DNA from: Candidatus Chlorohelix allophototropha
GTDB taxonomy: Bacteria; Chloroflexota; Chloroflexia; Chloroheliales; Chloroheliaceae
DNA length: 64,000 nt
Direction: 5' to 3'
Assembly (NCBI RefSeq): GCF_030389965.1
Contig: NZ_CP128399.1
Span: 372,001 to 436,000, forward strand
The translations under genes and the position numbers were made by a program. This document shows, piece after piece, positions 1 to 64,000 of the stretch. Each line of letters opens with the position of its first letter. Position 1 is the stretch's first letter. Below the pieces are notes generated by a model. That model worked only from the letters and a program-made list of their open reading frames with translations. It was not told where the DNA came from and ran no database searches.

Positions 1-233
1 CTCATAAAGGTATCCGGTTTAAGCATTATTAGTAAATATTGAGGTTATGAGCTTACTTTGAAATCAAAAGCAATCTTGGCGCTTACAGGCTACTGCTTCG
101 TAGTATAATTTTAGGAAGCATTATAACATAGAAAACCCTTCAGCTGACCAAATTATTTATTAGATTTACTAATGAAGTGAGGCTATACTCGCTGCTTTTA
201 CTCAGGGTTTGCCTGATATTTCACATGTTACCC

Positions 234-263
234 TTGACACACAATAGTTCGTTAGAGTAGTAT
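234..263 (+). promoter_or_regulatory. candidate promoter of the nuo operon
   Basis: TTGACA at 234-239 and TAGTAT at 258-263 are separated by 18 bp. They lie about 105 bp upstream of the first nuo start codon. The -35 box is a perfect sigma-70-type hexamer and the -10 box matches 4 of 6. The rest of 1-367 is AT-rich with no gene that I can support, so this is the best visible promoter for the operon. Confidence 0.5.
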
Positions 264-367
264 GTTAAAAACACAAAGCAGTGTCTTTGGTAACAAATAT
301 ACCCGTGAAAATTCCCCTAAAATTAAAACCCGTGCCTTAAAAACGCGGGAGAGAAAGCGATAGAGCG

Positions 368-724
368 ATGCTTGAAGGGTATGTGCCCATACTAATTCTA
401 TTAATTTTTGCTGTGTTAGCTTCGTTCCTTTTCAGTGGAATAGCGTTGCTGCAGAACGCAAAAAACCCCAGTGAAGCCAAAACATCGACTTACGAGGGTG
501 GTGTGCCTTTGCTACAGCAAGTTCCGAATCGTTTCCCCGTTAAATTTCTGGAAGTGGCGATGCTCTTCCTTATTTTTGACATTGAAACGGTGGCTTTCTT
601 TCCGTGGGCGGTACTGCTAAACCAACTTAAGGTATTTGGTTTGGTTGAGATGGGCTTATTTTTACTGGTATTGGGCGTGGGTTATATCTATTTGCTCAAA
701 AAGGGCGCATTCAAATGGGATTAA
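368..724 (+). CDS. nuoA: NADH-quinone oxidoreductase subunit A
   Basis: Small membrane subunit of respiratory complex I, coupling NADH:quinone electron transfer to proton pumping. The 118-aa protein has the expected three transmembrane segments (about 6-28, 63-82, 88-110) and the family signature FDIETVAFFPWA around residues 72-83. In the loop after TM1 the usual YECG reads YEGG, so the ND3-type cysteine is absent. It is the first gene of a tight nuoABCDEF run, with 3 nt to nuoB. A GGAGAG stretch about 12 nt upstream is the likely ribosome binding site. Confidence 0.95.
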   Translation: MLEGYVPILILLIFAVLASFLFSGIALLQNAKNPSEAKTSTYEGGVPLLQQVPNRFPVKFLEVAMLFLIFDIETVAFFPWAVLLNQLKVFGLVEMGLFLLVLGVGYIYLLKKGAFKWD

Positions 725-727
725 AAA

Positions 728-1330
728 ATGGGTAATGAGCTTTATCGTGTTGAAGATTTTTTCACTATAAATGCAACTCGTCCCGGTGATGCTCAATCAA
801 TTATGAGCGCCTCTCCGGTGGGGGGTATGGTCACTACTACCGTTGATAACTTGGCAAATTGGGGGCGAAAATCCTCTTTATGGCCTGCTCTATTTGGGTT
901 GGCTTGTTGCGCTATCGAAATGATGGCGACAGGGGGCGCTAGGTTTGATATGGCACGTTTTGGTTCGGAAGTATTCCGAGCTTCCCCACGACAAGCTGAT
1001 TTGATGATTGTGGCGGGGCGTGTTTCTGCTAAGATGGCTCCTGCCGTTCGCCAAATTTACGAACAGATGCCCGGTCCTAAATGGGTAATTGCGATGGGAG
1101 CATGCGCCAGTTGTGGTGGCGTATTCAACAATTATGCTATTGTACAGGGCGTAGATTTGATAGTGCCGGTAGATGTTTATGTGGCAGGTTGTCCACCTAA
1201 TCCCGAAGCGCTATTGGAAGGCTTTCAAATTTTACAGAAAAAAATCATGGCAGGCGTGCCCAATCCACCTGATCCGATGAGTTATGCCCCGGAGGTAGTG
1301 AGTGACCCCAACTTCGGACGAACCCGCTAA
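728..1330 (+). CDS. nuoB: NADH-quinone oxidoreductase subunit B
   Basis: Peripheral-arm subunit of complex I that carries the last iron-sulfur cluster (N2), the direct electron donor to quinone. The 200-aa protein shows the four expected cysteine ligands: the tandem pair C60-C61, C126 in the GACASCGG segment and C155 in AGCPPNPE. Length is normal, with an N-terminal extension of about 40 residues before the conserved core. The 3' end overlaps nuoC by 29 nt, and the nuoC ribosome binding site lies inside nuoB, which suggests translational coupling. Confidence 0.96.
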
Positions 1331-1838
1331 CCCGGTTCAAAATGAGGAAAATACTCTCAAGGCAGAGCGTTTTCCAAACGTAAAACGCAGCGAAATGCGA
1401 GCGGCGGATGGTACGCCCACTTTTATTGTACCTGCCGATGAATTGCTGGAAGTATTGCAGTATCTGCGCGATGAAGCCCGCTTTACTATGCTGGAAGATG
1501 TCACGGCGGTAGATTGGAAAAAAGAGCCGCGCTTCCAGCTAGTTTATAATTTATTGTCGCTAGAACGAGCTTCCGTTATCCGAATAAAAGTAAATTTGCC
1601 GGGAGAGAATCCAATCGTATCCAGCGTCACTGCCTTATTTCCGGGCGCTAACTGGTACGAGCGCGAGGTTTTCGACCTATTCGGTATTACTTTTACCGAG
1701 CATCCGGACTTGCGGCGTATAGAAATGCCGGATGATTGGCAAGGTCACCCACTTCGCAAAGATTATCCCATTACGGGACCGCGCCGCCCGGTTATGCCTG
1801 CTAATCAGTTCAGACCGGTCGGCAGAAGTAATTCATAA
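1302..1838 (+). CDS. nuoC: NADH-quinone oxidoreductase subunit C
   Basis: Hydrophilic 30-kDa-type subunit of the complex I connecting module. The 178-aa protein ends with the family signature around residues 108-155: [13 protein letters not shown], then HPDLRRI and a GHPLRKDYP segment. The start is GTG at 1302, chosen because GGAGGT at 1291-1296 sits 5 nt upstream. The gene therefore begins inside nuoB in another frame. It is a separate gene here and not a nuoCD fusion. Confidence 0.93.
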
Positions 1839-1856
1839 GAGAAGAGGTCGTTAAGC

Positions 1857-3137
1857 TTGGAAGATCTGGCTTTAAAGGATAGCTGGTTACAGGAAGACGG
1901 AGATAAAGAGGACGAGAGTAATATTCTCGACCCTGAAATAGTTGACCAGTCAGAGTCGCCTGATAAAGAGTTGATGACCATAAATATGGGACCTCAACAT
2001 CCTTCGACTCATGGGGTTTTGCGGTTAGTAGTTACACTGAGTGGTGAGTCGGTGGTAAAATGCGTGCCGGACATCGGCTATTTGCATACTGGCATTGAAA
2101 AAACCGCCGAGAGCAAAACCTATAATCAGGCTCTTACCCTGACCGACCGTACCGATTATCTTAACCCGCTTATTAATAACTTAGGCTTTTCGCTGGCAGT
2201 CGAAAGGTTGCTTGGAATCGAGAAGCAAGTACCGCAGAAGGCGCAAGTTACACGGGTAATACTTACTGAGCTTCAACGCATTAGCAGTCATTTAGTATGG
2301 CTTGGTACGCACGCGATGGATTTGGGAGCGCTGAGTACCTTCCTTTACGGAATGCGAGAGCGCGAAATTATCCTCGATATTTTCGAGAAGTGCGCGGGCG
2401 TGCGGATGATGACCAGTTATATTATGCCCGGTGGCTTGTATGCCGATTTACCCTCCGGTTTTGACACCGATGTGCGCAATTTTCTGGCTATTTTCAAGAA
2501 GAGATGGCCTGAGTACCATACACTCCTGACTAACAGTGAGCTATGGTTTGAACGCACCAAAGGTATCGGCGCTCTAACCGCGCAGGAGGCAATTTCTTAT
2601 GGCGTAACCGGCCCGATTTTGCGCGCTTCTGGGGTAAACTATGATGTGCGTAAAATGTTCCCCTATATCGGTTACGAAACTTATGATTTTGAAGTGCCGC
2701 TCGGCAAGACCGGGGATGTTTATGATCGCTTTATGGTGCGTATGCTCGAAGTACCACAGAGTATCCGAATTATAGAGCAAGCCTTGGATAAGTTGCCCGA
2801 AGGGGATTGGATGATTGACGACCCCAAGATTGCCCCCCCTAAGAAATGGCAAATCGCTACCAATATGGAATCGCTAATACACCATTTCAAGTTGTTTACG
2901 GAAGGCTACAAACCCCCGGCGGGTGAAATTTACAGTCGAGTAGAGTCGGCGCGTGGCGAACTGGCATATTATTTGGTTAGCGATGGCAGCAACAAGCCCT
3001 ATCGGATGCACATTCGCGCCCCTAGCTTTGCCAATCTACAAAGTATGCCTTTAATGTTGGAAGGCAAGTCAAACTTTGCCGATATTGTATCGGCAATCGG
3101 CTCAATTGACATTATCTTGGGTGAAGTGGACAGATGA
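1857..3137 (+). CDS. nuoD: NADH-quinone oxidoreductase subunit D
   Basis: 49-kDa-type complex I subunit that forms the quinone-binding pocket with NuoB. The 426-aa protein has the N-terminal NMGPQHPSTHGVLRL motif (H48, H52) and the conserved C-terminal HIRAPSF region followed by D-x-I-x-G-E-V-D-R. About 40 acidic residues precede the core. The start is a TTG with a GAGG sequence 9 nt upstream; the next internal Met (residue 40) would give a protein close to the usual length, so the exact start is uncertain. The stop overlaps the nuoE start by 4 nt (ATGA). Confidence 0.94.
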   Translation: MEDLALKDSWLQEDGDKEDESNILDPEIVDQSESPDKELMTINMGPQHPSTHGVLRLVVTLSGESVVKCVPDIGYLHTGIEKTAESKTYNQALTLTDRTDYLNPLINNLGFSLAVERLLGIEKQVPQKAQVTRVILTELQRISSHLVWLGTHAMDLGALSTFLYGMREREIILDIFEKCAGVRMMTSYIMPGGLYADLPSGFDTDVRNFLAIFKKRWPEYHTLLTNSELWFERTKGIGALTAQEAISYGVTGPILRASGVNYDVRKMFPYIGYETYDFEVPLGKTGDVYDRFMVRMLEVPQSIRIIEQALDKLPEGDWMIDDPKIAPPKKWQIATNMESLIHHFKLFTEGYKPPAGEIYSRVESARGELAYYLVSDGSNKPYRMHIRAPSFANLQSMPLMLEGKSNFADIVSAIGSIDIILGEVDR

Positions 3138-3664
3138 ATAACGGAACAACCGCTTCTGAGCAAAAACTGAGTGAGGAAGCGCGACAGCGTATTTATGCGC
3201 TAAGAAAAAATTACCCAGAAGGCAGGTCTGCCAGTGCAGTGATACCTGCTCTGCATATTGTACAGGCTGAGATTGGCTTCATCTCGACTGAAGCGGCAAC
3301 TGAAGTAGCCGGATTGCTGGATATGCTGGTGAGCGAGGTTGAGCAGGTTGTAACCTTCTACCGGATGTTTTTTACCAAGCCGGTAGGCAAGTATGTTATT
3401 AAAGTGTGTGATAGCATTTCGTGCTATCTGCGGGGTAGTGATGAACTTTTGGAAATGGGCAAGGAAAAACTTTCTCTGAAATTGGGGGAAACCACCCCTG
3501 ATGGCAGAATAACCCTGATGAAAATCGAATGCCTTGCCGCTTGTTCTGCTGCTCCGTGCGCACAGGTTAACGACGAATATGTCTATAACCTAAACCCAGA
3601 ATTGTTTGTAGCGATGCTAGAAGAGTTGCAGACGGCGGAAGAAAATCCTTATTACTTACCCTAG
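3134..3664 (+). CDS. nuoE: NADH-quinone oxidoreductase subunit E
   Basis: 24-kDa-type subunit of the NADH dehydrogenase module, holding a thioredoxin-like [2Fe-2S] cluster. The four ligands are visible as C92-x4-C97 and C133-x3-C137. The 176-aa length is typical. Its ATG overlaps the nuoD stop codon, so translation is probably coupled. nuoF follows after 14 nt. Its presence shows that the complex has an NADH-oxidising module and is not one of the 11-subunit ferredoxin-type enzymes. Confidence 0.95.
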   Translation: MNNGTTASEQKLSEEARQRIYALRKNYPEGRSASAVIPALHIVQAEIGFISTEAATEVAGLLDMLVSEVEQVVTFYRMFFTKPVGKYVIKVCDSISCYLRGSDELLEMGKEKLSLKLGETTPDGRITLMKIECLAACSAAPCAQVNDEYVYNLNPELFVAMLEELQTAEENPYYLP

Positions 3665-3678
3665 AGAGAATTTAGCCA

Positions 3679-5061
3679 ATGAGCAAAGGTTTGATGCTAT
3701 ATCCTGAGCCAAAATCGGCTACCCCTGAAGGTAAGCCGCCTTTTCCATATATATTGCTTAAACACCGTGAAATCCCGGATATTTACAAGCTCGAAGTGTA
3801 TCGCGCTAATAGTGGCTATGCCGCCCTCGCCAAAACCTTAAAGGAATATAAACCTGAGCAGGTGATAGATTTGGTTAAGGTGAGCGGATTACGTGGGCGT
3901 GGTGGTGCGGGTTTCTCTACTGGTATAAAGTGGAGCTTTATCCCAAAGGACGAAAGCATTGTTAAGTATGTAGCCTGCAATTCGGATGAAAGCGAACCCG
4001 GCACGTGCAGCAACCACGAAATTATTGATGGCAATCCCCACCAACTGATAGAAGGAATCCTAATAGCTTGTTACGCAATCGGCTCAAAAATAGGCTTTAT
4101 CTATATACGAGGTGAATTTGCCAGAGGAGCGCGGGTTCTGGAAAGAGCGGTTGAAGAGGCACGCGCCGCCGGATTGATAGGTAAAAACATTCTCGGCAGC
4201 GATTTTAGCTGTGAAATAGTGGTACATCGTGGGGCAGGGGCGTATATTTGCGGCGAAGAAACCGCTTTGTTGGAGTCTCTAGAAGGCAAGCGCGGCTTTC
4301 CAAAACTGAAACCACCCTTTCCGGCTAATGTCGGCGGTGGCGTGTATGGTGCGCCTACTGTCATTAACAACTCGCTAACCCTTGCTACTGTACCGCACAT
4401 AATGCTCAATGGGGCGGAGTGGTTCACTCAGTGGGGTACAGAGAAAAGCAAAGGGATTGCCCTTTACAGCCTGAGTGGGCATGTAGAACGCCCCGGTAAC
4501 TATGAGTTGCCGATGAATACCACCTTTCGCACTCTGATAAATGAGCTTGGCGGGGGTGTATGGAAGGGGCGAAAGCTGAAATGTATTATCCCCGGCGGTT
4601 CCTCGATGCCCATCTTGCCCGCTACTGATGAAGTGCTGGATACCACGATGGATTTTGAAGGGGTAGCAGCACGCGGCTCAATGCTTGGTTCGGCTGGAAT
4701 AATAGTTTTCGATGACCAAACCTGCATCGTAGGGGCAGTGTTGCGCTTGGTAGAGTTTTACAAGGATGAATCTTGCGGTAAATGTACCCCTTGTCGTGAA
4801 GGTACGCAATGGTTGGTGCAAATTTTGCACCGACTTGAACATGGGCATGGACGACCGGAAGACCTAGATTTGTTACTCAACGTGGGCGGCAATATACAGG
4901 GAAAATCGTTTTGTTTGTTGGGCGATTCTGCGCCTGTTCCGATTACCAGCGCCATGCATCTGTTCCGAGCAGAATTTGAATACCACATAAAAGAAGGACG
5001 TTGTATGGTGGGTTCGGGAGCAAACCGCCCTCCAAAACGTGAAGTTGCAGTTGCTCAATAA
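3679..5061 (+). CDS. nuoF: NADH-quinone oxidoreductase subunit F (NADH/FMN-binding)
   Basis: 51-kDa-type subunit where NADH is oxidised; it binds FMN and one [4Fe-4S] cluster. The glycine-rich GRGGAGFSTG (about 73-82) belongs to the nucleotide/flavin site. The cluster ligands are C366, C369 and C372 in SCGKCTPCREG plus C412 in GKSFCLLGD. The 460-aa length is normal. No nuoG follows: a terminator begins 13 nt after the stop, then a gene on the other strand. Confidence 0.96.
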   Translation: MSKGLMLYPEPKSATPEGKPPFPYILLKHREIPDIYKLEVYRANSGYAALAKTLKEYKPEQVIDLVKVSGLRGRGGAGFSTGIKWSFIPKDESIVKYVACNSDESEPGTCSNHEIIDGNPHQLIEGILIACYAIGSKIGFIYIRGEFARGARVLERAVEEARAAGLIGKNILGSDFSCEIVVHRGAGAYICGEETALLESLEGKRGFPKLKPPFPANVGGGVYGAPTVINNSLTLATVPHIMLNGAEWFTQWGTEKSKGIALYSLSGHVERPGNYELPMNTTFRTLINELGGGVWKGRKLKCIIPGGSSMPILPATDEVLDTTMDFEGVAARGSMLGSAGIIVFDDQTCIVGAVLRLVEFYKDESCGKCTPCREGTQWLVQILHRLEHGHGRPEDLDLLLNVGGNIQGKSFCLLGDSAPVPITSAMHLFRAEFEYHIKEGRCMVGSGANRPPKREVAVAQ

Positions 5062-5074
5062 AAATTCCAGAGAT

Positions 5075-5106
5075 GAGGCGACGAGAGATTGTCGCTTCTC
5101 TTTTGT
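5075..5106 (+). terminator. terminator after nuoF
   Basis: GAGGCGAC (5075-5082) pairs with GTCGCTTC (5091-5098) through an 8-nt loop, with one G-U pair, and is followed by a T-rich tract. It closes the nuo operon after six genes. Confidence 0.8.
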
Positions 5107-5119
5107 TTATAAAGGGGAA

Positions 5120-5581
5120 TCAAGACATGAGAATTGCTATAGCAGCCGCAGTATAAATCGGCGGTTCAGCTAGTTGAACAAGCTCGTAATACCAAATTTC
5201 TACAGGCTGCCCGATTCTAAGAGTGTCGCCAGTGATAGATAAATACCGGGAGTTCTGCTTCAAGAAATAATTGTCTTGAAAAGAAGTACGGACAGTTATT
5301 TTCTTGCTAAAGCCTGAGCTAGGCAAAGAAATATCCAGCCAGCCCGGTTGTAGCTGAATAATAGTGCCGATTTCAGGGGTGCTATTTACCTTTTTGAAAG
5401 AATCGGCAGAGAAATCAAGGGGCGTAAGCCTTAGATTGGTACTTGCAAACGTTTGTGCACCTGTGGCGGGGGCTTTGGTCGCTTCATTCAGGATAATTGC
5501 TGTGGCAGTACCGCAGGCTGCCAAAAGCATGCTGGAAGTTAGTACCGCAAAGATCAAACTTGATATTTTAATTGAATTCAT
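5120..5581 (-). CDS. putative lipoprotein of unknown function
   Basis: A 153-aa exported protein. The N-terminus has a lysine at position 5, a hydrophobic stretch and a lipobox LLAAC with the acylated cysteine at residue 23, so it should be anchored on the outer face of the membrane. The rest is a small, probably beta-rich domain containing RLTPLDFSADSF and a C-terminal hydrophobic stretch. I do not recognise a family. A GGGAG sequence upstream of the ATG supports the start. It is convergent with nuoF across the terminator and divergent from gpmI. Confidence 0.75.
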   Translation of the reverse strand: MNSIKISSLIFAVLTSSMLLAACGTATAIILNEATKAPATGAQTFASTNLRLTPLDFSADSFKKVNSTPEIGTIIQLQPGWLDISLPSSGFSKKITVRTSFQDNYFLKQNSRYLSITGDTLRIGQPVEIWYYELVQLAEPPIYTAAAIAILMS

Positions 5582-5812
5582 TTCCTGCGCTCCCTTACCA
5601 TTTTTAATAATTACTCTGTATTAATAAATGCATTTACCCTCTAAAAATCACAATCAAAGCAAAGAATTCTTTAACTCAAATCAATTCATATCGGAATTCT
5701 AGCTATGTGTAATTCTGCGCATCAGGCAATGCAATGATGTATAATTCCACAGTAATCTGACTGCTAAACTGCTTCCGCTGATGGCGGATACTTGTGGAGG
5801 ACTTTATTTTTA

Positions 5813-7423
5813 ATGTCTACAATAAAAGAACAAAATAGACCAAAACCTGTCGTTTTATTGGTAATGGATGGTTGGGGATATCGCGAAGAGCGTGAGGGCA
5901 ACGCCGTTCTTGGGCACACCCCTCATCTTGAGCGCTATTGGGAAACCTATCCGCACACCTTTTTACATACCAGCGGTGAAGCGGTAGGCTTACCGGATGG
6001 TCAGATGGGAAATAGTGAAGTTGGGCATATGAATCTGGGTGCCGGTTTCATTGTCTATCAGCAACTTGTGCGGATTAATAAGGATATTCGCACTGGCGCA
6101 TTTTATAAAATCCCGGCGTTGGTCGGTGCGGTTGAACACGCCAAAAAGAATAATTCTAACTTGCATTTGATGGGTTTGATAGGACCCGGTGGTGTACATG
6201 CCTACAGCGAACACCTCTTTGCTTTGCTAAAGCTTGCTCAGGAGGGTGGTTTACCCTCTGAAAGAGTTTTTGTACATTGTTTTATGGATGGACGTGATAC
6301 CGCTCCTACCAGTGGGCGTAGTTTTGTAGAAGAGGTTGAAAGCCAATTAAAAGTATTTGGCGGACGCATTGCTACTGTATCCGGGCGTTACTACGCAATG
6401 GATCGTGATAACCGCTGGGAACGGGTAAAACGCGCTTATCTAGCCTTGACTAAAGGCGAAGGAAATTTTGCCAATAGTGCAGATGAAGCGCTTGCAAGAA
6501 GCTACGATGCTACTATCACCGATGAGTTTGTTGAGCCAACTGTCATTCTTACCGATGGTAAGCCAACCGCTATGGTGCAGGATAATGACGCAGTGGTTTT
6601 CTTCAATTTCAGGTCTGACCGCGCTCGCGAATTGACTAAAGCTTTTGTACATGATGACGAACATTTCGGCATGCACTTGCATACCGATGATGCCAAACCG
6701 TTAGGTTTTGCCCGTGAACGTTATCTGCAAAACCTCTATTTCGCTACCATGACCGAATATCAAGAAGGGCTGCCCGTACAAGTGGCTTACGATCCGTTGG
6801 ATGTACAGTTGCCGGTAGCGGCAGTGGTCAGCAAAGCCGGACTAAAACAATTGCACACCGCCGAAACCGAAAAATATGCTCATGTGACTTTCTTTTTCAA
6901 CGGCGGGCGTGAAGAACCTTTCCCCAACGAAGAGCGCATACTTATTGCTTCTCCTAAAGTAGCTACTTATGACCTGAAGCCGGAGATGAGCGCGTACGAG
7001 GTTACCGATTCCCTGTTGGAAAAATTGGAGCAAGACCTATACGATTTTATCATCATAAACTTTGCGAATTTTGATATGGTGGGACATACCGGCAGATTTG
7101 AGGCAGCTGTGAAAGCAGCAGAAGCGGTGGATATTTGTGTAAGCAAGGTAGTGGCTAGTGTCTTGGGCAAGGGCGGTGTATTACTGCTTACCGCCGATCA
7201 TGGCAATGCCGAAAAGATGATAGACCCTGTTACCAAAGCGCCCTTTACCGAGCATACCACTACCCCTGTACAATGTATTTTGGTATCTCCGGAAGGCTCA
7301 CCTTATAGAAGCGTCAAATTGCGAGAAAGTGGGATAATGGCGGATGTTGCTCCTACTCTCCTACAATTGCTCAACCTTGCAAAGCCGTCCGAAATGACGC
7401 AGGAAAGCCTGATTACTGAGTAA
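5813..7423 (+). CDS. gpmI: 2,3-bisphosphoglycerate-independent phosphoglycerate mutase
   Basis: Glycolytic and gluconeogenic enzyme interconverting 3- and 2-phosphoglycerate, of the alkaline-phosphatase superfamily with two manganese ions. The N-terminus carries the metal motif VMDGWG (D19) and the nucleophile serine S68 in GNSEVGHMNLGAG. HCFMDGRDTAP and the C-terminal ADHGNAEKM and HTTTPV motifs complete the active site. The reading frame can be opened from a TTG at 5792, but that would place the GGAGG (5796-5800) inside the gene. The ATG at 5813 downstream of it is preferred, giving 536 aa. Confidence 0.96.
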   Translation: MSTIKEQNRPKPVVLLVMDGWGYREEREGNAVLGHTPHLERYWETYPHTFLHTSGEAVGLPDGQMGNSEVGHMNLGAGFIVYQQLVRINKDIRTGAFYKIPALVGAVEHAKKNNSNLHLMGLIGPGGVHAYSEHLFALLKLAQEGGLPSERVFVHCFMDGRDTAPTSGRSFVEEVESQLKVFGGRIATVSGRYYAMDRDNRWERVKRAYLALTKGEGNFANSADEALARSYDATITDEFVEPTVILTDGKPTAMVQDNDAVVFFNFRSDRARELTKAFVHDDEHFGMHLHTDDAKPLGFARERYLQNLYFATMTEYQEGLPVQVAYDPLDVQLPVAAVVSKAGLKQLHTAETEKYAHVTFFFNGGREEPFPNEERILIASPKVATYDLKPEMSAYEVTDSLLEKLEQDLYDFIIINFANFDMVGHTGRFEAAVKAAEAVDICVSKVVASVLGKGGVLLLTADHGNAEKMIDPVTKAPFTEHTTTPVQCILVSPEGSPYRSVKLRESGIMADVAPTLLQLLNLAKPSEMTQESLITE

Positions 7424-7451
7424 CAAAATAGAGCAAACTACGAGGAGTGAA

Positions 7452-7904
7452 ATGAGAGACGCAATTCTGGTAGAAGTGAAGATTGAGGGAATAGCATTCC
7501 ATCAAATAAGAACTTTTTCCGACAACCGAGGATTCTTTCGTGAAGTAGCACGCATGGATTTGCCGCTGTTCGAGGAGGGTTTTGCCCGTAAGTTTCATGC
7601 GTCTCTCGCACTGGGTAAAGCCCCGCTATGGATGTGCCATCCTACCGAAACCGCCTGGTTCTATGTTCCGACAGGCGCGGTAAGTTTGCAACTGCGCGAC
7701 TTGCGGGAAAAGTCTTCCACTTTCGGGGTTCAGATTCAATATGAGTTGTCCGGCGCGGAACAAGCCAGCGTCATAAAAATACCTGCTGGCGTGGCATATT
7801 CGTTTGAAGCTCTAAACGCTTCTTGCGCTGAAATAATCCAACTGGTAGGCGCAAACTATAGCCATAAGAACCTGAAATATTTTCCGTTTGAGAAATCCCA
7901 CTAG
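7452..7904 (+). CDS. RmlC-like cupin, dTDP-4-dehydrorhamnose 3,5-epimerase-related
   Basis: A 150-aa protein with the RmlC N-terminal signature F-x-D-x-R-G-x-F-x-E (FSDNRGFFREV, residues 23-33) and the downstream L-x-L-R-D-L-R core. The strand that normally reads RGLHYQ is replaced by LWMCHPTE, keeping one histidine. The family epimerises nucleotide-sugar ketones. The unusual active-site strand and lack of other rhamnose genes nearby make a true RmlC role uncertain. GAGGAG upstream of the ATG supports the start. It follows gpmI by 28 nt and may be cotranscribed. Confidence 0.65.
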   Translation: MRDAILVEVKIEGIAFHQIRTFSDNRGFFREVARMDLPLFEEGFARKFHASLALGKAPLWMCHPTETAWFYVPTGAVSLQLRDLREKSSTFGVQIQYELSGAEQASVIKIPAGVAYSFEALNASCAEIIQLVGANYSHKNLKYFPFEKSH

Positions 7905-7973
7905 GATTAAAGCGGCTAATAATACCTGAGCGGCGCTATTGTAATATTTGAATTAGCACTGTGAGTATAAATT

Positions 7974-8360
7974 ATGAGTGGAGAAGAGATGTATCGCTGG
8001 TTTGAGGCAGAATTGAAGCGGGAAATACCTGCTGCTGCACAAAATCTAGCCTTCTCCTTCGAACCCACGGTTACCGCTGGGGTATCTCTGGCAACTATTT
8101 CGAGAATTACCGGCACGGGCAGACCACTTCTCAAAGCCGAAGTACGACCGGAGGGAGTACGTCTGAGTTTTCCGTTGGCGTGGCAACAGGCGCTGAGTGA
8201 TTGGCTGGGAGCACCACCACCGCAACAATATAGACTTAAATCAAATTGGGTAAATCAACCCAGTATTGGTGTAGCCGCCGCCGATCATGTTCCTTATTTT
8301 ACCAGCCTTGCTGCAAAAACTTTAGAATTACTTATTAAGGAAATTGAGACCGGCAATTAA
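7974..8360 (+). CDS. conserved hypothetical protein
   Basis: A soluble protein of up to 128 aa with no family that I recognise and no signal peptide or membrane segment. The N-terminal part is helical and charged (MYRWFEAELKREIPAA). Two starts are possible: ATG 7974, which lacks a good ribosome binding site, and ATG 7989, which has GGAGAAG just upstream and is the better-supported start (123 aa). Its stop overlaps the next start as TAATG, so it probably forms an operon with the membrane protein and uppP. Confidence 0.6.
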   Translation: MSGEEMYRWFEAELKREIPAAAQNLAFSFEPTVTAGVSLATISRITGTGRPLLKAEVRPEGVRLSFPLAWQQALSDWLGAPPPQQYRLKSNWVNQPSIGVAAADHVPYFTSLAAKTLELLIKEIETGN

Positions 8361-9100
8361 TGTTTAACCGGATAATCCCAGTATTTCTTCGTGCCTTAGC
8401 CGACCTGTGGGATAATTTGCTGGTGCTGGTGCTGGCAAATATCCTCTGGGCAATTAGCTTATTACCTGCGGTTTTGCTATTAAATCTGCCAGTTCCAGTG
8501 CCCTATGTTTATTTAATATCTATCTTGCCGCTTATTGTTCTGGGAGGTCCTGCTACTATCGGTCTATTCTCACTTACTGCCAATGTAACCCGCTTGGAAC
8601 GTCTTGAACTAGGCGAATTTTTCAAGGGTATTCGCACTTACTATTGGCGCGGTATTATATTGGCAATACTTAACCTGATTTTCGCTGCGTTTGCTTATAT
8701 AAATCTGGCATTTTATGCGTCTATAAATGTTGCGGGAGGGTTAGTTTCGATACTCTGGCTTTGGCTTATTTTCTTCTGGCTAGTATTGCAAGTTAGTTTA
8801 TGGCCTATGGCGATAAGTATCGAGAACAGGCTCAGCCTGCGGTTACTTTTCCGAAACAGTTTGCTGGCTACTTTCAAATATCTTTTCTTTACCCTGCTTA
8901 TAGGGATAGTGTTGGGAATTATTCTTTGCGGCTCCTATTATTTATTGTTTTTGCCCACTGTTTTATTTGGCATGTCCTATCACACATTGGTCAGTAATAA
9001 TGCTCTTCAAGCTATTTTAGATAAAGAAAAGCTTACAATCGAATCAAAAGCATCCGACAACGAGAAAGGTGAATCTGACTCAAAAACATGGACGAAATAA
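8360..9100 (+). CDS. multi-pass membrane protein, YesL/DUF624-like
   Basis: A 246-aa integral membrane protein with five or six hydrophobic segments (about 15-40, 47-75, 95-118, 125-155, 170-205) and a short polar C-terminal tail rich in Lys and Glu. The N-terminal pattern of an amphipathic helix with LWDNLLVLVLANILW followed by a GPAT segment resembles YesL-type (DUF624) proteins, whose function is unsettled. It starts in the stop codon of the preceding gene and overlaps uppP by 13 nt. The family assignment is tentative. Confidence 0.6.
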   Translation: MFNRIIPVFLRALADLWDNLLVLVLANILWAISLLPAVLLLNLPVPVPYVYLISILPLIVLGGPATIGLFSLTANVTRLERLELGEFFKGIRTYYWRGIILAILNLIFAAFAYINLAFYASINVAGGLVSILWLWLIFFWLVLQVSLWPMAISIENRLSLRLLFRNSLLATFKYLFFTLLIGIVLGIILCGSYYLLFLPTVLFGMSYHTLVSNNALQAILDKEKLTIESKASDNEKGESDSKTWTK

Positions 9101-9921
9101 TTAAAGCAACTATTCTAGGTATTGTTGAAGGTCTTACCGAGTTTGTCCCGGTTTCATCCACCGGACACCTTATTATTGCCAATCATTTGGTGGGATTTAC
9201 CGGTGATAGGGCTAATACTTTCGATGTTTTTATACAATTAGGGGCGATTCTGGCAGTTGTTATTTTATACTGGCGGCGTTTCTTGGGTTTGTTTGATTTC
9301 AGCAATGGAATGAAAGAAACACGGTTCGCCGGATTGAATGGCTTGTTATTGCTGTTAATAACCAGCATACCGGCTTTCATATTAGGCTTTTTGGGGCGCG
9401 ATTTTATTAAAGATAAGCTGTTTAACCCTCTTACAGTAGCTATAGGTTTGTTGGTTGGTGGTATCGCTCTGATATTGGTAGAGAGGTTTTTGCCGCCCGT
9501 TAAAGAGCAGGGACTGGATTCGTTGACTTGGAAGGATGCACTGGTTGTTGGTTTGTTTCAATGCCTAGCATTATGGCCCGGTACTTCTCGTTCCGCTGCT
9601 ACTATAGTGGGCGCAATGCTTTGGGGTGTTCAACGCAAAACTGCGGCAGAATATTCATTTTTTGCAGCGGTTCCTATTTTGTTTTTTGCCACTATATACG
9701 ACATGATTAAGAGTCTAAAATATCTATCCACTTCTGATATTCCCGTATTTGGAGTAGGATTTCTGGTTTCTTTCATTGCCGCCTGGTTCGCGGTTAAATT
9801 CTTTATCAACTTGATAGGTAAAATTACAATGGTTCCCTTTGGCTGGTATCGAATAGCAGTAGCTTTACTGGTGATTCTGCTACTCGCCACTTCAGTTATG
9901 TCAATGGATGTAAAAGGCTAA
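9088..9921 (+). CDS. uppP: undecaprenyl-diphosphatase
   Basis: Membrane phosphatase (UppP/BacA family) that dephosphorylates undecaprenyl pyrophosphate to recycle the lipid carrier of cell-wall and surface-polysaccharide synthesis. The 277-aa protein has both family motifs: GIVEGLTEFVPVSSTGHL (about 12-29), with the conserved glutamates and SSTGH, and LWPGTSRSAATI around 162-173, with the catalytic-site arginine. Multiple membrane helices fill the rest. Overexpression in this family gives bacitracin resistance. It ends an apparent three-gene operon and is followed by a terminator. Confidence 0.95.
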   Translation: MDEIIKATILGIVEGLTEFVPVSSTGHLIIANHLVGFTGDRANTFDVFIQLGAILAVVILYWRRFLGLFDFSNGMKETRFAGLNGLLLLLITSIPAFILGFLGRDFIKDKLFNPLTVAIGLLVGGIALILVERFLPPVKEQGLDSLTWKDALVVGLFQCLALWPGTSRSAATIVGAMLWGVQRKTAAEYSFFAAVPILFFATIYDMIKSLKYLSTSDIPVFGVGFLVSFIAAWFAVKFFINLIGKITMVPFGWYRIAVALLVILLLATSVMSMDVKG

Positions 9922-9927
9922 AAAAAG

Positions 9928-9956
9928 ACCCCGGCAAACATTATCCGGGGTTTTAA
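9928..9956. terminator. terminator between uppP and the convergent small gene
   Basis: ACCCCGG (9928-9934) pairs with CCGGGGT (9945-9951), with a 10-nt loop. A T-run lies on one side and an A-run on the other, so it can act for uppP on the plus strand and for the small gene on the minus strand. Confidence 0.85.
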
Positions 9957-9958
9957 GA

Positions 9959-10243
9959 TTACCACATCGCAGTTTCTCTCAAACGACGCGCCACATTTTT
10001 TATCGCGCGTCGGAAGTAATAAGTTCTGCCTGTAGCGTTGCGTAAAGAATAGGTCATCGTCCAACCTTCAGCTCGAAGCTTTTCCATTTCTTTGGAAAGA
10101 GGGCTACCATAGTTAAGGCTTTGCACCTGCATATGGGTAGCACAAAGCACTAACCTCTCCCAACCGCCCTGTACATACATTTCCCTTTTTAACGGCTCAG
10201 CGGTAACACGCCCTTCCCGAGAAGGACTCTTGGATTCTTCCAT
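9959..10243 (-). CDS. conserved hypothetical protein, 94 aa
   Basis: A small basic soluble protein without a family that I recognise. The N-terminal third is polar and probably disordered (MEESKSPSREGR). The rest reads like a compact domain with YVQGGWERLVLCATHMQ and a C-terminal FRRAIKNVARRLRET helix. The frame is open to 10300, but ATG 10243 is preceded by AAGGAGAAA at the right distance and is chosen. It diverges from dnaK across a region with paired palindromes. Confidence 0.6.
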   Translation of the reverse strand: MEESKSPSREGRVTAEPLKREMYVQGGWERLVLCATHMQVQSLNYGSPLSKEMEKLRAEGWTMTYSLRNATGRTYYFRRAIKNVARRLRETAMW

Positions 10244-10340
10244 ATTAACTTTTCTCCTTGGTAGGGCACTCTCAACTAGCAGTAACCCGCCGGGTGTCAT
10301 AGCAGTAATAATTTTTGGAAATTTCTCTCAATTTAGGAAA

Positions 10341-10383
10341 CTTGTACAAAAAATAGGCATTGTTTATACGCTATTTGTACAAG
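10341..10383. promoter_or_regulatory. paired palindromes upstream of dnaK
   Basis: CTTGTACAAA at 10341-10350 and TTTGTACAAG at 10374-10383 form a perfect 10-bp inverted repeat. Each copy also contains the 8-bp palindrome TTGTACAA. The copies are 33 bp apart start to start, close to three helical turns, and sit in the divergent region between a small minus-strand gene and dnaK. This is a plausible two-site operator. It does not match the CIRCE element or the HspR-type HAIR sequence as I know them. Confidence 0.45.
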
Positions 10384-10465
10384 CACAATTAAAAAAATGA
10401 TAGCAAAGAAAGAGTTAAAATTGAATTAAGATAGCGTTAACATATGAATCGAGGTGGTTATATAA

Positions 10466-10516
10466 ATGTCTAACACAACTCTAACGCCTCCGGGCGTCAC
10501 TTTATATAGCCTATGA
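10466..10516 (+). CDS. possible 16-codon leader peptide upstream of dnaK
   Basis: An ATG at 10466 follows GAGGTGG at 10451-10457 and opens a 16-codon frame ending at TGA 10514-10516 (MSNTTLTPPGVTLYSL). The frame contains a 5-bp hairpin, ACGCC/GGCGT, with a TCCG loop of the UNCG class (10484-10497). ACTCTAAC at 10478-10485 could also pair with GTTAGAGT at 10543-10550, just before the dnaK ribosome binding site. It may be a translated leader or just part of a structured 5' UTR; coding is unproven. Confidence 0.25.
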   Translation: MSNTTLTPPGVTLYSL

Positions 10517-10598
10517 GCGTAACTTATGTTAGCATATTTGAAGTTAGAGTCCTAAATTATGCGTAATTAATAAATTGATTTGGAGGAATTAAACAGAA

Positions 10599-12509
10599 AT
10601 GGGCAAGATACTGGGAATAGACCTTGGTACAACCAACTCCGTGATGGCAATCATGGAGGGCGGCGAACCGGTAGTTATACCCAATGCAGAAGGCAACCGC
10701 ACTACCCCTAGCGTAGTAGCGGTAAATAAACAGGGTGAACGTCTGGTTGGTCAGGTTGCCAAGCGGCAGTCAGTGACTAATCCTGAAAATACAATATTTT
10801 CAATTAAACGTTTTATGGGTCGCAAATTTGATGATCCCATTGTGCAGCGCGACGTAAAGCTTGTACCCTATAAAATGGCTAAACGCTCCAATGGTGATGT
10901 GGAAGTGATAATGGGCGGCAAAGGCTATAGCCCACCCGAAGTCAGCGCGATGATATTGCAGAAGCTCAAAACCGATGCCGAAGCTTATCTGGGTGAAAAA
11001 ATTACCGATGTGGTTATTACCGTACCGGCTTACTTTAATGATAGCCAGCGACAAGCCACTAAGGATGCAGGAGAAATTGCCGGTCTCAAAGTACTGCGCA
11101 TAATAAACGAGCCTACTGCTGCTGCGCTTGCTTATGGCATTGATAAAAAGCACGAAGAAAATGTTGCAGTCTATGACCTTGGTGGCGGTACTTACGATAT
11201 ATCAATCCTGAACCTCGCCGAGGGCGTATTTGAAGTAAAAAGCACCAACGGCGATACCCATCTCGGTGGTGACGACTTTGACCAACGCCTTATTGATTGG
11301 TTGGCTGATGGGTTCAAGACTGAACATGGAATTGATTTACGCCAAGACCGCATGGCTTTGCAGCGTTTGAAAGAAGCAGGCGAGAAAGCTAAAATCGAGC
11401 TTTCTAGCGCACCAAGCACCGATATTAACCTGCCATTTATTAGCGCAGATGCTACCGGTCCCAAGCACTTGAACGTAAACCTGACTCGTTCCAAGCTTGA
11501 GCAATTGGTCGGAGACTTGATTGAAAAAACCGTCCCGCCTATGAAAAACGCGCTAAGCGATGCTGGTATGAATACGGGCAATGTGGATGAAGTGCTGTTG
11601 GTTGGTGGTATGACTCGTATGCCTTCCGTGATTGAGAAGGTTAAGAGCGCTTTTGGGAAAGAACCAAATCGTGGGTTAAATCCGGATGAAGTGGTAGCTA
11701 TCGGAGCAGCGGTACAGGCAGGTGTGTTGGGTGGTGATGTCAAGGACATCCTGTTGCTCGACGTAACTCCCTTAACCTTGAGCGTTGAAACCCTCGGAGG
11801 GGTAGCGACTCCTCTGATTGAGCGCAATACCACTATTCCTACCCGCAAAAGTGAGATTTTCAGCACTGCCGCCGATGGTCAGAGCAGTGTGGAAATCCAC
11901 GTGGTACAGGGTGAGCGTCCTATGGCGAATGAAAACAAGAGCCTTGGTCGCTTTATCCTTGATGGAATACCGCCTGCGCCTCGTGGTGTGCCGAAGATTG
12001 AAGTAACCTTCGACATTGATGCCAACGGTATTTTGAACGTTTCCGCCAAAGACTTGGCAACCGGACGTGAGCAAAAGATTACTATCACTGCTTCCGGCGG
12101 TCTTTCTAAGGATGAGATCGAGCGCATGAAGAAAGAAGCGGAATTGCACGCTTCCGATGACCAGCGCAAGCGCGAACTGGTAGAATCCCGCAACCGAGGT
12201 GACAGCGCGGCTTATACTGCTGAAAAGACCCTCAAGGATTTCGATCAGCAAGTTCCACAAGAGCTGAAAGATGAAATCAACGGCAAGATTGCGGCAGTAC
12301 GTTCTGCGTTACAAGCTGAGGATGTGTCGCGTATTACTTCTACTACCGATGAATTGATGGCAGCCGTCCAGAAGGTCGGTGCGGCTATCTACGGGCAGCA
12401 ACAGGCGGCCGGTGGTGGTGCGCCGGGTGGTGAACAACCCGGTGGCGGCAATGCTGGAGGTGGTACTCGCCCTGACGGCACAGTGGACGGCGAATACCGC
12501 GAGATGTAA
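10599..12509 (+). CDS. dnaK: molecular chaperone DnaK (Hsp70)
   Basis: ATP-dependent Hsp70 chaperone of the cytoplasm, working with DnaJ and GrpE. The 636-aa protein has the N-terminal ATPase domain (GIDLGTTNS from residue 5, [13 protein letters not shown] near 197, and the [11 protein letters not shown] motif), the substrate-binding beta domain (from about 385) and the helical lid. A Gly/Gln-rich tail ends in [17 protein letters not shown] lies 12 nt upstream of ATG. No grpE or dnaJ is adjacent; the gene stands alone with its own long leader and terminator. Confidence 0.97.
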
Positions 12510-12557
12510 TTAGTTTGGCAGCGGTTGACTAGAAATCAAAACTGCCTGTATAAAGAG

Positions 12558-12586
12558 AAGCGAACAACGGCGTTCGCTTTTTTTTA
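12558..12586 (+). terminator. terminator after dnaK
   Basis: AAGCGAAC (12558-12565) pairs perfectly with GTTCGCTT (12572-12579) around a 6-nt loop and runs into eight T residues. It is a strong intrinsic terminator for dnaK. Confidence 0.9.
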
Positions 12587-12597
12587 TTTCTAGAGAG

Positions 12598-13614
12598 TTA
12601 TGCTGCTACTTCTTTTTGCTCAAATGAACGAGTATGGTCGTGGCGCAGGTCGTTAAGCCCCCGATAAGGTTCTACCAGATCTTCAATCTGCTCTATCGTA
12701 AAAATTTTCTTAACCTGATCACGTAATGCAACTGCACCGGGAAAGCCGCTGAAATACCAAGCAAGATGTTTACGCATCTCAATCAGCCCATGTGGGCCTT
12801 TTAACTCAAGGGCGAGGCGCGCATGAGCCAACGCCGTTTCAATTACTTCGCTGATAGTAGGCGGTAAGACACGCTCTTTTTCAAAAATCCAGGGGTTGCC
12901 CATCGAACCCCGCGCTACCCATGCAAATTTCGCCCCCGTTTCGGCTCGCATTCTGGCAATTGCCTCATGGCTGTTTATATCCCCGCTACCACCGACAGGC
13001 ACATTAACAACTTCTACAATCTGGCGGGTTATACTCCAATCGGCGCGTCCGTGATAACCTTGTTCTTTGGTGCGCGGGTGAATTGCCAACGCTTTTGCGC
13101 CTGCTTCTTCCATACGTTTGCTAAAATAGGGTTGTACGATTTGTGAGTCGAGAAAGCCTGAGCGCATTTTTACCGAAACCGGAATATCAACTGCTTGCGT
13201 CATCGCTTCCACTATTCGGGCGGCAGTATCGGCATCTTTGAGCAAGGACGAGCCGCAAGCATTACCCACAATCTTTTTTTCGGGGCAACCCATATTGATA
13301 TCCACGCCATCAAACCCCAAATCTTGAACCACCCGCGCCGCTTCCGCCATAACTTTGGGGTCGCCGCCCATTATCTGGCAGATGATAGGGCGTTCCAATT
13401 CATTGTAGCGCAAGAATGTGGCGCTACGGGCAGGCGCCGCTAACATCATACTGGCGCTTGCCATCTCGGTGAAGACCACATCTGCACCGTGTTGTTTGCA
13501 AATCTGGCGAAAGGCACTATCTGTTACTCCTGCCATCGGTGATAAACACACGTAACCTTCTGGCAAGGTTTCCCACGAAAATTTATGCAGTTGGGTTGTT
13601 TCTTTAGCAAACAT
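12598..13614 (-). CDS. dusB: tRNA-dihydrouridine synthase, DusB type
   Basis: FMN-dependent enzyme reducing specific uridines in tRNA D-loops. The 338-aa protein opens with the family motif LSPMAGVTDSAFR (about 24-36) and has the GVDINMGCPEKK stretch, the VKMRSG strand, H-x-R-T-x-x-Q-x-Y, and GSGDI at the flavin phosphate site. Length fits DusB. The start region has no strong ribosome binding site. It is convergent with dnaK and divergent from birA. The subfamily is less certain than the family. Confidence 0.88.
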   Translation of the reverse strand: MFAKETTQLHKFSWETLPEGYVCLSPMAGVTDSAFRQICKQHGADVVFTEMASASMMLAAPARSATFLRYNELERPIICQIMGGDPKVMAEAARVVQDLGFDGVDINMGCPEKKIVGNACGSSLLKDADTAARIVEAMTQAVDIPVSVKMRSGFLDSQIVQPYFSKRMEEAGAKALAIHPRTKEQGYHGRADWSITRQIVEVVNVPVGGSGDINSHEAIARMRAETGAKFAWVARGSMGNPWIFEKERVLPPTISEVIETALAHARLALELKGPHGLIEMRKHLAWYFSGFPGAVALRDQVKKIFTIEQIEDLVEPYRGLNDLRHDHTRSFEQKEVAA

Positions 13615-13689
13615 TATTCAAAAATGATTCCTTAACCTGATATAATTGACAGGCGATAATAGTAACATAACCAAGCGGATAACTCTAGC

Positions 13690-14502
13690 ATGTCCTCAAG
13701 AATACCATTTGACCCACAATTTTTCCAGAGCAAACTTACTGTACCGGGCTACCGTTTCAGCTATTTTCCCAGTATAGATTCTACCAATCTGGAAGCGCGC
13801 CGTTATCTAAATAGTACCACAAACCCCCAACCCGGAATTCTAGTAGCGGATTTGCAGCTTGCTGGTAGAGGACGGCTAGGCAGAAGTTGGCAAGCCCCTC
13901 CTGCCAGTGGTTTGATGTGTACTGTCGTTATTCCAATCGAAACCCCTTTGGAGCGAGCTTTTCTTTATACCGCTTCGATGGGTTTAGCGGTTAAAAACGC
14001 CACAGCGCGCTTTACTGACACCACCCTTCAGCTTAAATGGCCTAATGATTTGTTACGAGAAGGCTTGAAAGTGGGTGGTATTCTGGCTGAATTGGAAATA
14101 ATTAGAGGTGAACCTTGGTTGGCTTTAGGCTTTGGGTTGAATATTTCGCTAGATGATGCTGATTTGTTGGAAGCCGGTATTGTAGGTAAAGCTGGAAACC
14201 TTGTCCCAAATCAGGTTGTTTCGCGAGAGGAATTGCTGGCGGAGATTATTGACGAATTTAGCGATTATCGCCATGCTCTGTTACTCAGTATGGAACATAT
14301 AAGGCAAGAATGGGCGGCAGCTTTGGTTACATTAGGACACCGGGTACAAGTTTTTCAAGGAGATGTATTGACTCTCGAAGGGCTAGCCTGCGGGGTTGAT
14401 GATAACGGCACATTAGTAGTCGAAGATGATGCTGGCGAGCAACATCGGATACAAGCGGGAGATGTATCGGTGCGCTTGCCGGGAGGGCGTTACTCGGCTT
14501 AG
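13690..14502 (+). CDS. birA: biotin--[acetyl-CoA-carboxylase] ligase
   Basis: Activates biotin as biotinyl-AMP and transfers it to carboxylase carrier domains. The 270-aa protein has the biotin/ATP motif GRGRLGRSW (59-67), KWPNDLL (116-122) and the conserved lysine K127 in LKVGGIL. A C-terminal small domain (about 222-270) includes LACGVDDNGTLVVEDD. There is no N-terminal helix-turn-helix, so this is a class I ligase that should not act as a repressor. Its 3' end overlaps the convergent smpB gene by 4 nt. Confidence 0.92.
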   Translation: MSSRIPFDPQFFQSKLTVPGYRFSYFPSIDSTNLEARRYLNSTTNPQPGILVADLQLAGRGRLGRSWQAPPASGLMCTVVIPIETPLERAFLYTASMGLAVKNATARFTDTTLQLKWPNDLLREGLKVGGILAELEIIRGEPWLALGFGLNISLDDADLLEAGIVGKAGNLVPNQVVSREELLAEIIDEFSDYRHALLLSMEHIRQEWAAALVTLGHRVQVFQGDVLTLEGLACGVDDNGTLVVEDDAGEQHRIQAGDVSVRLPGGRYSA

Positions 14503-14996
14503 TAACGCTCTCTGATGGCACGCTGTATTTCGAGGTTGGCATCGCGTTCTGCCAACGCATCGCGCTTGTCGTATAGTTTCTTGCCACGCGCCAGCCCGAT
14601 TTCGATTTTTGCCCGACCTTTTTTAAGATACATACGCAGTGGGATAAGGGTGTAGCCCTGTGCCTGTGTTTTCATGGCAAGGCGTATAATTTCAGATTTA
14701 TGCAAAAGAAGCCTGCGTTTGCGTATAGGATCATGCTGGAAGAATTTACCGGCGTGAGTGTAGGCGGAAATATGAATGTTCCACAACCAAGCTTCTCCAT
14801 GTTCAATCCTGACGTATCCATCCTTGAGAGTAACGCGCCCATCCCGAACAGATTTTATTTCAGTGCCCTGTAGTTCGATACCGGCTTCATATTTTTCTTC
14901 AACGAAGAAATCATGATAAGCCTTGCGGTTGCCCGCAACTTCCTTAACGCGGACATCTTCTTCTTTTGCTTTGGTAGCTCCCCCGCTGCCTGCCAT
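14499..14996 (-). CDS. smpB: SsrA (tmRNA)-binding protein SmpB
   Basis: RNA-binding partner of tmRNA in trans-translation, rescuing stalled ribosomes. The 165-aa protein has the oligonucleotide-binding fold motifs GIELQGTEIKSVRDGR (about 39-54), KDGYVRI, and LIPLRMYLKKGRAKIEIGLARGKKLYDKR near 115-143, then the basic tail. An extra polar stretch of about 20 residues precedes the core. An AAGGAA sequence upstream of ATG supports the start. No tmRNA gene was recognised next to it. Confidence 0.96.
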   Translation of the reverse strand: MAGSGGATKAKEEDVRVKEVAGNRKAYHDFFVEEKYEAGIELQGTEIKSVRDGRVTLKDGYVRIEHGEAWLWNIHISAYTHAGKFFQHDPIRKRRLLLHKSEIIRLAMKTQAQGYTLIPLRMYLKKGRAKIEIGLARGKKLYDKRDALAERDANLEIQRAIRERY

Positions 14997-15108
14997 ACAC
15001 TTGTTCCTTTAACTTAAAATGTAAACTCCAATTTGAGCGTGCTTATGATTATACCCTCAACTTTGGCTGACCGCAAGGGGAAAATATAATATAACCAGCA
15101 AAGCAAAT

Positions 15109-15140
15109 AAGGTCAGGCTCTTATACATGAGCTTGACCTT
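15109..15140 (-). terminator. terminator after the first Flp pilin gene
   Basis: AAGGTCAGGCTC (15109-15120) pairs with GAGCTTGACCTT (15129-15140) with one G-U pair and an 8-nt loop. It lies 45 bp downstream of the pilin stop. The T-tract on the minus strand is weak. Confidence 0.6.
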
Positions 15141-15185
15141 AAAATAGTTGAAGTGACCTAAATCTAATTATAGATGAGATGATGG

Positions 15186-15620
15186 TTAGTGGTTGTTATT
15201 CGACTCTCCATTGTTACCATTATCACCTTCTTTAGGCGTTTTAGTTTTTTTAGGTTCTGGTGTATCAGTAGGTTCAGGCGTTGGGGTTGTCTTGGGATTA
15301 AAGAAAAAAGTTGACGTAGTAGTAGGTGTAGTCGCAACTGTTGTAGGTGTGGTTGCCACTGTAGTGGGTGCTACCGTAGTGACCGGGATAGTGGTGGTAG
15401 TGACCAGTGTAGTTGGAGCGACACCTGTAGTGCCTGCGCCAACTTTGGGGTCTTTGAGACTACTGTTAACCGAACTGAAAACACTGCCCACCGATGGTCC
15501 TAGAAGAGTTAGCACTAGAATAACCACTATTACTATTACCCCTAGAATTAATACATATTCTACTAACCCCTGTCCCCTCTTAGCACTCCAAACCTTTGGC
15601 TTTGATTGAATTTTTGTCAT
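15186..15620 (-). CDS. Flp-type (type IVb) pilin with Thr-rich tail
   Basis: A 144-aa pilin-like protein. It has a short basic leader, then GQGLVEYVLILGVIVIVVILVLTLLG (about 16-41), the N-terminal alpha helix typical of Flp/Fap pilins with the conserved Glu five residues into the mature protein. After a short VGSVFSSVNSSL linker comes a low-complexity Thr/Val/Ala-rich tail (about 60-105), an FFFNP patch and a Pro/Asn-rich polar end. Normal Flp pilins are 50-80 aa, so the tail nearly doubles the length. It is a paralogue of the next gene upstream. Export would use a prepilin peptidase and Tad machinery, not seen here. Confidence 0.82.
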   Translation of the reverse strand: MTKIQSKPKVWSAKRGQGLVEYVLILGVIVIVVILVLTLLGPSVGSVFSSVNSSLKDPKVGAGTTGVAPTTLVTTTTIPVTTVAPTTVATTPTTVATTPTTTSTFFFNPKTTPTPEPTDTPEPKKTKTPKEGDNGNNGESNNNH

Positions 15621-15825
15621 TTGATTTTTTCACCTATCAAATATTAAAAGAGGATAACTATAATAAGAATTTTATTCTAACCCTTTAGTACAATTATAGG
15701 ATTTAAAGATAACAATATAGCTTACGGATATAATTTTCTCATAAATAATTAATAAAACTTGGGTTTTGAGTTTACTCACTGTGAGTTTGTCTGTGGAAAA
15801 TAGCGGGGAATTTATCAGAATTCGT

Positions 15826-15866
15826 AAAAAGAGGTCAAATCCGTATCAGGATTTGACCTCAAAAAA
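15826..15866. terminator. terminator after the second Flp pilin gene
   Basis: GAGGTCAAATCC (15831-15842) and GGATTTGACCTC (15849-15860) form a perfect 12-bp stem with a 6-nt loop, flanked by A5 and A6. On the minus strand the flanking T-run follows the stem, as expected for the pilin gene upstream. Confidence 0.85.
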
Positions 15867-15896
15867 GTTATTAAGAACTAACATTAGACAAGAGTC

Positions 15897-16331
15897 TTAA
15901 CCATTATTGCCCTTACCGTTGCCCTTACCATCGCCATCGCCTTTGCCGTGTTCTGGGGTTGGAGTTGGTACGGGGTTAAAGAAAAATGTAACTGCTGTTG
16001 TAGGCGTGGTTGCTACTGTTGTAGCTGTGGTTGCCACTGTTGTAGGTGCTTTTGTAGTAACAACCGGTGCCGCGGTAGTTGCAGTGGTAACTACAGCAGT
16101 AGTAACTACAGGATTTACCTGTTGAACGCTCCTATTGCCGGGAGACTGAAGCCCACTACTGACAGAGCTGAAAACATTACCAACTGCTGGGCCTAAGAGG
16201 CTAAGGACTAGAATAACAACTATAGCCAGTAACGCCAGAATCATGGTGTACTCGACTAATCCTTGTCCATTAGTAGCGGAAATTTTTCTTCTTCTTGAGC
16301 AAGTGGTAGAACGTAAATCTTGATGATGCAT
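15897..16331 (-). CDS. Flp-type (type IVb) pilin with Thr-rich tail, paralogue
   Basis: Same architecture and the same length (144 aa) as the pilin 280 bp downstream: basic leader (CSRRRKIS), GQGLVEY helix with ILALLAIVVILVLSLLG, VGNVFSSVSSGLQSP linker, a tail rich in TT(A/V)-type triplets, then FFFNPVPTPTPE and a Gly/Lys/Asp end (HGKGDGDGKGNGKGNNG). Helix and FFFNP patch are conserved between the two, while the tails and extreme C-termini differ. GGAGG about 9 nt upstream of the ATG fixes the start. Each copy has its own terminator. Confidence 0.82.
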   Translation of the reverse strand: MHHQDLRSTTCSRRRKISATNGQGLVEYTMILALLAIVVILVLSLLGPAVGNVFSSVSSGLQSPGNRSVQQVNPVVTTAVVTTATTAAPVVTTKAPTTVATTATTVATTPTTAVTFFFNPVPTPTPEHGKGDGDGKGNGKGNNG

Positions 16332-16934
16332 AGTCTAATCCTCCGTCAAAATAATACCCGGAAAAAGCCCTGTTTCTACTACTACAATTTCTATATGGTT
16401 AAAATTTTAGTATATAAAGGTAAATAATCATATTACAAATGAAGGTAAATCATATTTAACCTTTTTAATGTATTAATGTTGCCAAATATATTTGGTAAAG
16501 TTATTAATAATTGTTTTAATAATATATCGATTAGATAATATTGTAAAATTAGGCATGCTAAAATTAAATAAAATAAAAACTTCAGGTGTAAAATTATTGG
16601 AAAAGACTTTTTCTCAAAAACCTACTTGAGTCTGCGAAGGTTTGACCTTGGCATAGGTGCAGAATATAATGGTTGTTGCGCTGGATATGGCTGGCTCAAT
16701 CTCCAATCAAACAACCTATCCTCCCAAAAAATTATTTGGAACCGAAGGGACAAACGTAACCGCCGATGTTGCTGTAACTGGCTATAAATTGGCTGAGAAC
16801 TTAAACCCCCTGAAAATAGGTAGTAGCCGGAATTATAAAATGCCAAAACGCGCTGAATGTTGTAGGGAAATTTATGAAGATTATACTTTGCAAGCCTATA
16901 TAATTGCGCAAAGCTGCATAATATCACTGAAAAG
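16332..16934. other. AT-rich intergenic region left of the IS4-type element
   Basis: About 600 bp without a gene that I can support. The stretch 16380-16620 is very AT-rich and probably holds the promoter of the minus-strand pilin gene. Short open frames in 16622-16930 on both strands have no ribosome binding site or recognisable family. The region was originally continuous with the gltX upstream DNA now at 18154-18218. Confidence 0.5.
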
Positions 16935-18153
16935 ATTTGCTACCGTACAGATATAAAGGAGAGGAAAAGGAGGAGAAGGTTGAGGCAGAGTGGTAAACTG
17001 TAGTTTTCTTACCGACCAAAGTAGAAAGCAAAAGGATACCAAAATGAGTGACAACCTTCGCCGACATCGTGCCATAAAACAGCAATTGTTGCAACTCCAC
17101 CCACAAGCGCAGGGGCGCGAATTACAATATTTAACAATTCTAGCGATGGTGATCAGTGGGATTGTAGGTAGTCGGCATAGTGCGTTGCCTAATATCGCCG
17201 CCAAAGTGCCAGATAAAACTAAACGGGAAAGCCGCATCATCCGAATGCGCCGATTGCTCAAAAATGATAACTTTAACCAAAAAGTGGTGTATGCTCCTTT
17301 CGCCAAACAATTGCTGAGTAGCCTGTGTCATTGTCCACTGGTACTGGTGATAGATGGCAGTCAGGTTGGTGCTGGTGGAATGGGCTTAGTAATCAGTGTA
17401 GTATATCAGGGGCGGGCTTTACCTTTGGGTTGGTTGGTGGTTAAGGCTAAAAAGGGACATTTAGCTCAAGCTTTGCACATCAGATTGTTAAAGCAAGTTC
17501 ACTCGTTGGTTCCGTCTGGTAGCCAAGTAGTCTTTTTGGGTGATGGTGAATTCGATGGCTGTCGTTTGTTAAGACGGTTAGATTATTACGGTTGGCAGTA
17601 TGTCTGTCGTACTGCTAAAAATAGCCAGGTCTGGTTGGATGAACAAGCTCATTATGCCATCAGTAAGTTAGGGGTTCAGCCTGGTCAGGTAGTGAGTCAG
17701 AGCGGCGTAGCATTCAGCAAACACGAGTACGGACCAGTACTGGTCATAGCGGTCTGGCAAAAGCCTTACCGTGAGCCACTTTATCTGGTGAGTAATTTGG
17801 CTCTAGCCCAGGAAGCAATCCGGTACTACAAAAAGAGGTTTAGGATTGAAACCTTCTTTTCCGATAGCAAGAGCCGAGGGTTTCGGCTGGACAAGAGCCA
17901 TTTGGATGACCCTAAACGGCTAGAAAGGTTATTGTTAGCGGCTTGTCTGGCTTATCTTTGGATTGTACATCTGGGTACGATAGCTTTAGCTGAAGGCTGG
18001 AACCGGGTCATTCATCGCACCGAACGACTGGATTTGAGCCTGTTCAATTTAGGTTTGAACCTGCTTGAGCATTTTTTGAATGAACATTTACCCTTACCAG
18101 TCGCCTTTATCCCTTTTCTTTTAGAGGATTTCTAATTGTGTACGGTAGCAAAT
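16935..18153 (+). mobile_element. insertion sequence of the IS4 superfamily, 1219 bp
   Basis: Terminal inverted repeats ATTTGCTACCGTACA (16935-16949) and its perfect complement (18139-18153) bound the element. The 6-bp sequence GAAAAG is duplicated directly outside both ends (16929-16934 and 18154-18159), the expected target duplication. A single transposase gene fills the inside. The element looks complete. It sits 66 bp upstream of the gltX start codon, in the same orientation. Confidence 0.93.
17044..18135 (+). CDS. IS4-superfamily transposase
   Basis: DDE transposase of 363 aa. The catalytic acids are visible in LVIDGSQVG (D1), FLGDGEFDG (D2) and the YREK signature, Y-x2-R-x3-E-x6-K, in YKKRFRIETFFSDSK. 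The frame is open further upstream, but ATG 17044 has AAGGA about 8 nt before it and starts a normal N-terminus (MSDNLRRHRAIKQQLL). The gene ends 4 bp before the right inverted repeat. No frameshift or stop interrupts it, so it may be active. Confidence 0.9.
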   Translation: MSDNLRRHRAIKQQLLQLHPQAQGRELQYLTILAMVISGIVGSRHSALPNIAAKVPDKTKRESRIIRMRRLLKNDNFNQKVVYAPFAKQLLSSLCHCPLVLVIDGSQVGAGGMGLVISVVYQGRALPLGWLVVKAKKGHLAQALHIRLLKQVHSLVPSGSQVVFLGDGEFDGCRLLRRLDYYGWQYVCRTAKNSQVWLDEQAHYAISKLGVQPGQVVSQSGVAFSKHEYGPVLVIAVWQKPYREPLYLVSNLALAQEAIRYYKKRFRIETFFSDSKSRGFRLDKSHLDDPKRLERLLLAACLAYLWIVHLGTIALAEGWNRVIHRTERLDLSLFNLGLNLLEHFLNEHLPLPVAFIPFLLEDF

Positions 18154-18218
18154 GAAAAGATAGAATTAAAGCCATGTTCTGAACTAATCGTAATCAATAA
18201 CAAAGGAGAACTGCTTAA

Positions 18219-19742
18219 ATGACAACTGATGTGGCGCGTCCAGCCCGTACTCGCTACGCGCCCAGCCCTACAGGATACCCTCATATCGGTAATCTTCGCA
18301 CTGCTGTATTTGCTTTTTTGCTAGCGCGTAAGACCGGAGGTCAATTTATCCTGCGCATAGAAGATACCGACCAGAAACGTAAAGTAGAAGGCTCTTTAGA
18401 TGCGATTCGCGATTCGCTTAACTGGCTTGGAATTGATTATGATGAAGGACCCGATAAAGGCGGTCCACATTCACCTTATTTCCAAAGCGAGCGGTTGCCC
18501 TTCTATCAGAGCTATGCCAGGCAGTTGATTGAGCAGGGAAATGCGTATTATTGTTATTGCAGCCCGGAACGGCTTGAAGCAGTTAATAAGACACGCCAAG
18601 CTCAGAAGGTTCCACCCGGTTATGATCGCCATTGTCGTAATATTAGCCAAGAAGAGCGCCAAGCCGCGCTTGATGCCGGTATTAAGCCGGTAGTACGTTT
18701 TAGAGTACCTCTGGAAGGTAAAACCAGCTACAATGATTATTTGAGGGGAACAATCTCTTTTGATAATTCCACTATAAATGATCAGGTCATTCTCAAATCC
18801 GATGGGTTTCCGACATATCACCTTGCCTATATGGTGGATGATTACTTAATGGGTGTAACCCATGTGATGCGCGGGCAAGAATGGATTCCGAGCGTGCCGT
18901 TGCACATCTTGCTTTATAAGGCTCTGAATTTCCCGATTCCGATTTTGGTACATGTGCCGCTCATTCTTAACCCGCCCGGAGAAAAGGGTAAATTGAGCAA
19001 GCGAAATAGCGCAGTCTCGGTTGTCGAATATCGAAAAGCCGGATACGTGGCGGAAGCTTTATTAAATTATTTGGTGTTGCTCGGCTGGAGCTATGACGAT
19101 AAAACTGAAATATTCACATTGCCAGAGCTTATAGAAAAATTCGAGATTAATCGCATTCAGACAACCGATGCGCGCTTCTCACCCGAAAAACTGGAATGGA
19201 TTAATGCTTATTACATTAATCATATTCTTAGCGAAGAAGATTTTGCTCGCCGTTGTTTGCCTTTCTTGACAGAGGCTGGTTTGCTTACTCAGGAAGAGGC
19301 TGAAAACGTTGAATCGGATCAGGTACGCTGGCGTTATATAGTTGAAGCTTGCCGTCTGGCGAAAGATAAGGCTAAAACACTGCTTGAAGTAGCCCCCGAA
19401 GTGGATTTTGCATTTAAGAATGCCGAAAGTCTGGAATATCCCGCCGAAGACTTAATCGGCAAGAATGATGGCAAAGAGGGCGCGATACGTGTTCTGGGAG
19501 GAATAATTGCTAAACTAAAAGCAATTTCTGCCTCAGCTTATAGCGACAGAGACTTGTTGTTAGCAGCGTTGGATGAAGTAGCCGCAGAACTCGAACTAAA
19601 GCGAGGTCAGGTTTTGTGGTGTCCACGTGTAGCTTTATCGGGAAAAACTCGCTCACCGGGCTGCCCTGAAATGTTTATTTTATTGGGGGTCGAAGAATCT
19701 GTTAAACGTATGGAGCTAGCCATCAGTAAATTGAAAGGCTAA
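18219..19742 (+). CDS. gltX: glutamate--tRNA ligase
   Basis: Class I aminoacyl-tRNA synthetase charging tRNA-Glu, and probably tRNA-Gln in organisms using the amidotransferase route. The 507-aa protein has the HIGH-type motif (PHIGN, 21-25, in RYAPSPTGYPHIGNLRTA), the GEGKLSKR-type motif as KGKLSKR (256-262) and a C-terminal anticodon-binding domain. AAAGGAG lies about 10 nt upstream of ATG. The IS4-type element ends 66 bp before the start, so the native promoter has probably been displaced. Confidence 0.96.
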   Translation: MTTDVARPARTRYAPSPTGYPHIGNLRTAVFAFLLARKTGGQFILRIEDTDQKRKVEGSLDAIRDSLNWLGIDYDEGPDKGGPHSPYFQSERLPFYQSYARQLIEQGNAYYCYCSPERLEAVNKTRQAQKVPPGYDRHCRNISQEERQAALDAGIKPVVRFRVPLEGKTSYNDYLRGTISFDNSTINDQVILKSDGFPTYHLAYMVDDYLMGVTHVMRGQEWIPSVPLHILLYKALNFPIPILVHVPLILNPPGEKGKLSKRNSAVSVVEYRKAGYVAEALLNYLVLLGWSYDDKTEIFTLPELIEKFEINRIQTTDARFSPEKLEWINAYYINHILSEEDFARRCLPFLTEAGLLTQEEAENVESDQVRWRYIVEACRLAKDKAKTLLEVAPEVDFAFKNAESLEYPAEDLIGKNDGKEGAIRVLGGIIAKLKAISASAYSDRDLLLAALDEVAAELELKRGQVLWCPRVALSGKTRSPGCPEMFILLGVEESVKRMELAISKLKG

Positions 19743-19787
19743 AAGCCGCGGCGGGTTTGAATTATCACAAAGTTTGTAACTTTTAGG

Positions 19788-19814
19788 AGGTTTGCCTATC
19801 TAGGTAAACCTTTT
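19788..19814 (+). terminator. terminator after gltX
   Basis: AGGTTTGCCTA (19788-19798) and TAGGTAAACCT (19801-19811) form a long stem with one G-U pair and a very short loop, followed by four T residues. It lies 45 bp after the gltX stop. Confidence 0.7.
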
Positions 19815-20007
19815 AATATATCTACAGAATTTGGATAAAAAGCATATAAAAGTTAGATAATGCACTCTGTAGCTGTTAAGAATATAAATAAGGCGGTGTG
19901 ATTACCACAGCAACCCCCAAATAGAGGGTATATTACCCCGAAATTGTAGTCCAAATCACAGCGAACAGGCTATTAGAAAGCTAAACTTGTGAAAATAGTT
20001 AGTAGAG

Positions 20008-21348
20008 GTGGAAACCTTACTATTCGCGTCTCGCCTTCTTTTTGCACTACTCTTTAGCTTAGCTTGGTCAGTTTTATTTTTCCTGAAAGGAAAAGTCTTT
20101 CATATGTCACAAAGAGAATTCCAGAAAGACTTAGAGCAACTCCCCAGTGGGCTTATTACTAATCTGGTGTCTCGTGTGGCGGCACAGTCTAAGAATAATT
20201 GGCTGGCAAATAATGATGAGCGAGATGTAGGTGAAGTGGGAAAAAGCATAAATGACTTAACCCCTTCATTGACCAATTACCATTTCAAGCTGTGGAATCT
20301 GCTTGGTAATGCGCTTGCGACCGGAAACTTCAGTGAAGTTGCCCATTTGGTTGAAGAAGAAGGACGGGCACTGGCTAACCGGAGAGCGCCATTACAGGCG
20401 GTAATGGATAATACCTCAGCTTGTTTGAGTCACTGGGTTAGCATGATTCTTAATGAGGCTGAGAAAGATGGGGCAAATATAGCCCAACCTCGCGCTTTTC
20501 AGGCGTTAGTACGCCGCTTAAACCAATTGCAAAGTCGCTTGCTTATTGCGATGGTAAGTGGTTTCAACGAACAGATAGAAAGTGGAGACGTTTGGCTTCA
20601 TCGCCCCTCAGAACACCGCTCTATCAAAGAACTATTGCCCTCCCATCAAAATCTGTCAGATAGCTTTTCCGATCAATTGGCTTCGATTACAGGAGAATAC
20701 TCGATTAGCCGTTATCGCGCGGGTGTGCCTATATTCAGCGATAACCACGATGTGCAGCGAAGCCGCTTTTACTTTATTCGTTTTGGTACGGTGCAAATCC
20801 AAGAATACTTACCTGATGGACGCGCTTTAACCTTGACTATTTTAGGTAAAGGCGATGTATTCGCTCGTTTTGCCGGAGGTTCAAGTTCAAGCCAAACCAA
20901 TTACTTTAAGGATTTTCAAGCCGAGACAATGCGCGAATCCGAATTGGTGTGGGTAGATGAAACTGCCCTTTTACGCGCTATGGAACGTTCTCCAGTGGTA
21001 GCTGCCGGTATTATCAAGAGTTTTTCTACTCAACTTGCCAGTGTTCAGCAGCTTATTCAGGGGTTGCTAGGACGAGACGTTTCCGTTAGGTTAGCACACT
21101 TATTGCTTAAATTGGCGGATGAGTTTGGGGTTCAAAAACAGGCTGGCAGTATTTATATTGATTATCCGCTAAGTCATCAGCGGTTAGCCGATATGATGGG
21201 TAGTAACCGGGTCACGGTGACCCGGCAACTCAGCGAATTACAAAAACAAGGTATCCTTGAAATTCAGCGCCGCTCGATTACGCTCTTTAACCGAAAGCTG
21301 CTTGAGTCTTTCGGTCCGTGGAGCACAAACGGTCAATACGTCAGATAA
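20008..21348 (+). CDS. CRP/FNR-family regulator with N-terminal hydrophobic segment and helical domain
   Basis: A 446-aa protein, about twice the length of ordinary CRP/FNR proteins. Residues 3-27 are hydrophobic (LLFASRLLFALLFSLAWSVLFF) and could be a membrane anchor. Residues 80-200 form a predicted all-helical domain with conserved-looking Trp and Glu positions. Residues 230-345 are a cyclic-nucleotide-binding fold (YLPDGRALTLTILGKGDVFA). Residues 357-432 are a CRP-type winged helix with LSHQRLADMMGSNRVTVTRQ. The start is GTG 20008; ATG 20104 (behind AAGGA) would remove the hydrophobic part, so the anchor depends on the start. No FNR-type cysteines are seen. Confidence 0.8.
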   Translation: METLLFASRLLFALLFSLAWSVLFFLKGKVFHMSQREFQKDLEQLPSGLITNLVSRVAAQSKNNWLANNDERDVGEVGKSINDLTPSLTNYHFKLWNLLGNALATGNFSEVAHLVEEEGRALANRRAPLQAVMDNTSACLSHWVSMILNEAEKDGANIAQPRAFQALVRRLNQLQSRLLIAMVSGFNEQIESGDVWLHRPSEHRSIKELLPSHQNLSDSFSDQLASITGEYSISRYRAGVPIFSDNHDVQRSRFYFIRFGTVQIQEYLPDGRALTLTILGKGDVFARFAGGSSSSQTNYFKDFQAETMRESELVWVDETALLRAMERSPVVAAGIIKSFSTQLASVQQLIQGLLGRDVSVRLAHLLLKLADEFGVQKQAGSIYIDYPLSHQRLADMMGSNRVTVTRQLSELQKQGILEIQRRSITLFNRKLLESFGPWSTNGQYVR

Positions 21349-22484
21349 CCTTTACTAACACTTGACTCGCGCCCAACCAGCCCCAACATTACAAGCTGGT
21401 TGGGTTTTGAAGTATCAACCTCAAACCGCGCCCGCTCGAACCACTGAATCAGCTTTGAACCATCCTGATATGCTTCAGCAATCGGATAACCGAATTGCAT
21501 TACACCACCGCCATTAGTCCATGCTTTTACAAATGCGCCGGAAATCCAATGTCCAGTTTCGGGGTAATATTGAGCCTGATCATCAGGCGTATTTGTACCA
21601 TCAATGGCGGGTTCAGCTTCACCAGCTTCTCTACCTAGCGCCCGCAGCAACACACTGTACTCAGTAGGATTCTCAGGATGATATTCAAGCACTCCACGCT
21701 CAAAATATTGCACCGTCATGCCCTTTTCTTGGAACTCTTCACTTATGGGATATCCGAGGTTGAGTACACTACCGTGTGTGCGCCAATAAGCAAGAAAACC
21801 GAATCCGGAATAATGTTGAGTGATTGGAAAGTACCATACGTCGCCGCTACTGTAATTATTGGTTTGCGGGGCGCTTTGGGCTGCAAATGGTCCGCTGATA
21901 GGTAAACCGTTAGTTGGAGTCGAAATCACAGGCGCAATCGGTAATGGGTTAGCAGTGGCAGAAGGATTTGAGAGTGTTGCCGCTATCTGGAATTCTTTGT
22001 TGTAATAATGTTCATCTACCCAATTCAAGAAAATGGATTGTTGCAAAATAGGGCGATCGATATTAGTCGGTGCAATCGTAGAGATTGTAGCTTGCGCTTT
22101 ATATCCAACCTTGACTGAACCAATAGCCAAGTGAATCTGATTATCTTTTCGGGATAGTGTCCACCCACTACCGCTAGGGTCAAACCCGCTGAATTGTTGA
22201 TCGCCCGCCATCACTAGCACTACCTCTAGGTTATTGGCATCAAGCGGACCTTGCACCGATACTTTTACGGTGTAAGATAAAGGCTGCCCTGCTATCACCG
22301 GGTTGGGCGTAAGCATGGTATTCACCCCATCGATACTGGCATTGGCAGAAGGTGTAACGGGTTTTGGTTTGTGGGGCGGAGGTGCAGCGAAGGTAAATTG
22401 CACACTAAAAAGACATATCCCTAAAAGACATAATAGCGTGATTGCGCCGGATTTGATTAGAAAAGAAAAGTTGTTTTTGTGCAT
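21333..22484 (-). CDS. secreted protein with two C-terminal Chloroflexi-type aromatic repeats
   Basis: A 383-aa exported protein. A signal peptide ends near FTFA-A; a Pro-rich linker leads to a beta-rich domain (about 45-165), and the C-terminus has two repeats of about 70 residues. The first runs from YFPITQHY to LLRALGREA and the second from YYPETGHWISGAF to LGLVGRES; both share G(Y/F)PI(S/A)E and the FER motif. Such repeats are frequent in secreted Chloroflexota proteins and probably bind a surface ligand, by analogy. ATG 22484 is preferred over an upstream GTG because it gives a clean signal peptide. The 3' end overlaps the CRP-family gene by 16 nt. Confidence 0.75.
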   Translation of the reverse strand: MHKNNFSFLIKSGAITLLCLLGICLFSVQFTFAAPPPHKPKPVTPSANASIDGVNTMLTPNPVIAGQPLSYTVKVSVQGPLDANNLEVVLVMAGDQQFSGFDPSGSGWTLSRKDNQIHLAIGSVKVGYKAQATISTIAPTNIDRPILQQSIFLNWVDEHYYNKEFQIAATLSNPSATANPLPIAPVISTPTNGLPISGPFAAQSAPQTNNYSSGDVWYFPITQHYSGFGFLAYWRTHGSVLNLGYPISEEFQEKGMTVQYFERGVLEYHPENPTEYSVLLRALGREAGEAEPAIDGTNTPDDQAQYYPETGHWISGAFVKAWTNGGGVMQFGYPIAEAYQDGSKLIQWFERARFEVDTSKPNQLVMLGLVGRESSVSKGYLTY

Positions 22485-22593
22485 TATTTTACAATTTTGA
22501 TAAAAAGACCTAAAACCGCCTATTTCCACTTAATATTTTACAGATCAAAAATCTTAAATGAGTCAAATATATGTAAGAAAGTTGCAAAGTTTC

Positions 22594-22620
22594 AAAAAAA
22601 AGGCAACCATTTAGGTTGCC
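22594..22620 (-). terminator. terminator after the 89-aa gene
   Basis: GGCAACC (22602-22608) pairs with GGTTGCC (22614-22620) around ATTTA. The A8 run on the plus strand gives a T-run after the stem for minus-strand transcription. Confidence 0.85.
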
Positions 22621-22650
22621 GCTAGGAAGATTCCTTAATTCAATCGAAAT

Positions 22651-22920
22651 TTATTCGTCAGCTTCTAAAATCGCTTCAGCTTCTTCTCGGGCTTCGGATT
22701 GGGTAGTGAAAGGTCCAATCGCATCTTCTTCATAATTAGAGCCATTGATTCTGCCGAAAGGAACTACATAGAAACCATCTGTGCGTTCTACTACGCGGGC
22801 ACAATTTGCATCCAAAACCTTGAACCAGTCCATCAGGTAGTAATCAAACTCACCCACGAGTTCCACAACATACTCCCCGTGTTCAATCTCGTGTTTATTG
22901 GGCGATAACACTGCCGCCAT
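22651..22920 (-). CDS. small acidic conserved hypothetical protein
   Basis: An 89-aa soluble acidic protein with aromatic-rich middle (FDYYLMDWFKVLDANCARVV) and a Glu/Ala-rich C-terminal helix (TQSEAREEAEAILEADE). I do not recognise the family. AAGGAGAA about 7 nt before the ATG and a dedicated terminator make it a convincing gene. It is monocistronic, downstream of a structured inverted repeat that separates it from the GT9 gene. Confidence 0.7.
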   Translation of the reverse strand: MAAVLSPNKHEIEHGEYVVELVGEFDYYLMDWFKVLDANCARVVERTDGFYVVPFGRINGSNYEEDAIGPFTTQSEAREEAEAILEADE

Positions 22921-23080
22921 GGTGGTTCTCCTTTCAAAGTTTCCGGGACGTCTTCCCGAATGGTTAAAAACAATACGTTATAGATTTCACAAGGTATTAT
23001 AATATATTCGAGCCGTTTTGAACAGGGGTTTCCAGTTATAAAAATCACAGAAATGGATAGAAATTTATAGAAACATAGTA

Positions 23081-23153
23081 AAAAACTATAAATTGCCCCC
23101 AAAAAGGGAATAGGGGCAGCCTATTACCTCAATAGGGATAATTTATAGTTTTT
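23081..23153. repeat. 73-bp inverted-repeat element
   Basis: AAAAACTATAAATT (23081-23094) and AATTTATAGTTTTT (23140-23153) are perfect 14-bp inverted repeats enclosing 45 bp that contain further short complementary tracts (GCCCC/GGGGC and AATAGG/CCTATT). It begins 17 bp after the end of the GT9 gene, so it can act as its terminator on the minus strand. Its size and symmetry also fit a small non-coding mobile repeat. Confidence 0.55.
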
Positions 23154-23170
23154 GTGACCGGGGCAGAATC

Positions 23171-24262
23171 TTACAATCGTGGGACTTTAGCTGCTTCCAA
23201 CAATTCCATGCTTAGCTCAACTACAGTTTGGCGGTCGATATAATCCATACAACTACCTGAATTAAGCGCTAGGCAATGGTCGTCTTCGTATTTGAAACTT
23301 TTCCAGCAATTGCGGCAACCTTCTCCGCGTGGGTAAGCTGAAACCACCCAGCGGCCCATTGAGCGGTTATAAGGTCCGGTTACTTCGGGATTAGTAGGTC
23401 CAAACAGCCCAACCCAGCGAGTATCAATTGCCGAAGCGATATGCAATAAGCCCGTATCAACCCCTACACATAAACTGCAATATTTTAACAGGGCAGTTAC
23501 ATTATCGAGAGAGGTCGAGATGAATAGTGGTTTATTGCGGGTCAGATTGAATATTTCTTTAATCAACTCACTATCGGGAGGTGCAAAGAAGAGCGTTGGG
23601 TGCCCCTTTTCTTGCAGAGTATCGCTCAGGTACGCCCATTCTGCTGCTTCCCATTTCTTGATTTTCATATTGCTTTCGGCTACCAATGCAACAGGCTGGC
23701 GTTCGGTGAGGTTATTCTCACTGATAAAATTGGCAGCCCACTCACTTGCACCGGGTGTAATCCATAAGCGGGGATAACGTTGTTCCTGGGGAATTTCAAT
23801 ACCAAGTTCTTCTTCCAATAGTTGCGCCAGACAGTCAAGAGTATGCCTTGCTCCAGGGCGTGGTGGAGTCTGGGGAGTCCAATAACGCGGAAAATCCATG
23901 TTACGTTCCCAAAGATAGAAAGTATTGATAATAAGATCAATATTTCCTCCCAACTCGCGTTTCAGTACCGGACCGGCGAACCATGCCAGCACTTTCTGCG
24001 AAATCAAGTGGCGTAAACGTTGCGCCATCGGTCCCGGTTCTTTTTCAAACCAACTTGGGGTTACAATCTTCACGGGCAAGTCGGGAGTGATCAAGTAGTT
24101 AGCATAAGAGGAAGCCGCCACACTTATATCCGCTTTGGGAAACCTTTGGGCGATAACACGAAGGATAGGTTGCATATTTACAAAATCACCGATGCCGTCT
24201 GCAAAGGGGATTACAAGAATAGTTTCCGGGTCTGCTGCGAAGCCTAATTTTTGTTCCGACAC
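23171..24262 (-). CDS. glycosyltransferase family 9 (heptosyltransferase-like)
   Basis: A 363-aa GT-B enzyme of the ADP-heptose:LPS heptosyltransferase family, which moves sugars from nucleotide donors to surface glycans. The N-terminal motif is ILVIPFADGIGDFVNMQPILR. The donor-site motif is VGVDTGLLHIASAIDTRWVGLFGPTNPE. Near the C-terminus C-R-N-C and a later cysteine pair (HCLALNSGSC) resemble the metal-type cysteine set seen in some family members. GTG 24262 is chosen over an upstream TTG because AGGAG stands about 6 nt before it. Acceptor and sugar are unknown. Confidence 0.82.
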   Translation of the reverse strand: MSEQKLGFAADPETILVIPFADGIGDFVNMQPILRVIAQRFPKADISVAASSYANYLITPDLPVKIVTPSWFEKEPGPMAQRLRHLISQKVLAWFAGPVLKRELGGNIDLIINTFYLWERNMDFPRYWTPQTPPRPGARHTLDCLAQLLEEELGIEIPQEQRYPRLWITPGASEWAANFISENNLTERQPVALVAESNMKIKKWEAAEWAYLSDTLQEKGHPTLFFAPPDSELIKEIFNLTRNKPLFISTSLDNVTALLKYCSLCVGVDTGLLHIASAIDTRWVGLFGPTNPEVTGPYNRSMGRWVVSAYPRGEGCRNCWKSFKYEDDHCLALNSGSCMDYIDRQTVVELSMELLEAAKVPRL

Positions 24263-24645
24263 ATCTTCTCCTGTTAGAGCAGAGCACAATCCTGCAAGCT
24301 TTAGATGGAAGCTTGAAAATTATAACAAATGCATTAAAGGGCTTCAACTTGCAATTGGCGCTTTTTAGCGGAATTAGAATTTGAAGGTTGCCATGCTATA
24401 CTCATTTTATCACTACTAGTTAGATAATTTTGGAAAAGGTGGCTAAATAACCATGAATTTAAGATTAGACGGGAAAGTGGCTATTATTACCGGTTCAAGC
24501 CGTGGTATTGGCGCTGCTATAGCTATAGGTTATGCCGAGGCAGGGGCAAGCTTGCTTTTGGTGAGTCGCAGCACGCCTTCTGAAGAAACGCTAGCTCGCC
24601 TTGAGGCTACAGGTCAGCCCTACTATTGCTTAAGTTCTGACCTGA

Positions 24646-26143
24646 TTGACGTTTAGATAAACCAAAGGGCAAGCAGTGTTGGCACAACTTGCCCAGACGA
24701 GTAATGTTCTAATTGAGAAAGGACACTACTCGTATGAACCTTAACACACTTAAAGAATTTCGGCACGAAATCTATGACTGCTTTGAATACGCCAGTGACG
24801 CATTGTTTAATCTGGCGGATGCCCTTATGACAGAAAGCCAGGCTCAATCGGTACTGGAACTGACCCTTTCGCCCAATTTTGAGCGAAAATGGCCCAGTTT
24901 GTATGAGGCTTTGCAAATGGGTCAAGTTAACCAAACTCGCTTCGAGCAAACCATGGTGCGCTACGCCCCTCATCCCTTCGATGGTGAAAGATTGGTACTG
25001 GCAGTGGATGCTACCAATATCGAGCGACCCTTTAGCACTACATCTGCAGATCGTGGCTGGCTTTACAAACACAATCTGCCCAATTGTGATAAGCCCGTGA
25101 CCGTGGGTTGGCAATTCTCGACCGTGGTGGTGGTGCCGGCTCAAACCAGTAGCCATACATACATTGTCTCCAACCGCAGGATCAAAACCAGTCAAACACC
25201 AGCAGAGGTAGCCAGCCAGCAACTGAGCGAATTGCGCCCATATTTTGCTGAAAGACCGCTCAATCTGGGAGACCGGTACTACCCCACCAAAGCATTTATT
25301 CAAAATAGCAGTAAGGACTATGACTTGCTGCTGCGGCTCAAGTCTAACCGAGTATTCTATCGAAAAGTGGTGAGAGATGAGCAGAAACGAGGTCGCGGCG
25401 CTCCCGCTAAACACGGTGCTCGTTTCCAATGTAATGATCCCAATACGCACGGTTTGCCGCAGCGAGTGTGGGTTGGGACGGACGAAAATGGACACAAACT
25501 GGTAGTAAGCGCATGGACTGAGCTGCATTTGAGGGAAGCACCTGAACTGGCACTGAGCATAATCCGAATACAGCGTGAGGCAGCCAGTGGTAAAACCCAT
25601 GACCCTCTGGAAAGTTGGTATGTGTGGTCGGGTCAAACTGAGCTTGACCTGACGCAAGTCTGGTCGTATTACAAGAGGCGTTACTCGATAGAACACGGCT
25701 ATCGTTTTGACAAACAAGATTTGTTGTGGGAAAAACCACGCTTGCGCTATCCGAGCCAGTTTGAGTTGTGGACGGCGATAGTCAGTTTGGTACACGACGA
25801 ATTGCAAATCGCTCAAGGCTTGGGCTTGGAAGTGTTGCGACCTTGGGAAAATAGTCAACGACAGCCAAGCCCTCAGCAAATTCGACGAGGCTTGTCCGGA
25901 ATAATTGTGCAGTTGGGCAGTCCGGCCAAAGCCAGCAAAGTGCGAGGAAATGGGAAGGGTCGAGCGGTTGGCACCAAAGTAAGACCGGCTACCCGCTATA
26001 AGGTGGTCAAAAAGGGGTTTTCTACCTCTAATTTGACGAATATTCGCTGTTAAATTTGCTGGTAACTGGCTACAAACTGTCATTCTTTTGTAAGTTCCGA
26101 TACGGGTTTCTATTTCCTATAGCCCCGTTTATCTAAACGTCAA
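24646..26143 (+). mobile_element. insertion sequence of the IS4 superfamily, 1498 bp
   Basis: Perfect 17-bp terminal inverted repeats, TTGACGTTTAGATAAAC at 24646-24662 and its complement at 26127-26143. GACCTGA is duplicated on both sides (24639-24645 and 26144-26150), a 7-bp target duplication. One transposase gene occupies the interior. The element is intact and differs in ends, length and transposase from the IS at 16.9 kb. Confidence 0.95.
24734..26053 (+). CDS. transposase of the IS4 superfamily (IS701-like)
   Basis: A 439-aa DDE transposase. Catalytic acids are visible in LAVDATNIERP (D1), NLGDRYYPTKAF (D2) and the Y-x2-R-x3-E-x6-K signature in YKRRYSIEHGYRFDK. The C-terminus is basic. 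ATG 24734 is chosen over a TTG at 24713; AAAGGA lies about 12 nt upstream. The frame is uninterrupted. The subgroup (IS701-like) is a judgement from general layout only. A long antisense frame across the gene is a shadow. Confidence 0.88.
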   Translation: MNLNTLKEFRHEIYDCFEYASDALFNLADALMTESQAQSVLELTLSPNFERKWPSLYEALQMGQVNQTRFEQTMVRYAPHPFDGERLVLAVDATNIERPFSTTSADRGWLYKHNLPNCDKPVTVGWQFSTVVVVPAQTSSHTYIVSNRRIKTSQTPAEVASQQLSELRPYFAERPLNLGDRYYPTKAFIQNSSKDYDLLLRLKSNRVFYRKVVRDEQKRGRGAPAKHGARFQCNDPNTHGLPQRVWVGTDENGHKLVVSAWTELHLREAPELALSIIRIQREAASGKTHDPLESWYVWSGQTELDLTQVWSYYKRRYSIEHGYRFDKQDLLWEKPRLRYPSQFELWTAIVSLVHDELQIAQGLGLEVLRPWENSQRQPSPQQIRRGLSGIIVQLGSPAKASKVRGNGKGRAVGTKVRPATRYKVVKKGFSTSNLTNIRC

Positions 26144-26764
26144 GACCTGAGCAAGCTTGAAAATATTAATCCGGTAGTACAAACAGCACTGGAAAAATAT
26201 GGCAAGATCGATATACTTGTTAACAATGCTGGTATTGTTCGGCGCGCTTCAGTATTGGAATATACTGAGGAAGACTGGGATTCAGTATTAAATACAAATT
26301 TGAAAGTGCCGTTTTTTTTGCTCAGAAAGTAGCTCAGCATATGGTAGAACGGGGACAAGGAGGTAAAATTGTAAATATTTGTTCGCTTTTGAGTTTTCAA
26401 GGCGGAATCCTAGTGCCGGGTTATGCTGCCGCAAAGCATGGGTTGGCGGGTATAACCAAAGCAATGGGTAATGAACTGGCTACGTATGGTATAAACGTTA
26501 ACGGTATTGCGCCCGGATATATTCGCACGAATAATACTGCCCCTTTAATAGCTGATGAAGCACGTTACAACTCGATTCTGGAGCGTATTCCACAAGGGCG
26601 TTGGGGTGAAGGCTCCGATCTGGTAGGTGCGGCGATTTTTCTGGCTAGTTCCGGTTCAGATTGGATGCAAGGTCATCTACTAGTAGTAGATGGTGGTTGG
26701 TTGGGCAGGTAGCGGCAGAAAAATTAAAGTTGCGCCGTTAGCCTAAATCGAATAAATAAAAAAA

Positions 26765-26797
26765 GAAACCCCTTGCCGGAATGGCTACAGGGGTTTC
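26765..26797 (-). terminator. terminator between the SDR pseudogene and the AAA+ gene
   Basis: GAAACCCCT (26765-26773) and AGGGGTTTC (26789-26797) form a 9-bp perfect stem with a 15-nt loop. A-rich DNA on the left supplies the T-run for the minus-strand AAA+ ATPase gene. It may also serve the plus strand. Confidence 0.8.
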
Positions 26798-26822
26798 TTG
26801 CGTTTATTCAAACTGAAGGCTT

Positions 26823-28223
26823 TTAGCGACGGTAACGAAGTTTGCCCTCATTACGATCTTTATTAAGTCTACGGTTCAGGTGCAAGCCCTCAAGTACAAA
26901 CTCAACCGCTGTAGCAACCGTCACCGGGCTACCCTGTGCTTGTAGCTTAGCAACAGCACGTTTTAGTTCGGGGCTTTCGGCAGCCTGATGTACATATTCC
27001 ATAGAGGGCATAAATTCGGAAATCTCCATATTCAAGCCGCTATCGAAGCCGCGAATAATTTGCTCAAAATCAGTGACTCCAAAATTGCGGTTGAAAGTGT
27101 TAAGAACTGCGCCCTGTACCAGCTTTTCAATAACACGCTCTTCTTTGTTATCGCCCATAGTTTCCAATTCCACCTTTCCGGCGGTACTGCTTATCAGGGC
27201 GTGCAAATCACTAATACGCGGTGAGGCTGCTTTTTCCCCTAACACTATTGCGCGTCGTAGCGCGTTGCTTACTAGGTTTTCATAGTTACTTACCGATACG
27301 CGCACGCTTACACCGCTGCGCTGGCTAATATCAGGGCTACGCCGTGCCAGATGCGTTACTTCAGCTACAATTTCCTTCATAAAGCGCGGAACTATCAATT
27401 CAACGTTTTCGGTTTTGAATTTTGTGGCTTCTTGCTCGATGATATTGATTTCATGCTCGATTGTGCGTGGATAATGGGTTCGGATTTCGCTACCAAAGCG
27501 GTCTTTTAGTGGCGTTACAATACGCCCACGATTGGTGTAATCTTCGGGGTTAGCGCTGGCAACTACGAAAAGATCGAGGTCGAGACGGATTTTGTAACCT
27601 CGAATCTGGACATCGCGCTCTTCCATAATATTTAAAAGACCTACCTGAATACGTTCTGCTAGGTCGGGTAGCTCGTTTATTGCAAAGATGCCGCGATTTG
27701 TGCGAGGGATGAGACCATAATGGATGGTCATTTCATCGGAAAGATACCGACCTTCTGCCACCTTGATGGGGTCAACTTCACCGATCAGGTCGGAAATAGT
27801 TATATCCGGGGTAGCAAGCTTTTCGCCATAACGCCGATTACGGGGAATCCACTCGATAGGGGTGCTATCCCCTAGCTCGGCAACTAGGCTTTTACCCACC
27901 GCCGAAATCGGATTAAGCGGGTCATCGTTTAAATCTGCCCCTTTGATAGCAGGCATTTCTTCGTCCAGCAGGTTAATGAGGCTGCGGGCAATACGGGTTT
28001 TGGCTTGCCCACGCTCACCCAGAAAAACAATATCCTGTCCACTTAGGATAGCGTTTTCAATCTGGGGTATAACTGTCTCTTCATAACCGACAATGCCGGG
28101 AAATATATCTTCACCTTTGCGTAATTTATTTATTAGATTCTGGCGCATCTCTTCTTTAACAGACCGGGACTGGTATCCGCTCGCCCGCAATTCACCGAGA
28201 GTATGTGCTTTATTTTGACTCAT
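26823..28223 (-). CDS. MoxR/magnesium-chelatase-type AAA+ ATPase
   Basis: A 466-aa AAA+ ATPase of the ChlI/MoxR clade. Walker A is GERGQAKT (69-76), followed by the clade-specific insertions and a Walker B-like region in GIFAINELPDLAERIQVGLLNIMEE, then SANPEDYTNRGRIVTPLKDRFG as sensor 1. The C-terminal helical part is long. Family members act as unfoldase-like chaperones, normally with a VWA-domain partner that inserts metals or assembles enzymes; no VWA gene is adjacent here. AAGGAG upstream of ATG fixes the start. A role in chlorophyll synthesis is not implied. Confidence 0.85.
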   Translation of the reverse strand: MSQNKAHTLGELRASGYQSRSVKEEMRQNLINKLRKGEDIFPGIVGYEETVIPQIENAILSGQDIVFLGERGQAKTRIARSLINLLDEEMPAIKGADLNDDPLNPISAVGKSLVAELGDSTPIEWIPRNRRYGEKLATPDITISDLIGEVDPIKVAEGRYLSDEMTIHYGLIPRTNRGIFAINELPDLAERIQVGLLNIMEERDVQIRGYKIRLDLDLFVVASANPEDYTNRGRIVTPLKDRFGSEIRTHYPRTIEHEINIIEQEATKFKTENVELIVPRFMKEIVAEVTHLARRSPDISQRSGVSVRVSVSNYENLVSNALRRAIVLGEKAASPRISDLHALISSTAGKVELETMGDNKEERVIEKLVQGAVLNTFNRNFGVTDFEQIIRGFDSGLNMEISEFMPSMEYVHQAAESPELKRAVAKLQAQGSPVTVATAVEFVLEGLHLNRRLNKDRNEGKLRYRR

Positions 28224-28595
28224 TGAAAAAGATCTCCTTTTGATGCCGGTCTGCCGGGTTGAAAGGGAATAGAAGATGGGCAGGCAGGCTTTGCCTTATG
28301 ATTCCAGGTTTTAGGTAGCAGTAATCCTACTCTTTTTTATCTAAAAGTCAATAGAAATCGAACTCTGCTAGGCAGATATAGGCGTTACCGAAGCAGAAAA
28401 GGGCAATCATACTAACTTGCATCAGGTTTATAGCTGATGTGATTTTAGCAAGGCTATTAGGAAATCCTTGATATTGGCTTATCTGCAAAGGCGCGGCGCA
28501 ACTTAAGGTGGTTTATATTGGGACGCAAGAAATAAAGCAGAATCGCTCGGTTTTCATTCCACCACACCAAGGTTGCCTCTACTCTTGCGTTATAA
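28224..28595. other. intergenic region upstream of the AAA+ gene
   Basis: About 370 bp with no gene that I can support. CATCAG and CTGATG around 28420-28440 can form a short hairpin but no T-run or partner gene makes its role clear. It contains the promoter region of the minus-strand AAA+ gene. Confidence 0.4.
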
Positions 28596-28622
28596 GAAAA
28601 AAGGTCAGGTTAATCCTGACCT
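28596..28622 (-). terminator. terminator after the zinc-ribbon gene
   Basis: AGGTCAGG (28602-28609) and CCTGACCT (28615-28622) form a perfect 8-bp stem around TTAAT, with six A on the plus strand giving a T-run for the minus strand. Confidence 0.85.
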
Positions 28623-28648
28623 CTCTGAATTTCAAACTGTCAAAAAGC

Positions 28649-29020
28649 TTAACTTGCTTTTTTGTCTGCCCAAACAGTTTTGGGATTTGGTTGGTTGTTT
28701 CGGGCAAGCGCTGCACAACGCCTTGAGCAGAACTTGTTTCCCTTGACAATTTGGGCGTGGCTTAAAACCTGCCCACATTCGTGTCTTCCGCATGTACCGC
28801 TTTGAGGGGTTGAAATGGGGAGCAATACTTCTTTGCGGGCTGCCAGCAAATTGTAGCGTCCCTCGCGGAGCATGCGCTGCTGACGTTTTTTTATATCGGC
28901 TTCACAGAAGGTGCAGTAACCATAATCGGTAGGTTTTGCCAACCGTTTTGGTCCCATTAGTATATTACAGATAGGGCAAACTAACTCACCCTGTGCCAGT
29001 TTATATGGTGAATGTGACAT
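28649..29020 (-). CDS. small multi-zinc-ribbon protein of unknown function
   Basis: A 123-aa protein with several cysteine pairs typical of zinc ribbons: C-x2-C (CPIC, 15-18), C-x2-C (CTFC, 36-39), a C-x4-C pair (CGRHEC) and C-x3-C (CSRRC). The first two pairs could form one ribbon, and the second two resemble a second treble-clef-like knuckle. A basic helix (KKRQQRMLREGRYNLLAARK) lies between them. I do not recognise the family; nucleic-acid binding is inference. AAGGAG upstream of ATG and its own terminator support the gene. Confidence 0.7.
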   Translation of the reverse strand: MSHSPYKLAQGELVCPICNILMGPKRLAKPTDYGYCTFCEADIKKRQQRMLREGRYNLLAARKEVLLPISTPQSGTCGRHECGQVLSHAQIVKGNKFCSRRCAALARNNQPNPKTVWADKKAS

Positions 29021-29585
29021 ATTACTCCTTTCAAAATGACGCTAATCTGGGTATCAACGGCGATACCGAGTTCGTTGCGCCTCCAAACTCACTAGTCGAA
29101 AGATCCGTAAATTGTTAATCGGCTAATAAGTAATATGACTGAGATAAACCCAGTATTTGTGGAAAGGATAATTCCTTTTCAGGGAAGGACTAACAAAAAT
29201 TGAAATCGAAAAAGATTGTAAGTATGACTAAATCTAGATAACCATGCAGCTAAATTGGCGAGAATTTCTGGGACACTGCATGAAAGGAACTTTAAAGGAA
29301 AAAACTAGAATATGCTGAAATTATTGTTATGCCTAATTATACACTACATCTTGTAAGGCTGGAATACCCTTATATCAAGAATTTTGCCCTCAACCCTTAA
29401 ATTTTGGTAAATTTTTTGTTAATTTCTTTTACCATTCTTTACTTTTCATTCTCAGATTATTATTTGTTCCAAATTCGCTCCAAACGGTTATTGACACAAG
29501 TGCGATTCCGGTATATTCATATAGTTATTACCAATGAAACATTTGTCAAAATCCAATTTTGCCCACTCAAACAGTCTAGATTAGC
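29021..29585. other. intergenic region before the M28 peptidase gene
   Basis: About 565 bp of AT-rich DNA. A frame at 29404-29592 has no ribosome binding site and runs into the next gene, so it is not called. Apart from the candidate promoter at 29491-29519 I see nothing in it. Confidence 0.5.
29491..29519 (+). promoter_or_regulatory. candidate promoter of the M28 peptidase gene
   Basis: A perfect TTGACA at 29491-29496 is followed by TATATT at 29512-29517 (15-bp spacer) or TATTCA at 29514-29519 (17-bp spacer). It lies about 70 bp upstream of the start codon. Confidence 0.4.
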
Positions 29586-31013
29586 ATGCTAAAATTTTAT
29601 AGATTCGGGCGGTTTTGCGCCTTTTTAATATTTATAAATATGTTGTTGTCGGCTTGTGGCGCTGCTACTACTGCCGTATCTTTGCCTGTTACCAAATTGG
29701 TGCATACAGACCAAGTTATAACAACTGCTGCTAATATCTCCGTTTCGACTCAAACCTCATTTACGGCTACATCTGTTCTACAAACCGCTGCTTTACCCAC
29801 TACTCCTTTACTGCCTACCCCTACGCCAATGACAGGTCCTGATAGTTTTTCCGGAACGCTGGCTCTTCAACATGTGAAAAAACTGGCAGAGGATATCGGT
29901 ATCCGATATGTAGGAACTGCCGGGCAGAATCAGAGCGCCGATTATCTGGAAGGTTATTATCGCAGTCTAGATTACAAAGTTGAACGTCCGGTGGCGACTT
30001 ATTTGTCCACAAAGGATAAAGGCTCATATCTACGCTACAACAATGGGGCTGGTAGCCTTGAACTAAAAGGAACTGCGGTCAATTATAGTAGTTCAGGCGT
30101 GCTTGAAGCTCCATTAAGCTATATTGGATATGGGCTTGCTGAGCAAATACCTACCAACAGTTTGAACGGCAAAATAGCTCTTATTATGCGGGGGCAGATT
30201 ACTTTTGAAGAAAAAGTAAGTAATGCGAAGAATGCCGGAGCAAAAGGCGTAGTTATTTTTAATAATATAGCGGGTGAGCTTGAAACTGCTACATTAGCGC
30301 AACAAACTGATCTGCCAGTACTGGGAATAGGTCAGGAAAATGGTCAGAAATTACGAGAGTTATTAGACACAAATTCTAATAATTTGCAGGTTTCGCTGGA
30401 AGTTAATTTGGAGAGTACGCAGGCAAGTTTTAGTAATGTGGTAGCTATTCGTCCTTCGGTTAAAGCCACCGCACCCATAATAATTATCGGTGGGCATTAT
30501 GACAGCGTAGCCGCAGGTCCGGGGGCAAACGATAACGCCAGCGGCACCGCAGTTGTAATGGAACTGGGGCGGGTTTTGGCTTTGCGCTACCCGAAGTATG
30601 AATTCCGCTTTATAGGTTTTGGCGCGGAAGAAGTAGGTTTGGTGGGTAGTACCGCGTATGTGCAAGCTCTTACCCCTGAAGAGCGGCAAAGAGTGGTAGC
30701 CATGATCAACATTGATATGATTTCGGTTGGTGATACCCTATATATTGGCGGATCATCCGGTCTAACCCGTTTAGCATTTAACGCTGCTTCAGAGGTTGGC
30801 GTATCAAATGTAGCCGGTATGCCTGCCGATATAGCGAATGCCAGCGATCATGCTCCTTTTGCGGCGGCGGGGATGCCGGTTCTTTTTCTCAATCGCGAAA
30901 ATGACCCTAATTATCACCGTGCTACCGATACACTTGATAAAGTTCTTCCCAAAAATCTAGAAATGGTTGGTAACATTGTGATTAAAGTCATAGAAAATTT
31001 ATCGGGGAATTGA
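29586..31013 (+). CDS. M28-family metallopeptidase lipoprotein with PA domain
   Basis: A 475-aa surface aminopeptidase-like protein. A lipobox LLSAC puts the acylated cysteine at residue 24. A Thr-rich linker (25-85) is followed by a protease-associated domain inserted at about 160-275, and the di-zinc catalytic domain covers 285-475. Metal and catalytic residues are visible: H304 (GGHYDS), D316 (GANDNASG), E348-E349 (GAEEVG), D377 (NIDM) and H444 (YHRATD). The family removes N-terminal amino acids from peptides. It appears monocistronic. The ATG at 29586 lacks a strong ribosome binding site. Confidence 0.9.
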   Translation: MLKFYRFGRFCAFLIFINMLLSACGAATTAVSLPVTKLVHTDQVITTAANISVSTQTSFTATSVLQTAALPTTPLLPTPTPMTGPDSFSGTLALQHVKKLAEDIGIRYVGTAGQNQSADYLEGYYRSLDYKVERPVATYLSTKDKGSYLRYNNGAGSLELKGTAVNYSSSGVLEAPLSYIGYGLAEQIPTNSLNGKIALIMRGQITFEEKVSNAKNAGAKGVVIFNNIAGELETATLAQQTDLPVLGIGQENGQKLRELLDTNSNNLQVSLEVNLESTQASFSNVVAIRPSVKATAPIIIIGGHYDSVAAGPGANDNASGTAVVMELGRVLALRYPKYEFRFIGFGAEEVGLVGSTAYVQALTPEERQRVVAMINIDMISVGDTLYIGGSSGLTRLAFNAASEVGVSNVAGMPADIANASDHAPFAAAGMPVLFLNRENDPNYHRATDTLDKVLPKNLEMVGNIVIKVIENLSGN

Positions 31014-31168
31014 GATAATACGGGTTATAAACTTGCGCTGAGTTTGACGCTGTTTAACGGCTTTGTTATTATCGCTAACGAGAAAGCTAAAATTTACGAA
31101 AATCTGTTTGCCGTTGCAGGCTCTGAATAAATAAAGAGAGACATCTGCTAGAAAGGCTAGGTTAGGAT

Positions 31169-31960
31169 ATGGGCAGAGTCATTTTTCTAGGTACAGGTTC
31201 TGCGCTCCCCTCTGAAACCCAAGATAACACCTCATTATTAATAGAATCCAATGGCTCTTATCTAATGATTGATTGCAGCGGTACTCCTTATCGTAAGTTG
31301 TTGAAGTTGGGAGTAGAGCGTGACCGCCTTGAGCATATTCTGATTACCCACCACCATATTGACCATATATATGCGCTGCCCTCGTTGGTAGAATGTTTGT
31401 GGGTAGAAGGGCGTGAATTGCCTTTGCACATATATGCGCTGCCCTCGGCAATGAAAGCGGTTGAGACTCTGCTTGACCTTTGGGATTTGCGTTCGCGCCC
31501 GGTTCGGCAATTCCCAATCGAGCTTCATTCTTTGGAAGGTTTCGAAAACGAACTAGTTTTACAAAATATAAATTTTACGATACGCACCTCTCCAATGGTT
31601 CATGCTGTACCAAGCGTGGCTACCAAAATTACCTTTCCAGATGGCAAGATTTTCGTTTACAGCAGCGATACTGCGCCTTGCAAGCAACTGGTCGAGTTTG
31701 CCAGTGGCGCGAACTATTTGTTGATGGAATGTACTTTTTGCAGTGAAGACGATGGTCTTGCTGAAATAACCCTACACCTTAATTCAAACCAATATCGCGA
31801 TTTAGCCCGCTCAATCGACGCTCAAAATACCCTTCTTATACATCACTCCGATGTTACAGCCTGCCCGCATTTCGAAGTATTGCAAGAAATAGGTCCTTTA
31901 GGTAACGGGCATAAGAAACTGGTTTATTTACCACGCGACATGGAGTCTCTAGAACTTTAA
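31169..31960 (+). CDS. MBL-fold metal-dependent hydrolase, RNase Z-like
   Basis: A 263-aa metallo-beta-lactamase-fold protein. The hallmark H-x-H-x-D-H reads HHHIDH (61-66, with H61, H63, D65, H66). FLGTGSALPS at the N-terminus and YSSDTAPC plus LIHHSD further on supply the remaining metal ligands. The GTGSA start and layout match the tRNase Z/ribonuclease Z-like branch, but the long exosite arm of true tRNase Z is not obvious, so tRNA 3' processing is only one possibility. GGTTAGGA lies just upstream of ATG. Confidence 0.8.
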   Translation: MGRVIFLGTGSALPSETQDNTSLLIESNGSYLMIDCSGTPYRKLLKLGVERDRLEHILITHHHIDHIYALPSLVECLWVEGRELPLHIYALPSAMKAVETLLDLWDLRSRPVRQFPIELHSLEGFENELVLQNINFTIRTSPMVHAVPSVATKITFPDGKIFVYSSDTAPCKQLVEFASGANYLLMECTFCSEDDGLAEITLHLNSNQYRDLARSIDAQNTLLIHHSDVTACPHFEVLQEIGPLGNGHKKLVYLPRDMESLEL

Positions 31961-32030
31961 AACCTTATATTTAGGTCAAAAATGAACCTTTAATAATTGT
32001 TTGGATCTATTTATAGGGTAACAATTATTC

Positions 32031-32059
32031 TTTACCCTTTAGTTCATTAGTGCTATAAT
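32031..32059 (+). promoter_or_regulatory. candidate promoter of the DUF4388-dinG operon
   Basis: TTTACC (32031-32036), a 17-bp spacer and a perfect TATAAT (32054-32059), about 84 bp upstream of the DUF4388 gene start. Confidence 0.5.
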
Positions 32060-32142
32060 CTTATTTGGTAATCTACGCTACTTTTGGGTAAAAGCTTTTT
32101 ATCCAAATTTGTCCAATCAGGTATGGGGTAAAGAGGAAGATA

Positions 32143-32844
32143 ATGGCTTCAGGGCGCTCAACAGCTCTATACGGGCAGTTGCAAGTATTCACCCTTAATA
32201 CAATATTATCCGCATTAAACCTGCAAAAAGTTACTGGACATCTAACACTAGCCCAGTATGATCGCTATGCCCAGATTTTGATTAAGGATGGTGAGGTAGT
32301 AGATGCTTGGTCAGAAACCGAGCGGGGCTTAAATGCTTTATTACCACTCTTTGGTTGGGAAGAAGGCTTCTTTTCTTTTGATTTGTTGCCGGTAGAAACC
32401 CGCACGATCAATATTTCACTGCCGGTATTACAGGTGCGTTCTGCGGTTTATATGGAAGAGCAAAAAGCTACAAAACTGGCTCAAGCTACGCCGATTGCGC
32501 CGCAACAACTGCCGCCTCAACCGCAAACCCAGAAGCCCAACCCACAACAAGCCCCACCTGTAATTGCTTCCTTAAAGTCCGAGCCAATAACTTCGCAGCC
32601 TCGAAGCAAATTCACCCGTGAAATTCCCGGTCCCGATTATATTCTAGGGGTGAATCAGGATTCAGATAATGATGTTACCATTCTGCCTCAACACTGGGGG
32701 ATTTTGCGGCATCTCGTTTCAGGTCCGCGCACTGTAGCCGAAATGGCGGAACTAACCGGGATGAACCTTGAAGTTTTCGTGGATACCGCAACCCAATTGG
32801 TGCGCGGCAGAATGTTAAGGGTGTATTCGCCCCAGCAAAGGTAA
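32143..32844 (+). CDS. DUF4388 (PATAN-like) protein
   Basis: A 233-aa cytoplasmic protein. Residues 8-105 match the DUF4388 pattern: LYGQLQVFTLNTILSALNLQKVTGHLTL, then ILIKDGEVVDAW and LFGWEEGFFSFD. A Gln/Pro-rich linker (about 115-160) leads to a C-terminal winged-helix-like region (180-233, WGILRHLVSGPRTVAEMAELTGM). DUF4388 proteins are usually tied to two-component or gliding-type signalling and to small GTPase partners; the partner here is unknown. GAGGA precedes the ATG. The helicase gene starts 7 nt after its stop. Confidence 0.75.
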   Translation: MASGRSTALYGQLQVFTLNTILSALNLQKVTGHLTLAQYDRYAQILIKDGEVVDAWSETERGLNALLPLFGWEEGFFSFDLLPVETRTINISLPVLQVRSAVYMEEQKATKLAQATPIAPQQLPPQPQTQKPNPQQAPPVIASLKSEPITSQPRSKFTREIPGPDYILGVNQDSDNDVTILPQHWGILRHLVSGPRTVAEMAELTGMNLEVFVDTATQLVRGRMLRVYSPQQR

Positions 32845-32851
32845 TTCAGAC

Positions 32852-34852
32852 GTGAATGAAGAGCGCATTATGCGCTTACTCGAAAAATTATCCCGCTACC
32901 TGTCCAATTATCGTCAGCGAACCGGACAACAACAAATGGCTGTTGCAACCGGGGCGGCGATTGAAGCGGGTAAGAGCCTTGTGGTAGAAGGTGGTACCGG
33001 GGTCGGTAAATCTATGGCGTATCTCCTGCCTGCGCTTATGGCGGTATCTGAAAATGGCGCTCGCGCTCTAATTGCCACCAGCCATAAACCTCTGCAAGAT
33101 CAGATTTCCAAAAAAGATGTGCCGGTTGTAGCTCAATTGCTTAAAGAAGAGGGTAAACGTCCGCTCAAGTGGGTCACTCTCAAGGGTTTAAGCAATTATT
33201 TTTGCTGGCATAGCGCCGATGAAGAACAGGGCAAAATCGCGGTTGACCCGGTTGCTGCCAAAGTTATTCGCTACGCCGCTGCCGCCGGGCTTGAGTTTAA
33301 CGGTGATTTTGAAGAACTTCCCTTTGATGTACCACCTGAAACCAAAGCGTTGCTGAGCGCTACCAGCGATGATTGCCTCGGCAAAAAGTGCCCTCAATTC
33401 AGCCGTTGCTACGCTTTCAAAGTACGCGAAGAAGCCGAAGAAGCCGATGTGGTTATAACCAATCATTCTTTGCTTACTCTCGATATTCAGAGCGAGGGCA
33501 TGATTATTCCGGGTCAATATGCTTTCTATGTAATTGACGAAGGTCATAATTTTGAGGACAACGCCACCAAAGCGAATGGCTTAACCGTAACGCTGGGCGC
33601 TTGTCGCCGCTTTCTAAATAGTGATGCGGTAAAAACTGCCACCAAAATAGCCAGCGCCCGCATTGAAACTGCCCGTACTAACTACGACCGTTTGCAGCAG
33701 GCAATTATACAGCTTTGGAATTTACCCGCCGAGCAAACTCGTTTTAAGAGTTCGGGTGGAAATGAAGATGAAAACAAGCGGTTGCTAAAAACCGAAGTTC
33801 CATCCGGGTTAGCCTTAGCAGAGGATATCAAGAGCCTAGCGGCTTTAATCAGAGCCGTACCGCCCAAAACTGATGAGGAAGGGGCGCGTTTGCAGCGTAT
33901 GGCGAAGCAAGGGCTATCACTGGCGGAACGGCTGGAGAAAATCTGCGCTATCGGCGACCCTAACTTGGTGTATTACGCCGAAAGGCTCAGCTATAGTCCG
34001 GTTGAAGCCCGCCGCCGCCCTGATGCCGCTGCCTATGCCATCAATGCCATGCCGATTGATGTAAGTGGCTATCTTGAAAAGTGGTTCGATGAGAATACGG
34101 TTATTGTAACCAGCGCCACGCTTTCAGACGGGCAGAATTTCGATTTTTTCAAGAAGCGGGTAGGAATACGCAATGCCGATACTTTGATTGTACCCAGTCC
34201 TTTTGATTATGCAGGGAGAGTTCGGCTGTTTTTCCCACGCACTGAAAATAATGCTGCAAACGGTGGCAAAACCTATGCCACGCTGACAGAGCAAATAACC
34301 CAACTGATTAACTCCGTTTCAGACGGACGAATACTGGTGTTGTTTACCAGTTATGCCGCTTTGGACTATGTTTGGCGAAGGCTGAATGACCATGAAGAGT
34401 TCCGCTTGAATCCGCAACGCCCCCTTTTCCGACAAGGGGAGTCGCAAATGCAGCGTATAATCTCGAATTTTCAGGATACTCATAATGGGGTTATATTCGG
34501 CACTCGCAGTTGGTGGCAGGGGGTAGATTTACCCGGTATGCGACTTCTGATTATAGATAAATTGCCCTTCCCCCAATTAAATGACCCGATTATCAACGCC
34601 CGTAATCAGGATATTGAAGCACGGGGTGGTAGCAGCTTTAACGAATTTATGTTGCCGATGGCAATTATCACTTTCCGGCAAGGGGCAGGTCGGCTGATGC
34701 GACAGGAAGACGACCGGGGCGTGATAGTAGTCTGTGATGATCGCATTGTGCGACAGCGTTATGGCGCACGCTTTATCAAGAGCCTCCCGGCTAGTATCCC
34801 GGTGTTGGGTTCAATTAAAGACTTGCACCCCTTCCTCGAATCTTTTGATTAA
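32852..34852 (+). CDS. dinG: DinG/XPD-type Fe-S ATP-dependent DNA helicase
   Basis: A 666-aa superfamily 2 helicase. Walker A is GGTGVGKS (47-54) and the Walker B box is DEGH (229-232). Four cysteines, C118, C175, C180 and C186, match the [4Fe-4S] cluster of XPD/DinG helicases that is needed for strand separation. C-terminal motifs include LVLFTSYAAL, RSWWQGVDLPG and QGAGRLMRQEDDRGV. Members unwind DNA 5'-3' and handle R-loops or damage; a role in repair is inferred. The start is GTG. It is cotranscribed with the DUF4388 gene. Confidence 0.88.
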   Translation: MNEERIMRLLEKLSRYLSNYRQRTGQQQMAVATGAAIEAGKSLVVEGGTGVGKSMAYLLPALMAVSENGARALIATSHKPLQDQISKKDVPVVAQLLKEEGKRPLKWVTLKGLSNYFCWHSADEEQGKIAVDPVAAKVIRYAAAAGLEFNGDFEELPFDVPPETKALLSATSDDCLGKKCPQFSRCYAFKVREEAEEADVVITNHSLLTLDIQSEGMIIPGQYAFYVIDEGHNFEDNATKANGLTVTLGACRRFLNSDAVKTATKIASARIETARTNYDRLQQAIIQLWNLPAEQTRFKSSGGNEDENKRLLKTEVPSGLALAEDIKSLAALIRAVPPKTDEEGARLQRMAKQGLSLAERLEKICAIGDPNLVYYAERLSYSPVEARRRPDAAAYAINAMPIDVSGYLEKWFDENTVIVTSATLSDGQNFDFFKKRVGIRNADTLIVPSPFDYAGRVRLFFPRTENNAANGGKTYATLTEQITQLINSVSDGRILVLFTSYAALDYVWRRLNDHEEFRLNPQRPLFRQGESQMQRIISNFQDTHNGVIFGTRSWWQGVDLPGMRLLIIDKLPFPQLNDPIINARNQDIEARGGSSFNEFMLPMAIITFRQGAGRLMRQEDDRGVIVVCDDRIVRQRYGARFIKSLPASIPVLGSIKDLHPFLESFD

Positions 34853-34884
34853 GCACAATTCCATGCTAAAACTAACGCAATCTC

Positions 34885-34915
34885 CCAACCGATTTTAATA
34901 CAGGTTGGCATTTTT
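34885..34915 (+). terminator. terminator after dinG
   Basis: CCAACC (34885-34890) pairs with GGTTGG (34903-34908) around a 12-nt loop, followed by CATTTTT. Confidence 0.6.
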
Positions 34916-34981
34916 GTGACATTACTGTTATTATTTAACCCACTGTTAAACCGAAAGTAAAATGCAACGGAGGAAGGTGTT

Positions 34982-35962
34982 TTGACGAAAACTGCTTTGA
35001 TTACCGGTATTACCGGGCAGGATGGTAGTTATCTGGCAGAGTTTCTGCTCGAAAAAGGTTATAAGGTTTACGGATTGTTGCGCCGTACCAGTATTATCAT
35101 TGATGAGCGTATCCAGCATCTAATGAATCAGGTAGAGTTTCTGGATGGGGATTTGTTGGATCAACTCTCCCTTATAAGCGCGATTAAAACTTCCCAACCC
35201 GATGAGGTTTATAACCTTGCTGCTCAATCATTTGTGCCTACAAGCTGGCAACAACCGGTTCTAACCGGGGAATATACCGCCATTGGCGTAACCAAAATGC
35301 TGGAAGCTTGTCGCTTTTCGGATAAGCCTGTGCGTTTCTACCAAGCCAGCAGCAGCGAAATGTTTGGCAAAGTGGTGGAAGTGCCGCAAAAAGAAAGCAC
35401 CCCCTTTTACCCTCGCTCGCCCTATGGTGTGAGCAAGGTTTATGGGCATTGGATCACCGTTAACTACCGCGAGAGTTACGATATGTTCGCTGTGAGCGGC
35501 ATCCTATTCAATCATGAATCGCCAAGGCGCGGTCTTGAGTTCGTAACCAGAAAGATTACCAACGGTGTGGCGCGTATCAAGATGGGATTGGATAAGAAAT
35601 TATATCTAGGTAATTTGGAGTCGCGGAGGGACTGGGGATTTGCAGGAGATTACGTTAAGGCAATGTGGTTGATGCTACAGCAAGACGAGCCTGATGATTA
35701 CGTAATTGCTACCGGCGAAACCCATTCAGTGCGGGAATTTGTAGAACTCGCTTTCAAGCATGCCGGCATGCCGAATTGGGAAGATTATGTGGATATCAAT
35801 CAGAAATTTATACGTCCTGCCGAAGTTGATTTGTTGGTAGGTGATCCTTCTAAAGCTTATGCGAAATTGGGTTGGAAGCCTACGGTCACTTTCGAAGGTC
35901 TGGCGAAAATGATGGTCGAAGCCGATATTGCGCTATACAAAAACACATTAGGCAAAGCCTAA
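34982..35962 (+). CDS. gmd: GDP-mannose 4,6-dehydratase
   Basis: NADP-dependent extended SDR converting GDP-D-mannose to GDP-4-keto-6-deoxymannose, the precursor of GDP-fucose, rhamnose and perosamine for surface glycans. The 326-aa protein has [13 protein letters not shown] (8-20), the catalytic SSSEMFG serine region, Y148-x3-K152 (YGVSK), NHESPRRG and the RRDWG segment typical of Gmd. The start is TTG 34982, with GGAGG about 8 nt upstream. No fcl or other nucleotide-sugar gene is adjacent, though manA (53.3 kb) lies in the same pathway upstream. Confidence 0.93.
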
Positions 35963-35984
35963 CGGGGTATAAATAAAAAGCGAG

Positions 35985-36006
35985 GGTGGCGAAAGCCACC
36001 TTTTTT
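35985..36006 (+). terminator. terminator after gmd
   Basis: GGTGGC (35985-35990), a GAAA tetraloop and GCCACC (35995-36000) run into T6. It overlaps the 3' end of the convergent peptidase gene by two bases. Confidence 0.9.
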
Positions 36007-37420
36007 ATTGCTTTCTACGGATTACCAGCACAACGCTCAAAGTGATTGTGATTAGAGCAGCGGTGATACCTGTGGATGCCAGAACAATTAACAAGGCGTT
36101 GTTTGTCTCTGGATTTGCAGAAATAACGCTGATGGACGAATTGGAGGTAGGGCTGCCTTTGGGAATATCCGGCAAGAATCCTACTGTGGGATTGCCGATA
36201 TTGCTGCTGGTGGGTAAAACAACAGCGGCTACGGTTGTAAGCGGAAGGGGAGAAGGTTGCGCAATGGTCGGCGTTGGCGTGGCTGCAATTGCTACTACAT
36301 CGGAAACGGGATAACCGAGTGAGAGCTTCCATTGGCGATCTAGCTCATCGGTAGTTATGCCCAATACCGAGACAAGCGCTTCATCGTAGCTAACGCCGTT
36401 TTTGAAGGCAACCAGCAATTGCCCCAGTTTAGCCTCACCATATTTTTCCACGATATATTTCACTACATTTACGCTCTCTCCATACGACTGGTAAAATAAT
36501 ACAGGGTCGTTGGGAAATCGCCCGCTGATAGTACGAAGCGGTTGTAAGGTGCGTTTATCCACTCCTCGCTGAAAAGATTCGATCAGAAAGCCCTCCACCT
36601 CATCTTGGTTATACACTGCCAATCCCTCGTCCAACCACAAGGGTATGCCGTTATAAGGGTTTGAGGTTGCCTGATATACAATCAGGTGGCTGATTTCATG
36701 CGGCACGCTGCGCCCAATTTCTTTATCATCACCGGGTGGAATGAGCAGGGAGATTGCCCCATATTTTACATAGGCTTGCCCACCAACAAATTCTTCAGAA
36801 TTGGGCGGTAGCGCAGTGTAAAGGGTACGCTGGTCAGGATAGACATGTATATTGATGGAACTGTTAGCCTTGATGCCATACTGGCTGGAAAGCTTATTCG
36901 CGGTGGCTTTGACTTTATTCAGGATAGCCTGACCAAATGCGTCACTACCTTCATACCAGCGTATGGTTATAAAGCCGCTGCTCAATTCTTTGAATGGAAA
37001 GCGTTCATCGTTGACAATGAATTCTTGTGCAGGACTATCATAGCGATCATTCGCTTGGGTGTAGAGTGTCCAATAATAGCGAATATGCACTCCGGGCGGG
37101 ATAAATTCTTTCTGGGTATCAAGAATGTAACTGGCTGAAATCAAGGATGTATCTGGATTGAGATTTTGGCTGCGACTTTTAATGGCAACCTCACCTTGCA
37201 GTTTGTAATTTAACTCTATCTTGGAAAAATGCAGTAGGCTGTTATTAGTGGCATTAAATTCGAAGCTAACATTATCGGGAAAATTGGGTGTAGCGCGGTT
37301 GAGCGTTATATTTATTTCAGTTGGGAATACTTGCGAATCGGCTTGTGCCTGAATAGGGATAAAAAATAGCAGCCCAGCCATTGCTGCTAATAAATAGATA
37401 ACAAATCGCATTGTTTTCAT
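36005..37420 (-). CDS. membrane-anchored gluzincin (peptidase MA-like) surface protein
   Basis: A 471-aa exported protein. A signal peptide (1-27, cleavage near QAQA) leads to a beta-sandwich domain (about 30-135) and a zinc peptidase domain (145-370). The latter has H241-E-I-S-H245 and the downstream glutamate E265 in LWLDEGLAVY, the gluzincin arrangement of peptidase MA families. A Pro/Thr-rich stalk (about 380-435) and one C-terminal transmembrane helix (444-467) followed by RRKQ would tether it facing outward. The catalytic residues are intact, so activity is plausible; the substrate is unknown. Confidence 0.85.
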   Translation of the reverse strand: MKTMRFVIYLLAAMAGLLFFIPIQAQADSQVFPTEINITLNRATPNFPDNVSFEFNATNNSLLHFSKIELNYKLQGEVAIKSRSQNLNPDTSLISASYILDTQKEFIPPGVHIRYYWTLYTQANDRYDSPAQEFIVNDERFPFKELSSGFITIRWYEGSDAFGQAILNKVKATANKLSSQYGIKANSSINIHVYPDQRTLYTALPPNSEEFVGGQAYVKYGAISLLIPPGDDKEIGRSVPHEISHLIVYQATSNPYNGIPLWLDEGLAVYNQDEVEGFLIESFQRGVDKRTLQPLRTISGRFPNDPVLFYQSYGESVNVVKYIVEKYGEAKLGQLLVAFKNGVSYDEALVSVLGITTDELDRQWKLSLGYPVSDVVAIAATPTPTIAQPSPLPLTTVAAVVLPTSSNIGNPTVGFLPDIPKGSPTSNSSISVISANPETNNALLIVLASTGITAALITITLSVVLVIRRKQ

Positions 37421-37445
37421 TATAGATAGTGCCGCATTACCACTA

Positions 37446-37518
37446 AGCCGACTATCGGAATCGAACCGATGACCTGCCGATTACGAATCGGCTGCTCTAC
37501 CAGCTAAGCTAAGTCGGC
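37446..37518 (-). tRNA. tRNA-Thr (anticodon CGT)
   Basis: Read on the minus strand, the acceptor stem GCCGACT pairs with AGTCGGC, the T arm is ATCGG-TTCGATT-CCGAT, and the anticodon stem GCCGA/TCGGC encloses TTCGTAA, giving anticodon CGT. The D arm has the usual GCTTAGCTGGTAGAGC. The 3' CCA is not encoded and the discriminator base is U. All stems pair perfectly. Confidence 0.96.
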
Positions 37519-37561
37519 GCGACAATTACTATATTAAAGTTTATAAGAACTGTCAATATGA

Positions 37562-38623
37562 TTATCTGGGTACTACAAAAAATGGCTCTACCGGGGCAAA
37601 GGCACACTGTTCTTCGTCACCGTTCAGGCGCAATCGAAATTGTTCTAGCGCATTGCGGGCGGAATAACTGACTTTGCTACGGATAAGACTGGCAAATTCC
37701 TGACGTGGTACTTGCGCTGACAGCAATACCGATTCATAGCCAAGAGTTCCATCGAAAAGTTCATCACTTGGTTCGCGTTGGTTCATCGCAAATTCACCGG
37801 GATCTTCTTTTTTCCGTTGCTTTTCTAGCTTCTTTTCTTCTTTTTCGCGTTTTTTCCGGTCTTTTTCAGTTTCAAAGGGGGTTGAATCTTCCCTTAGACC
37901 GAATTTGCGCAGTCCGCTAGGGCGTGTATGTGTATCTAAAGGTACAAGGTTTACACCCTCAACAGGATCATGATCCATCCGAACCAGCACTACTTCCAGC
38001 GTATCAATTCCGGGCAACATTTCGGCAGCTTTGACAAGGTACAAAGCCGCTTGTGAGCATAATTGGTCTTCGTAATCCTTGAAATTTGCCTGTAACTTTT
38101 TTTGGGTGCTATTAGTGGCGCTTATGATCGGCGGAAAAGGCGCTCTGGCTTTAATCTGAAAACGGCGAGTTTCAGGTGAATAATTCAGATAGGTAATTGG
38201 TTGGTCGCAAAGCTCATACAGCATTAAATCATACATAGCTTGTTGGTCGCGTTTTTCTACCAACTCGACTATTGCTTTTTCCTTGCGGGAAATTACTTCC
38301 TTTTGCAAGGATTCTAAAGAGCGCGGATCAAGGAAAGGCAAGCGCGCATACTGGACATATAGTTCGAGGTGTTCGCCTTCATCTGAGAAGCCCACCGACT
38401 CTATCATTCTTTTAGTATTGAAATAAGCTTTGTTGATGTAATAATATGGTAGTTCAAGGTCGCGGCTGGTGCGCGCCCCTTCCCGCATTATCAGTGCATG
38501 CTCGGTAAAATCGATAAAATATCCATCTTCTTTTACGTTAATGCTATAAAGACCACTATTCCCGGTGCGTTTCTGAGGCATGCGCCCATGTGCTACATAC
38601 CGCCGGTTCTGCTTAAAGGACAC
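37562..38623 (-). CDS. conserved hypothetical protein with charged linker
   Basis: A soluble protein of about 353 aa that I do not recognise. It appears to have two alpha/beta regions, about 20-240 and 285-353, joined by an extremely charged stretch near 250-275 (repeated K, E and R, probably a single helix or coiled coil). There is no signal peptide or membrane segment. The frame opens at a TTG (38632) with the GGAAAGG directly abutting it; the GTG at 38623 has better spacing and is used. Neighbours give no functional clue. Confidence 0.6.
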   Translation of the reverse strand: MSFKQNRRYVAHGRMPQKRTGNSGLYSINVKEDGYFIDFTEHALIMREGARTSRDLELPYYYINKAYFNTKRMIESVGFSDEGEHLELYVQYARLPFLDPRSLESLQKEVISRKEKAIVELVEKRDQQAMYDLMLYELCDQPITYLNYSPETRRFQIKARAPFPPIISATNSTQKKLQANFKDYEDQLCSQAALYLVKAAEMLPGIDTLEVVLVRMDHDPVEGVNLVPLDTHTRPSGLRKFGLREDSTPFETEKDRKKREKEEKKLEKQRKKEDPGEFAMNQREPSDELFDGTLGYESVLLSAQVPRQEFASLIRSKVSYSARNALEQFRLRLNGDEEQCAFAPVEPFFVVPR

Positions 38624-38770
38624 AGCTACCAACCTTTCCAGGCGATAATAGAAATTCTTGCTTCTCTTTTGCGCTAATTATACCACAGGCTGAACCGGGC
38701 TTGAGCTATGCTATAATCAATTAGATTTGTGCTGAAGATCACTTGACATAAATAAGGATAAATTATTAAG

Positions 38771-39103
38771 ATGTCTATAGAAATAAAAAATATTGCGGAA
38801 GCACGTCGTTGGAGTGAAGAAAAGCTTCAAAAAGTGGGAATATATGCCAGCCAACGCGGCTTTTGTGATGTATATTGTTTCGAACCGGGGCAATTTCAGA
38901 AAATGCACAATCATGAAAACGCCGATAAAATCTATATCGTGTTAGAGGGACAGGGGCGAGTCGTGGTTGACGGTACAGATTATATTTTGGGAATAAATGA
39001 TAGTGTAGCAGTTCCGCCCCCGCTACCACACGGGGTCTTTAACGATAGCGATGAGCGTCTGGTAATACTGGTTTTCCTGTCGGGTGATTACCCGCGCCAG
39101 TAG
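38771..39103 (+). CDS. cupin-domain protein
   Basis: A 110-aa single-domain cupin. Motif 1, in FEPGQFQKMHNHENADKIYIVLEG, supplies two His and a Glu/Asp-type ligand, and motif 2 lies in VAVPPPLPHGVFNDSD. The metal site therefore looks largely intact. Small cupins of this type range from isomerases to regulatory sensors and the substrate cannot be read from sequence. AAGGAT upstream of ATG supports the start. It lies alone, ahead of the PASTA kinase gene. Confidence 0.8.
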   Translation: MSIEIKNIAEARRWSEEKLQKVGIYASQRGFCDVYCFEPGQFQKMHNHENADKIYIVLEGQGRVVVDGTDYILGINDSVAVPPPLPHGVFNDSDERLVILVFLSGDYPRQ

Positions 39104-39247
39104 TTCGGAACTCAAACCCGCTTCGTTGCGTTATATACATGGTTGGGTAGTTATTTTGGAGGGTATTTTTTCTGTTCTCCCTCAAACATAGTATAATGAC
39201 GTTGTATTTAGCTAAACAAATTATCAGGCTGAAAGAGGATACACCTC

Positions 39248-41299
39248 ATGACGCAGGCTCAAAGAACCCTTAATAATCGTTATGAATTGGTAGCCAAAAT
39301 TGGTGATGGCGGCATGGCGGTTGTTTTCAAGGCGCTTGACCATAAGCTCAACCGTACAGTTGCTGTTAAAGTTTTAAGAGAAACCTTTTCCAGCGATCAA
39401 CAATTTTTATCTCGGTTCAACCGTGAAGCCCAATCTGCCGCTTCTTTGAGCCATCCTAATATCGTAAGCGTATATGACGTAGGCGAAGATGGTAATTTCC
39501 ATTACATCGTAATGGAATATATCGAGGGAGTGAGCCTTAAAGATTATATAACCAGTACCTCACCTTTGCCGGTTAATCAAGCGGTTGAATTTGCCATTAA
39601 AATCAGCAATGCAATCGGCTACGCCCATTCCAAAGGACTGATTCATCGCGATATTAAGCCTCAAAATATACTGCTGACTACTGACTTTGATATAAAAGTT
39701 ACAGATTTTGGTATTGCTAAAGGTCTCGGTGATGTTACGTTAACCCAAACGGGTTTTACTCTCGGTACGGTGCATTATTTCTCGCCGGAGCAAGCACAGG
39801 GTAAGCCTGCAATGGCTCAAAGCGATTTGTATTCAATCGGGGTTGTCTTATATGAGATGTTAACCGGGCGCATTCCATTTGAAAGCGATAGCCCGGTAGC
39901 GTTGGCTCTAAAGCATATTGAAGAACCCCCTCCTTCGCCGCGCCGCTTCAACCCTAATATTCCGGTGCCGCTTGAGCAACTTGTGCTGAAATCTCTGGCA
40001 AAGAACCCCACTGCTCGTTACCAATCGGCTACTGCTTTTACGCAGGCGCTCAAGGAATTTGCGCAAGCAAGCGAGATGGGTACAATGGCAGTGCCACGTG
40101 CTCCCGGTTCGCCAAGTAACCGACCTCCCACCGCAAGGGTAGAAGAAGATTTTGCTTCGCCAACCCCGCCCAAGCCTCCAATACGCCGTCCTTCAGACCC
40201 AGAGGCTTATTCGGCTTACGCGCAAGGTAGCGGTTATGATCCTAATCAGGAATTCCGCCGCCGTCCTACTGCCGGGCAGGGCAATTACCCACCCAATAAT
40301 TATATTGATAATCAGGCAGATTTGGCGCGCAGATATAATTCCCAATCTTCACGGTCTATATCGACCGAAGACCGATATGATGAAGAGACTTCTCCTAAGC
40401 GTGGATCAGGTTGCGTACCTTGGGTAGTGGGTGGCTTGCTAATGGTGATGTTAGCCGGATTGGTGGTATTGTTCTTTGTATTTCTCTTACCGCCCCTAAC
40501 CAAACCCTCCCCAACCGCCACGCCAGTATTGCCTACCGCTACATTGGGACCGGCAGCAAAAATAGTTATGCCGGATGTCAGAAATAAAACGCTGGATGAG
40601 GCAGAAACTGCGCTCAAGGCTGTCGGTTTACAACTCGGCACTACCAAAACCCAGTTTGATGATAAGGTTGATGGTGGAAAGATAATAAGCCAATCGATTG
40701 CGCCTAAAGCGCAGGTTGATAAGGGTGCAAAAATAGACCTTGTAATTAGTCAGGGGGTAGATGCGGTGGAACTGCCGCAGCGTTTTATTAATACGCCTTT
40801 TGACAAAACCAAAGAAGCTATTGAAAATCTTGGTTTGAAAACACAACGGGTTGACCAACCTAGCGATTCGATTGGTCCCGGTGCGGTAATCAAGACCGAC
40901 CCTGAAGGCGGTCCGGGAGTAAAAGTGCCGCGCAGCACTGTTATCAAAATCTTTGTCAGTAGCGGCCCGTTACCTACTGCCACGCCTGTACCGCCCACTG
41001 CCACACCTGTGCCACCTACACCTGTTGTTAGTCCCACTCCTAAAGTGGTGGTAACGGTTCCAAGCGGTCTGATTGGCAAGAAACAAGCCGATGCTACCAA
41101 GCAGTTGGTAGATGCTGGTTTTATAGTTGATGTCGTACAGTGGAATCTAGACGATATTAAACGCCAATTCCCCGGCGATCAGGTCGCGATTGATACTTGG
41201 AACACTCTTAAAGAAGGCGATGTGCTTGGTATAAATCCGCCTGCCGGTACTAAGCTGGACAAAGGCGCAAAAGTAACATTGGCAGTTAAAAAGCCCTAA
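39248..41299 (+). CDS. pknB: PASTA-domain serine/threonine protein kinase (PknB/Stk1 type)
   Basis: A 683-aa transmembrane kinase. The cytoplasmic kinase domain (12-270) has the glycine loop IGDGGMAVVFKA, K41, the catalytic HRD (D135), DFG (153-155) and a Thr-rich activation loop (TLTQTGFTLGT). A disordered juxtamembrane region (285-388) is followed by one membrane helix (391-416). The outside part has three PASTA domains (438-503, 506-573, 601-683), the last two separated by a Pro/Thr linker. PASTA domains bind muropeptides or lipid II, so this kinase probably couples wall state to phosphorylation. The last PASTA domain and the terminator are duplicated in the TIR gene downstream. Confidence 0.95.
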   Translation: MTQAQRTLNNRYELVAKIGDGGMAVVFKALDHKLNRTVAVKVLRETFSSDQQFLSRFNREAQSAASLSHPNIVSVYDVGEDGNFHYIVMEYIEGVSLKDYITSTSPLPVNQAVEFAIKISNAIGYAHSKGLIHRDIKPQNILLTTDFDIKVTDFGIAKGLGDVTLTQTGFTLGTVHYFSPEQAQGKPAMAQSDLYSIGVVLYEMLTGRIPFESDSPVALALKHIEEPPPSPRRFNPNIPVPLEQLVLKSLAKNPTARYQSATAFTQALKEFAQASEMGTMAVPRAPGSPSNRPPTARVEEDFASPTPPKPPIRRPSDPEAYSAYAQGSGYDPNQEFRRRPTAGQGNYPPNNYIDNQADLARRYNSQSSRSISTEDRYDEETSPKRGSGCVPWVVGGLLMVMLAGLVVLFFVFLLPPLTKPSPTATPVLPTATLGPAAKIVMPDVRNKTLDEAETALKAVGLQLGTTKTQFDDKVDGGKIISQSIAPKAQVDKGAKIDLVISQGVDAVELPQRFINTPFDKTKEAIENLGLKTQRVDQPSDSIGPGAVIKTDPEGGPGVKVPRSTVIKIFVSSGPLPTATPVPPTATPVPPTPVVSPTPKVVVTVPSGLIGKKQADATKQLVDAGFIVDVVQWNLDDIKRQFPGDQVAIDTWNTLKEGDVLGINPPAGTKLDKGAKVTLAVKKP

Positions 41300-41328
41300 C
41301 ACTTTTCTGTCGGTTGAAGCTATAGTTA

Positions 41329-41359
41329 ATACCCTCCTCGTCTAGAGGGGGGTATTTTT
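41329..41359 (+). terminator. terminator after the PASTA kinase gene
   Basis: ATACCCTCCT (41329-41338) and AGGGGGGTAT (41346-41355) form a 10-bp stem with one G-U pair and a 7-nt loop, then T5. An identical copy follows the TIR gene. Confidence 0.9.
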
Positions 41360-41360
41360 A

Positions 41361-41812
41361 TCACTATTGTGGTTAATCCAGTCAGGCAACAACACTACTT
41401 CTAACTAAACATTCCCTCTGTTGTCTCCAGACCTTACACCACTGTCAACTTCCCACCACGCGCTTAAAGTTAACAATAACAAATCCCTTGCCATAGTGTT
41501 AGGACATCTCATCTCAAGGAAATAGCTTATATTACTAGAAAAAATAATGATACTCACGTCTCATAATATCAATTGTGCTGGCTTGCCGTCAGCCTGAGTT
41601 ACGTATTAAATCGGATGTGGATGAAATAAAATTGTTTTAAAAGCAAGTGTGAGTCGAGATTTTCTTATGTAAAAAATATTGTCGGCGCTCTACAATGTAT
41701 TAAGTATAAGCTTGTCCCATCCTTGTATTCCCATTATAATACTCTAGCAGTTTAGCAAGGCTTATCCTTTGTTAAGTTATATTGTGGTATCTAAAATTGA
41801 GGGTAATCTCTA
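41361..41812. other. intergenic region before the TIR gene
   Basis: About 450 bp without a gene that I can support, AT-rich towards the right. It separates the kinase terminator from the TIR gene and presumably holds the TIR promoter. No repeat or hairpin of note was seen. Confidence 0.4.
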
Positions 41813-42745
41813 ATGCCCACACCCACCAAACTGCAAGTCTTTCTTTGCCACTCCTCTGGCGATAAAAAGATGGTGCACACGCTATACAATCGTCTCAAAG
41901 CTGAAAACTGGTTAGATATCTGGCTGGATAAAGAAAAATTATTACCGGGTCAGCGGTGGCGTGATGAAATCGAAAAGGCTGTGGAGCAGAGCCACGTAAT
42001 TCTGGTGTGCCTTTCACCCGAATCAATCAACAAAGAAGGCTTTGTCCAGTATGAGATTAAAATTGCTTTGGATCAGGCTGATTATATGCCGGAAGACCGA
42101 ATTTTTATCATCCCTCTCAAGCTAGCGGAGTGCATGATACCGCGCCGCTTGCGAGAGTGGCATTGGGTAAATTACTATGAAGTGGGTGCGTATGAGAAGT
42201 TAATTAAAGCGTTGCAAGTACGCGCCCTGCAAATGGGGGTAGAATTAGCGCAACACCCTACTACTCAATATCTTCCTGTTCAAGCTTACCGCCAGATAAG
42301 TCCCGAAAAAAAAACTTTCCTATTAAATCTGAAACCTTCTAACTGGCTGATTGGAGGGGGTGTGCTGGCAGTAGCGTTTGTGCTAGTAATGGGACTGCTA
42401 ATAGCAACAGTTTGGGCGAACTCTAACTCGAAACTAGATGCCACTGCCACGTTTGTACCACCTACCTCTACTGTTAGCCCCACACCTAAAATAGTGGTGA
42501 CGATTCCAAGCGGTCTTATCGGCAAGAAACAAGCCGATGCTACCAAGCAGTTGGTAGATGCCGGGTTTACAGTTGATGTAATGCAGTGGAATTTGGACGA
42601 TATTAAACGCCGATTCCCCGGCGATCAAGTGGCGATTGATACTTGGAACACCCTAAAAGAAGGCGATGTATTCGGTATGGATCCTCCTGCCGGTATTAAA
42701 CTGGAAAAAGGCGCAAAAGTGATACTGGCAGTTAAAAAGCCCTAA
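41813..42745 (+). CDS. TIR domain - transmembrane - PASTA domain protein
   Basis: A 310-aa protein with an unusual order of domains. Residues 6-135 are a TIR domain (VFLCHSSGDKKMV at the start, IWLDKEKLLPGQRW, VILVCLSPESINKEGFVQYEI); E81 sits where the catalytic glutamate of NAD-consuming TIR domains is expected. Residues 179-201 are one membrane helix. After a short Pro/Thr stalk, residues 226-310 form one PASTA domain nearly the same as the last PASTA domain of the kinase upstream. The TIR part should be cytoplasmic and the PASTA part outside. TIR domains make NAD-derived signals or deplete NAD in immunity; wall-triggered TIR activity is inference. GAGGG precedes the ATG. Confidence 0.88.
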   Translation: MPTPTKLQVFLCHSSGDKKMVHTLYNRLKAENWLDIWLDKEKLLPGQRWRDEIEKAVEQSHVILVCLSPESINKEGFVQYEIKIALDQADYMPEDRIFIIPLKLAECMIPRRLREWHWVNYYEVGAYEKLIKALQVRALQMGVELAQHPTTQYLPVQAYRQISPEKKTFLLNLKPSNWLIGGGVLAVAFVLVMGLLIATVWANSNSKLDATATFVPPTSTVSPTPKIVVTIPSGLIGKKQADATKQLVDAGFTVDVMQWNLDDIKRRFPGDQVAIDTWNTLKEGDVFGMDPPAGIKLEKGAKVILAVKKP

Positions 42746-42806
42746 CACTTTTCTGTCGGTTGAAGCTATAGTTAATACCCTCCTCGTCTAGAGGGGGGTA
42801 TTTTTA
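42497..42806 (+). repeat. duplicated copy of the kinase gene 3' end (source 41051-41360)
   Basis: The last 249 coding bases and the following 61 non-coding bases repeat the kinase segment 41051-41360. By eye the coding parts differ at roughly 28 positions, while the 61 bp after the stop codons (41300-41360 and 42746-42806), which include the terminator, are identical. The duplication placed a ready-made PASTA domain and terminator behind a TIR-membrane segment. Confidence 0.92.
42775..42805 (+). terminator. terminator after the TIR-PASTA gene
   Basis: Same sequence and stem as the kinase terminator: ATACCCTCCT (42775-42784) with AGGGGGGTAT (42792-42801), then T-run. It separates the TIR gene from the next small gene by 16 bp. 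Confidence 0.9.
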
Positions 42807-42821
42807 GAAGAGGTAGTAGGC

Positions 42822-43292
42822 ATGTCCCAAGAACAAGATTTGGAACGAAAACAGCACCGTAAATTTGCAGTAGCTTGCTTTAATCTTACTTGGTCGCTAA
42901 TGGAACAAAAAGAACGCAGCGAAGCCGATGACGACCGGATGTTGCATACGGCTTTTGCCTCGCGTTTTCACTGGGGTGAAATCGGCACTCCCCTAGAATT
43001 TGCCAGAGGCGAGTGGTTATTGTCGAGGGTGTACACGGTGCTATTGCAACCTGATCCGGCACTTTTGCACGCTCACAAATCTCTCGCAATTTGTCTTGAA
43101 AATGGCTATGGAGACTTTGACCTTGCCTACGCTTACGAAGCTTTAGCCCGTGCCTATGCCTTACTCGGTCACAAGGATAAATTGGGGCTTAACCTCAATC
43201 TGGCAAAAGAAGCCGGGAAAAAAATAGCCGAACAGGATGATAAGGATATATTTTATAGCGACCTCAAAACTATTCCCGGCTACGAAGAATAA
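42822..43292 (+). CDS. helical conserved hypothetical protein
   Basis: A 156-aa soluble, predominantly helical protein. The middle contains FARGEWLLSRVYTVL, HAHKSLAICLENG and YAYEALARAYALLG, spaced like tetratricopeptide-type helix pairs. I do not recognise a named family. An AGAGG sequence precedes the ATG. It starts just past the TIR-gene terminator, so it may depend on readthrough or a promoter overlapping that region. A functional link to the TIR protein is unproven. Confidence 0.7.
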   Translation: MSQEQDLERKQHRKFAVACFNLTWSLMEQKERSEADDDRMLHTAFASRFHWGEIGTPLEFARGEWLLSRVYTVLLQPDPALLHAHKSLAICLENGYGDFDLAYAYEALARAYALLGHKDKLGLNLNLAKEAGKKIAEQDDKDIFYSDLKTIPGYEE

Positions 43293-43356
43293 AAGAAATT
43301 AAAACACCCCTATGCTATCTCAATCTGCAAGGGATATTTTAAAAGTTTACTGGTTA

Positions 43357-44328
43357 TTAGCTGCCCGGTATCAGCACCAGTTTTCCGGTAGTGGCGCGTC
43401 CTTCCAAATCAATATGTGCTTGTGCTGCTTGTGATAGTGGGTAGGTATGCTCTACCCGCAGCTTTAATTTACCCGCCTGTGTCCAATTCAGTACATCTCC
43501 GGCGCGGGAAAGCAGCACAGTTCTATCGGCGATATAGTGTCCCAACGTAGGGCGAGTCAGGAAATACGAACCGCGCATCAGGATGATGGGGTCTATTGGG
43601 GGTACAGCGCCACTGGATGCACCGTATAGAACCAGATAACCAAATTGTTTGAGCGAGTTAAGGCTTTTGTCAAAGGTGGTTTTTCCCACTGCATCGTAAA
43701 CAACTTCTACCCCTACTCCTCCGGTCAACCGCTTAATTTCAGCTTCAAAATCCTGTGAATTGTAAAGGATAACTTCGTCTGCGCCTGCTTCTTTAGCCAG
43801 AACCGCCTTTTCTTCGGTCGATACGGTGGTAAATACCTGCGCTCCTAGCATTTTACACATCTGGATTAATAACAGACCGACTCCACCTGCTCCAGCATGC
43901 ACCAGCACACTATCCCCCTCTTTAACTGGATAGGTGGTGTGGCAGAGGTAGTGCGCTGTCATCCCTTGCAACATTGCTGCCGCAGCGTAGCGAAAATCCA
44001 TTCCGGTAGGAACCGGAACCAGTTTTGAAGCGGGTACAGCCGCATATTCGGCATAGCTACCGGGAACATTGGTGTAAGCTACCCGGTCACCGACTTTAAA
44101 TTCGGTAACTCCCTCTCCAACTGCTTCTACCACGCCCGCGCCTTCCTGACCGGGTATAAGGGGCAGATTATTGGGATAACGCCCGGTGCGGTGATATACA
44201 TCTATAAAGTTTATGCCGCTGGCAGCAAGCTTGATAAGCGCTTCTCCGGCTTTGGGAGTAGGATTAGGTACTGCTTTATAGTTTAAAACTTCAGGTCCCC
44301 CAAATGTTTCTATTTGAATCGCGTACAT
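43357..44328 (-). CDS. NADPH:quinone oxidoreductase, zinc-free MDR family
   Basis: A 323-aa medium-chain reductase of the QOR type. It has the family start FGGPEVLNYKAVP, the QOR segment GINFIDVYHRTGRYPNNLPLIPGQEGAGVVE, and the cofactor motif VHAGAGGVGLLLIQ (about 143-156). The zinc-binding cysteines of alcohol dehydrogenases are absent. Members reduce quinones with NADPH in one-electron or two-electron steps. It is a single gene, terminated or bounded by AT-rich DNA on both sides; ATG has AGGAGG immediately upstream. Confidence 0.9.
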   Translation of the reverse strand: MYAIQIETFGGPEVLNYKAVPNPTPKAGEALIKLAASGINFIDVYHRTGRYPNNLPLIPGQEGAGVVEAVGEGVTEFKVGDRVAYTNVPGSYAEYAAVPASKLVPVPTGMDFRYAAAAMLQGMTAHYLCHTTYPVKEGDSVLVHAGAGGVGLLLIQMCKMLGAQVFTTVSTEEKAVLAKEAGADEVILYNSQDFEAEIKRLTGGVGVEVVYDAVGKTTFDKSLNSLKQFGYLVLYGASSGAVPPIDPIILMRGSYFLTRPTLGHYIADRTVLLSRAGDVLNWTQAGKLKLRVEHTYPLSQAAQAHIDLEGRATTGKLVLIPGS

Positions 44329-44429
44329 GATTCCTCCTTTGAGGCTTTATTGTAGGTAGATTTGAGCAATATATCTAAAAAAAGCTACGCTGGAATTATA
44401 CTATCACGCTGAGCTATATGCAGCTCACA

Positions 44430-44467
44430 AAATAATAAATCCCCTGTGCGTGACTATTCACAGGGGA
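44430..44467 (-). terminator. terminator after the lipid operon
   Basis: TCCCCTGTG (44440-44448) and CACAGGGGA (44459-44467) form a perfect 9-bp stem with a 10-nt loop, followed on the minus strand by a T-rich tract. It ends the four-gene operon 47730-44508. Confidence 0.85.
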
Positions 44468-44507
44468 TGAGTGATGTGGAATGGACGTGATTAACGTCAG
44501 ATATTGT

Positions 44508-45386
44508 TCATTTGCGCCCGGTTGTTACCGAAAACAGACCGACTTCCTCAATTCTGCTTTCGACCTGTTTGAATCCGGCTTCTCGCCCCCATAAATCCAT
44601 CGCTTCAACCGAGCGGCAGCGCATTACCCAGGGTATCCCATCCCGGTTTGGTAATACGTTGGCGATAAATTCAAGTTGCGGGTGGCGATTCTGAGCGGTG
44701 TAAAAGATTGCCCCGCCAGGAGTGAGAAATTTGTGCAAGGTTTTGAGCGATGTGCGAATGATTTCATCCTCAAGCATCAATTCGTACAGTCCTGAAACTA
44801 CGATTACATTAGGCGCAGACCCAAGCGTGGCATTTGTAGGCGCAGGATTGAAAGCATCGCCCTGTTCATAATGGATGTGCTTAATCCCGGCTTCCTGTGC
44901 CTGTTGTAAGCCCTGCACAACCCCTGCCAGCGAGAGGTCGCGGCATAACACTTCGACATCGCCCTTCTCTTCGCCGATTTCCTGCAATAATTCCTGAAGG
45001 TAGCGACCGGGTCCGGCTGCAACATCGAGAATACGAGTTTTGATTCCATCAGCGCGGTTTTTTTCAATTTCAGATTTCAGCATTTGTTTCAGCAATACAC
45101 GCCGCGCCCGGATACCTCTCCAGCCGATTGAATTCAGGTAGAAGCGATCTACCAGTTTGCCAACCAGTAATGTTCCGTGAGCTTTATTTACATACACATA
45201 GTCAAGCATATTGCCGCTATCGAAGCCGAAACGGTATCCGGTGCGAACGCCTTTGCTGGTACGTCCGAAGGTTGCGAATCCGGCTTTCACCACAGCCCAT
45301 TTAATTTTCCCAAAAACCCCCGGTTTCCGCACTTCAATTTCATGCGCTTTTGGTTGGTTAACTGCATTATTATTCAGGGTTGTCAT
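44508..45386 (-). CDS. class I SAM-dependent methyltransferase, YnbC C-terminal type
   Basis: A 292-aa methyltransferase. It opens with a conserved leader including FGFDSGNMLDYVYVNKAHG and YLNSIGWRGIRARRVLL before the SAM motif ILDVAAGPGRYLQEL (about 119-133), the acidic strand CRDLS and a LTPGGAIFYTAQNRHPQ motif. This leader-plus-SAM layout resembles the methyltransferase half of E. coli YnbC, here without its hydrolase half. It is the last gene of a lipid-synthesis-type operon, 31 nt after the cytidylyltransferase, so its substrate may be a phospholipid head group or related lipid; that is inference. Confidence 0.75.
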   Translation of the reverse strand: MTTLNNNAVNQPKAHEIEVRKPGVFGKIKWAVVKAGFATFGRTSKGVRTGYRFGFDSGNMLDYVYVNKAHGTLLVGKLVDRFYLNSIGWRGIRARRVLLKQMLKSEIEKNRADGIKTRILDVAAGPGRYLQELLQEIGEEKGDVEVLCRDLSLAGVVQGLQQAQEAGIKHIHYEQGDAFNPAPTNATLGSAPNVIVVSGLYELMLEDEIIRTSLKTLHKFLTPGGAIFYTAQNRHPQLEFIANVLPNRDGIPWVMRCRSVEAMDLWGREAGFKQVESRIEEVGLFSVTTGRK

Positions 45387-45417
45387 TTTGGTGCCTCTTT
45401 CTTTTGAAATTTATTGA

Positions 45418-46398
45418 TTAAAGACCTATGATTGTTTCTAACCTTGATAAGTAGAAAACCAGTGGCGCTACAAATAACAAACTGTCTATCCGATCGAGCA
45501 ACCCCCCGAAGCCGGGAAGGAAATTGCCCGCATCTTTTACTCCACTTTGCCGCTTTAGCAATGATTCAAACAGGTCGCCGCATACACTACCGACTGCAAT
45601 TCCTAACGCAAGCAGGAAGAGTAACCACCAAGCCATTTCGGTGAGGGCGAAAGAGAATAGCGCGATTGCAATTCCTGCGCCCATTAAGTTACCGACTACT
45701 CCGCCCCACGTTTTGTTAGGGCTGAGCTTGGGAGAAAGTTTTGGGCCTCTCAGCGATTTGCCGCCGCAGAATGCGCCTATATCGCTCAACGCTACGCCAA
45801 GCCCTATTGCGAGGGTTAAGCCGGGTCTTTGTCCGGTTTCGAGCGCTACCAGATGCGCTGGTAACCATCCGGCGTACAGATAAGCCGAGAACCCGCTTGA
45901 GGCTGCCATAAAACGCTCTTTAAGCTCACGCTCATCCTTAAGGGGCAGCAATGCTACAAATGCCCAGAAGAAGAAAGCGATGGCGGGCGCAATGGCTATT
46001 TCAGCAGAACCACAGACCAGCACCAGCGCCAGCGTCAACCAACCACATACCACCGCGAGATATTGGTGCATTTTCGGCAGGTTAAACAACTTTGCATATT
46101 CGGCGATTCCCTGCCAGATAATGAAAGCTACCATCGCGGCGGTGGTTAGTGCGCCAAATAGAACTGCACCACCATAAACGAAGGCGATGATGAGCCAAGT
46201 GCGATAACGCTGCCACAATACTTGTCGGGGAGTGTGTCCGATAGCCATTGTTCCACTGCCGGCTACTTCAAGCTGTTTTTGCCGCAAGCTTACCAGCGCC
46301 AGCGCCACTCCACCTAGACTAAACAGGAGAGTCAGAACCGTTATAACCGGGATTGTAACCGGGTTATCGAGCGGGTTTGTCACAATTTCCGCTTTCAT
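45418..46398 (-). CDS. phosphatidate cytidylyltransferase (CDP-diglyceride synthase), YnbB-like
   Basis: A 326-aa membrane enzyme expected to make CDP-diacylglycerol from phosphatidate and CTP. It has about eight hydrophobic helices and the C-terminal CdsA signature: SDIGAFCGGKSLRGPKLSPKLSPNKTWGG, then GSVCGDLFESLLKRQSGVKDAGNFLPGFGGLLDRIDS. The start is ATG 46398, overlapping the phosphatidyltransferase stop by 4 nt (ATGA), with AAGGA upstream; an upstream start at 46440 is less likely. An accessory copy is likely, since a housekeeping cdsA normally sits near tRNA or isoprenoid genes. Confidence 0.9.
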   Translation of the reverse strand: MKAEIVTNPLDNPVTIPVITVLTLLFSLGGVALALVSLRQKQLEVAGSGTMAIGHTPRQVLWQRYRTWLIIAFVYGGAVLFGALTTAAMVAFIIWQGIAEYAKLFNLPKMHQYLAVVCGWLTLALVLVCGSAEIAIAPAIAFFFWAFVALLPLKDERELKERFMAASSGFSAYLYAGWLPAHLVALETGQRPGLTLAIGLGVALSDIGAFCGGKSLRGPKLSPKLSPNKTWGGVVGNLMGAGIAIALFSFALTEMAWWLLFLLALGIAVGSVCGDLFESLLKRQSGVKDAGNFLPGFGGLLDRIDSLLFVAPLVFYLSRLETIIGL

Positions 46399-47027
46399 TT
46401 CTGTCCATCCTTTGCCGGGTTCAAATCCCGGTAGCTCCAACGAAATCGCTGTACGATAGTGATCAGTATTCCGATACCAAAGACCACCAGCAGCCAGTTC
46501 CAGACAATCGCTCCAAAGAAGGCGACAAAGGGCGAGAATAGCGCCAGATAAACCATGCGGTCGGCTTTAGCCAGTAACCCGCCAAACTGCCGTTTTCCTC
46601 CGGCAGCTTTCGCAGCCGTGCCGAGGTAGCTGTTCAACAGCACCAGTACCAGCACTCCCCATCCCAGTGGGACGATTACCTGCGGATTCAAAGCCAGCCC
46701 AACCAATACCAGCAAGTCGGCAACTCGGTCACTGAATTCGTTGTAAAGCTCACCCCATGGGCGAGCTTTGCCGGTGCGCCGCGCTACCAATCCATCTAGG
46801 GCGTTCGCCGCAATCCGGGCAATGACCAGCGGGGCTACTACCAACGCCAGCCACGACCAGTGAGCCGAAAAATAAAGGGCTATTCCCGCCAACCCTGCAA
46901 ATACCACACCACTCAGGGTTACATAGTCCGGGTGAACCTGTCGCTTGACCAACGCATCTTCTATGCCTTTCAAACGCCTTTGCCACCACGGTTTTATGGA
47001 ATAAATGCCGCCAAATTGCTTTAACAT
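46395..47027 (-). CDS. CDP-alcohol phosphatidyltransferase, YnbA-like
   Basis: A 210-aa membrane enzyme that joins an alcohol to a CDP-activated lipid. The catalytic motif is D-G-x2-A-R-x8-G-x3-N-x3-D, in ALDGLVARRTGKARPWG and ELYNEFSDRVAD: the usual second aspartate is asparagine and an additional aspartate follows four residues later. Several hydrophobic helices fill the rest. It starts 16 nt after plsC and overlaps the cytidylyltransferase by 4 nt. The alcohol substrate is not readable from the sequence. The variant motif may mark a YnbA-type subfamily. Confidence 0.85.
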   Translation of the reverse strand: MLKQFGGIYSIKPWWQRRLKGIEDALVKRQVHPDYVTLSGVVFAGLAGIALYFSAHWSWLALVVAPLVIARIAANALDGLVARRTGKARPWGELYNEFSDRVADLLVLVGLALNPQVIVPLGWGVLVLVLLNSYLGTAAKAAGGKRQFGGLLAKADRMVYLALFSPFVAFFGAIVWNWLLVVFGIGILITIVQRFRWSYRDLNPAKDGQK

Positions 47028-47043
47028 TTATATACCTAGCCTT

Positions 47044-47730
47044 TTAAGCTGCTCGATTATGAGTGTCAATTGTTTCTGCGCCCGCCATCCGGCGCAATTG
47101 TTGCTCCATTGTGGTGTTGATTTCTGTTGTGCTGGCAGTCTCGGAAAAGCGCATCGGCTCGCCAAAAGTTACCGTGATGTGCTGGGGGCGAGGAAAGCGC
47201 GCGCCCTTTGGCATTGCTTCAAACGTGCCTTCAAGATGTATCGGTACTACCGCCACGCCGCTGTGTTTCACCAAATGAGCGGCACCCTTTTTGAATTCGT
47301 GCAATTGCCCGTCAACGCTTCGCGTGCCTTCTGGGAAAATCAAAATGTTTTTGCCGTCTTTCAACAGGTGTTGAGTTTTCATCAGGCTGGTAAAGCAGCC
47401 ATCGCCTTTTCGAGAAAATGAGATGCAATTGAACAAGGTGCTGACCAACGTGCCTTTCCAACCCCTGCTATAGAAGTAATCGCTGGCAGCGGCGACTTTG
47501 GTTTGTACCTTTTGCTTGTTCGGCAAAGCCTTCAAGATTGACAGTGTATCTAAATGGCTGGAGTGATTAGCGATGAATACTACCGGGCTATCCAAATTGG
47601 TCAGGTTTTCTTCCCCGCATACCTTCACTGGAACGATTACTCGCATCGCCGGGTAGAAGGTAACTTTTCGGATTGCTTCCCCGATGTGGGGCTGCATCAT
47701 CTCAAAAGCTTGTATCATTATGGTTTTCAT
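47044..47730 (-). CDS. plsC: 1-acyl-sn-glycerol-3-phosphate acyltransferase (PlsC type)
   Basis: A 228-aa membrane-associated acyltransferase. Block I is NHSSHLD (H-x4-D, about 55-61) and block III is FPEGTRS, near 135; VPIHLEG follows as block IV. The family acylates lysophosphatidate to phosphatidate, the substrate of the next-but-one gene's cytidylyltransferase, so the operon order matches the pathway. AGAGGT upstream of the ATG supports the start. It is the first gene of the operon running to 44508. Confidence 0.9.
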   Translation of the reverse strand: MKTIMIQAFEMMQPHIGEAIRKVTFYPAMRVIVPVKVCGEENLTNLDSPVVFIANHSSHLDTLSILKALPNKQKVQTKVAAASDYFYSRGWKGTLVSTLFNCISFSRKGDGCFTSLMKTQHLLKDGKNILIFPEGTRSVDGQLHEFKKGAAHLVKHSGVAVVPIHLEGTFEAMPKGARFPRPQHITVTFGEPMRFSETASTTEINTTMEQQLRRMAGAETIDTHNRAA

Positions 47731-47964
47731 CGCTGTACCTCTTTATTTTTGTTGCTTGTCGTTTGTTCTCTTTCCACTACCACCATACCGCTAATAGACC
47801 TGTCATTTACAGGTCTTGAACTGCTTGAAACTGGAAAATTACTGCCATTTACTGCCAACTTGAGCTCAAAGCCGTAAAAACGACTTTTTAATTGTAGAAA
47901 AACAGGAATGAAATGGGGGAGTGGTCACAAAAAGAAAGAGGGCTGCTGATGAAAAAGCAGAAAT

Positions 47965-47992
47965 AAAAAAGAGCCGGGAAGTTAACCCGGCT
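47965..47992 (-). terminator. terminator after the azlCD-aminotransferase-phzF operon
   Basis: AGCCGGG (47972-47978) and CCCGGCT (47986-47992) form a 7-bp stem, with A6 on the plus strand giving the T-run for minus-strand transcription. Confidence 0.85.
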
Positions 47993-48001
47993 TTGCATAT
48001 G

Positions 48002-48790
48002 TTAACAATCCAGTTCGCCGCGCAAAACGGTGATTGCCTTGCCCAGTAGTCTGGTTCTATCGCCGTCCACTATGGCTTGCACCACTCCACCCCGTGCGGA
48101 AGCCTGATAAGCAATAAATTCACTTTTGCTGAGCTTTGCTTGCCAGTATGGGGCAAGGCAGCAATGCGCCGACCCTGTGACTGGGTCTTCATTTACGCCG
48201 GAAGCGGGTGCAAAGAAGCGCGATACAAAATCATAGTTTTTAGAGGCACGCGCCGTTACTATAACTCCGCGTGTTTCGATACGAGCAAGCGCCGGCATAT
48301 CGGGTTTGAGCAACCTAACTGCTTCTTCAGACTCAAGCTCAACAATATAATCCATACGATTTTGCCCTATGAAAAGAGGTGTAGCGCCGAGAATCGTGGC
48401 GAAATCAGGCGGACTTACAACCGGAACGGCAGGTTCAAGCGGAAAATTAAGCTCAATCCATTCACCTTTAAGGTTGGCAGTGAGCAAGCCGCTAAGGGTA
48501 TAGAATCTAGCTTGCTCTTGCGGTTTGAGGTAGCCTTCTTGCCAAAGCACATGCGCACTGGCAAGGGTGGCATGTCCGCACAATTCCACCTCAAGCGCAG
48601 GAGTAAACCAACGCAGACGATAACCGTCACTTTCTGGGAGTAGGAAAGCCGTTTCGGACAGGTTCATTTCGCGTGCTACATTTTGCATCCACTCGTTATC
48701 TCGCGGTGCAACTAATACACACACGGCGGCGGGATTGCCGGAGAAGGACTTATCGGTAAAAGCATCTACCTGTACAATGCGTTGTGCCAT
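48002..48790 (-). CDS. PhzF-family isomerase
   Basis: A 262-aa two-domain protein of the PhzF/diaminopimelate-epimerase fold. The N-terminal VQVDAFTDKSFSGNPAAVCVL and the catalytic-type glutamate in MNLSETAFL (about E46) are present, as are LCGHATLASAHVL and EDPVTGSAHCCLAPYW, the second half of the active site. PhzF itself isomerises a phenazine precursor, but most homologues have other, unknown roles; no phenazine genes are here. It is the last gene of an operon with azlC, azlD and an aminotransferase. Confidence 0.88.
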   Translation of the reverse strand: MAQRIVQVDAFTDKSFSGNPAAVCVLVAPRDNEWMQNVAREMNLSETAFLLPESDGYRLRWFTPALEVELCGHATLASAHVLWQEGYLKPQEQARFYTLSGLLTANLKGEWIELNFPLEPAVPVVSPPDFATILGATPLFIGQNRMDYIVELESEEAVRLLKPDMPALARIETRGVIVTARASKNYDFVSRFFAPASGVNEDPVTGSAHCCLAPYWQAKLSKSEFIAYQASARGGVVQAIVDGDRTRLLGKAITVLRGELDC

Positions 48791-48801
48791 ATTAATCCTC
48801 G

Positions 48802-49914
48802 CTATAACTCTCTAAGAAAATCTTCCAGCCTTTGCAATGCTTCGGGCATATTTCTGCGTCCAAAACCAATCCTGAAATTATTGTTGTTTTCAGAATACAA
48901 TGTGCCGGGTAGCAGCAATACGCCTTTCTTTTCTACCAGTTTGCGGCAGAAATCTGCCACTGGCACGCCTTTTTGCAAGCGGGGAAAGGCAATCGGTCCG
49001 GCAAGCGGTTTTTGCCATTGGAAATAATCCTGCCATTGCTCGAAAAAGCGGTCAAGCAACTGCAAATTCTCCTGAATTATTCCCAGATTTCGCGCTAGAA
49101 TTTTCTTGCTGTGTCGCAGGGCAAGCGTGGCGAGAAATTCGCTCGGTGCGCTATTGCAAATAGTGGTATAGTCCTTGAAAGAGGCGATTTGTTTGAATAT
49201 CTCGCGATTTTGGGTGGCTATCCAACCGATTCGCAAACCCGCCAGCCCATAGGCTTTGGACATTACTCCTAGCGAAACAGCGTTTTCGTAGAGGTTGCAA
49301 GCAGCAGGCAAGCGGTTTTGCTCATCGTATTCCAGCAACCGATATACCTCATCCGAAAATAGTAACAGGTTGTGCTGACGCGCTATTTCGATGAGACGCT
49401 CGAAATCGGTATGGCTCATTAGGTAGCCAGTAGGGTTGTGCGGACAGTTGATTACGATTGCTCGCGTATTCGGGCGAATAGAGCTTTCAAGAAAATCTAA
49501 ATCCAGATTCCAGCCCGATTCTTCCTGTGCTACCCAGTGTGTAACCTCACAGCCGATTGCGTCCGCTATCTCAAAGAGCGACTGGTATGCCGGGTAATGC
49601 ACAATAAGGTGGTCGCCTTTTTCCAGCGCGGCGTGCATGAAAATAAAGATGGCTTCTTCTGCTCCGCTAAATACCAGCGTTTGGGAAGGCTCAATCTGCT
49701 GGTATATATCAGCTATCCCCGCTCGCAATGCCGGATTACCCGCAGATTCGGTGTAACCTAACCATAAATCATGAAATTCTTCGGCTGCGCCCGGTTCGTA
49801 AGCCAGCAACTCTTTTATTGACATAGACTCAAGGTCAGAAGAACAGAGCAGATAGGGGGCTTTGAACTCCCAATCGGCGAAATAGCGTTCGAGTTTGAAA
49901 TCCGGTATCCTCAT
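48802..49914 (-). CDS. PLP-dependent class I/II aminotransferase
   Basis: A 370-aa fold-type I aminotransferase. It carries NCPHNPTGYLMS, FSDEVYRLLEYD (cofactor-binding Asp and Tyr) and the PLP lysine in SKAYGLAGLRIGW. The N-terminus (KLERYFADWEFKAPYLLCSSDLESMS) and the LGYTESAGNPALR segment resemble aminotransferases with narrow or unassigned substrates. It lies between azlD (8 nt away) and phzF (11 nt), so amino acids handled by AzlCD may be related substrates. Assignment within the family is open. Confidence 0.88.
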   Translation of the reverse strand: MRIPDFKLERYFADWEFKAPYLLCSSDLESMSIKELLAYEPGAAEEFHDLWLGYTESAGNPALRAGIADIYQQIEPSQTLVFSGAEEAIFIFMHAALEKGDHLIVHYPAYQSLFEIADAIGCEVTHWVAQEESGWNLDLDFLESSIRPNTRAIVINCPHNPTGYLMSHTDFERLIEIARQHNLLLFSDEVYRLLEYDEQNRLPAACNLYENAVSLGVMSKAYGLAGLRIGWIATQNREIFKQIASFKDYTTICNSAPSEFLATLALRHSKKILARNLGIIQENLQLLDRFFEQWQDYFQWQKPLAGPIAFPRLQKGVPVADFCRKLVEKKGVLLLPGTLYSENNNNFRIGFGRRNMPEALQRLEDFLREL

Positions 49915-49922
49915 AAATTCAC

Positions 49923-50225
49923 CTATCTAAATTGGCGAAACAACCAAACCGCTAAAACCCCGATTATCATTGCCAGCAACAGGTTACGGGTGCGTACTGC
50001 AATTGCCCCGGTGATTATGCCCGCTGCTAATTCCGCCAAACCGCCTGTAAAAAGCGCGGGGGCGATCATTGAAATAAAAACTGCACCCGGTACATAGCGC
50101 AAACCAGCCTCAAATCGCGGTGAGAGTTTTATTCGCCCCATCATCCAGAGTCCGCCTCCGCGAGTGGCGTATGTAACCAACCCCATACCTACAATTATCA
50201 GAAATACTTCAAGACTTACGTCCAT
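49923..50225 (-). CDS. azlD: AzlD-family branched-chain amino acid export subunit
   Basis: A 100-aa membrane protein with about four hydrophobic segments and the family features GMGLVTYATRGGGLWMMGR and YVPGAVFISMIAPAL. It pairs with AzlC to form an AzlCD-type exporter of branched-chain amino acids. Its start overlaps the azlC stop by 17 nt. The pair in other bacteria gives resistance to azaleucine. Confidence 0.9.
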   Translation of the reverse strand: MDVSLEVFLIIVGMGLVTYATRGGGLWMMGRIKLSPRFEAGLRYVPGAVFISMIAPALFTGGLAELAAGIITGAIAVRTRNLLLAMIIGVLAVWLFRQFR

Positions 50226-50940
50226 ACGTCCATGCTCCCATTAGGCTTCCGGCAAACCCTCCCGCCAATATGTACCATTTACCCGGCAATGCCTGTGAGA
50301 CAACGATTGCAACCAGTGCCGCTACTCCCCACGGCAATAAATCGCCTTTGCCTCGCCATAATCCCAACAAAAGAGCAATAAAAACGGCGGTAAAGGCAAA
50401 ATCCAACCCGTATTTTGCCGGGTCTTGCACCACACCGCCTAGCAGTTGCCCTGCAATGGTAGAGCCATTCCAGGCTGTAAACGCAACGATGCCACTACCG
50501 AGTAAAAACCCCGCGTTACGTCTGCCGTTCATGTATTCGCCCATAGTCAACGCCCAGCTTTCATCGGTCATGAGATAAGCGGTGAGGTAGCGTTTAAGGG
50601 GGCTTAATTGGGAGAACCAAGGATAAAGGGCTGCACCCATCAAAACATGGCGCAAGTTGATAATCAAAGTGGTGATAATGATGCTGGCAGCAGGTAAGGG
50701 CGCAATCCACATGCCTAGCACCGCAAATTGAGCCGACCCGGCGTAAACCAGACTGCTCATCAAGAGGGCTTCGAAGGGGCGCAAACCCGCTTGACCGGAT
50801 AGGACTCCGAAAATCAATCCATATGCAAATATACTTATGCCCACCGGGAAAGTACGCTTGATTCCGGCGATTACCCCGCGCATGTCATAAGTTACAGGTT
50901 CTACTTCAGGAGAAATTTCGCTAACAGTTTGTTTAGACAT
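50209..50940 (-). CDS. azlC: AzlC-family branched-chain amino acid exporter, large subunit
   Basis: A 243-aa integral membrane protein with about seven hydrophobic segments. FPVGISIFAYGLIFGVLSGQAGL and SSLVYAGSAQFAVLG match the AzlC pattern. ATG 50940 (MSKQTVSEIS) is preferred; the frame is open 14 codons further. This ATG lies within a perfect inverted repeat that would pair the ribosome-binding region, so translation may be controlled. It heads an operon azlC-azlD-aminotransferase-phzF of genes packed with small overlaps or gaps. Confidence 0.88.
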   Translation of the reverse strand: MSKQTVSEISPEVEPVTYDMRGVIAGIKRTFPVGISIFAYGLIFGVLSGQAGLRPFEALLMSSLVYAGSAQFAVLGMWIAPLPAASIIITTLIINLRHVLMGAALYPWFSQLSPLKRYLTAYLMTDESWALTMGEYMNGRRNAGFLLGSGIVAFTAWNGSTIAGQLLGGVVQDPAKYGLDFAFTAVFIALLLGLWRGKGDLLPWGVAALVAIVVSQALPGKWYILAGGFAGSLMGAWTYGRKS

Positions 50941-50971
50941 GCCCCAAGTATAGCAAAAGACTTGGGGCATG
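50938..50971 (-). promoter_or_regulatory. perfect inverted repeat overlapping the azlC start codon
   Basis: CATGCCCCAAGT (50938-50949) and ACTTGGGGCATG (50960-50971) form a 12-bp perfect inverted repeat with a 10-bp spacer. In the mRNA the 3' arm contains CUUGGGG and the AUG, so the hairpin would hide the start region. As DNA, the arms are 22 bp apart centre to centre, two helical turns, which also fits a dimeric repressor. No T-run follows, so it is not a terminator. Confidence 0.7.
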
Positions 50972-51005
50972 TCCTGATACATTTGGCGGATATATACGAG
51001 GACAA

Positions 51006-51191
51006 TTATCCAGCTAATCGCCTACCCCAGCGTACCAGCCACAAGCCGAGTTTTCGCCGCAAAGGTTGGGTAGGTTGCGCCGCAAAGCTGGAAATAGCGA
51101 GTTTGGAGAGCGTTTCTTGCTCGGCTTCTTTTTGGTAGAAACCGATTTGTTCACGGGCTTGCGCTACCAGAAAATCATAGTTTTCGCCCAT
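51006..51191 (-). CDS. small hypothetical protein, 61 aa
   Basis: A short basic helical protein (MGENYDFLVAQAREQIGFYQ, ending LWLVRWGRRLAG) with a final amphipathic or membrane-associating helix. CAGGAG about 9 nt upstream of the ATG and its location 24 nt after the DUF4097 gene stop make it a likely third gene of that operon. No family recognised. Confidence 0.55.
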   Translation of the reverse strand: MGENYDFLVAQAREQIGFYQKEAEQETLSKLAISSFAAQPTQPLRRKLGLWLVRWGRRLAG

Positions 51192-51215
51192 TTACTTTAA
51201 CTCCTGTTCCTCGCT

Positions 51216-52661
51216 CTAATTATTTTCCAACTCTGCCAGACGCGCCATACCCTCTTCAACCGTCATTTCGCCCCGTTCAATCGCTTGTAGAATTTCAAGC
51301 TGGGTAAATTTCTTTGCGACTTTTGGCGCAGGAGAATCAGTTTTAGCGTTTCCCAAACCTTCTTCTACTTGTACGCCCGGTGTAGCGGGAGGCCAATTTA
51401 CCGAAGCATTACCAGAGTCAGCCTCACTTTTTTGCTCTGCTTTTGGCATGAATTCTGTTCTAGCAAAAGGTGGCATCGGCGGCACAGGTGGCATCGGCGG
51501 AATCGGAGGCCAGTTTTGCTGAGGAGGCTGTGGCGGAGTAGGCGGAATCGGTACTCCGGGCTGATCGTAAATACCTACATCTATTCTTCCACTGACCGTA
51601 TTAATCATAATTTTACGACCTCCTCCATTCATATCTACTTTAGACTGGCTCTGTCCGGGTCTATTTTTATTAACTATCCAACCAATTTCAGGCTGAATCT
51701 GGATTTTTCCGCTGAGCGTACGACTTTCGATGGTGGCGCGGGTATTGCGTTTCAGCATAAGTCGTACGCTGCCACTTACATTGTTAATTCGAAAATCGGA
51801 TTCGCTTGCTTCGGCAACTGCCGTTTCTACAAAAATGTTGCCGCTGGTACTGGAAAGTTCCATCGTTTTCAAGCGACAGTCCAGCAGATTTATACTACTG
51901 CTGGTCATTTTGGCGGTTATGCCACCTGTCAATTGGTAGGCTTCTAGTTTGCCGCTCATCCCTTTTAGTTGTACTTCACCGTTCAAGTTGCGCAAAGTAA
52001 ATTGCCCGCTGGTACTTTTTAGGTTACAGTATCCGCTCATATCGCTAACTTCGATAGACCCTGATACGTTCTTGACCTCTAATTCAACATGGGTCGGTAT
52101 TTCGACAAATATTTCAATGGGTCTGCCAAATACGCTTTGCATGGTTTTATTGATGAAGTCACCAATCCCCGTAAAAACGTCGGTATCAACTTCAAAATTA
52201 CCCCATTCCCAGCCTGATTGGTGCTTCTCTTGCCTGACTTTTTCCCGCCACTCATGCCGTTCTCGCCTTGCTTCATTTCTCTTGCGTTCATGCTCGGTGC
52301 GATCTCGAAAAGCCCAATCGCCGGTATTACCTCCTGAGTCGTAATCGCCGCCATACCAACCTTGCGCTACATCGGGGTCTTCGCCTTGTTTCCACTTGGT
52401 ATCGAAGCGAAATTTTAATTCTTTATCGGGGCGGGTTGATATTTCTACGGAACGCCCGTCACTTGCAAGCTCAATCTGTGGTGGGAAGATAGCGCCATCC
52501 TGATTTATGGCGCGTACTCTTATAATCGGTTCAGAAGTACCTTTAACCCGGATATTGCTATCCAGCCCTACTATTTTTACAAAGCGCAGACGGCTAGGGT
52601 CAATTGAAATGACTTGTTCAGAATTATTATCGCTATATGTTTTTTCTTCATATTCCGGCAT
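51216..52661 (-). CDS. DUF4097 beta-helix protein with C-terminal SHOCT-like hairpin
   Basis: A 481-aa protein. Residues about 10-80 and 195-330 carry repeated short beta motifs, such as SGSIEVSDMSGYCNLKSTSG and STSGNIFVETA, typical of the DUF4097 beta-helix. A charged segment (110-160) interrupts. After a Pro-rich linker (365-410) the C-terminus ends in LEILQAIERGEMTVEEGMARLAELE, a helical hairpin also present at the end of the DUF2089 protein upstream. No signal peptide is seen. Related YvlB/LiaX-type proteins work in envelope-stress responses in Firmicutes; a similar role is inference. AGGAGA upstream of ATG; 3 bp after the DUF2089 gene. Confidence 0.82.
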   Translation of the reverse strand: MPEYEEKTYSDNNSEQVISIDPSRLRFVKIVGLDSNIRVKGTSEPIIRVRAINQDGAIFPPQIELASDGRSVEISTRPDKELKFRFDTKWKQGEDPDVAQGWYGGDYDSGGNTGDWAFRDRTEHERKRNEARRERHEWREKVRQEKHQSGWEWGNFEVDTDVFTGIGDFINKTMQSVFGRPIEIFVEIPTHVELEVKNVSGSIEVSDMSGYCNLKSTSGQFTLRNLNGEVQLKGMSGKLEAYQLTGGITAKMTSSSINLLDCRLKTMELSSTSGNIFVETAVAEASESDFRINNVSGSVRLMLKRNTRATIESRTLSGKIQIQPEIGWIVNKNRPGQSQSKVDMNGGGRKIMINTVSGRIDVGIYDQPGVPIPPTPPQPPQQNWPPIPPMPPVPPMPPFARTEFMPKAEQKSEADSGNASVNWPPATPGVQVEEGLGNAKTDSPAPKVAKKFTQLEILQAIERGEMTVEEGMARLAELENN

Positions 52662-52664
52662 GGC

Positions 52665-53090
52665 TTATTCTCCTATAGTATTTGGGGCAGCCGCCCGGTT
52701 ATCCGAATTATCGGTGAGTTTTTGCGTTGCCATCAATTGTTGAGCCTGCGCCGCCGTAATTTTTCCCTGACTTAGCATTTCGAGAATTTCCCGGCGCGAG
52801 TCGGGTAATGGAACAGGTTCATAGCCAAGCGCAACAATTAACTCATCGAGTTTTTTAATAACGGTAGGATAAGAGATGTTAAGTAATTCCTGAATGGCTT
52901 TGTTTTGACCGCGTGCTCGGATGAACACTTCCAGAAATTGCAATTGGTCGGGGCTGAGATTCTGGAATGAGCCAAGGCTGAATTTCCCATCCAAGCCGGA
53001 GCCGCAATTTTCGCATTCCAGACGGGTGATATGCATTTGCTCGTTGCAAACCGGACATTGCCCGCTGATATGACATTTTGAAGTTACCAT
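52665..53090 (-). CDS. DUF2089 zinc-ribbon/helix-turn-helix regulator
   Basis: A 141-aa protein. Cysteines C12/C15 (CPVC) and C27/C30 (CENC) form an N-terminal zinc ribbon. Residues 45-95 resemble a sigma-region-4-like helix-turn-helix (LSPDQLQFLEVFIRARG and NISYPTVIKKLDELIVALG). Residues 98-120 form the SHOCT-like hairpin SRREILEMLSQGKITAAQAQQLM. A DNA-binding regulator of its own operon is likely, given the palindromic boxes just upstream. GGAGA precedes the ATG. Operon with DUF4097 and a 61-aa gene. Confidence 0.85.
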   Translation of the reverse strand: MVTSKCHISGQCPVCNEQMHITRLECENCGSGLDGKFSLGSFQNLSPDQLQFLEVFIRARGQNKAIQELLNISYPTVIKKLDELIVALGYEPVPLPDSRREILEMLSQGKITAAQAQQLMATQKLTDNSDNRAAAPNTIGE

Positions 53091-53139
53091 AGGTTGTCTC
53101 CATACGCGCTTAACTATTTAATATAAATTCACGATAACA

Positions 53140-53267
53140 CTTAATATTATTAACCAACTACTTAATATTATTAAGCCCGCATAATAAATATACTTCCGTT
53201 TCAGAGGCTTGTCAATATCTTTAGATAAGAACTTAATATATTTAAGCATGTAATTAATATAATTAAA
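53140..53267. promoter_or_regulatory. two pairs of palindromic AT-rich boxes, putative operator array
   Basis: Four 15-bp boxes follow the pattern CTTAATATNATTAAG: 53140-53154 (ends in C), 53161-53175 (perfect), 53232-53246 and 53253-53267 (outer bases A). Spacing is 21 bp within each pair and 71 bp between the second and third boxes, near whole helical turns. A weaker half-site lies at 53117-53124. They occupy the upstream region of the DUF2089 gene and are unlike the surrounding sequence. Confidence 0.7.
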
Positions 53268-53292
53268 AAGCTCCGAATAACCGGAGCTTTTT
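53265..53292 (-). terminator. terminator after manA
   Basis: GCTCCG (53270-53275) and CGGAGC (53282-53287), extended by A5/T5 flanks, form a stem around AATAAC. It is symmetrical, and serves the minus-strand manA gene. Confidence 0.85.
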
Positions 53293-53328
53293 AAGTCATT
53301 TTATTTATTGGAAAATCGAGCTATTTTA

Positions 53329-54309
53329 TTAGTTTCGGGTTTCCAACCAACAACCTATAACTTCGAGGGGATGTGAGGTAATTTTTGTGGCAAGCTGATA
53401 ATCCAATTCGGAGGGAATTAGAACTGTATCGCCTTTATTCAAGGGCTGTGTTACAAACTCGCTTGAAGGAGAGCTTAAATCTCCTTTGCCCCCCAGCACG
53501 GTTAACACAGTAAAACTTTCTGCCGCTGCCTTAAGCTGTGCCTGTTTTTCAACTTGCCATAGAGTAGCGGTGAAATAGTCGCAAGCGACCAATTCGGCAG
53601 CGTGATAACCCTTATAACTAATACTTTCAGCATGGGTAACTTTGAAATTGCGGTAATCGAGGTTTATAGCCTGTACGCCCTTTTCTACGTGCATTTCCCG
53701 TTCTGTTCTACCCCAATCATACAGGCGGTAGGTAATGTCACAGTCTTGCTGCAATTCGTAAACTACTACTCCTTCGGTAAGGGCATGCACTATACCGGCG
53801 GGTAGAAACAGCACATCCCCCTTTTTTACGGGAGAACGTTGCACGTAGCGCAAAAGATCATTGTGTCGAATAGCTTCAGCTAAATCTTCGCGGGTGGCAG
53901 GCGTATTATTAAGGCTATAGCAGATTTCCGCACCTTTTTCTGCTTCTATAACATACCAGAATTCGGTTTTTCCAAAGGGGTAATTTTCCAGTCGTTGCGC
54001 CATTGCATCATCAGGATGAACCTGCACCGAAAGATTCTGGTGGGCATCAATGAACTTGACCAGCAATGGAAATTTGGGGTAGCGCATAGCTGCTGCACCA
54101 AACAATGCCGTACCATAGGTCTCAAAAAGTTCGGCAAGTTTTTTACCGGAGAACGCACCATTAGTAATGATACTACTGGAATAAGCTTCCCAGCTTTCGC
54201 CGAGCTTTGCGCCCTCTGCGCCTTTGCGCCCCAATTTGTTCGCCAACCAGCGCCCACCCCACACAACTTCTTTGACATATGGCTCAAGCCGGAGTGGGTA
54301 TTTGGTCAT
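53329..54309 (-). CDS. manA: mannose-6-phosphate isomerase, class I
   Basis: Zinc enzyme interconverting fructose-6-phosphate and mannose-6-phosphate, feeding GDP-mannose synthesis. The 326-aa protein has VWGGRWLANKLG at the start, the metal motif SVQVHPDD (H98), E116 in GKTEFWYVIE, and PAGIVHALTEG with the third metal histidine; LQQDCDITYRLYDWGR is typical of the family. Length fits the shorter bacterial class I enzymes. Together with gmd at 35 kb it supports use of GDP-mannose-derived sugars, though the genes are unlinked. It is the last gene in a run of minus-strand genes, 25 nt after its neighbour. Confidence 0.93.
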   Translation of the reverse strand: MTKYPLRLEPYVKEVVWGGRWLANKLGRKGAEGAKLGESWEAYSSSIITNGAFSGKKLAELFETYGTALFGAAAMRYPKFPLLVKFIDAHQNLSVQVHPDDAMAQRLENYPFGKTEFWYVIEAEKGAEICYSLNNTPATREDLAEAIRHNDLLRYVQRSPVKKGDVLFLPAGIVHALTEGVVVYELQQDCDITYRLYDWGRTEREMHVEKGVQAINLDYRNFKVTHAESISYKGYHAAELVACDYFTATLWQVEKQAQLKAAAESFTVLTVLGGKGDLSSPSSEFVTQPLNKGDTVLIPSELDYQLATKITSHPLEVIGCWLETRN

Positions 54310-54334
54310 AGCAGAGTCCGTTTCTTTCTTTATA

Positions 54335-55003
54335 TCATTGCTCCATTATATTCAAACCGTATTTCAAAAAGCTTTCGAAAGCTTCCCGCAATCGTTCTTC
54401 GTATTCGCTTTCGTTGCGAAAACTCCACCAATAGTCTGGTTTTGCGTTGGGAATTAAATTGCTCAACCGAGTTTCAAATCCACCGTTACTTCCAAACAAC
54501 GGGCGATCACCGACGTTTTTCACCAAATTAATGGTGAAACGGCGCGGGGGGGGCGTAAGCATTACGGTTGTAGAAATTTGCACTTCAATAAAGCAGGTTT
54601 GTGCTTTGGGGATTGTTTGCCGGAATACGAACGACAGACCTTCTGGACCGGGTTGGCTTACCTCTGCAGCAAACTCATAATGATGCAGTGTAAGCAACTC
54701 TTGTCCAATTTTGATGGCACTCTCCCGATATAATGCACCCCATTCATTCTGACTCAACAGGTTATATTCGGTATCAAGATACAACACCAATCCTTTTACA
54801 ACCTTTGGCGACCAGAAGAATATTTCCCAACATCCTTCTTCATCCAAATGAGCAGGCGGGTATTCGTTGATTTCGGTTAGGGCAGTACGGGCATCCGGTT
54901 GCCATTGGCGGGCAATAATAATAGCCTTTTTGAAAGCTTCGGTAGCCTCTGTCCAGCTATCAGAATCGTCCAGTTCCGGTTCTTCGAGATTAAAAAAGCC
55001 CAT
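54335..55003 (-). CDS. conserved hypothetical protein
   Basis: A 222-aa soluble acidic protein, unrecognised. It seems alpha/beta, with an N-terminal helix (DSWTEATEAFKKAIIIARQW), aromatic strands (CWEIFFWSPKVVKGLVLYLD), a PPPRRFTINLVKNVGD segment and a C-terminal helix (EERLREAFESFLKYG). It starts 2 nt after the stop of the HELAH-motif gene, so it is the third gene of a ybjQ-like/HELAH/unknown operon, and manA follows 25 nt later. Confidence 0.65.
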   Translation of the reverse strand: MGFFNLEEPELDDSDSWTEATEAFKKAIIIARQWQPDARTALTEINEYPPAHLDEEGCWEIFFWSPKVVKGLVLYLDTEYNLLSQNEWGALYRESAIKIGQELLTLHHYEFAAEVSQPGPEGLSFVFRQTIPKAQTCFIEVQISTTVMLTPPPRRFTINLVKNVGDRPLFGSNGGFETRLSNLIPNAKPDYWWSFRNESEYEERLREAFESFLKYGLNIMEQ

Positions 55004-55005
55004 GA

Positions 55006-55500
55006 TTAATCAAATAACTCCGCATAGAAACCACGTATATAATCTGGGAGTAATTCGGTTTTACCCATCACGCCGCTGGCAAGTCCTGCGTATTGTTCCC
55101 AATCAATCACTGTTCCATCCGCTTCAAACATTCCTCTGAAACCGGTTAGCGCATCCCCATTTTCATAAACACGCGCAAGTTCTTGCGCACGACGGTAATG
55201 GGGGTCGGTTTCCTCAGAAAGTCGCCTAACCATTGCTGAGAAAGTTTTGCGTACTTCGGGGTCTTTTCGCAATTCATGCCACCAAGCATGCGCTAACTCG
55301 TGTATAGCGGCTTCTTCCTGAGCTGTTTGAAGTTCGACTAATTTGCTGTCAGGATACCACCCGCCGCCGCCGTGTGTACTGTGTGGGTTTTTCACTACGA
55401 TATGAACACCATAGTATTGCAACCACTCCCATGCGCGTTCGCGAATGGGTAGCGGCGGTAGGTCAGGATGAACTATAATCATAGAACTATCTTCTATCAC
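55006..55500 (-). CDS. HELAH-motif metalloprotein, putative peptidase
   Basis: A 164-aa protein with a zincin motif HELAH in EEAAIHELAHAWWHE, about residues 67-81; a conserved-looking downstream Glu set (E95, E96) and FRGMFEADG could supply the third ligand. It lacks signal peptide and membrane segments and is short for a peptidase. The frame opens at GTG 55500; ATG 55482 is an alternative. It overlaps the YbjQ-like gene by 14 nt, suggesting coupling. The function is inferred from the motif only. Confidence 0.6.
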   Translation of the reverse strand: MIEDSSMIIVHPDLPPLPIRERAWEWLQYYGVHIVVKNPHSTHGGGGWYPDSKLVELQTAQEEAAIHELAHAWWHELRKDPEVRKTFSAMVRRLSEETDPHYRRAQELARVYENGDALTGFRGMFEADGTVIDWEQYAGLASGVMGKTELLPDYIRGFYAELFD

Positions 55501-55951
55501 TTAGCGGCTCAACTATAACTGCCGTGCCATAGGATAGAACTTCAGTGATACCGTCCGACACCTCGTTGGCATCGTAATGCATACCAATAATTGCATTTGC
55601 GCCTATCTGAGCGGCATGTTGAATCATTAACTCAAAAGCTTCTTCTCGCGCTTTCTCGCAAAGCTCAACATAGATGCTAATTTTACCACCCACTAGCGCT
55701 TGGAAACCTGCCCCAATATTACCGATTACACTGCGGCTGCGTACAGTTATACCGCGTACCACCCCAAGATAGCGCACAATTCGAAATCCCTCGAAACTAA
55801 AGGCAGTTGTAACCATACCACGATCTAGGAAACTAGGGGGTGGCATTCCCGGTCCGGGTTGCGGCGGAAAACCACCGGGTCCCGGATTGTATCCACCGGG
55901 CGGCGGGGGCGGGAAATTGCCGGGCGGTGGTTGATTATAAGGTGGTTGCAT
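55487..55951 (-). CDS. YbjQ-family (heavy-metal-binding-like) protein with Pro/Gly-rich N-terminus
   Basis: A 154-aa protein. Residues 1-45 are a low-complexity Pro/Gly stretch with PPP and GG repeats; residues 50-150 match the YbjQ domain, with GFRIVRYLGVVRGITVRSRS, IYVELCEKAREEAFELM and ANAIIGMHYDANEV. YbjQ proteins are pentameric shells of unknown role. ATG 55951 is chosen over a TTG at 55981 because AAGGAG lies about 9 nt upstream. It is the first gene of the operon with the HELAH protein. Confidence 0.8.
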   Translation of the reverse strand: MQPPYNQPPPGNFPPPPPGGYNPGPGGFPPQPGPGMPPPSFLDRGMVTTAFSFEGFRIVRYLGVVRGITVRSRSVIGNIGAGFQALVGGKISIYVELCEKAREEAFELMIQHAAQIGANAIIGMHYDANEVSDGITEVLSYGTAVIVEPLSDRR

Positions 55952-56219
55952 CAGTTTTGCTCCTTGCTTTACATTTGACAAGTCAAAAAAAGACTCAGAT
56001 CATCCCTATACTGGGAGAATTACTTCTATTTAAAATTATAGCATATAGTTAAACCCCCACTTTGAGATTAAATTTCAATTGCTTTAGTGATTTGAAAAGA
56101 GTTTACAGCGGTTTGGATATAAATACTCAGGGCAGCTACCGCTAGTGAACTAAAAAGGGCATCCTTGCTAAAATAGTGGGATTGAAAAAGAAAGAATAGT
56201 CCCCTTAAGGAGCAAGAAA

Positions 56220-56342
56220 ATGTCTCTCCAGCCACAAAAGAGCGAAACGATACCGCAAGACATCGAAATGGTGTGTGGGCGGCTCGATTGGAAATATCTT
56301 TTAGGTCTAGAATTGAGTGTAGTTAAAGTTACTGACAAATAA
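56220..56342 (+). pseudogene. relic of an IS1182-type transposase gene
   Basis: A 40-codon frame (MSLQPQKSETIPQDIEMVCG..., ending in TAA) behind AAGGAG. The start (MSLQPQ..IPQ) and the segment GRLDWKYLLGLELS both resemble the N-terminal region of IS1182-family transposases, where they are separated by about 60 residues. This suggests an internal deletion and loss of everything downstream. It is an ancient remnant without ends that I can define. Confidence 0.6.
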
Positions 56343-56403
56343 CGTCAAGGCTTGTTAACTTGCCCTAACATATAAACATCAGCAATTAAATAATTGAGGT
56401 AAT

Positions 56404-56913
56404 ATGTCTGATTCAATTTTGCTGGTAAGAACCGGAACTGAAGAAGGCTGTATAACGGGCGGAGTTAGTCTTGATTTGCTAGGCGCAAGGTTACTCCAAT
56501 ATGGTTATTATCTTGATGTGCAACCTAGAGTTCTAGGCACACAGGAGGATATTTCTTTTACGCAGCCTGCTTTGGTTATAATCGAACTCGACTCGAATAA
56601 GGCTTTGGAAGCGCTTGAATTAAGTTACAAGCTAAAATCTTCGGCGCTCACAGCACATATTCCGGTCTTAGTGGTGAGTAATATTTCTGAGGTAAATCTG
56701 GTGAATCAGTTTTACCAAACCGGCGTTTCTTATTATATTCATCTTATGCGAACTCGCCGTAAAAACTCGAATATTAAGGCTATTGAGCATATCTGCGATA
56801 TTTCGATGGGCTTCATTCACCATACTTATGGCACGCCCGCTCCAACTTCACTGAATACAAAGCGAAGCAATTATATCGGTTCGGGTTTGATGCATTCTCC
56901 ATTGGATAATTAA
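56404..56913 (+). CDS. degenerate receiver-like protein
   Basis: A 169-aa protein with a receiver-like alternation: ILLVRTGT, ALVIIELDSNKALEALELSYKL and IPVLVVSN. The usual paired acids near the N-terminus and the catalytic Lys are not evident, and the phospho-acceptor position lies in an ELDS turn, so a phosphorelay role is doubtful. The C-terminal 50 residues are polar. It has a good upstream region but no clear ribosome binding site, and is convergent with the receiver gene downstream. A pseudo-receiver used for protein contact is the best guess. Confidence 0.6.
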   Translation: MSDSILLVRTGTEEGCITGGVSLDLLGARLLQYGYYLDVQPRVLGTQEDISFTQPALVIIELDSNKALEALELSYKLKSSALTAHIPVLVVSNISEVNLVNQFYQTGVSYYIHLMRTRRKNSNIKAIEHICDISMGFIHHTYGTPAPTSLNTKRSNYIGSGLMHSPLDN

Positions 56914-56942
56914 AAAAGCGGGGTTTTACGCCCGCCTTTTTA
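56912..56942. terminator. bidirectional terminator between two receiver-type genes
   Basis: GCGGG (56918-56922) and CCCGC (56931-56935), flanked by A6 on the left and T5 on the right, can serve both convergent genes. Confidence 0.8.
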
Positions 56943-57446
56943 TTATTTATCCTTAATACAACAACGGAGTTGTTTTACTAATTCGCTCGAACTTAAACCT
57001 TTTTCAAGGAAAAGGTCACAGTTGGCTTCTTCGGCGCGCTTGCGATTGGCAAAATCCGAGTGAATGGTGAGAATAATTACCGCTCTGGCGAGGTTTTCTT
57101 GTTTAATTTGGGCGCATGCCTCAATACCGTCAAAATCCCCACCATCCGGCATTTCCAAATCCGTAATTACAACATCCGGTTGTAACTGACGTGCTACTTC
57201 CACTGCTTCTGGTCCGCTGGTAGCTTCCCCCACCACCTCTATATCATCTTCGAGAGTCAAAATAATCCGCAAACTCTCCCGAACAGATTCAAGGTCGTCT
57301 ACCAACAGCACATTAATTGTATTATTTTTTACCGGCTTAGCTTCGTCGCTTGCAGGCTTTGTTATTTTTGCCAAATTACCGAAGGTTGCGTAAAAAGAAT
57401 TATTTTCAATAAATAGGTCATTATTAATAGCAAACACGCTTTTCAT
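56943..57446 (-). CDS. stand-alone response regulator receiver protein
   Basis: A 167-aa protein with a 44-residue polar N-terminal extension followed by one receiver domain. VLLVDDLESVRESLR (D50, D51), VVITDLEMP (D96, the phosphorylation site), ILTIHSD and FLEKGLSS (Lys) are all present, so it looks competent for phosphotransfer. The domain resembles NarL/FixJ receivers but no output domain follows. ATG 57446, with GAGG 8 nt upstream, is preferred over a much longer frame opening at 57578. No histidine kinase is adjacent. Confidence 0.88.
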   Translation of the reverse strand: MKSVFAINNDLFIENNSFYATFGNLAKITKPASDEAKPVKNNTINVLLVDDLESVRESLRIILTLEDDIEVVGEATSGPEAVEVARQLQPDVVITDLEMPDGGDFDGIEACAQIKQENLARAVIILTIHSDFANRKRAEEANCDLFLEKGLSSSELVKQLRCCIKDK

Positions 57447-57714
57447 TGTTATCCTCGTTTTTATTCCTACTACCGTTTGTTCACTAACGATTAGCTCTGG
57501 TAACATTGTAAGAAAAGTAACGAGATATAACATCGAGCCATAGGCTAAATCTAATAGCCTTACATTAGCCCATCCCATTATGCCACTAACGGTGAGAATT
57601 ACATAAGCCTAAAGACCTATTTCAGACTAGGGCTTAAGAACCATTAGCTGTCATGGAGAAGTAAGGAGTTACAGTTGGGGAGAGAATAACTTGCAACCCC
57701 CTAAGTGTGACTGG

Positions 57715-58770
57715 TTAATCGAAATGCGCTAACCCTTTTTCAAGAACCCTTAACCAATTGGCATGATAAAAGTTTCTGATGTCTTCGTCACTAAAACCAT
57801 GCTTCAGCAACGCTTCACCAACTAAAGGCAAATCGTTCAAACCTTTTAGCGGTTCCGGAATCGATTCAGCCCCAAACCCTCCGTCCCAATCTGTGCCAAA
57901 TCCAATGGCGCGGGTGTGCCCGGCGAGTTCGCAGATATGGCTAATATGCCGCACCACATCTTCAAGCGTGGCTTTACGCCCTTCTTCTTTAGCTACAAGA
58001 AAACGATCGTATAATACAACTCCTATAACTGCATCGCGTTCCAGCAAACGGCGGATCATATCATCTGATAACTGGCGATCTGTGTTAACGATGCTGCGGC
58101 AGTTGGCATGGCTCGCAATGGTTACGCCACTATACACATCTAGGGCATTGTAGAAACTCTCTTCCGCCATGTGGCTAATATCTAGAATGACTCCCAACCT
58201 TTGCATTTCGGAGAGAAGTTCGACTCCGAGCGGGGTTAGCTGTCCCGGTTCACCCGTTCCACCGCAGTAACGATTAGATTTCCAAGCCGGTCCGATAAGC
58301 CGCAAGCCCTTATCAACCCACTGTTGCAATTCATCTGGCCGTCGAATCGGGTCTGCTCCTTCAAGTGACAGCATAATGCCGAGTTTTTGAGCGCCATCCT
58401 TGATTTCTTTCAGGTGCGTATGCAAGTCGATAAGGTTGCGAATAAGCTTGACCTGTGGTTGCTCCCTCGCGACCCTGTTATAGAAATCAACTTGCCACAT
58501 GCCCTGTGCGTGGGCTTCTTCAGCGTTTGAGAAAGAGAGACTCTCTCCGACAATACTGATGGCTCTTTCTGGTAAGGTGAAGATAGTACCAATCACAAGG
58601 CGCACTGGGCTAGCCAGCAAATCCGGCAGCGATACCAACCGCTCGCCATAAATCGCTGCATCATTTACACGTTCACGCGAGGACTTGATTTCTTCAAAAA
58701 AATCCCGTCCAAAACTGGCGTTCCATCCAATATCTTGATGACTATCTATAATAAAAGGAATATCCGGCAT
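57715..58770 (-). CDS. membrane dipeptidase (peptidase M19)
   Basis: A 351-aa metal-dependent dipeptidase of the amidohydrolase fold. It starts with the motif IDSHQDIGWN (usual form D-x-H-x-D), contains LSLEGADPI (Glu for metal), ISHMAEESFYNALD and ASHANCRS (histidine ligands), and GFGTDWDGGF at the C-terminal metal site. No signal peptide is seen. ATG 58770 is preferred, with GGAG about 6 nt upstream, over an earlier frame start. The substrate could be dipeptides or D-amino acid compounds. Confidence 0.9.
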   Translation of the reverse strand: MPDIPFIIDSHQDIGWNASFGRDFFEEIKSSRERVNDAAIYGERLVSLPDLLASPVRLVIGTIFTLPERAISIVGESLSFSNAEEAHAQGMWQVDFYNRVAREQPQVKLIRNLIDLHTHLKEIKDGAQKLGIMLSLEGADPIRRPDELQQWVDKGLRLIGPAWKSNRYCGGTGEPGQLTPLGVELLSEMQRLGVILDISHMAEESFYNALDVYSGVTIASHANCRSIVNTDRQLSDDMIRRLLERDAVIGVVLYDRFLVAKEEGRKATLEDVVRHISHICELAGHTRAIGFGTDWDGGFGAESIPEPLKGLNDLPLVGEALLKHGFSDEDIRNFYHANWLRVLEKGLAHFD

Positions 58771-58803
58771 GCTGACTCCAACTTCAATTCTATAAGGACT
58801 AGA

Positions 58804-58836
58804 CAATAAAAAAGAGGGACGCAGCGAACTGCGTCC
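58804..58836 (-). terminator. terminator after the class III aminotransferase gene
   Basis: GGACGCAG (58817-58824) and CTGCGTCC (58829-58836) form an 8-bp perfect stem with a CGAA loop; A6 on the plus strand provides the T-run on the minus strand. Confidence 0.88.
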
Positions 58837-58863
58837 GACTTTCAACGCTATGGCATAGAAAAT

Positions 58864-60222
58864 CTAACTTTCAAGCGATTTGTCGGCGATGTCCAACGCC
58901 TGATCCAATAATACCAAACCTTCCTGCAATTGCTCCTCGGTGATACATAGTGGAGGATTGCAGAAAATGCTATTCCAGCGAACTAGCGCAAGCACTCCGT
59001 TTTGGCGCAAGAAACCGCCGATCTGATTCATTACTCCCATCTCTGCCGGTTTTGGATTAAACGGTACTAATGGCTCGCGCGTTTTCCTGTCTTTGACCAG
59101 TTCCATAACCGAGAAAAGCCCGATTGCACGCACATCTCCCACGCAGGGATGTTTGTCGCGCAGTTTCTCAAGCTCAGCTTTCAGGAATTTCCCCACTGTC
59201 GCTGCATTTTCTATCAGGTTATCTTCCTTGTAAACCTTGATCGTAGCAATGGCGGTGGCTAATGCCAAAGTATGGGAGTTGTAGGTAAGCCCGAACGGTA
59301 GCGGCGAATTTTCGAATCTCTCGGCTATCGCAGGCGATACCATCAATGCACCTAACGGGACATATCCCGAAGTTATGCCCTTCGCCATCGTCATCATATC
59401 CGGTTGTACGCCCCAATGCTCGATGGCAAACCATTTTCCGGTGCGTCCAAATCCTGCCATTACTTCGTCAGCGATAAGCAAAATTCCATATTTGTCGCAA
59501 AGCTCACGCAACCCTTGCCAGTAGCCGTCCGGTGGGATGATAATCCCGTTTGTTCCGGTTACACTTTCCATGATAATTGCTGCTACATTTTGCGGACCTT
59601 CAAACTGAATTACTTCTTCCACATGGTTGAGGCAGTTCATGTTACATGCGCCTTCACCTTTGCAGAAATTACAGCGATATTCGTATGGGTCAAGCACGCG
59701 CACTACGCCCTGCATGCCAGGTTCGGAAGACCAACGGCGCGGCTCGCCTGTCAGGGACATTGCGCCGAAAGTTGCGCCATGATAGCTGCGGTAACGCGCA
59801 ATAATCTTGTGTCGTCCGGTATAGGTGCGGGCGATGCGAATAGCCGCCTCCACTGCTTCCGTTCCACCGTTGGTAAAGAAGGCTTTACTGAGGCTGGCGG
59901 GGGTTAATTCATTGAGCAGTTTGCCTAGTTCGGCGCGTGGTTCGGTAGCATGCCCTGGTAGCACATAGGGCAGTTTTGCAACTTGCTCTGAGACGGCGCG
60001 TATTACTCGATCGTCGCAATGCCCGATATTGACATTCATTAGCTGTGAATTGAAATCAAGATAACGTTTGCCATCGGTATCCCACAGATAAACGCCTTTA
60101 GCATGGGATATTGCCAGTGGTTTGACCGACGCTTGCGCTGACCAATCATACAAGGTGTAATCCCGGCAAGCCTGTAAAATTTCGTCTGTTGACATTGAAG
60201 CGGTTAACCCTTCGATGCTCAT
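58864..60222 (-). CDS. PLP-dependent class III aminotransferase
   Basis: A 452-aa omega-type aminotransferase, fold-type I class III. FFTNGGTEAVEAAIRIAR binds the PLP phosphate, YRSYHGATFGAMSLTG follows, ILLIADEVMAGFGRTGKWFA carries the cofactor aspartate, and the Schiff-base lysine is in TMAKGITSGYVP. An unusual insert, YRCNFCKGEGACNMNCLNHVEEVI (about 188-211), has four cysteines in a C-x2-C-x5-C-x3-C layout. AGGAGG sits 6 nt before ATG 60222, so this start is preferred over ATG 60228, which abuts the site. The substrate could be omega-amino acids or amines. Confidence 0.92.
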   Translation of the reverse strand: MSIEGLTASMSTDEILQACRDYTLYDWSAQASVKPLAISHAKGVYLWDTDGKRYLDFNSQLMNVNIGHCDDRVIRAVSEQVAKLPYVLPGHATEPRAELGKLLNELTPASLSKAFFTNGGTEAVEAAIRIARTYTGRHKIIARYRSYHGATFGAMSLTGEPRRWSSEPGMQGVVRVLDPYEYRCNFCKGEGACNMNCLNHVEEVIQFEGPQNVAAIIMESVTGTNGIIIPPDGYWQGLRELCDKYGILLIADEVMAGFGRTGKWFAIEHWGVQPDMMTMAKGITSGYVPLGALMVSPAIAERFENSPLPFGLTYNSHTLALATAIATIKVYKEDNLIENAATVGKFLKAELEKLRDKHPCVGDVRAIGLFSVMELVKDRKTREPLVPFNPKPAEMGVMNQIGGFLRQNGVLALVRWNSIFCNPPLCITEEQLQEGLVLLDQALDIADKSLES

Positions 60223-60429
60223 CGCCATCCTCCTGTTGTTTAACAATTTTGAGTCTGCCCGGCTTTAAGGAGTGACTTGCAAGCATGGGTCAAATTCCTC
60301 GCTTATTTAGTCACTCACCAGCTTTATTGCCTATACAGTTAACATTATAACAATGAAGGGGAAAGTAGGCATCTACTAGGCTACAAATATTTGCTGTTTG
60401 TTAGCATTTTACTCAAAGAAGCTATAAAG

Positions 60430-60455
60430 AAAACTCCCCTAAAAAGGGGAGCTTT
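60430..60455 (-). terminator. terminator after the DUF3090 gene
   Basis: CTCCCCT (60434-60440) pairs with AGGGGAG (60445-60451) around AAAA. The T-run on the minus strand follows. Confidence 0.8.
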
Positions 60456-60473
60456 ACTTTTACTTTGATTAAA

Positions 60474-60992
60474 TTACTGGTTCTGGTAGGGAATATGCCC
60501 ATTCTTGCTGTGTTGTACTCGTCCTGAGCTAATTACCTGTGCTGCTTCTCGGTAGAACTTTTCCAGTTGAGTACGTGAAGCCTCTACCCGGATAATAGGT
60601 AGAATGTTGCTTGCTAATTCTTCAGCTTCTTCCTGAGTGGTAGCTTTGTCAATTGCTTGTTGCTCAGATTCAAGGTCGTAGAGGTAAATAATGAATAGCT
60701 CTGATTCCTCGTTATAGCCAAGCGCTAATCTCCCGGTTTGGGCTTCAACTTGGAAAGGTTCAGGATATACCCCGGTAGCGATTGGATCTTTTTGGCTCTT
60801 TCCGCCTTCGTATTGTTCCAGTAATTCGTTTATTGCATCAGCAAGAGCGCCGAGTTGCTCTTTTTCCATCCAGCAACAAGCTGAGCGCTTTCCTTCTCGG
60901 AATAGAACTCTGAAGCGTCGGTTACCCGGCATCCCAATTGCTTCCGGTTTTAATTCATCTATAGCACCAAAATCATGTAGCGCGTCCGCCAT
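60474..60992 (-). CDS. DUF3090-family protein
   Basis: A 172-aa protein resembling DUF3090, a small conserved family of unknown role known from Actinobacteria and Chloroflexota. Matching features are RFRVLFREGKRSACCWMEKEQLGALADAINELLEQ, FQVEAQTGRLALGYNEESELFIIYLY and a C-terminal IRVEASRTQLEKFYREAAQVISSGR helix. The family usually ends with a Cys-rich knuckle; here the tail (VQHSKNGHIPYQNQ) has none. GAGGAGA upstream of ATG; it stands alone behind its own terminator. Confidence 0.75.
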   Translation of the reverse strand: MADALHDFGAIDELKPEAIGMPGNRRFRVLFREGKRSACCWMEKEQLGALADAINELLEQYEGGKSQKDPIATGVYPEPFQVEAQTGRLALGYNEESELFIIYLYDLESEQQAIDKATTQEEAEELASNILPIIRVEASRTQLEKFYREAAQVISSGRVQHSKNGHIPYQNQ

Positions 60993-61045
60993 TATTGAAG
61001 AATCTCCTCTCTGCGTAGGTATATCCCAAGCTTTATGGAACGGTA

Positions 61046-61597
61046 TTATACCACGAATTTTTCTTTGACTATGCCATAATAACTGCCGCCGAAATGTTGT
61101 AGCGTCTGACCTTCAGGTTGTTCTGGTTTCCAGAAAGTGTCGAATGCTTTTGGATCTGCCCAAACTGTTAAGACCTGCCCTACAAAGAGAGTATGGTCGC
61201 CGAGGGCTACCATTTCCATCAAACCGCATTCGATTGCGCCAAAACACTCCTCAATTAAGGGCGTGTTAACTCGTTTAGGTTCGGCAAGGTTAAACCCGGC
61301 GCGTTGGAATTTATCGGTGTCCTCGCCGCTGCTTGCCCCGCATATTTCGACTTGTCGTGCCATATCCGCTTGAGCAATGTTAAGCACAAATTCTCCTGCT
61401 CGTTTAATCAAGTCGTGGCTATAACGGCGTGGAGAGATGGCTACTCCTATTAATGGAGGTTGCATACTTAACGGTGTCAACCATGCTATCGGTACAATAT
61501 CCATTTTCCCTTTTGCAGCAACCGTTAGCAGACAAACCGGGCTATGTTGGAGCATTCGGGTGGCATAACCTATGTCGATTTCCTGTTTTTTACCCAT
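61046..61597 (-). CDS. flavin reductase-like (FMN-binding split barrel) protein
   Basis: A 183-aa protein of the flavin reductase domain family. It carries the VCLLTVAAKGKMDIVPIAWLTPLSMQPPLIGVAISPRRYSHDLI core, with the SPRRYS motif and the EFVLNIAQ strand, and GDHTLFVGQVLTV near the end. Members bind FMN and reduce flavins with NAD(P)H, often feeding a monooxygenase. ATG 61597 is used, although an upstream start exists. It overlaps the CoA ligase gene by 8 nt, so they are probably coupled. Confidence 0.87.
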   Translation of the reverse strand: MGKKQEIDIGYATRMLQHSPVCLLTVAAKGKMDIVPIAWLTPLSMQPPLIGVAISPRRYSHDLIKRAGEFVLNIAQADMARQVEICGASSGEDTDKFQRAGFNLAEPKRVNTPLIEECFGAIECGLMEMVALGDHTLFVGQVLTVWADPKAFDTFWKPEQPEGQTLQHFGGSYYGIVKEKFVV

Positions 61598-63203
61598 TAA
61601 TTTTGATGAGTTCCTCTCTAAGCTGTACCTTGCGAATCTTTCCACTGCTTGTCATTGGAAAGCTCTCTACAAATCGAATCCTGTCCGGTATTTTGTAATC
61701 CGCGACTTTCTCTTTGATGTATTGGCGCATTTCATCTACATCTGCTTGTACTCCTTCACGCAGTTTGATGCAAGCGCAACTAATTTCACCTAATACCGGA
61801 TCGGGCAAACCCACGATGGCAATTTCCTGCACTTTTTGGTTCTTATAATATAGCTCTTCCACCTCGCGGGGATAAATTTTCAAGCCCCCTCGGTTTATCA
61901 TTTCCTTCTTTCGCCCAACTATCCGCACATTGCCAGCCTCATCCAGAGTAGCCAAATCCCCGGTATAGAACCAACCGTCTCGGTCAACTGCATTGGCAGT
62001 CGCTTCCGGCATATTATAATAGCCCTTCATCAGACCGGGCGTGCGGCAGACCAGTTCCCCAACTGCGCCTATGGGTACTTTATTTTCTTCATCATCCAGA
62101 ATTCTAATTTCCATGCCGGGTAAAGTGCGTCCGACTGTTTCCTCACGTACTTCATTACAATCATTGGCACGAGTGATAGTCAGGCAAGGCGAAGTTTCGG
62201 TTAAACCGTAGGCGCTGAGAATCTCGCAACTCATTTCGGTGCGAATACGCCGGATGATTTCAGCCGGAGCAGGTGCAGCTGCGATTATGCCCGTTCGCAA
62301 AGAGCTAAGATTAAAGCGGCTGAAATTGGGGTTATTTAACTCCAAGATGAACATAGTCGGTACGCCGTGTTTGACGGTAATCTGTTCCGTTTCAACCAAT
62401 AAAAGAGCTTCTTCAGGCTTGTAAATATCCATCAATATCACCGATGCGCCACAGCCTAAAGCTGTAACAATAGTGGGTCCCAAGCCGAAGATGTGAAAGA
62501 ATGGAACACAGCCGAGAAATCGGTCACTTGAAATTACTTCTAGCATTTCCGCCACCGTAAGCGCGTTTTCTACAACGTTGCGATGGGTAAGCATCGCGCC
62601 CTTTGGTATTCCGGTAGTGCCGCTGGTGTACATTATTGCCAGCAAATCCTCGGACGGTTCGATAAGGGCAGGGGCAGAAAGGGCTACTTTTGCGCCTTCA
62701 CCCAAAACCGTTTCCCACGATACCAAACCATGCCCACCTTCCGGTTGACCTACTACCACCGTTAATTGCAGCGCAGGCAATTGGGGCTTTAGCTCTTTCA
62801 ACAAATGCGCGAAATCGAAATCACCAAACTCGGCGCAAGTGACTACAATTTTTGTGCCACTATTGCGTAGCATGTACTCAATTTCAGAAGAACGGTAGCG
62901 CACATTGAGGGGGACTATAATTGCGCCAAGACGTGCCGTAGCCAGATAGGTAATCACAAATTCGAGCCAGTTCGGCAGTATCAACGCCAGTTTATCTCCT
63001 TTCCCAAGCCCATGCGCATGCAAACCTGTTGAAAGGTGCTGTGCCTTCTCGCATACTTGCCGATAGCTTAGCCGGGTATGGTTGAAAACTAATGCTTCTG
63101 CCTCTGGGTGTTTCTTAGCCTGTTGCTCAAAAACTTCCCAAAGACTCAAATGCTTGAGCGGTGAATAATCCACTTTGCCGAATTTTTGCCCGTTAGTTTC
63201 CAT
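61590..63203 (-). CDS. long-chain fatty-acid--CoA ligase-type AMP-binding enzyme
   Basis: A 537-aa acyl-CoA synthetase of the ANL family. Motifs in order are MYTSGTTGIPKGAMLTH (P-loop-like), YGLTETSP, WFYTGDLATLDEAGN and GRKKEMINRGGLKIYPREVEE, then the C-terminal lysine in MTSSGKIRKVQLRE. It activates a carboxylic acid as acyl-AMP and then CoA ester. Chain length is not readable. GGGAGA precedes the ATG. The partner flavin reductase overlaps its end by 8 nt. A zinc alcohol dehydrogenase diverges on the other side. Confidence 0.93.
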   Translation of the reverse strand: METNGQKFGKVDYSPLKHLSLWEVFEQQAKKHPEAEALVFNHTRLSYRQVCEKAQHLSTGLHAHGLGKGDKLALILPNWLEFVITYLATARLGAIIVPLNVRYRSSEIEYMLRNSGTKIVVTCAEFGDFDFAHLLKELKPQLPALQLTVVVGQPEGGHGLVSWETVLGEGAKVALSAPALIEPSEDLLAIMYTSGTTGIPKGAMLTHRNVVENALTVAEMLEVISSDRFLGCVPFFHIFGLGPTIVTALGCGASVILMDIYKPEEALLLVETEQITVKHGVPTMFILELNNPNFSRFNLSSLRTGIIAAAPAPAEIIRRIRTEMSCEILSAYGLTETSPCLTITRANDCNEVREETVGRTLPGMEIRILDDEENKVPIGAVGELVCRTPGLMKGYYNMPEATANAVDRDGWFYTGDLATLDEAGNVRIVGRKKEMINRGGLKIYPREVEELYYKNQKVQEIAIVGLPDPVLGEISCACIKLREGVQADVDEMRQYIKEKVADYKIPDRIRFVESFPMTSSGKIRKVQLREELIKING

Positions 63204-63308
63204 ATGGTTTTCTCCCGGTGGTTTCGTGGTGTCGCATCCAAGTTTGTTTTATAATTATACAACGTAGTGCAGTTTGTGGCTAAAGCTAATACGGGAGGAT
63301 TATTTGCG

Positions 63309-64000
63309 ATGAAAGCTTTATTGTTTGACTATGACGAAAGATTAAAACTAAAAACTGATTATCCTGAACCACAACTTGCACTCGGTGAGGCAATTATAAA
63401 AGTGAGTCGCGCGGGTATTTGTAATACCGATCTTGAGATTACCAGAGGCTATCTGGATTTTCATGGGGTATTGGGGCATGAATTTGTGGGGGTGGTGCAG
63501 GAGGTTAGCACGTCCTCCGAGAAGGATTGGCTTGGAAAGCGCGTGGTTGGCGATATAAACGCCGCTTGCTACCGTTGCGAAACCTGCCTATCCGGTAGGC
63601 ATACCCATTGCCCAAATCGAACCACTCTTGGCATCTTCGGTCGCGATGGCGCATTCGCCGAATACTTGCGCTTACCCGTTGCAAATCTCTTTGTAGTTGC
63701 CGACTCCATTCCCGATGAAATGGCAGTATTTACCGAACCGTTGGCAGCGGCTTGCCAGATTTTATACCAGCTACATGTACGTCCCACTGACAAAGTTGCG
63801 GTAATCGGCGATGGCAAACTCGGCTTGCTGGTAGCGCAGGTATTGCGCCTGAGTGGGGCTGATTTAACTGTGCTAGGTCGCCATTCCGAAAAAGGGCAAA
63901 TTGTGGCTCGTCAGGGGGTGCGCTATATAAAGCCTGAAGAAGGAAAGGACATTCGTGAACAGGTCGGGGGCGAATGTGATTTGGTGGTAGAGTGTACCGG
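63309..64000 (+). CDS. zinc-dependent alcohol dehydrogenase, MDR family (3' truncated by window end)
   Basis: The first 230 codons of a medium-chain dehydrogenase. The catalytic zinc ligands fall in GICNTDLE (C38) and GHEF (about 60), and the structural zinc in CYRCETCLSGRHTHC, with C-x2-C-x2-C-x7-C. A Rossmann motif, VAVIGDGKLGLLVAQ, appears near 180-194 for NAD(P)+. Translation from the ATG at 63309 is uninterrupted to the window edge. It diverges from the CoA ligase gene across about 105 bp and may share a promoter region with it. Confidence 0.9.
   Translation, partial: MKALLFDYDERLKLKTDYPEPQLALGEAIIKVSRAGICNTDLEITRGYLDFHGVLGHEFVGVVQEVSTSSEKDWLGKRVVGDINAACYRCETCLSGRHTHCPNRTTLGIFGRDGAFAEYLRLPVANLFVVADSIPDEMAVFTEPLAAACQILYQLHVRPTDKVAVIGDGKLGLLVAQVLRLSGADLTVLGRHSEKGQIVARQGVRYIKPEEGKDIREQVGGECDLVVECT

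Follow-up and report, generated by a model that had tools for sequence, protein, structure and literature searches.

A TIR-transmembrane-PASTA protein encoded beside a PASTA kinase

In the genome of the filamentous green bacterium Ca. Chlorohelix allophototropha, a forward-strand gene at 41813-42745 of the window (the whole stretch of 64,000 nucleotides that was analyzed) encodes a 310-aa protein joining a TIR domain, one membrane helix and one PASTA domain, and DNA comparison identifies this PASTA as a duplicate of the third PASTA domain of the adjoining Ser/Thr kinase, terminator included. The protein is best read as a modular TIR sensor-effector built on the plan of the PASTA kinases, in which the kinase domain has been swapped for a TIR domain.

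The open reading frame starts with an ATG with GAGGG just before it, and the domain structure was assigned by Pfam and an AlphaFold model. The TIR_2 domain (PF13676; residues 9-123, 41837-42181, forward strand) scored 84.1 bits against a cut-off of 28 (E 1.4e-23), and the PASTA domain (PF03793; residues 235-307) scored 28.2 bits against a cut-off of 23.2 (E 1.8e-6). A single membrane helix was located at residues about 181-203 (42353-42421, forward strand) by hydropathy, which reaches its maximum of 2.71 at residue 181, and by AlphaFold, in which the helix spans residues 184-203. Since four lysine or arginine residues precede the helix within 20 residues and only one follows it within the same distance, the protein is predicted to adopt an N-in/C-out topology like the kinase, with the TIR domain inside and the PASTA domain outside. 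The PASTA part was modelled with a mean pLDDT of 55 from an alignment of two sequences only, and its assignment rests on the Pfam match and on 88% identity with the kinase domain.

The neighboring gene (39248-41299, forward strand) encodes a PknB/StkP-type Ser/Thr kinase with three PASTA domains, which matches the NCBIfam model PknB_PASTA_kin (NF033483) with 541.8 bits (cut-off 450) and has intact HRD and DFG motifs. Matches of this kinase to PD-T4-6 in PADLOC were generic kinase matches, and this identity was rejected. The TIR-PASTA protein is itself no PASTA kinase, as it scores 18.3 bits against the cut-off of 450 and has no kinase domain. The three-part architecture and the adjoining PASTA kinase, originally predicted from the letters alone, were thus confirmed, the TIR and PASTA domains and the kinase by Pfam and the membrane helix by hydropathy and AlphaFold.

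The PASTA domain and terminator are copied from the kinase gene

The region 42441-42806 is a direct, ungapped copy of 40995-41360 on the same strand, with 325 of 366 bases equal (89%). Included in the repeat are the last part of the Thr/Pro stalk, the third PASTA domain and the stop codon of the kinase gene, which is the donor, together with its 3' UTR and terminator. In the TIR gene, the copied Thr/Pro stalk and long PASTA domain occupy 42441-42745 (88% protein and 89% DNA identity), followed by a 3' UTR and intrinsic terminator at 42746-42806 identical to those of the kinase. An independent origin of the PASTA domain was ruled out, because all four PASTA matches in the genome sit in these two genes and the DNA identity extends through the terminator. 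An artefact was likewise dismissed, since 41 positions distinguish the copies and a closed genome is reported for strain L227-S17 (PMC10972752). Neither the terminator nor the intergenic stretch between the two genes has further full copies in the genome, excluding a repeat or mobile element as their source.

The third PASTA domain of the kinase (about 41030-41296) is a long variant, extended by an insertion that contains W(N/D), and was also seen in relatives in L031-L034. This variant is found in kinases of the same Chloroflexota family and hardly elsewhere in the phylum.

The two PASTA copies are separated by 24 synonymous substitutions over 73 sites and 17 nonsynonymous substitutions over 227 sites (dS 0.43, dN 0.08, ratio 0.18). 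All differences lie upstream of the final 81 bp of the repeat, which are identical and include the entire non-coding part (p 0.00065 by permutation). As non-coding DNA is expected to diverge no less than synonymous sites do and yet is identical here, the comparison points to a recent joining or homogenization of the repeat ends by recombination, unless the 3' UTR is unusually constrained. Such recombination weakens any argument from dN/dS, since the coding differences may predate the fusion and have arisen between kinase alleles; the ratio therefore cannot separate selection on the TIR-PASTA gene from pre-fusion divergence. When used to polarize the substitutions, outgroup relatives split between both copies.

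The TIR domain retains the catalytic glutamate and aspartate

The AlphaFold model of the TIR part, based on 41 sequences, has block pLDDT values mostly of about 86-95. Using VIA-align, it was superimposed on the SPARTA TIR-APAZ (Z 17.0, 2.2 Å, 136 residues), on AbTir bound to 3AD (7uxu; Z 14.5, 2.4 Å, 128 residues) and on SARM1 (Z 14.4), with Z values of 13-17 over the solved TIR structures. The structure model thus contains both a TIR fold and the membrane helix.

In the paralog profile, E81 aligns with the C-helix glutamate of AbTir (7uwg; E208) and of other bacterial NADase TIRs, and it is kept in 40/40 TIR rows of the family alignment, in agreement with its earlier designation as the catalytic glutamate. 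D39, which corresponds to AbTir D167, is kept in every TIR row. The position of AbTir W204, the tryptophan of the WxxxE motif, is occupied by F77, and this column holds tyrosine in 29 rows and phenylalanine in 10. The NADase activity of AbTir requires E208, D167 and W204 and is blocked by W204A, whereas TcpC requires the matching glutamate and aspartate but not the matching tryptophan (PMC11374754). Because E81 and D39 are conserved and the tryptophan is dispensable in TcpC, NADase activity of the TIR-PASTA protein is plausible. TIR NADases depend on self-association (PMC12847820).

The TIR-TM part belongs to a paralog family with exchangeable C-terminal parts

The TIR-TM part is derived from a group of about 13 paralogs whose C-terminal parts are exchangeable. 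Contig 2 carries eleven close relatives and contig 3 a single one, and the genome also holds weaker TIRs. The closest of them, L002, shares 61% identity over residues 1-202, a region that includes the membrane helix, and carries WD40 repeats in its C-terminal part. The DNA similarity between the two genes begins about 25 bases upstream of the ATG, and their TIR parts are under strong constraint (dN 0.17, dS about 2). Read by eye, the C-terminal parts of the other paralogs comprise a propeller-like domain in L005, TPR in L004, a domain without a family name in L006 and an FGE-sulfatase-like domain in L003, L007, L008 and L010-L013. In other genomes, Pfam identified FGE-sulfatase, TPR, KAP NTPase and GUN4 domains as partners of TIR relatives. 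A membrane helix is also present in L002, L005, L006 and L014 and a Thr-rich stalk in L005, L006 and L014, while many TIR relatives are devoid of any membrane helix.

As the C-termini of the sister TIR-TM proteins vary and TIR-FGS proteins carry a hypervariable region of the type made by diversity-generating retroelements (DGRs), the C-terminal parts of the family look like recognition modules. DGR-diversified sensors have been described in TIR conflict proteins (PMC10907252).

The 55-kb plasmid carries a DGR template repeat with AAC runs, which follows a TIR-NACHT-like gene (L173, about 4810-5000; G000:C5:38800-38990). The 13 variable regions (L158-L165, L168-L172) are distributed over chromosomes 1 and 2, the 375-kb chromid and the plasmid, and several of them lie in TIR-FGS genes. 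At template A positions 60% of the cells differ (243/403), as compared to 10-13% at other bases. No DGR-type reverse transcriptase was seen in a search of the whole genome (G000) for the RVT_1 family; the matches were four reverse transcriptases of group II intron appearance, three of them alike with 623-aa frames and one on the 241-kb plasmid, and none lay near the template repeat. The DGR may lack its own reverse transcriptase or use a divergent one.

That the TIR-PASTA gene arose by fusion is established by these comparisons, except for the exact path. A gene for a TIR-TM-stalk paralog became placed on the downstream side of the kinase gene, and recombination with the 3' end of the latter, probably within Thr/Pro-stalk DNA, added the last PASTA domain and the terminator. 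Given the Thr-rich stalks of sister TIR-TM proteins, stalk DNA would be a natural site of exchange. The two genes are separated by an AT-rich intergenic stretch (41361-41812, forward strand) that is unique on comparison with the whole genome. It contains a promoter-like TTGTCC-17-TATAAT at 41712-41740, although such sites are not clearly more frequent in the region than chance would give.

At the locus of the TIR-WD40 gene L002 (L181, 3-4795), tandem WD40 genes adjoin it, and their C-terminal parts are about 70% identical to that of L002. Capture of the 3' end of a neighbor may have happened more than once in the TIR family, the case being weaker for L002 because WD40 repeats are self-similar. 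In another genome of the same family (G002), two proteins (L029, L030) combine a TIR-like domain with a Ser/Thr kinase, followed by TPR-like repeats in L029 and by the start of an FGE-sulfatase-like domain in L030; the two genes extend beyond the end of their locus.

Distribution and genomic context

No second TIR-PASTA protein was revealed by the searches described below. In four genomes of the same family the kinase was present (44-48% identical) and the TIR-PASTA protein absent, and the gene downstream of TIR-PASTA, where found, was located on other contigs. The combination of TIR and PASTA occurred in 0 of 400 Chloroflexota genomes (73 with matches to the protein; no more than five candidates were scored in each genome). 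A TIR-profile scan of GTDB contigs yielded 79 loci, mostly from Anaerolineales, in none of which a PASTA domain was detected with a home-made PASTA profile that was run on TIR loci L039-L145. Searches with the PASTA half gave no other TIR protein; they yielded only a PASTA-bearing protein classed by eye as VanW-type and a fortuitous hit to an ABC-type ATPase. Nothing was found in viral contigs, and the plasmids searched contained TIR parts only. As far as sampled, the TIR-PASTA protein is private to Ca. Chlorohelix allophototropha.

The architecture is also unreported in the open literature that we searched, which bears out the earlier impression that no system with this domain order had been described. 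Among these open papers a single one contained both terms, and it treats the two domains as distinct effector modules within iSTAND ternary systems (PMC7159879).

The genes flanking the TIR-PASTA gene (36005-48790) encode a peptidase, a cupin protein, a dehydrogenase, a methyltransferase and lipid enzymes. No defence genes, and hence no defence island, were found among the adjacent genes, no ThsA-type SIR2/SLOG or macro effector among the flanking genes, and no MoxR ATPase, vWA or STAND gene adjoining it. The ThsB_TIR profile matched the TIR-PASTA protein with 20.9 bits, just under the cut-off of 21.2, and the PADLOC ThsB models were weak. Thoeris was ruled out by this score and by the lack of an adjacent ThsA-type effector, and an iSTAND/VMAP ternary conflict system by the lack of an adjacent MoxR or vWA. 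Downstream, 42822-43292 encodes a 156-aa protein with no Pfam or NCBIfam match, which shows 44-52% identity in four relatives, three of them from the same family.

Possible function of the TIR-PASTA protein

The TIR domain is a module often used for bacterial immune self-destruction. We assign a probability of about 0.42 to a function in which this single-pass membrane protein responds to wall damage. The outer PASTA domain would meet a wall ligand or a protein partner of the kinase's distal PASTA, and this binding would gather or reorient the proteins. The assembled TIR domains would then cleave NAD+ or convert it into a signal, resulting in growth arrest or death when a phage, competitor or drug damages the wall. 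One PASTA alone may bind its ligand weakly, which counts against this function, as do the single genome, the housekeeping surroundings, the low-confidence PASTA model and a dN/dS that possibly reflects pre-fusion divergence. In other bacteria, muropeptides or lipid II are bound by PASTA ectodomains (PMC6428115, PMC5786024). The original prediction of a surface receptor is indirectly supported by the copying of the PASTA domain from the kinase's sensor, the predicted topology and sister C-termini that are exchangeable and partly hypervariable; its proposed role in defence or self-kill is not favored by the position of the gene outside any defence island, judged by the adjacent genes.

We regard it as unlikely, though less so than the other alternatives, that the PASTA domain merely localizes the protein at wall-synthesis sites or beside the kinase, with the TIR domain being triggered by something cytoplasmic. 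PASTA modules can have targeting roles, and the copied domain is the distal PASTA of the kinase, for which PASTA-PASTA contact or shared wall material is proposed; moreover, the trigger need not be external, given the many TIR relatives that lack a membrane helix. However, among the nearest relatives the helix is retained and the outer domain varies, a pattern that would suit a new ligand just as well as a new location.

It seems rather improbable that the gene is a young, nearly neutral fusion which took its C-terminus and terminator from the neighbor, leaving the PASTA domain without a role of its own. The restriction to one genome and the recent recombination indicated by the identical last 81 bp agree with such an origin, and the C-terminal domain shared by L002 and the adjacent WD40 genes suggests that capture may be a by-product of gene movement. 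Against this, the reading frame is intact, synonymous differences exceed nonsynonymous ones despite the far smaller number of sites, and the TIR part is strongly constrained relative to L002.

There is only a small chance that the PASTA domain acts as an integrated decoy, so that a phage protein, competitor toxin or drug effect striking the kinase's sensor or its wall ligand would also trip a TIR death switch, by analogy to plant TIR-NLRs that carry copies of attacked host proteins. Least probable is a non-enzymatic TIR scaffold that connects a TIR partner with the wall or the kinase. The nearly family-wide tyrosine or phenylalanine at the position of AbTir W204 would speak for it, but E81 and D39, kept in all TIR rows, and the dispensable tryptophan of TcpC argue against it.

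Relation to known systems

A TIR domain combined with exchangeable sensor or effector modules is also found in the modular conflict proteins with TIR domains that multicellular bacteria possess (Kaur et al. 2020, PMC7159879; PMC10907252). A filamentous host is a further common feature, and in iSTAND ternary systems PASTA is noted as a module that follows a TM segment and associates with the wall. However, their PASTA sits on the vWA components of MoxR-vWA systems, whereas here TIR and PASTA are united in one short protein with no adjacent MoxR, vWA or STAND gene. With PASTA kinases (PknB, StkP, PrkC; NF033483) the protein shares a cytoplasmic signaling domain, one membrane helix and extracytoplasmic PASTA, but it has a TIR in place of the kinase domain and one PASTA instead of three. 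TIR NADases (AbTir, SPARTA TIR-APAZ, SpbK, ThsB) have in common with it the TIR fold, the catalytic glutamate and the WxD aspartate. It differs from them in being membrane-bound with an outer domain, in having phenylalanine for the WxxxE tryptophan, in an activity that is only predicted and in adjoining no Argonaute, ThsA or STING partner. Animal Toll-like receptors likewise possess an outer recognition domain, one membrane helix and an inner TIR; this is a resemblance in plan only, as the TIR here is N-terminal (reverse polarity) and likely enzymatic and the ectodomain is unrelated.

Taken together, one genome shows how an immune-type TIR module can gain a sensor through recombination with an adjoining gene at a low-complexity stalk. 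Even if the PASTA domain is no wall sensor, the gene provides a clear example of domain capture for which donor, acceptor family and junction are known. Our results suggest, but do not prove, that TIR signaling is coupled to the state of the cell wall in Ca. Chlorohelix allophototropha; if the PASTA domain senses the wall, the protein would directly connect the integrity of the wall with TIR signaling in a bacterium, on a reversed Toll-receptor plan.
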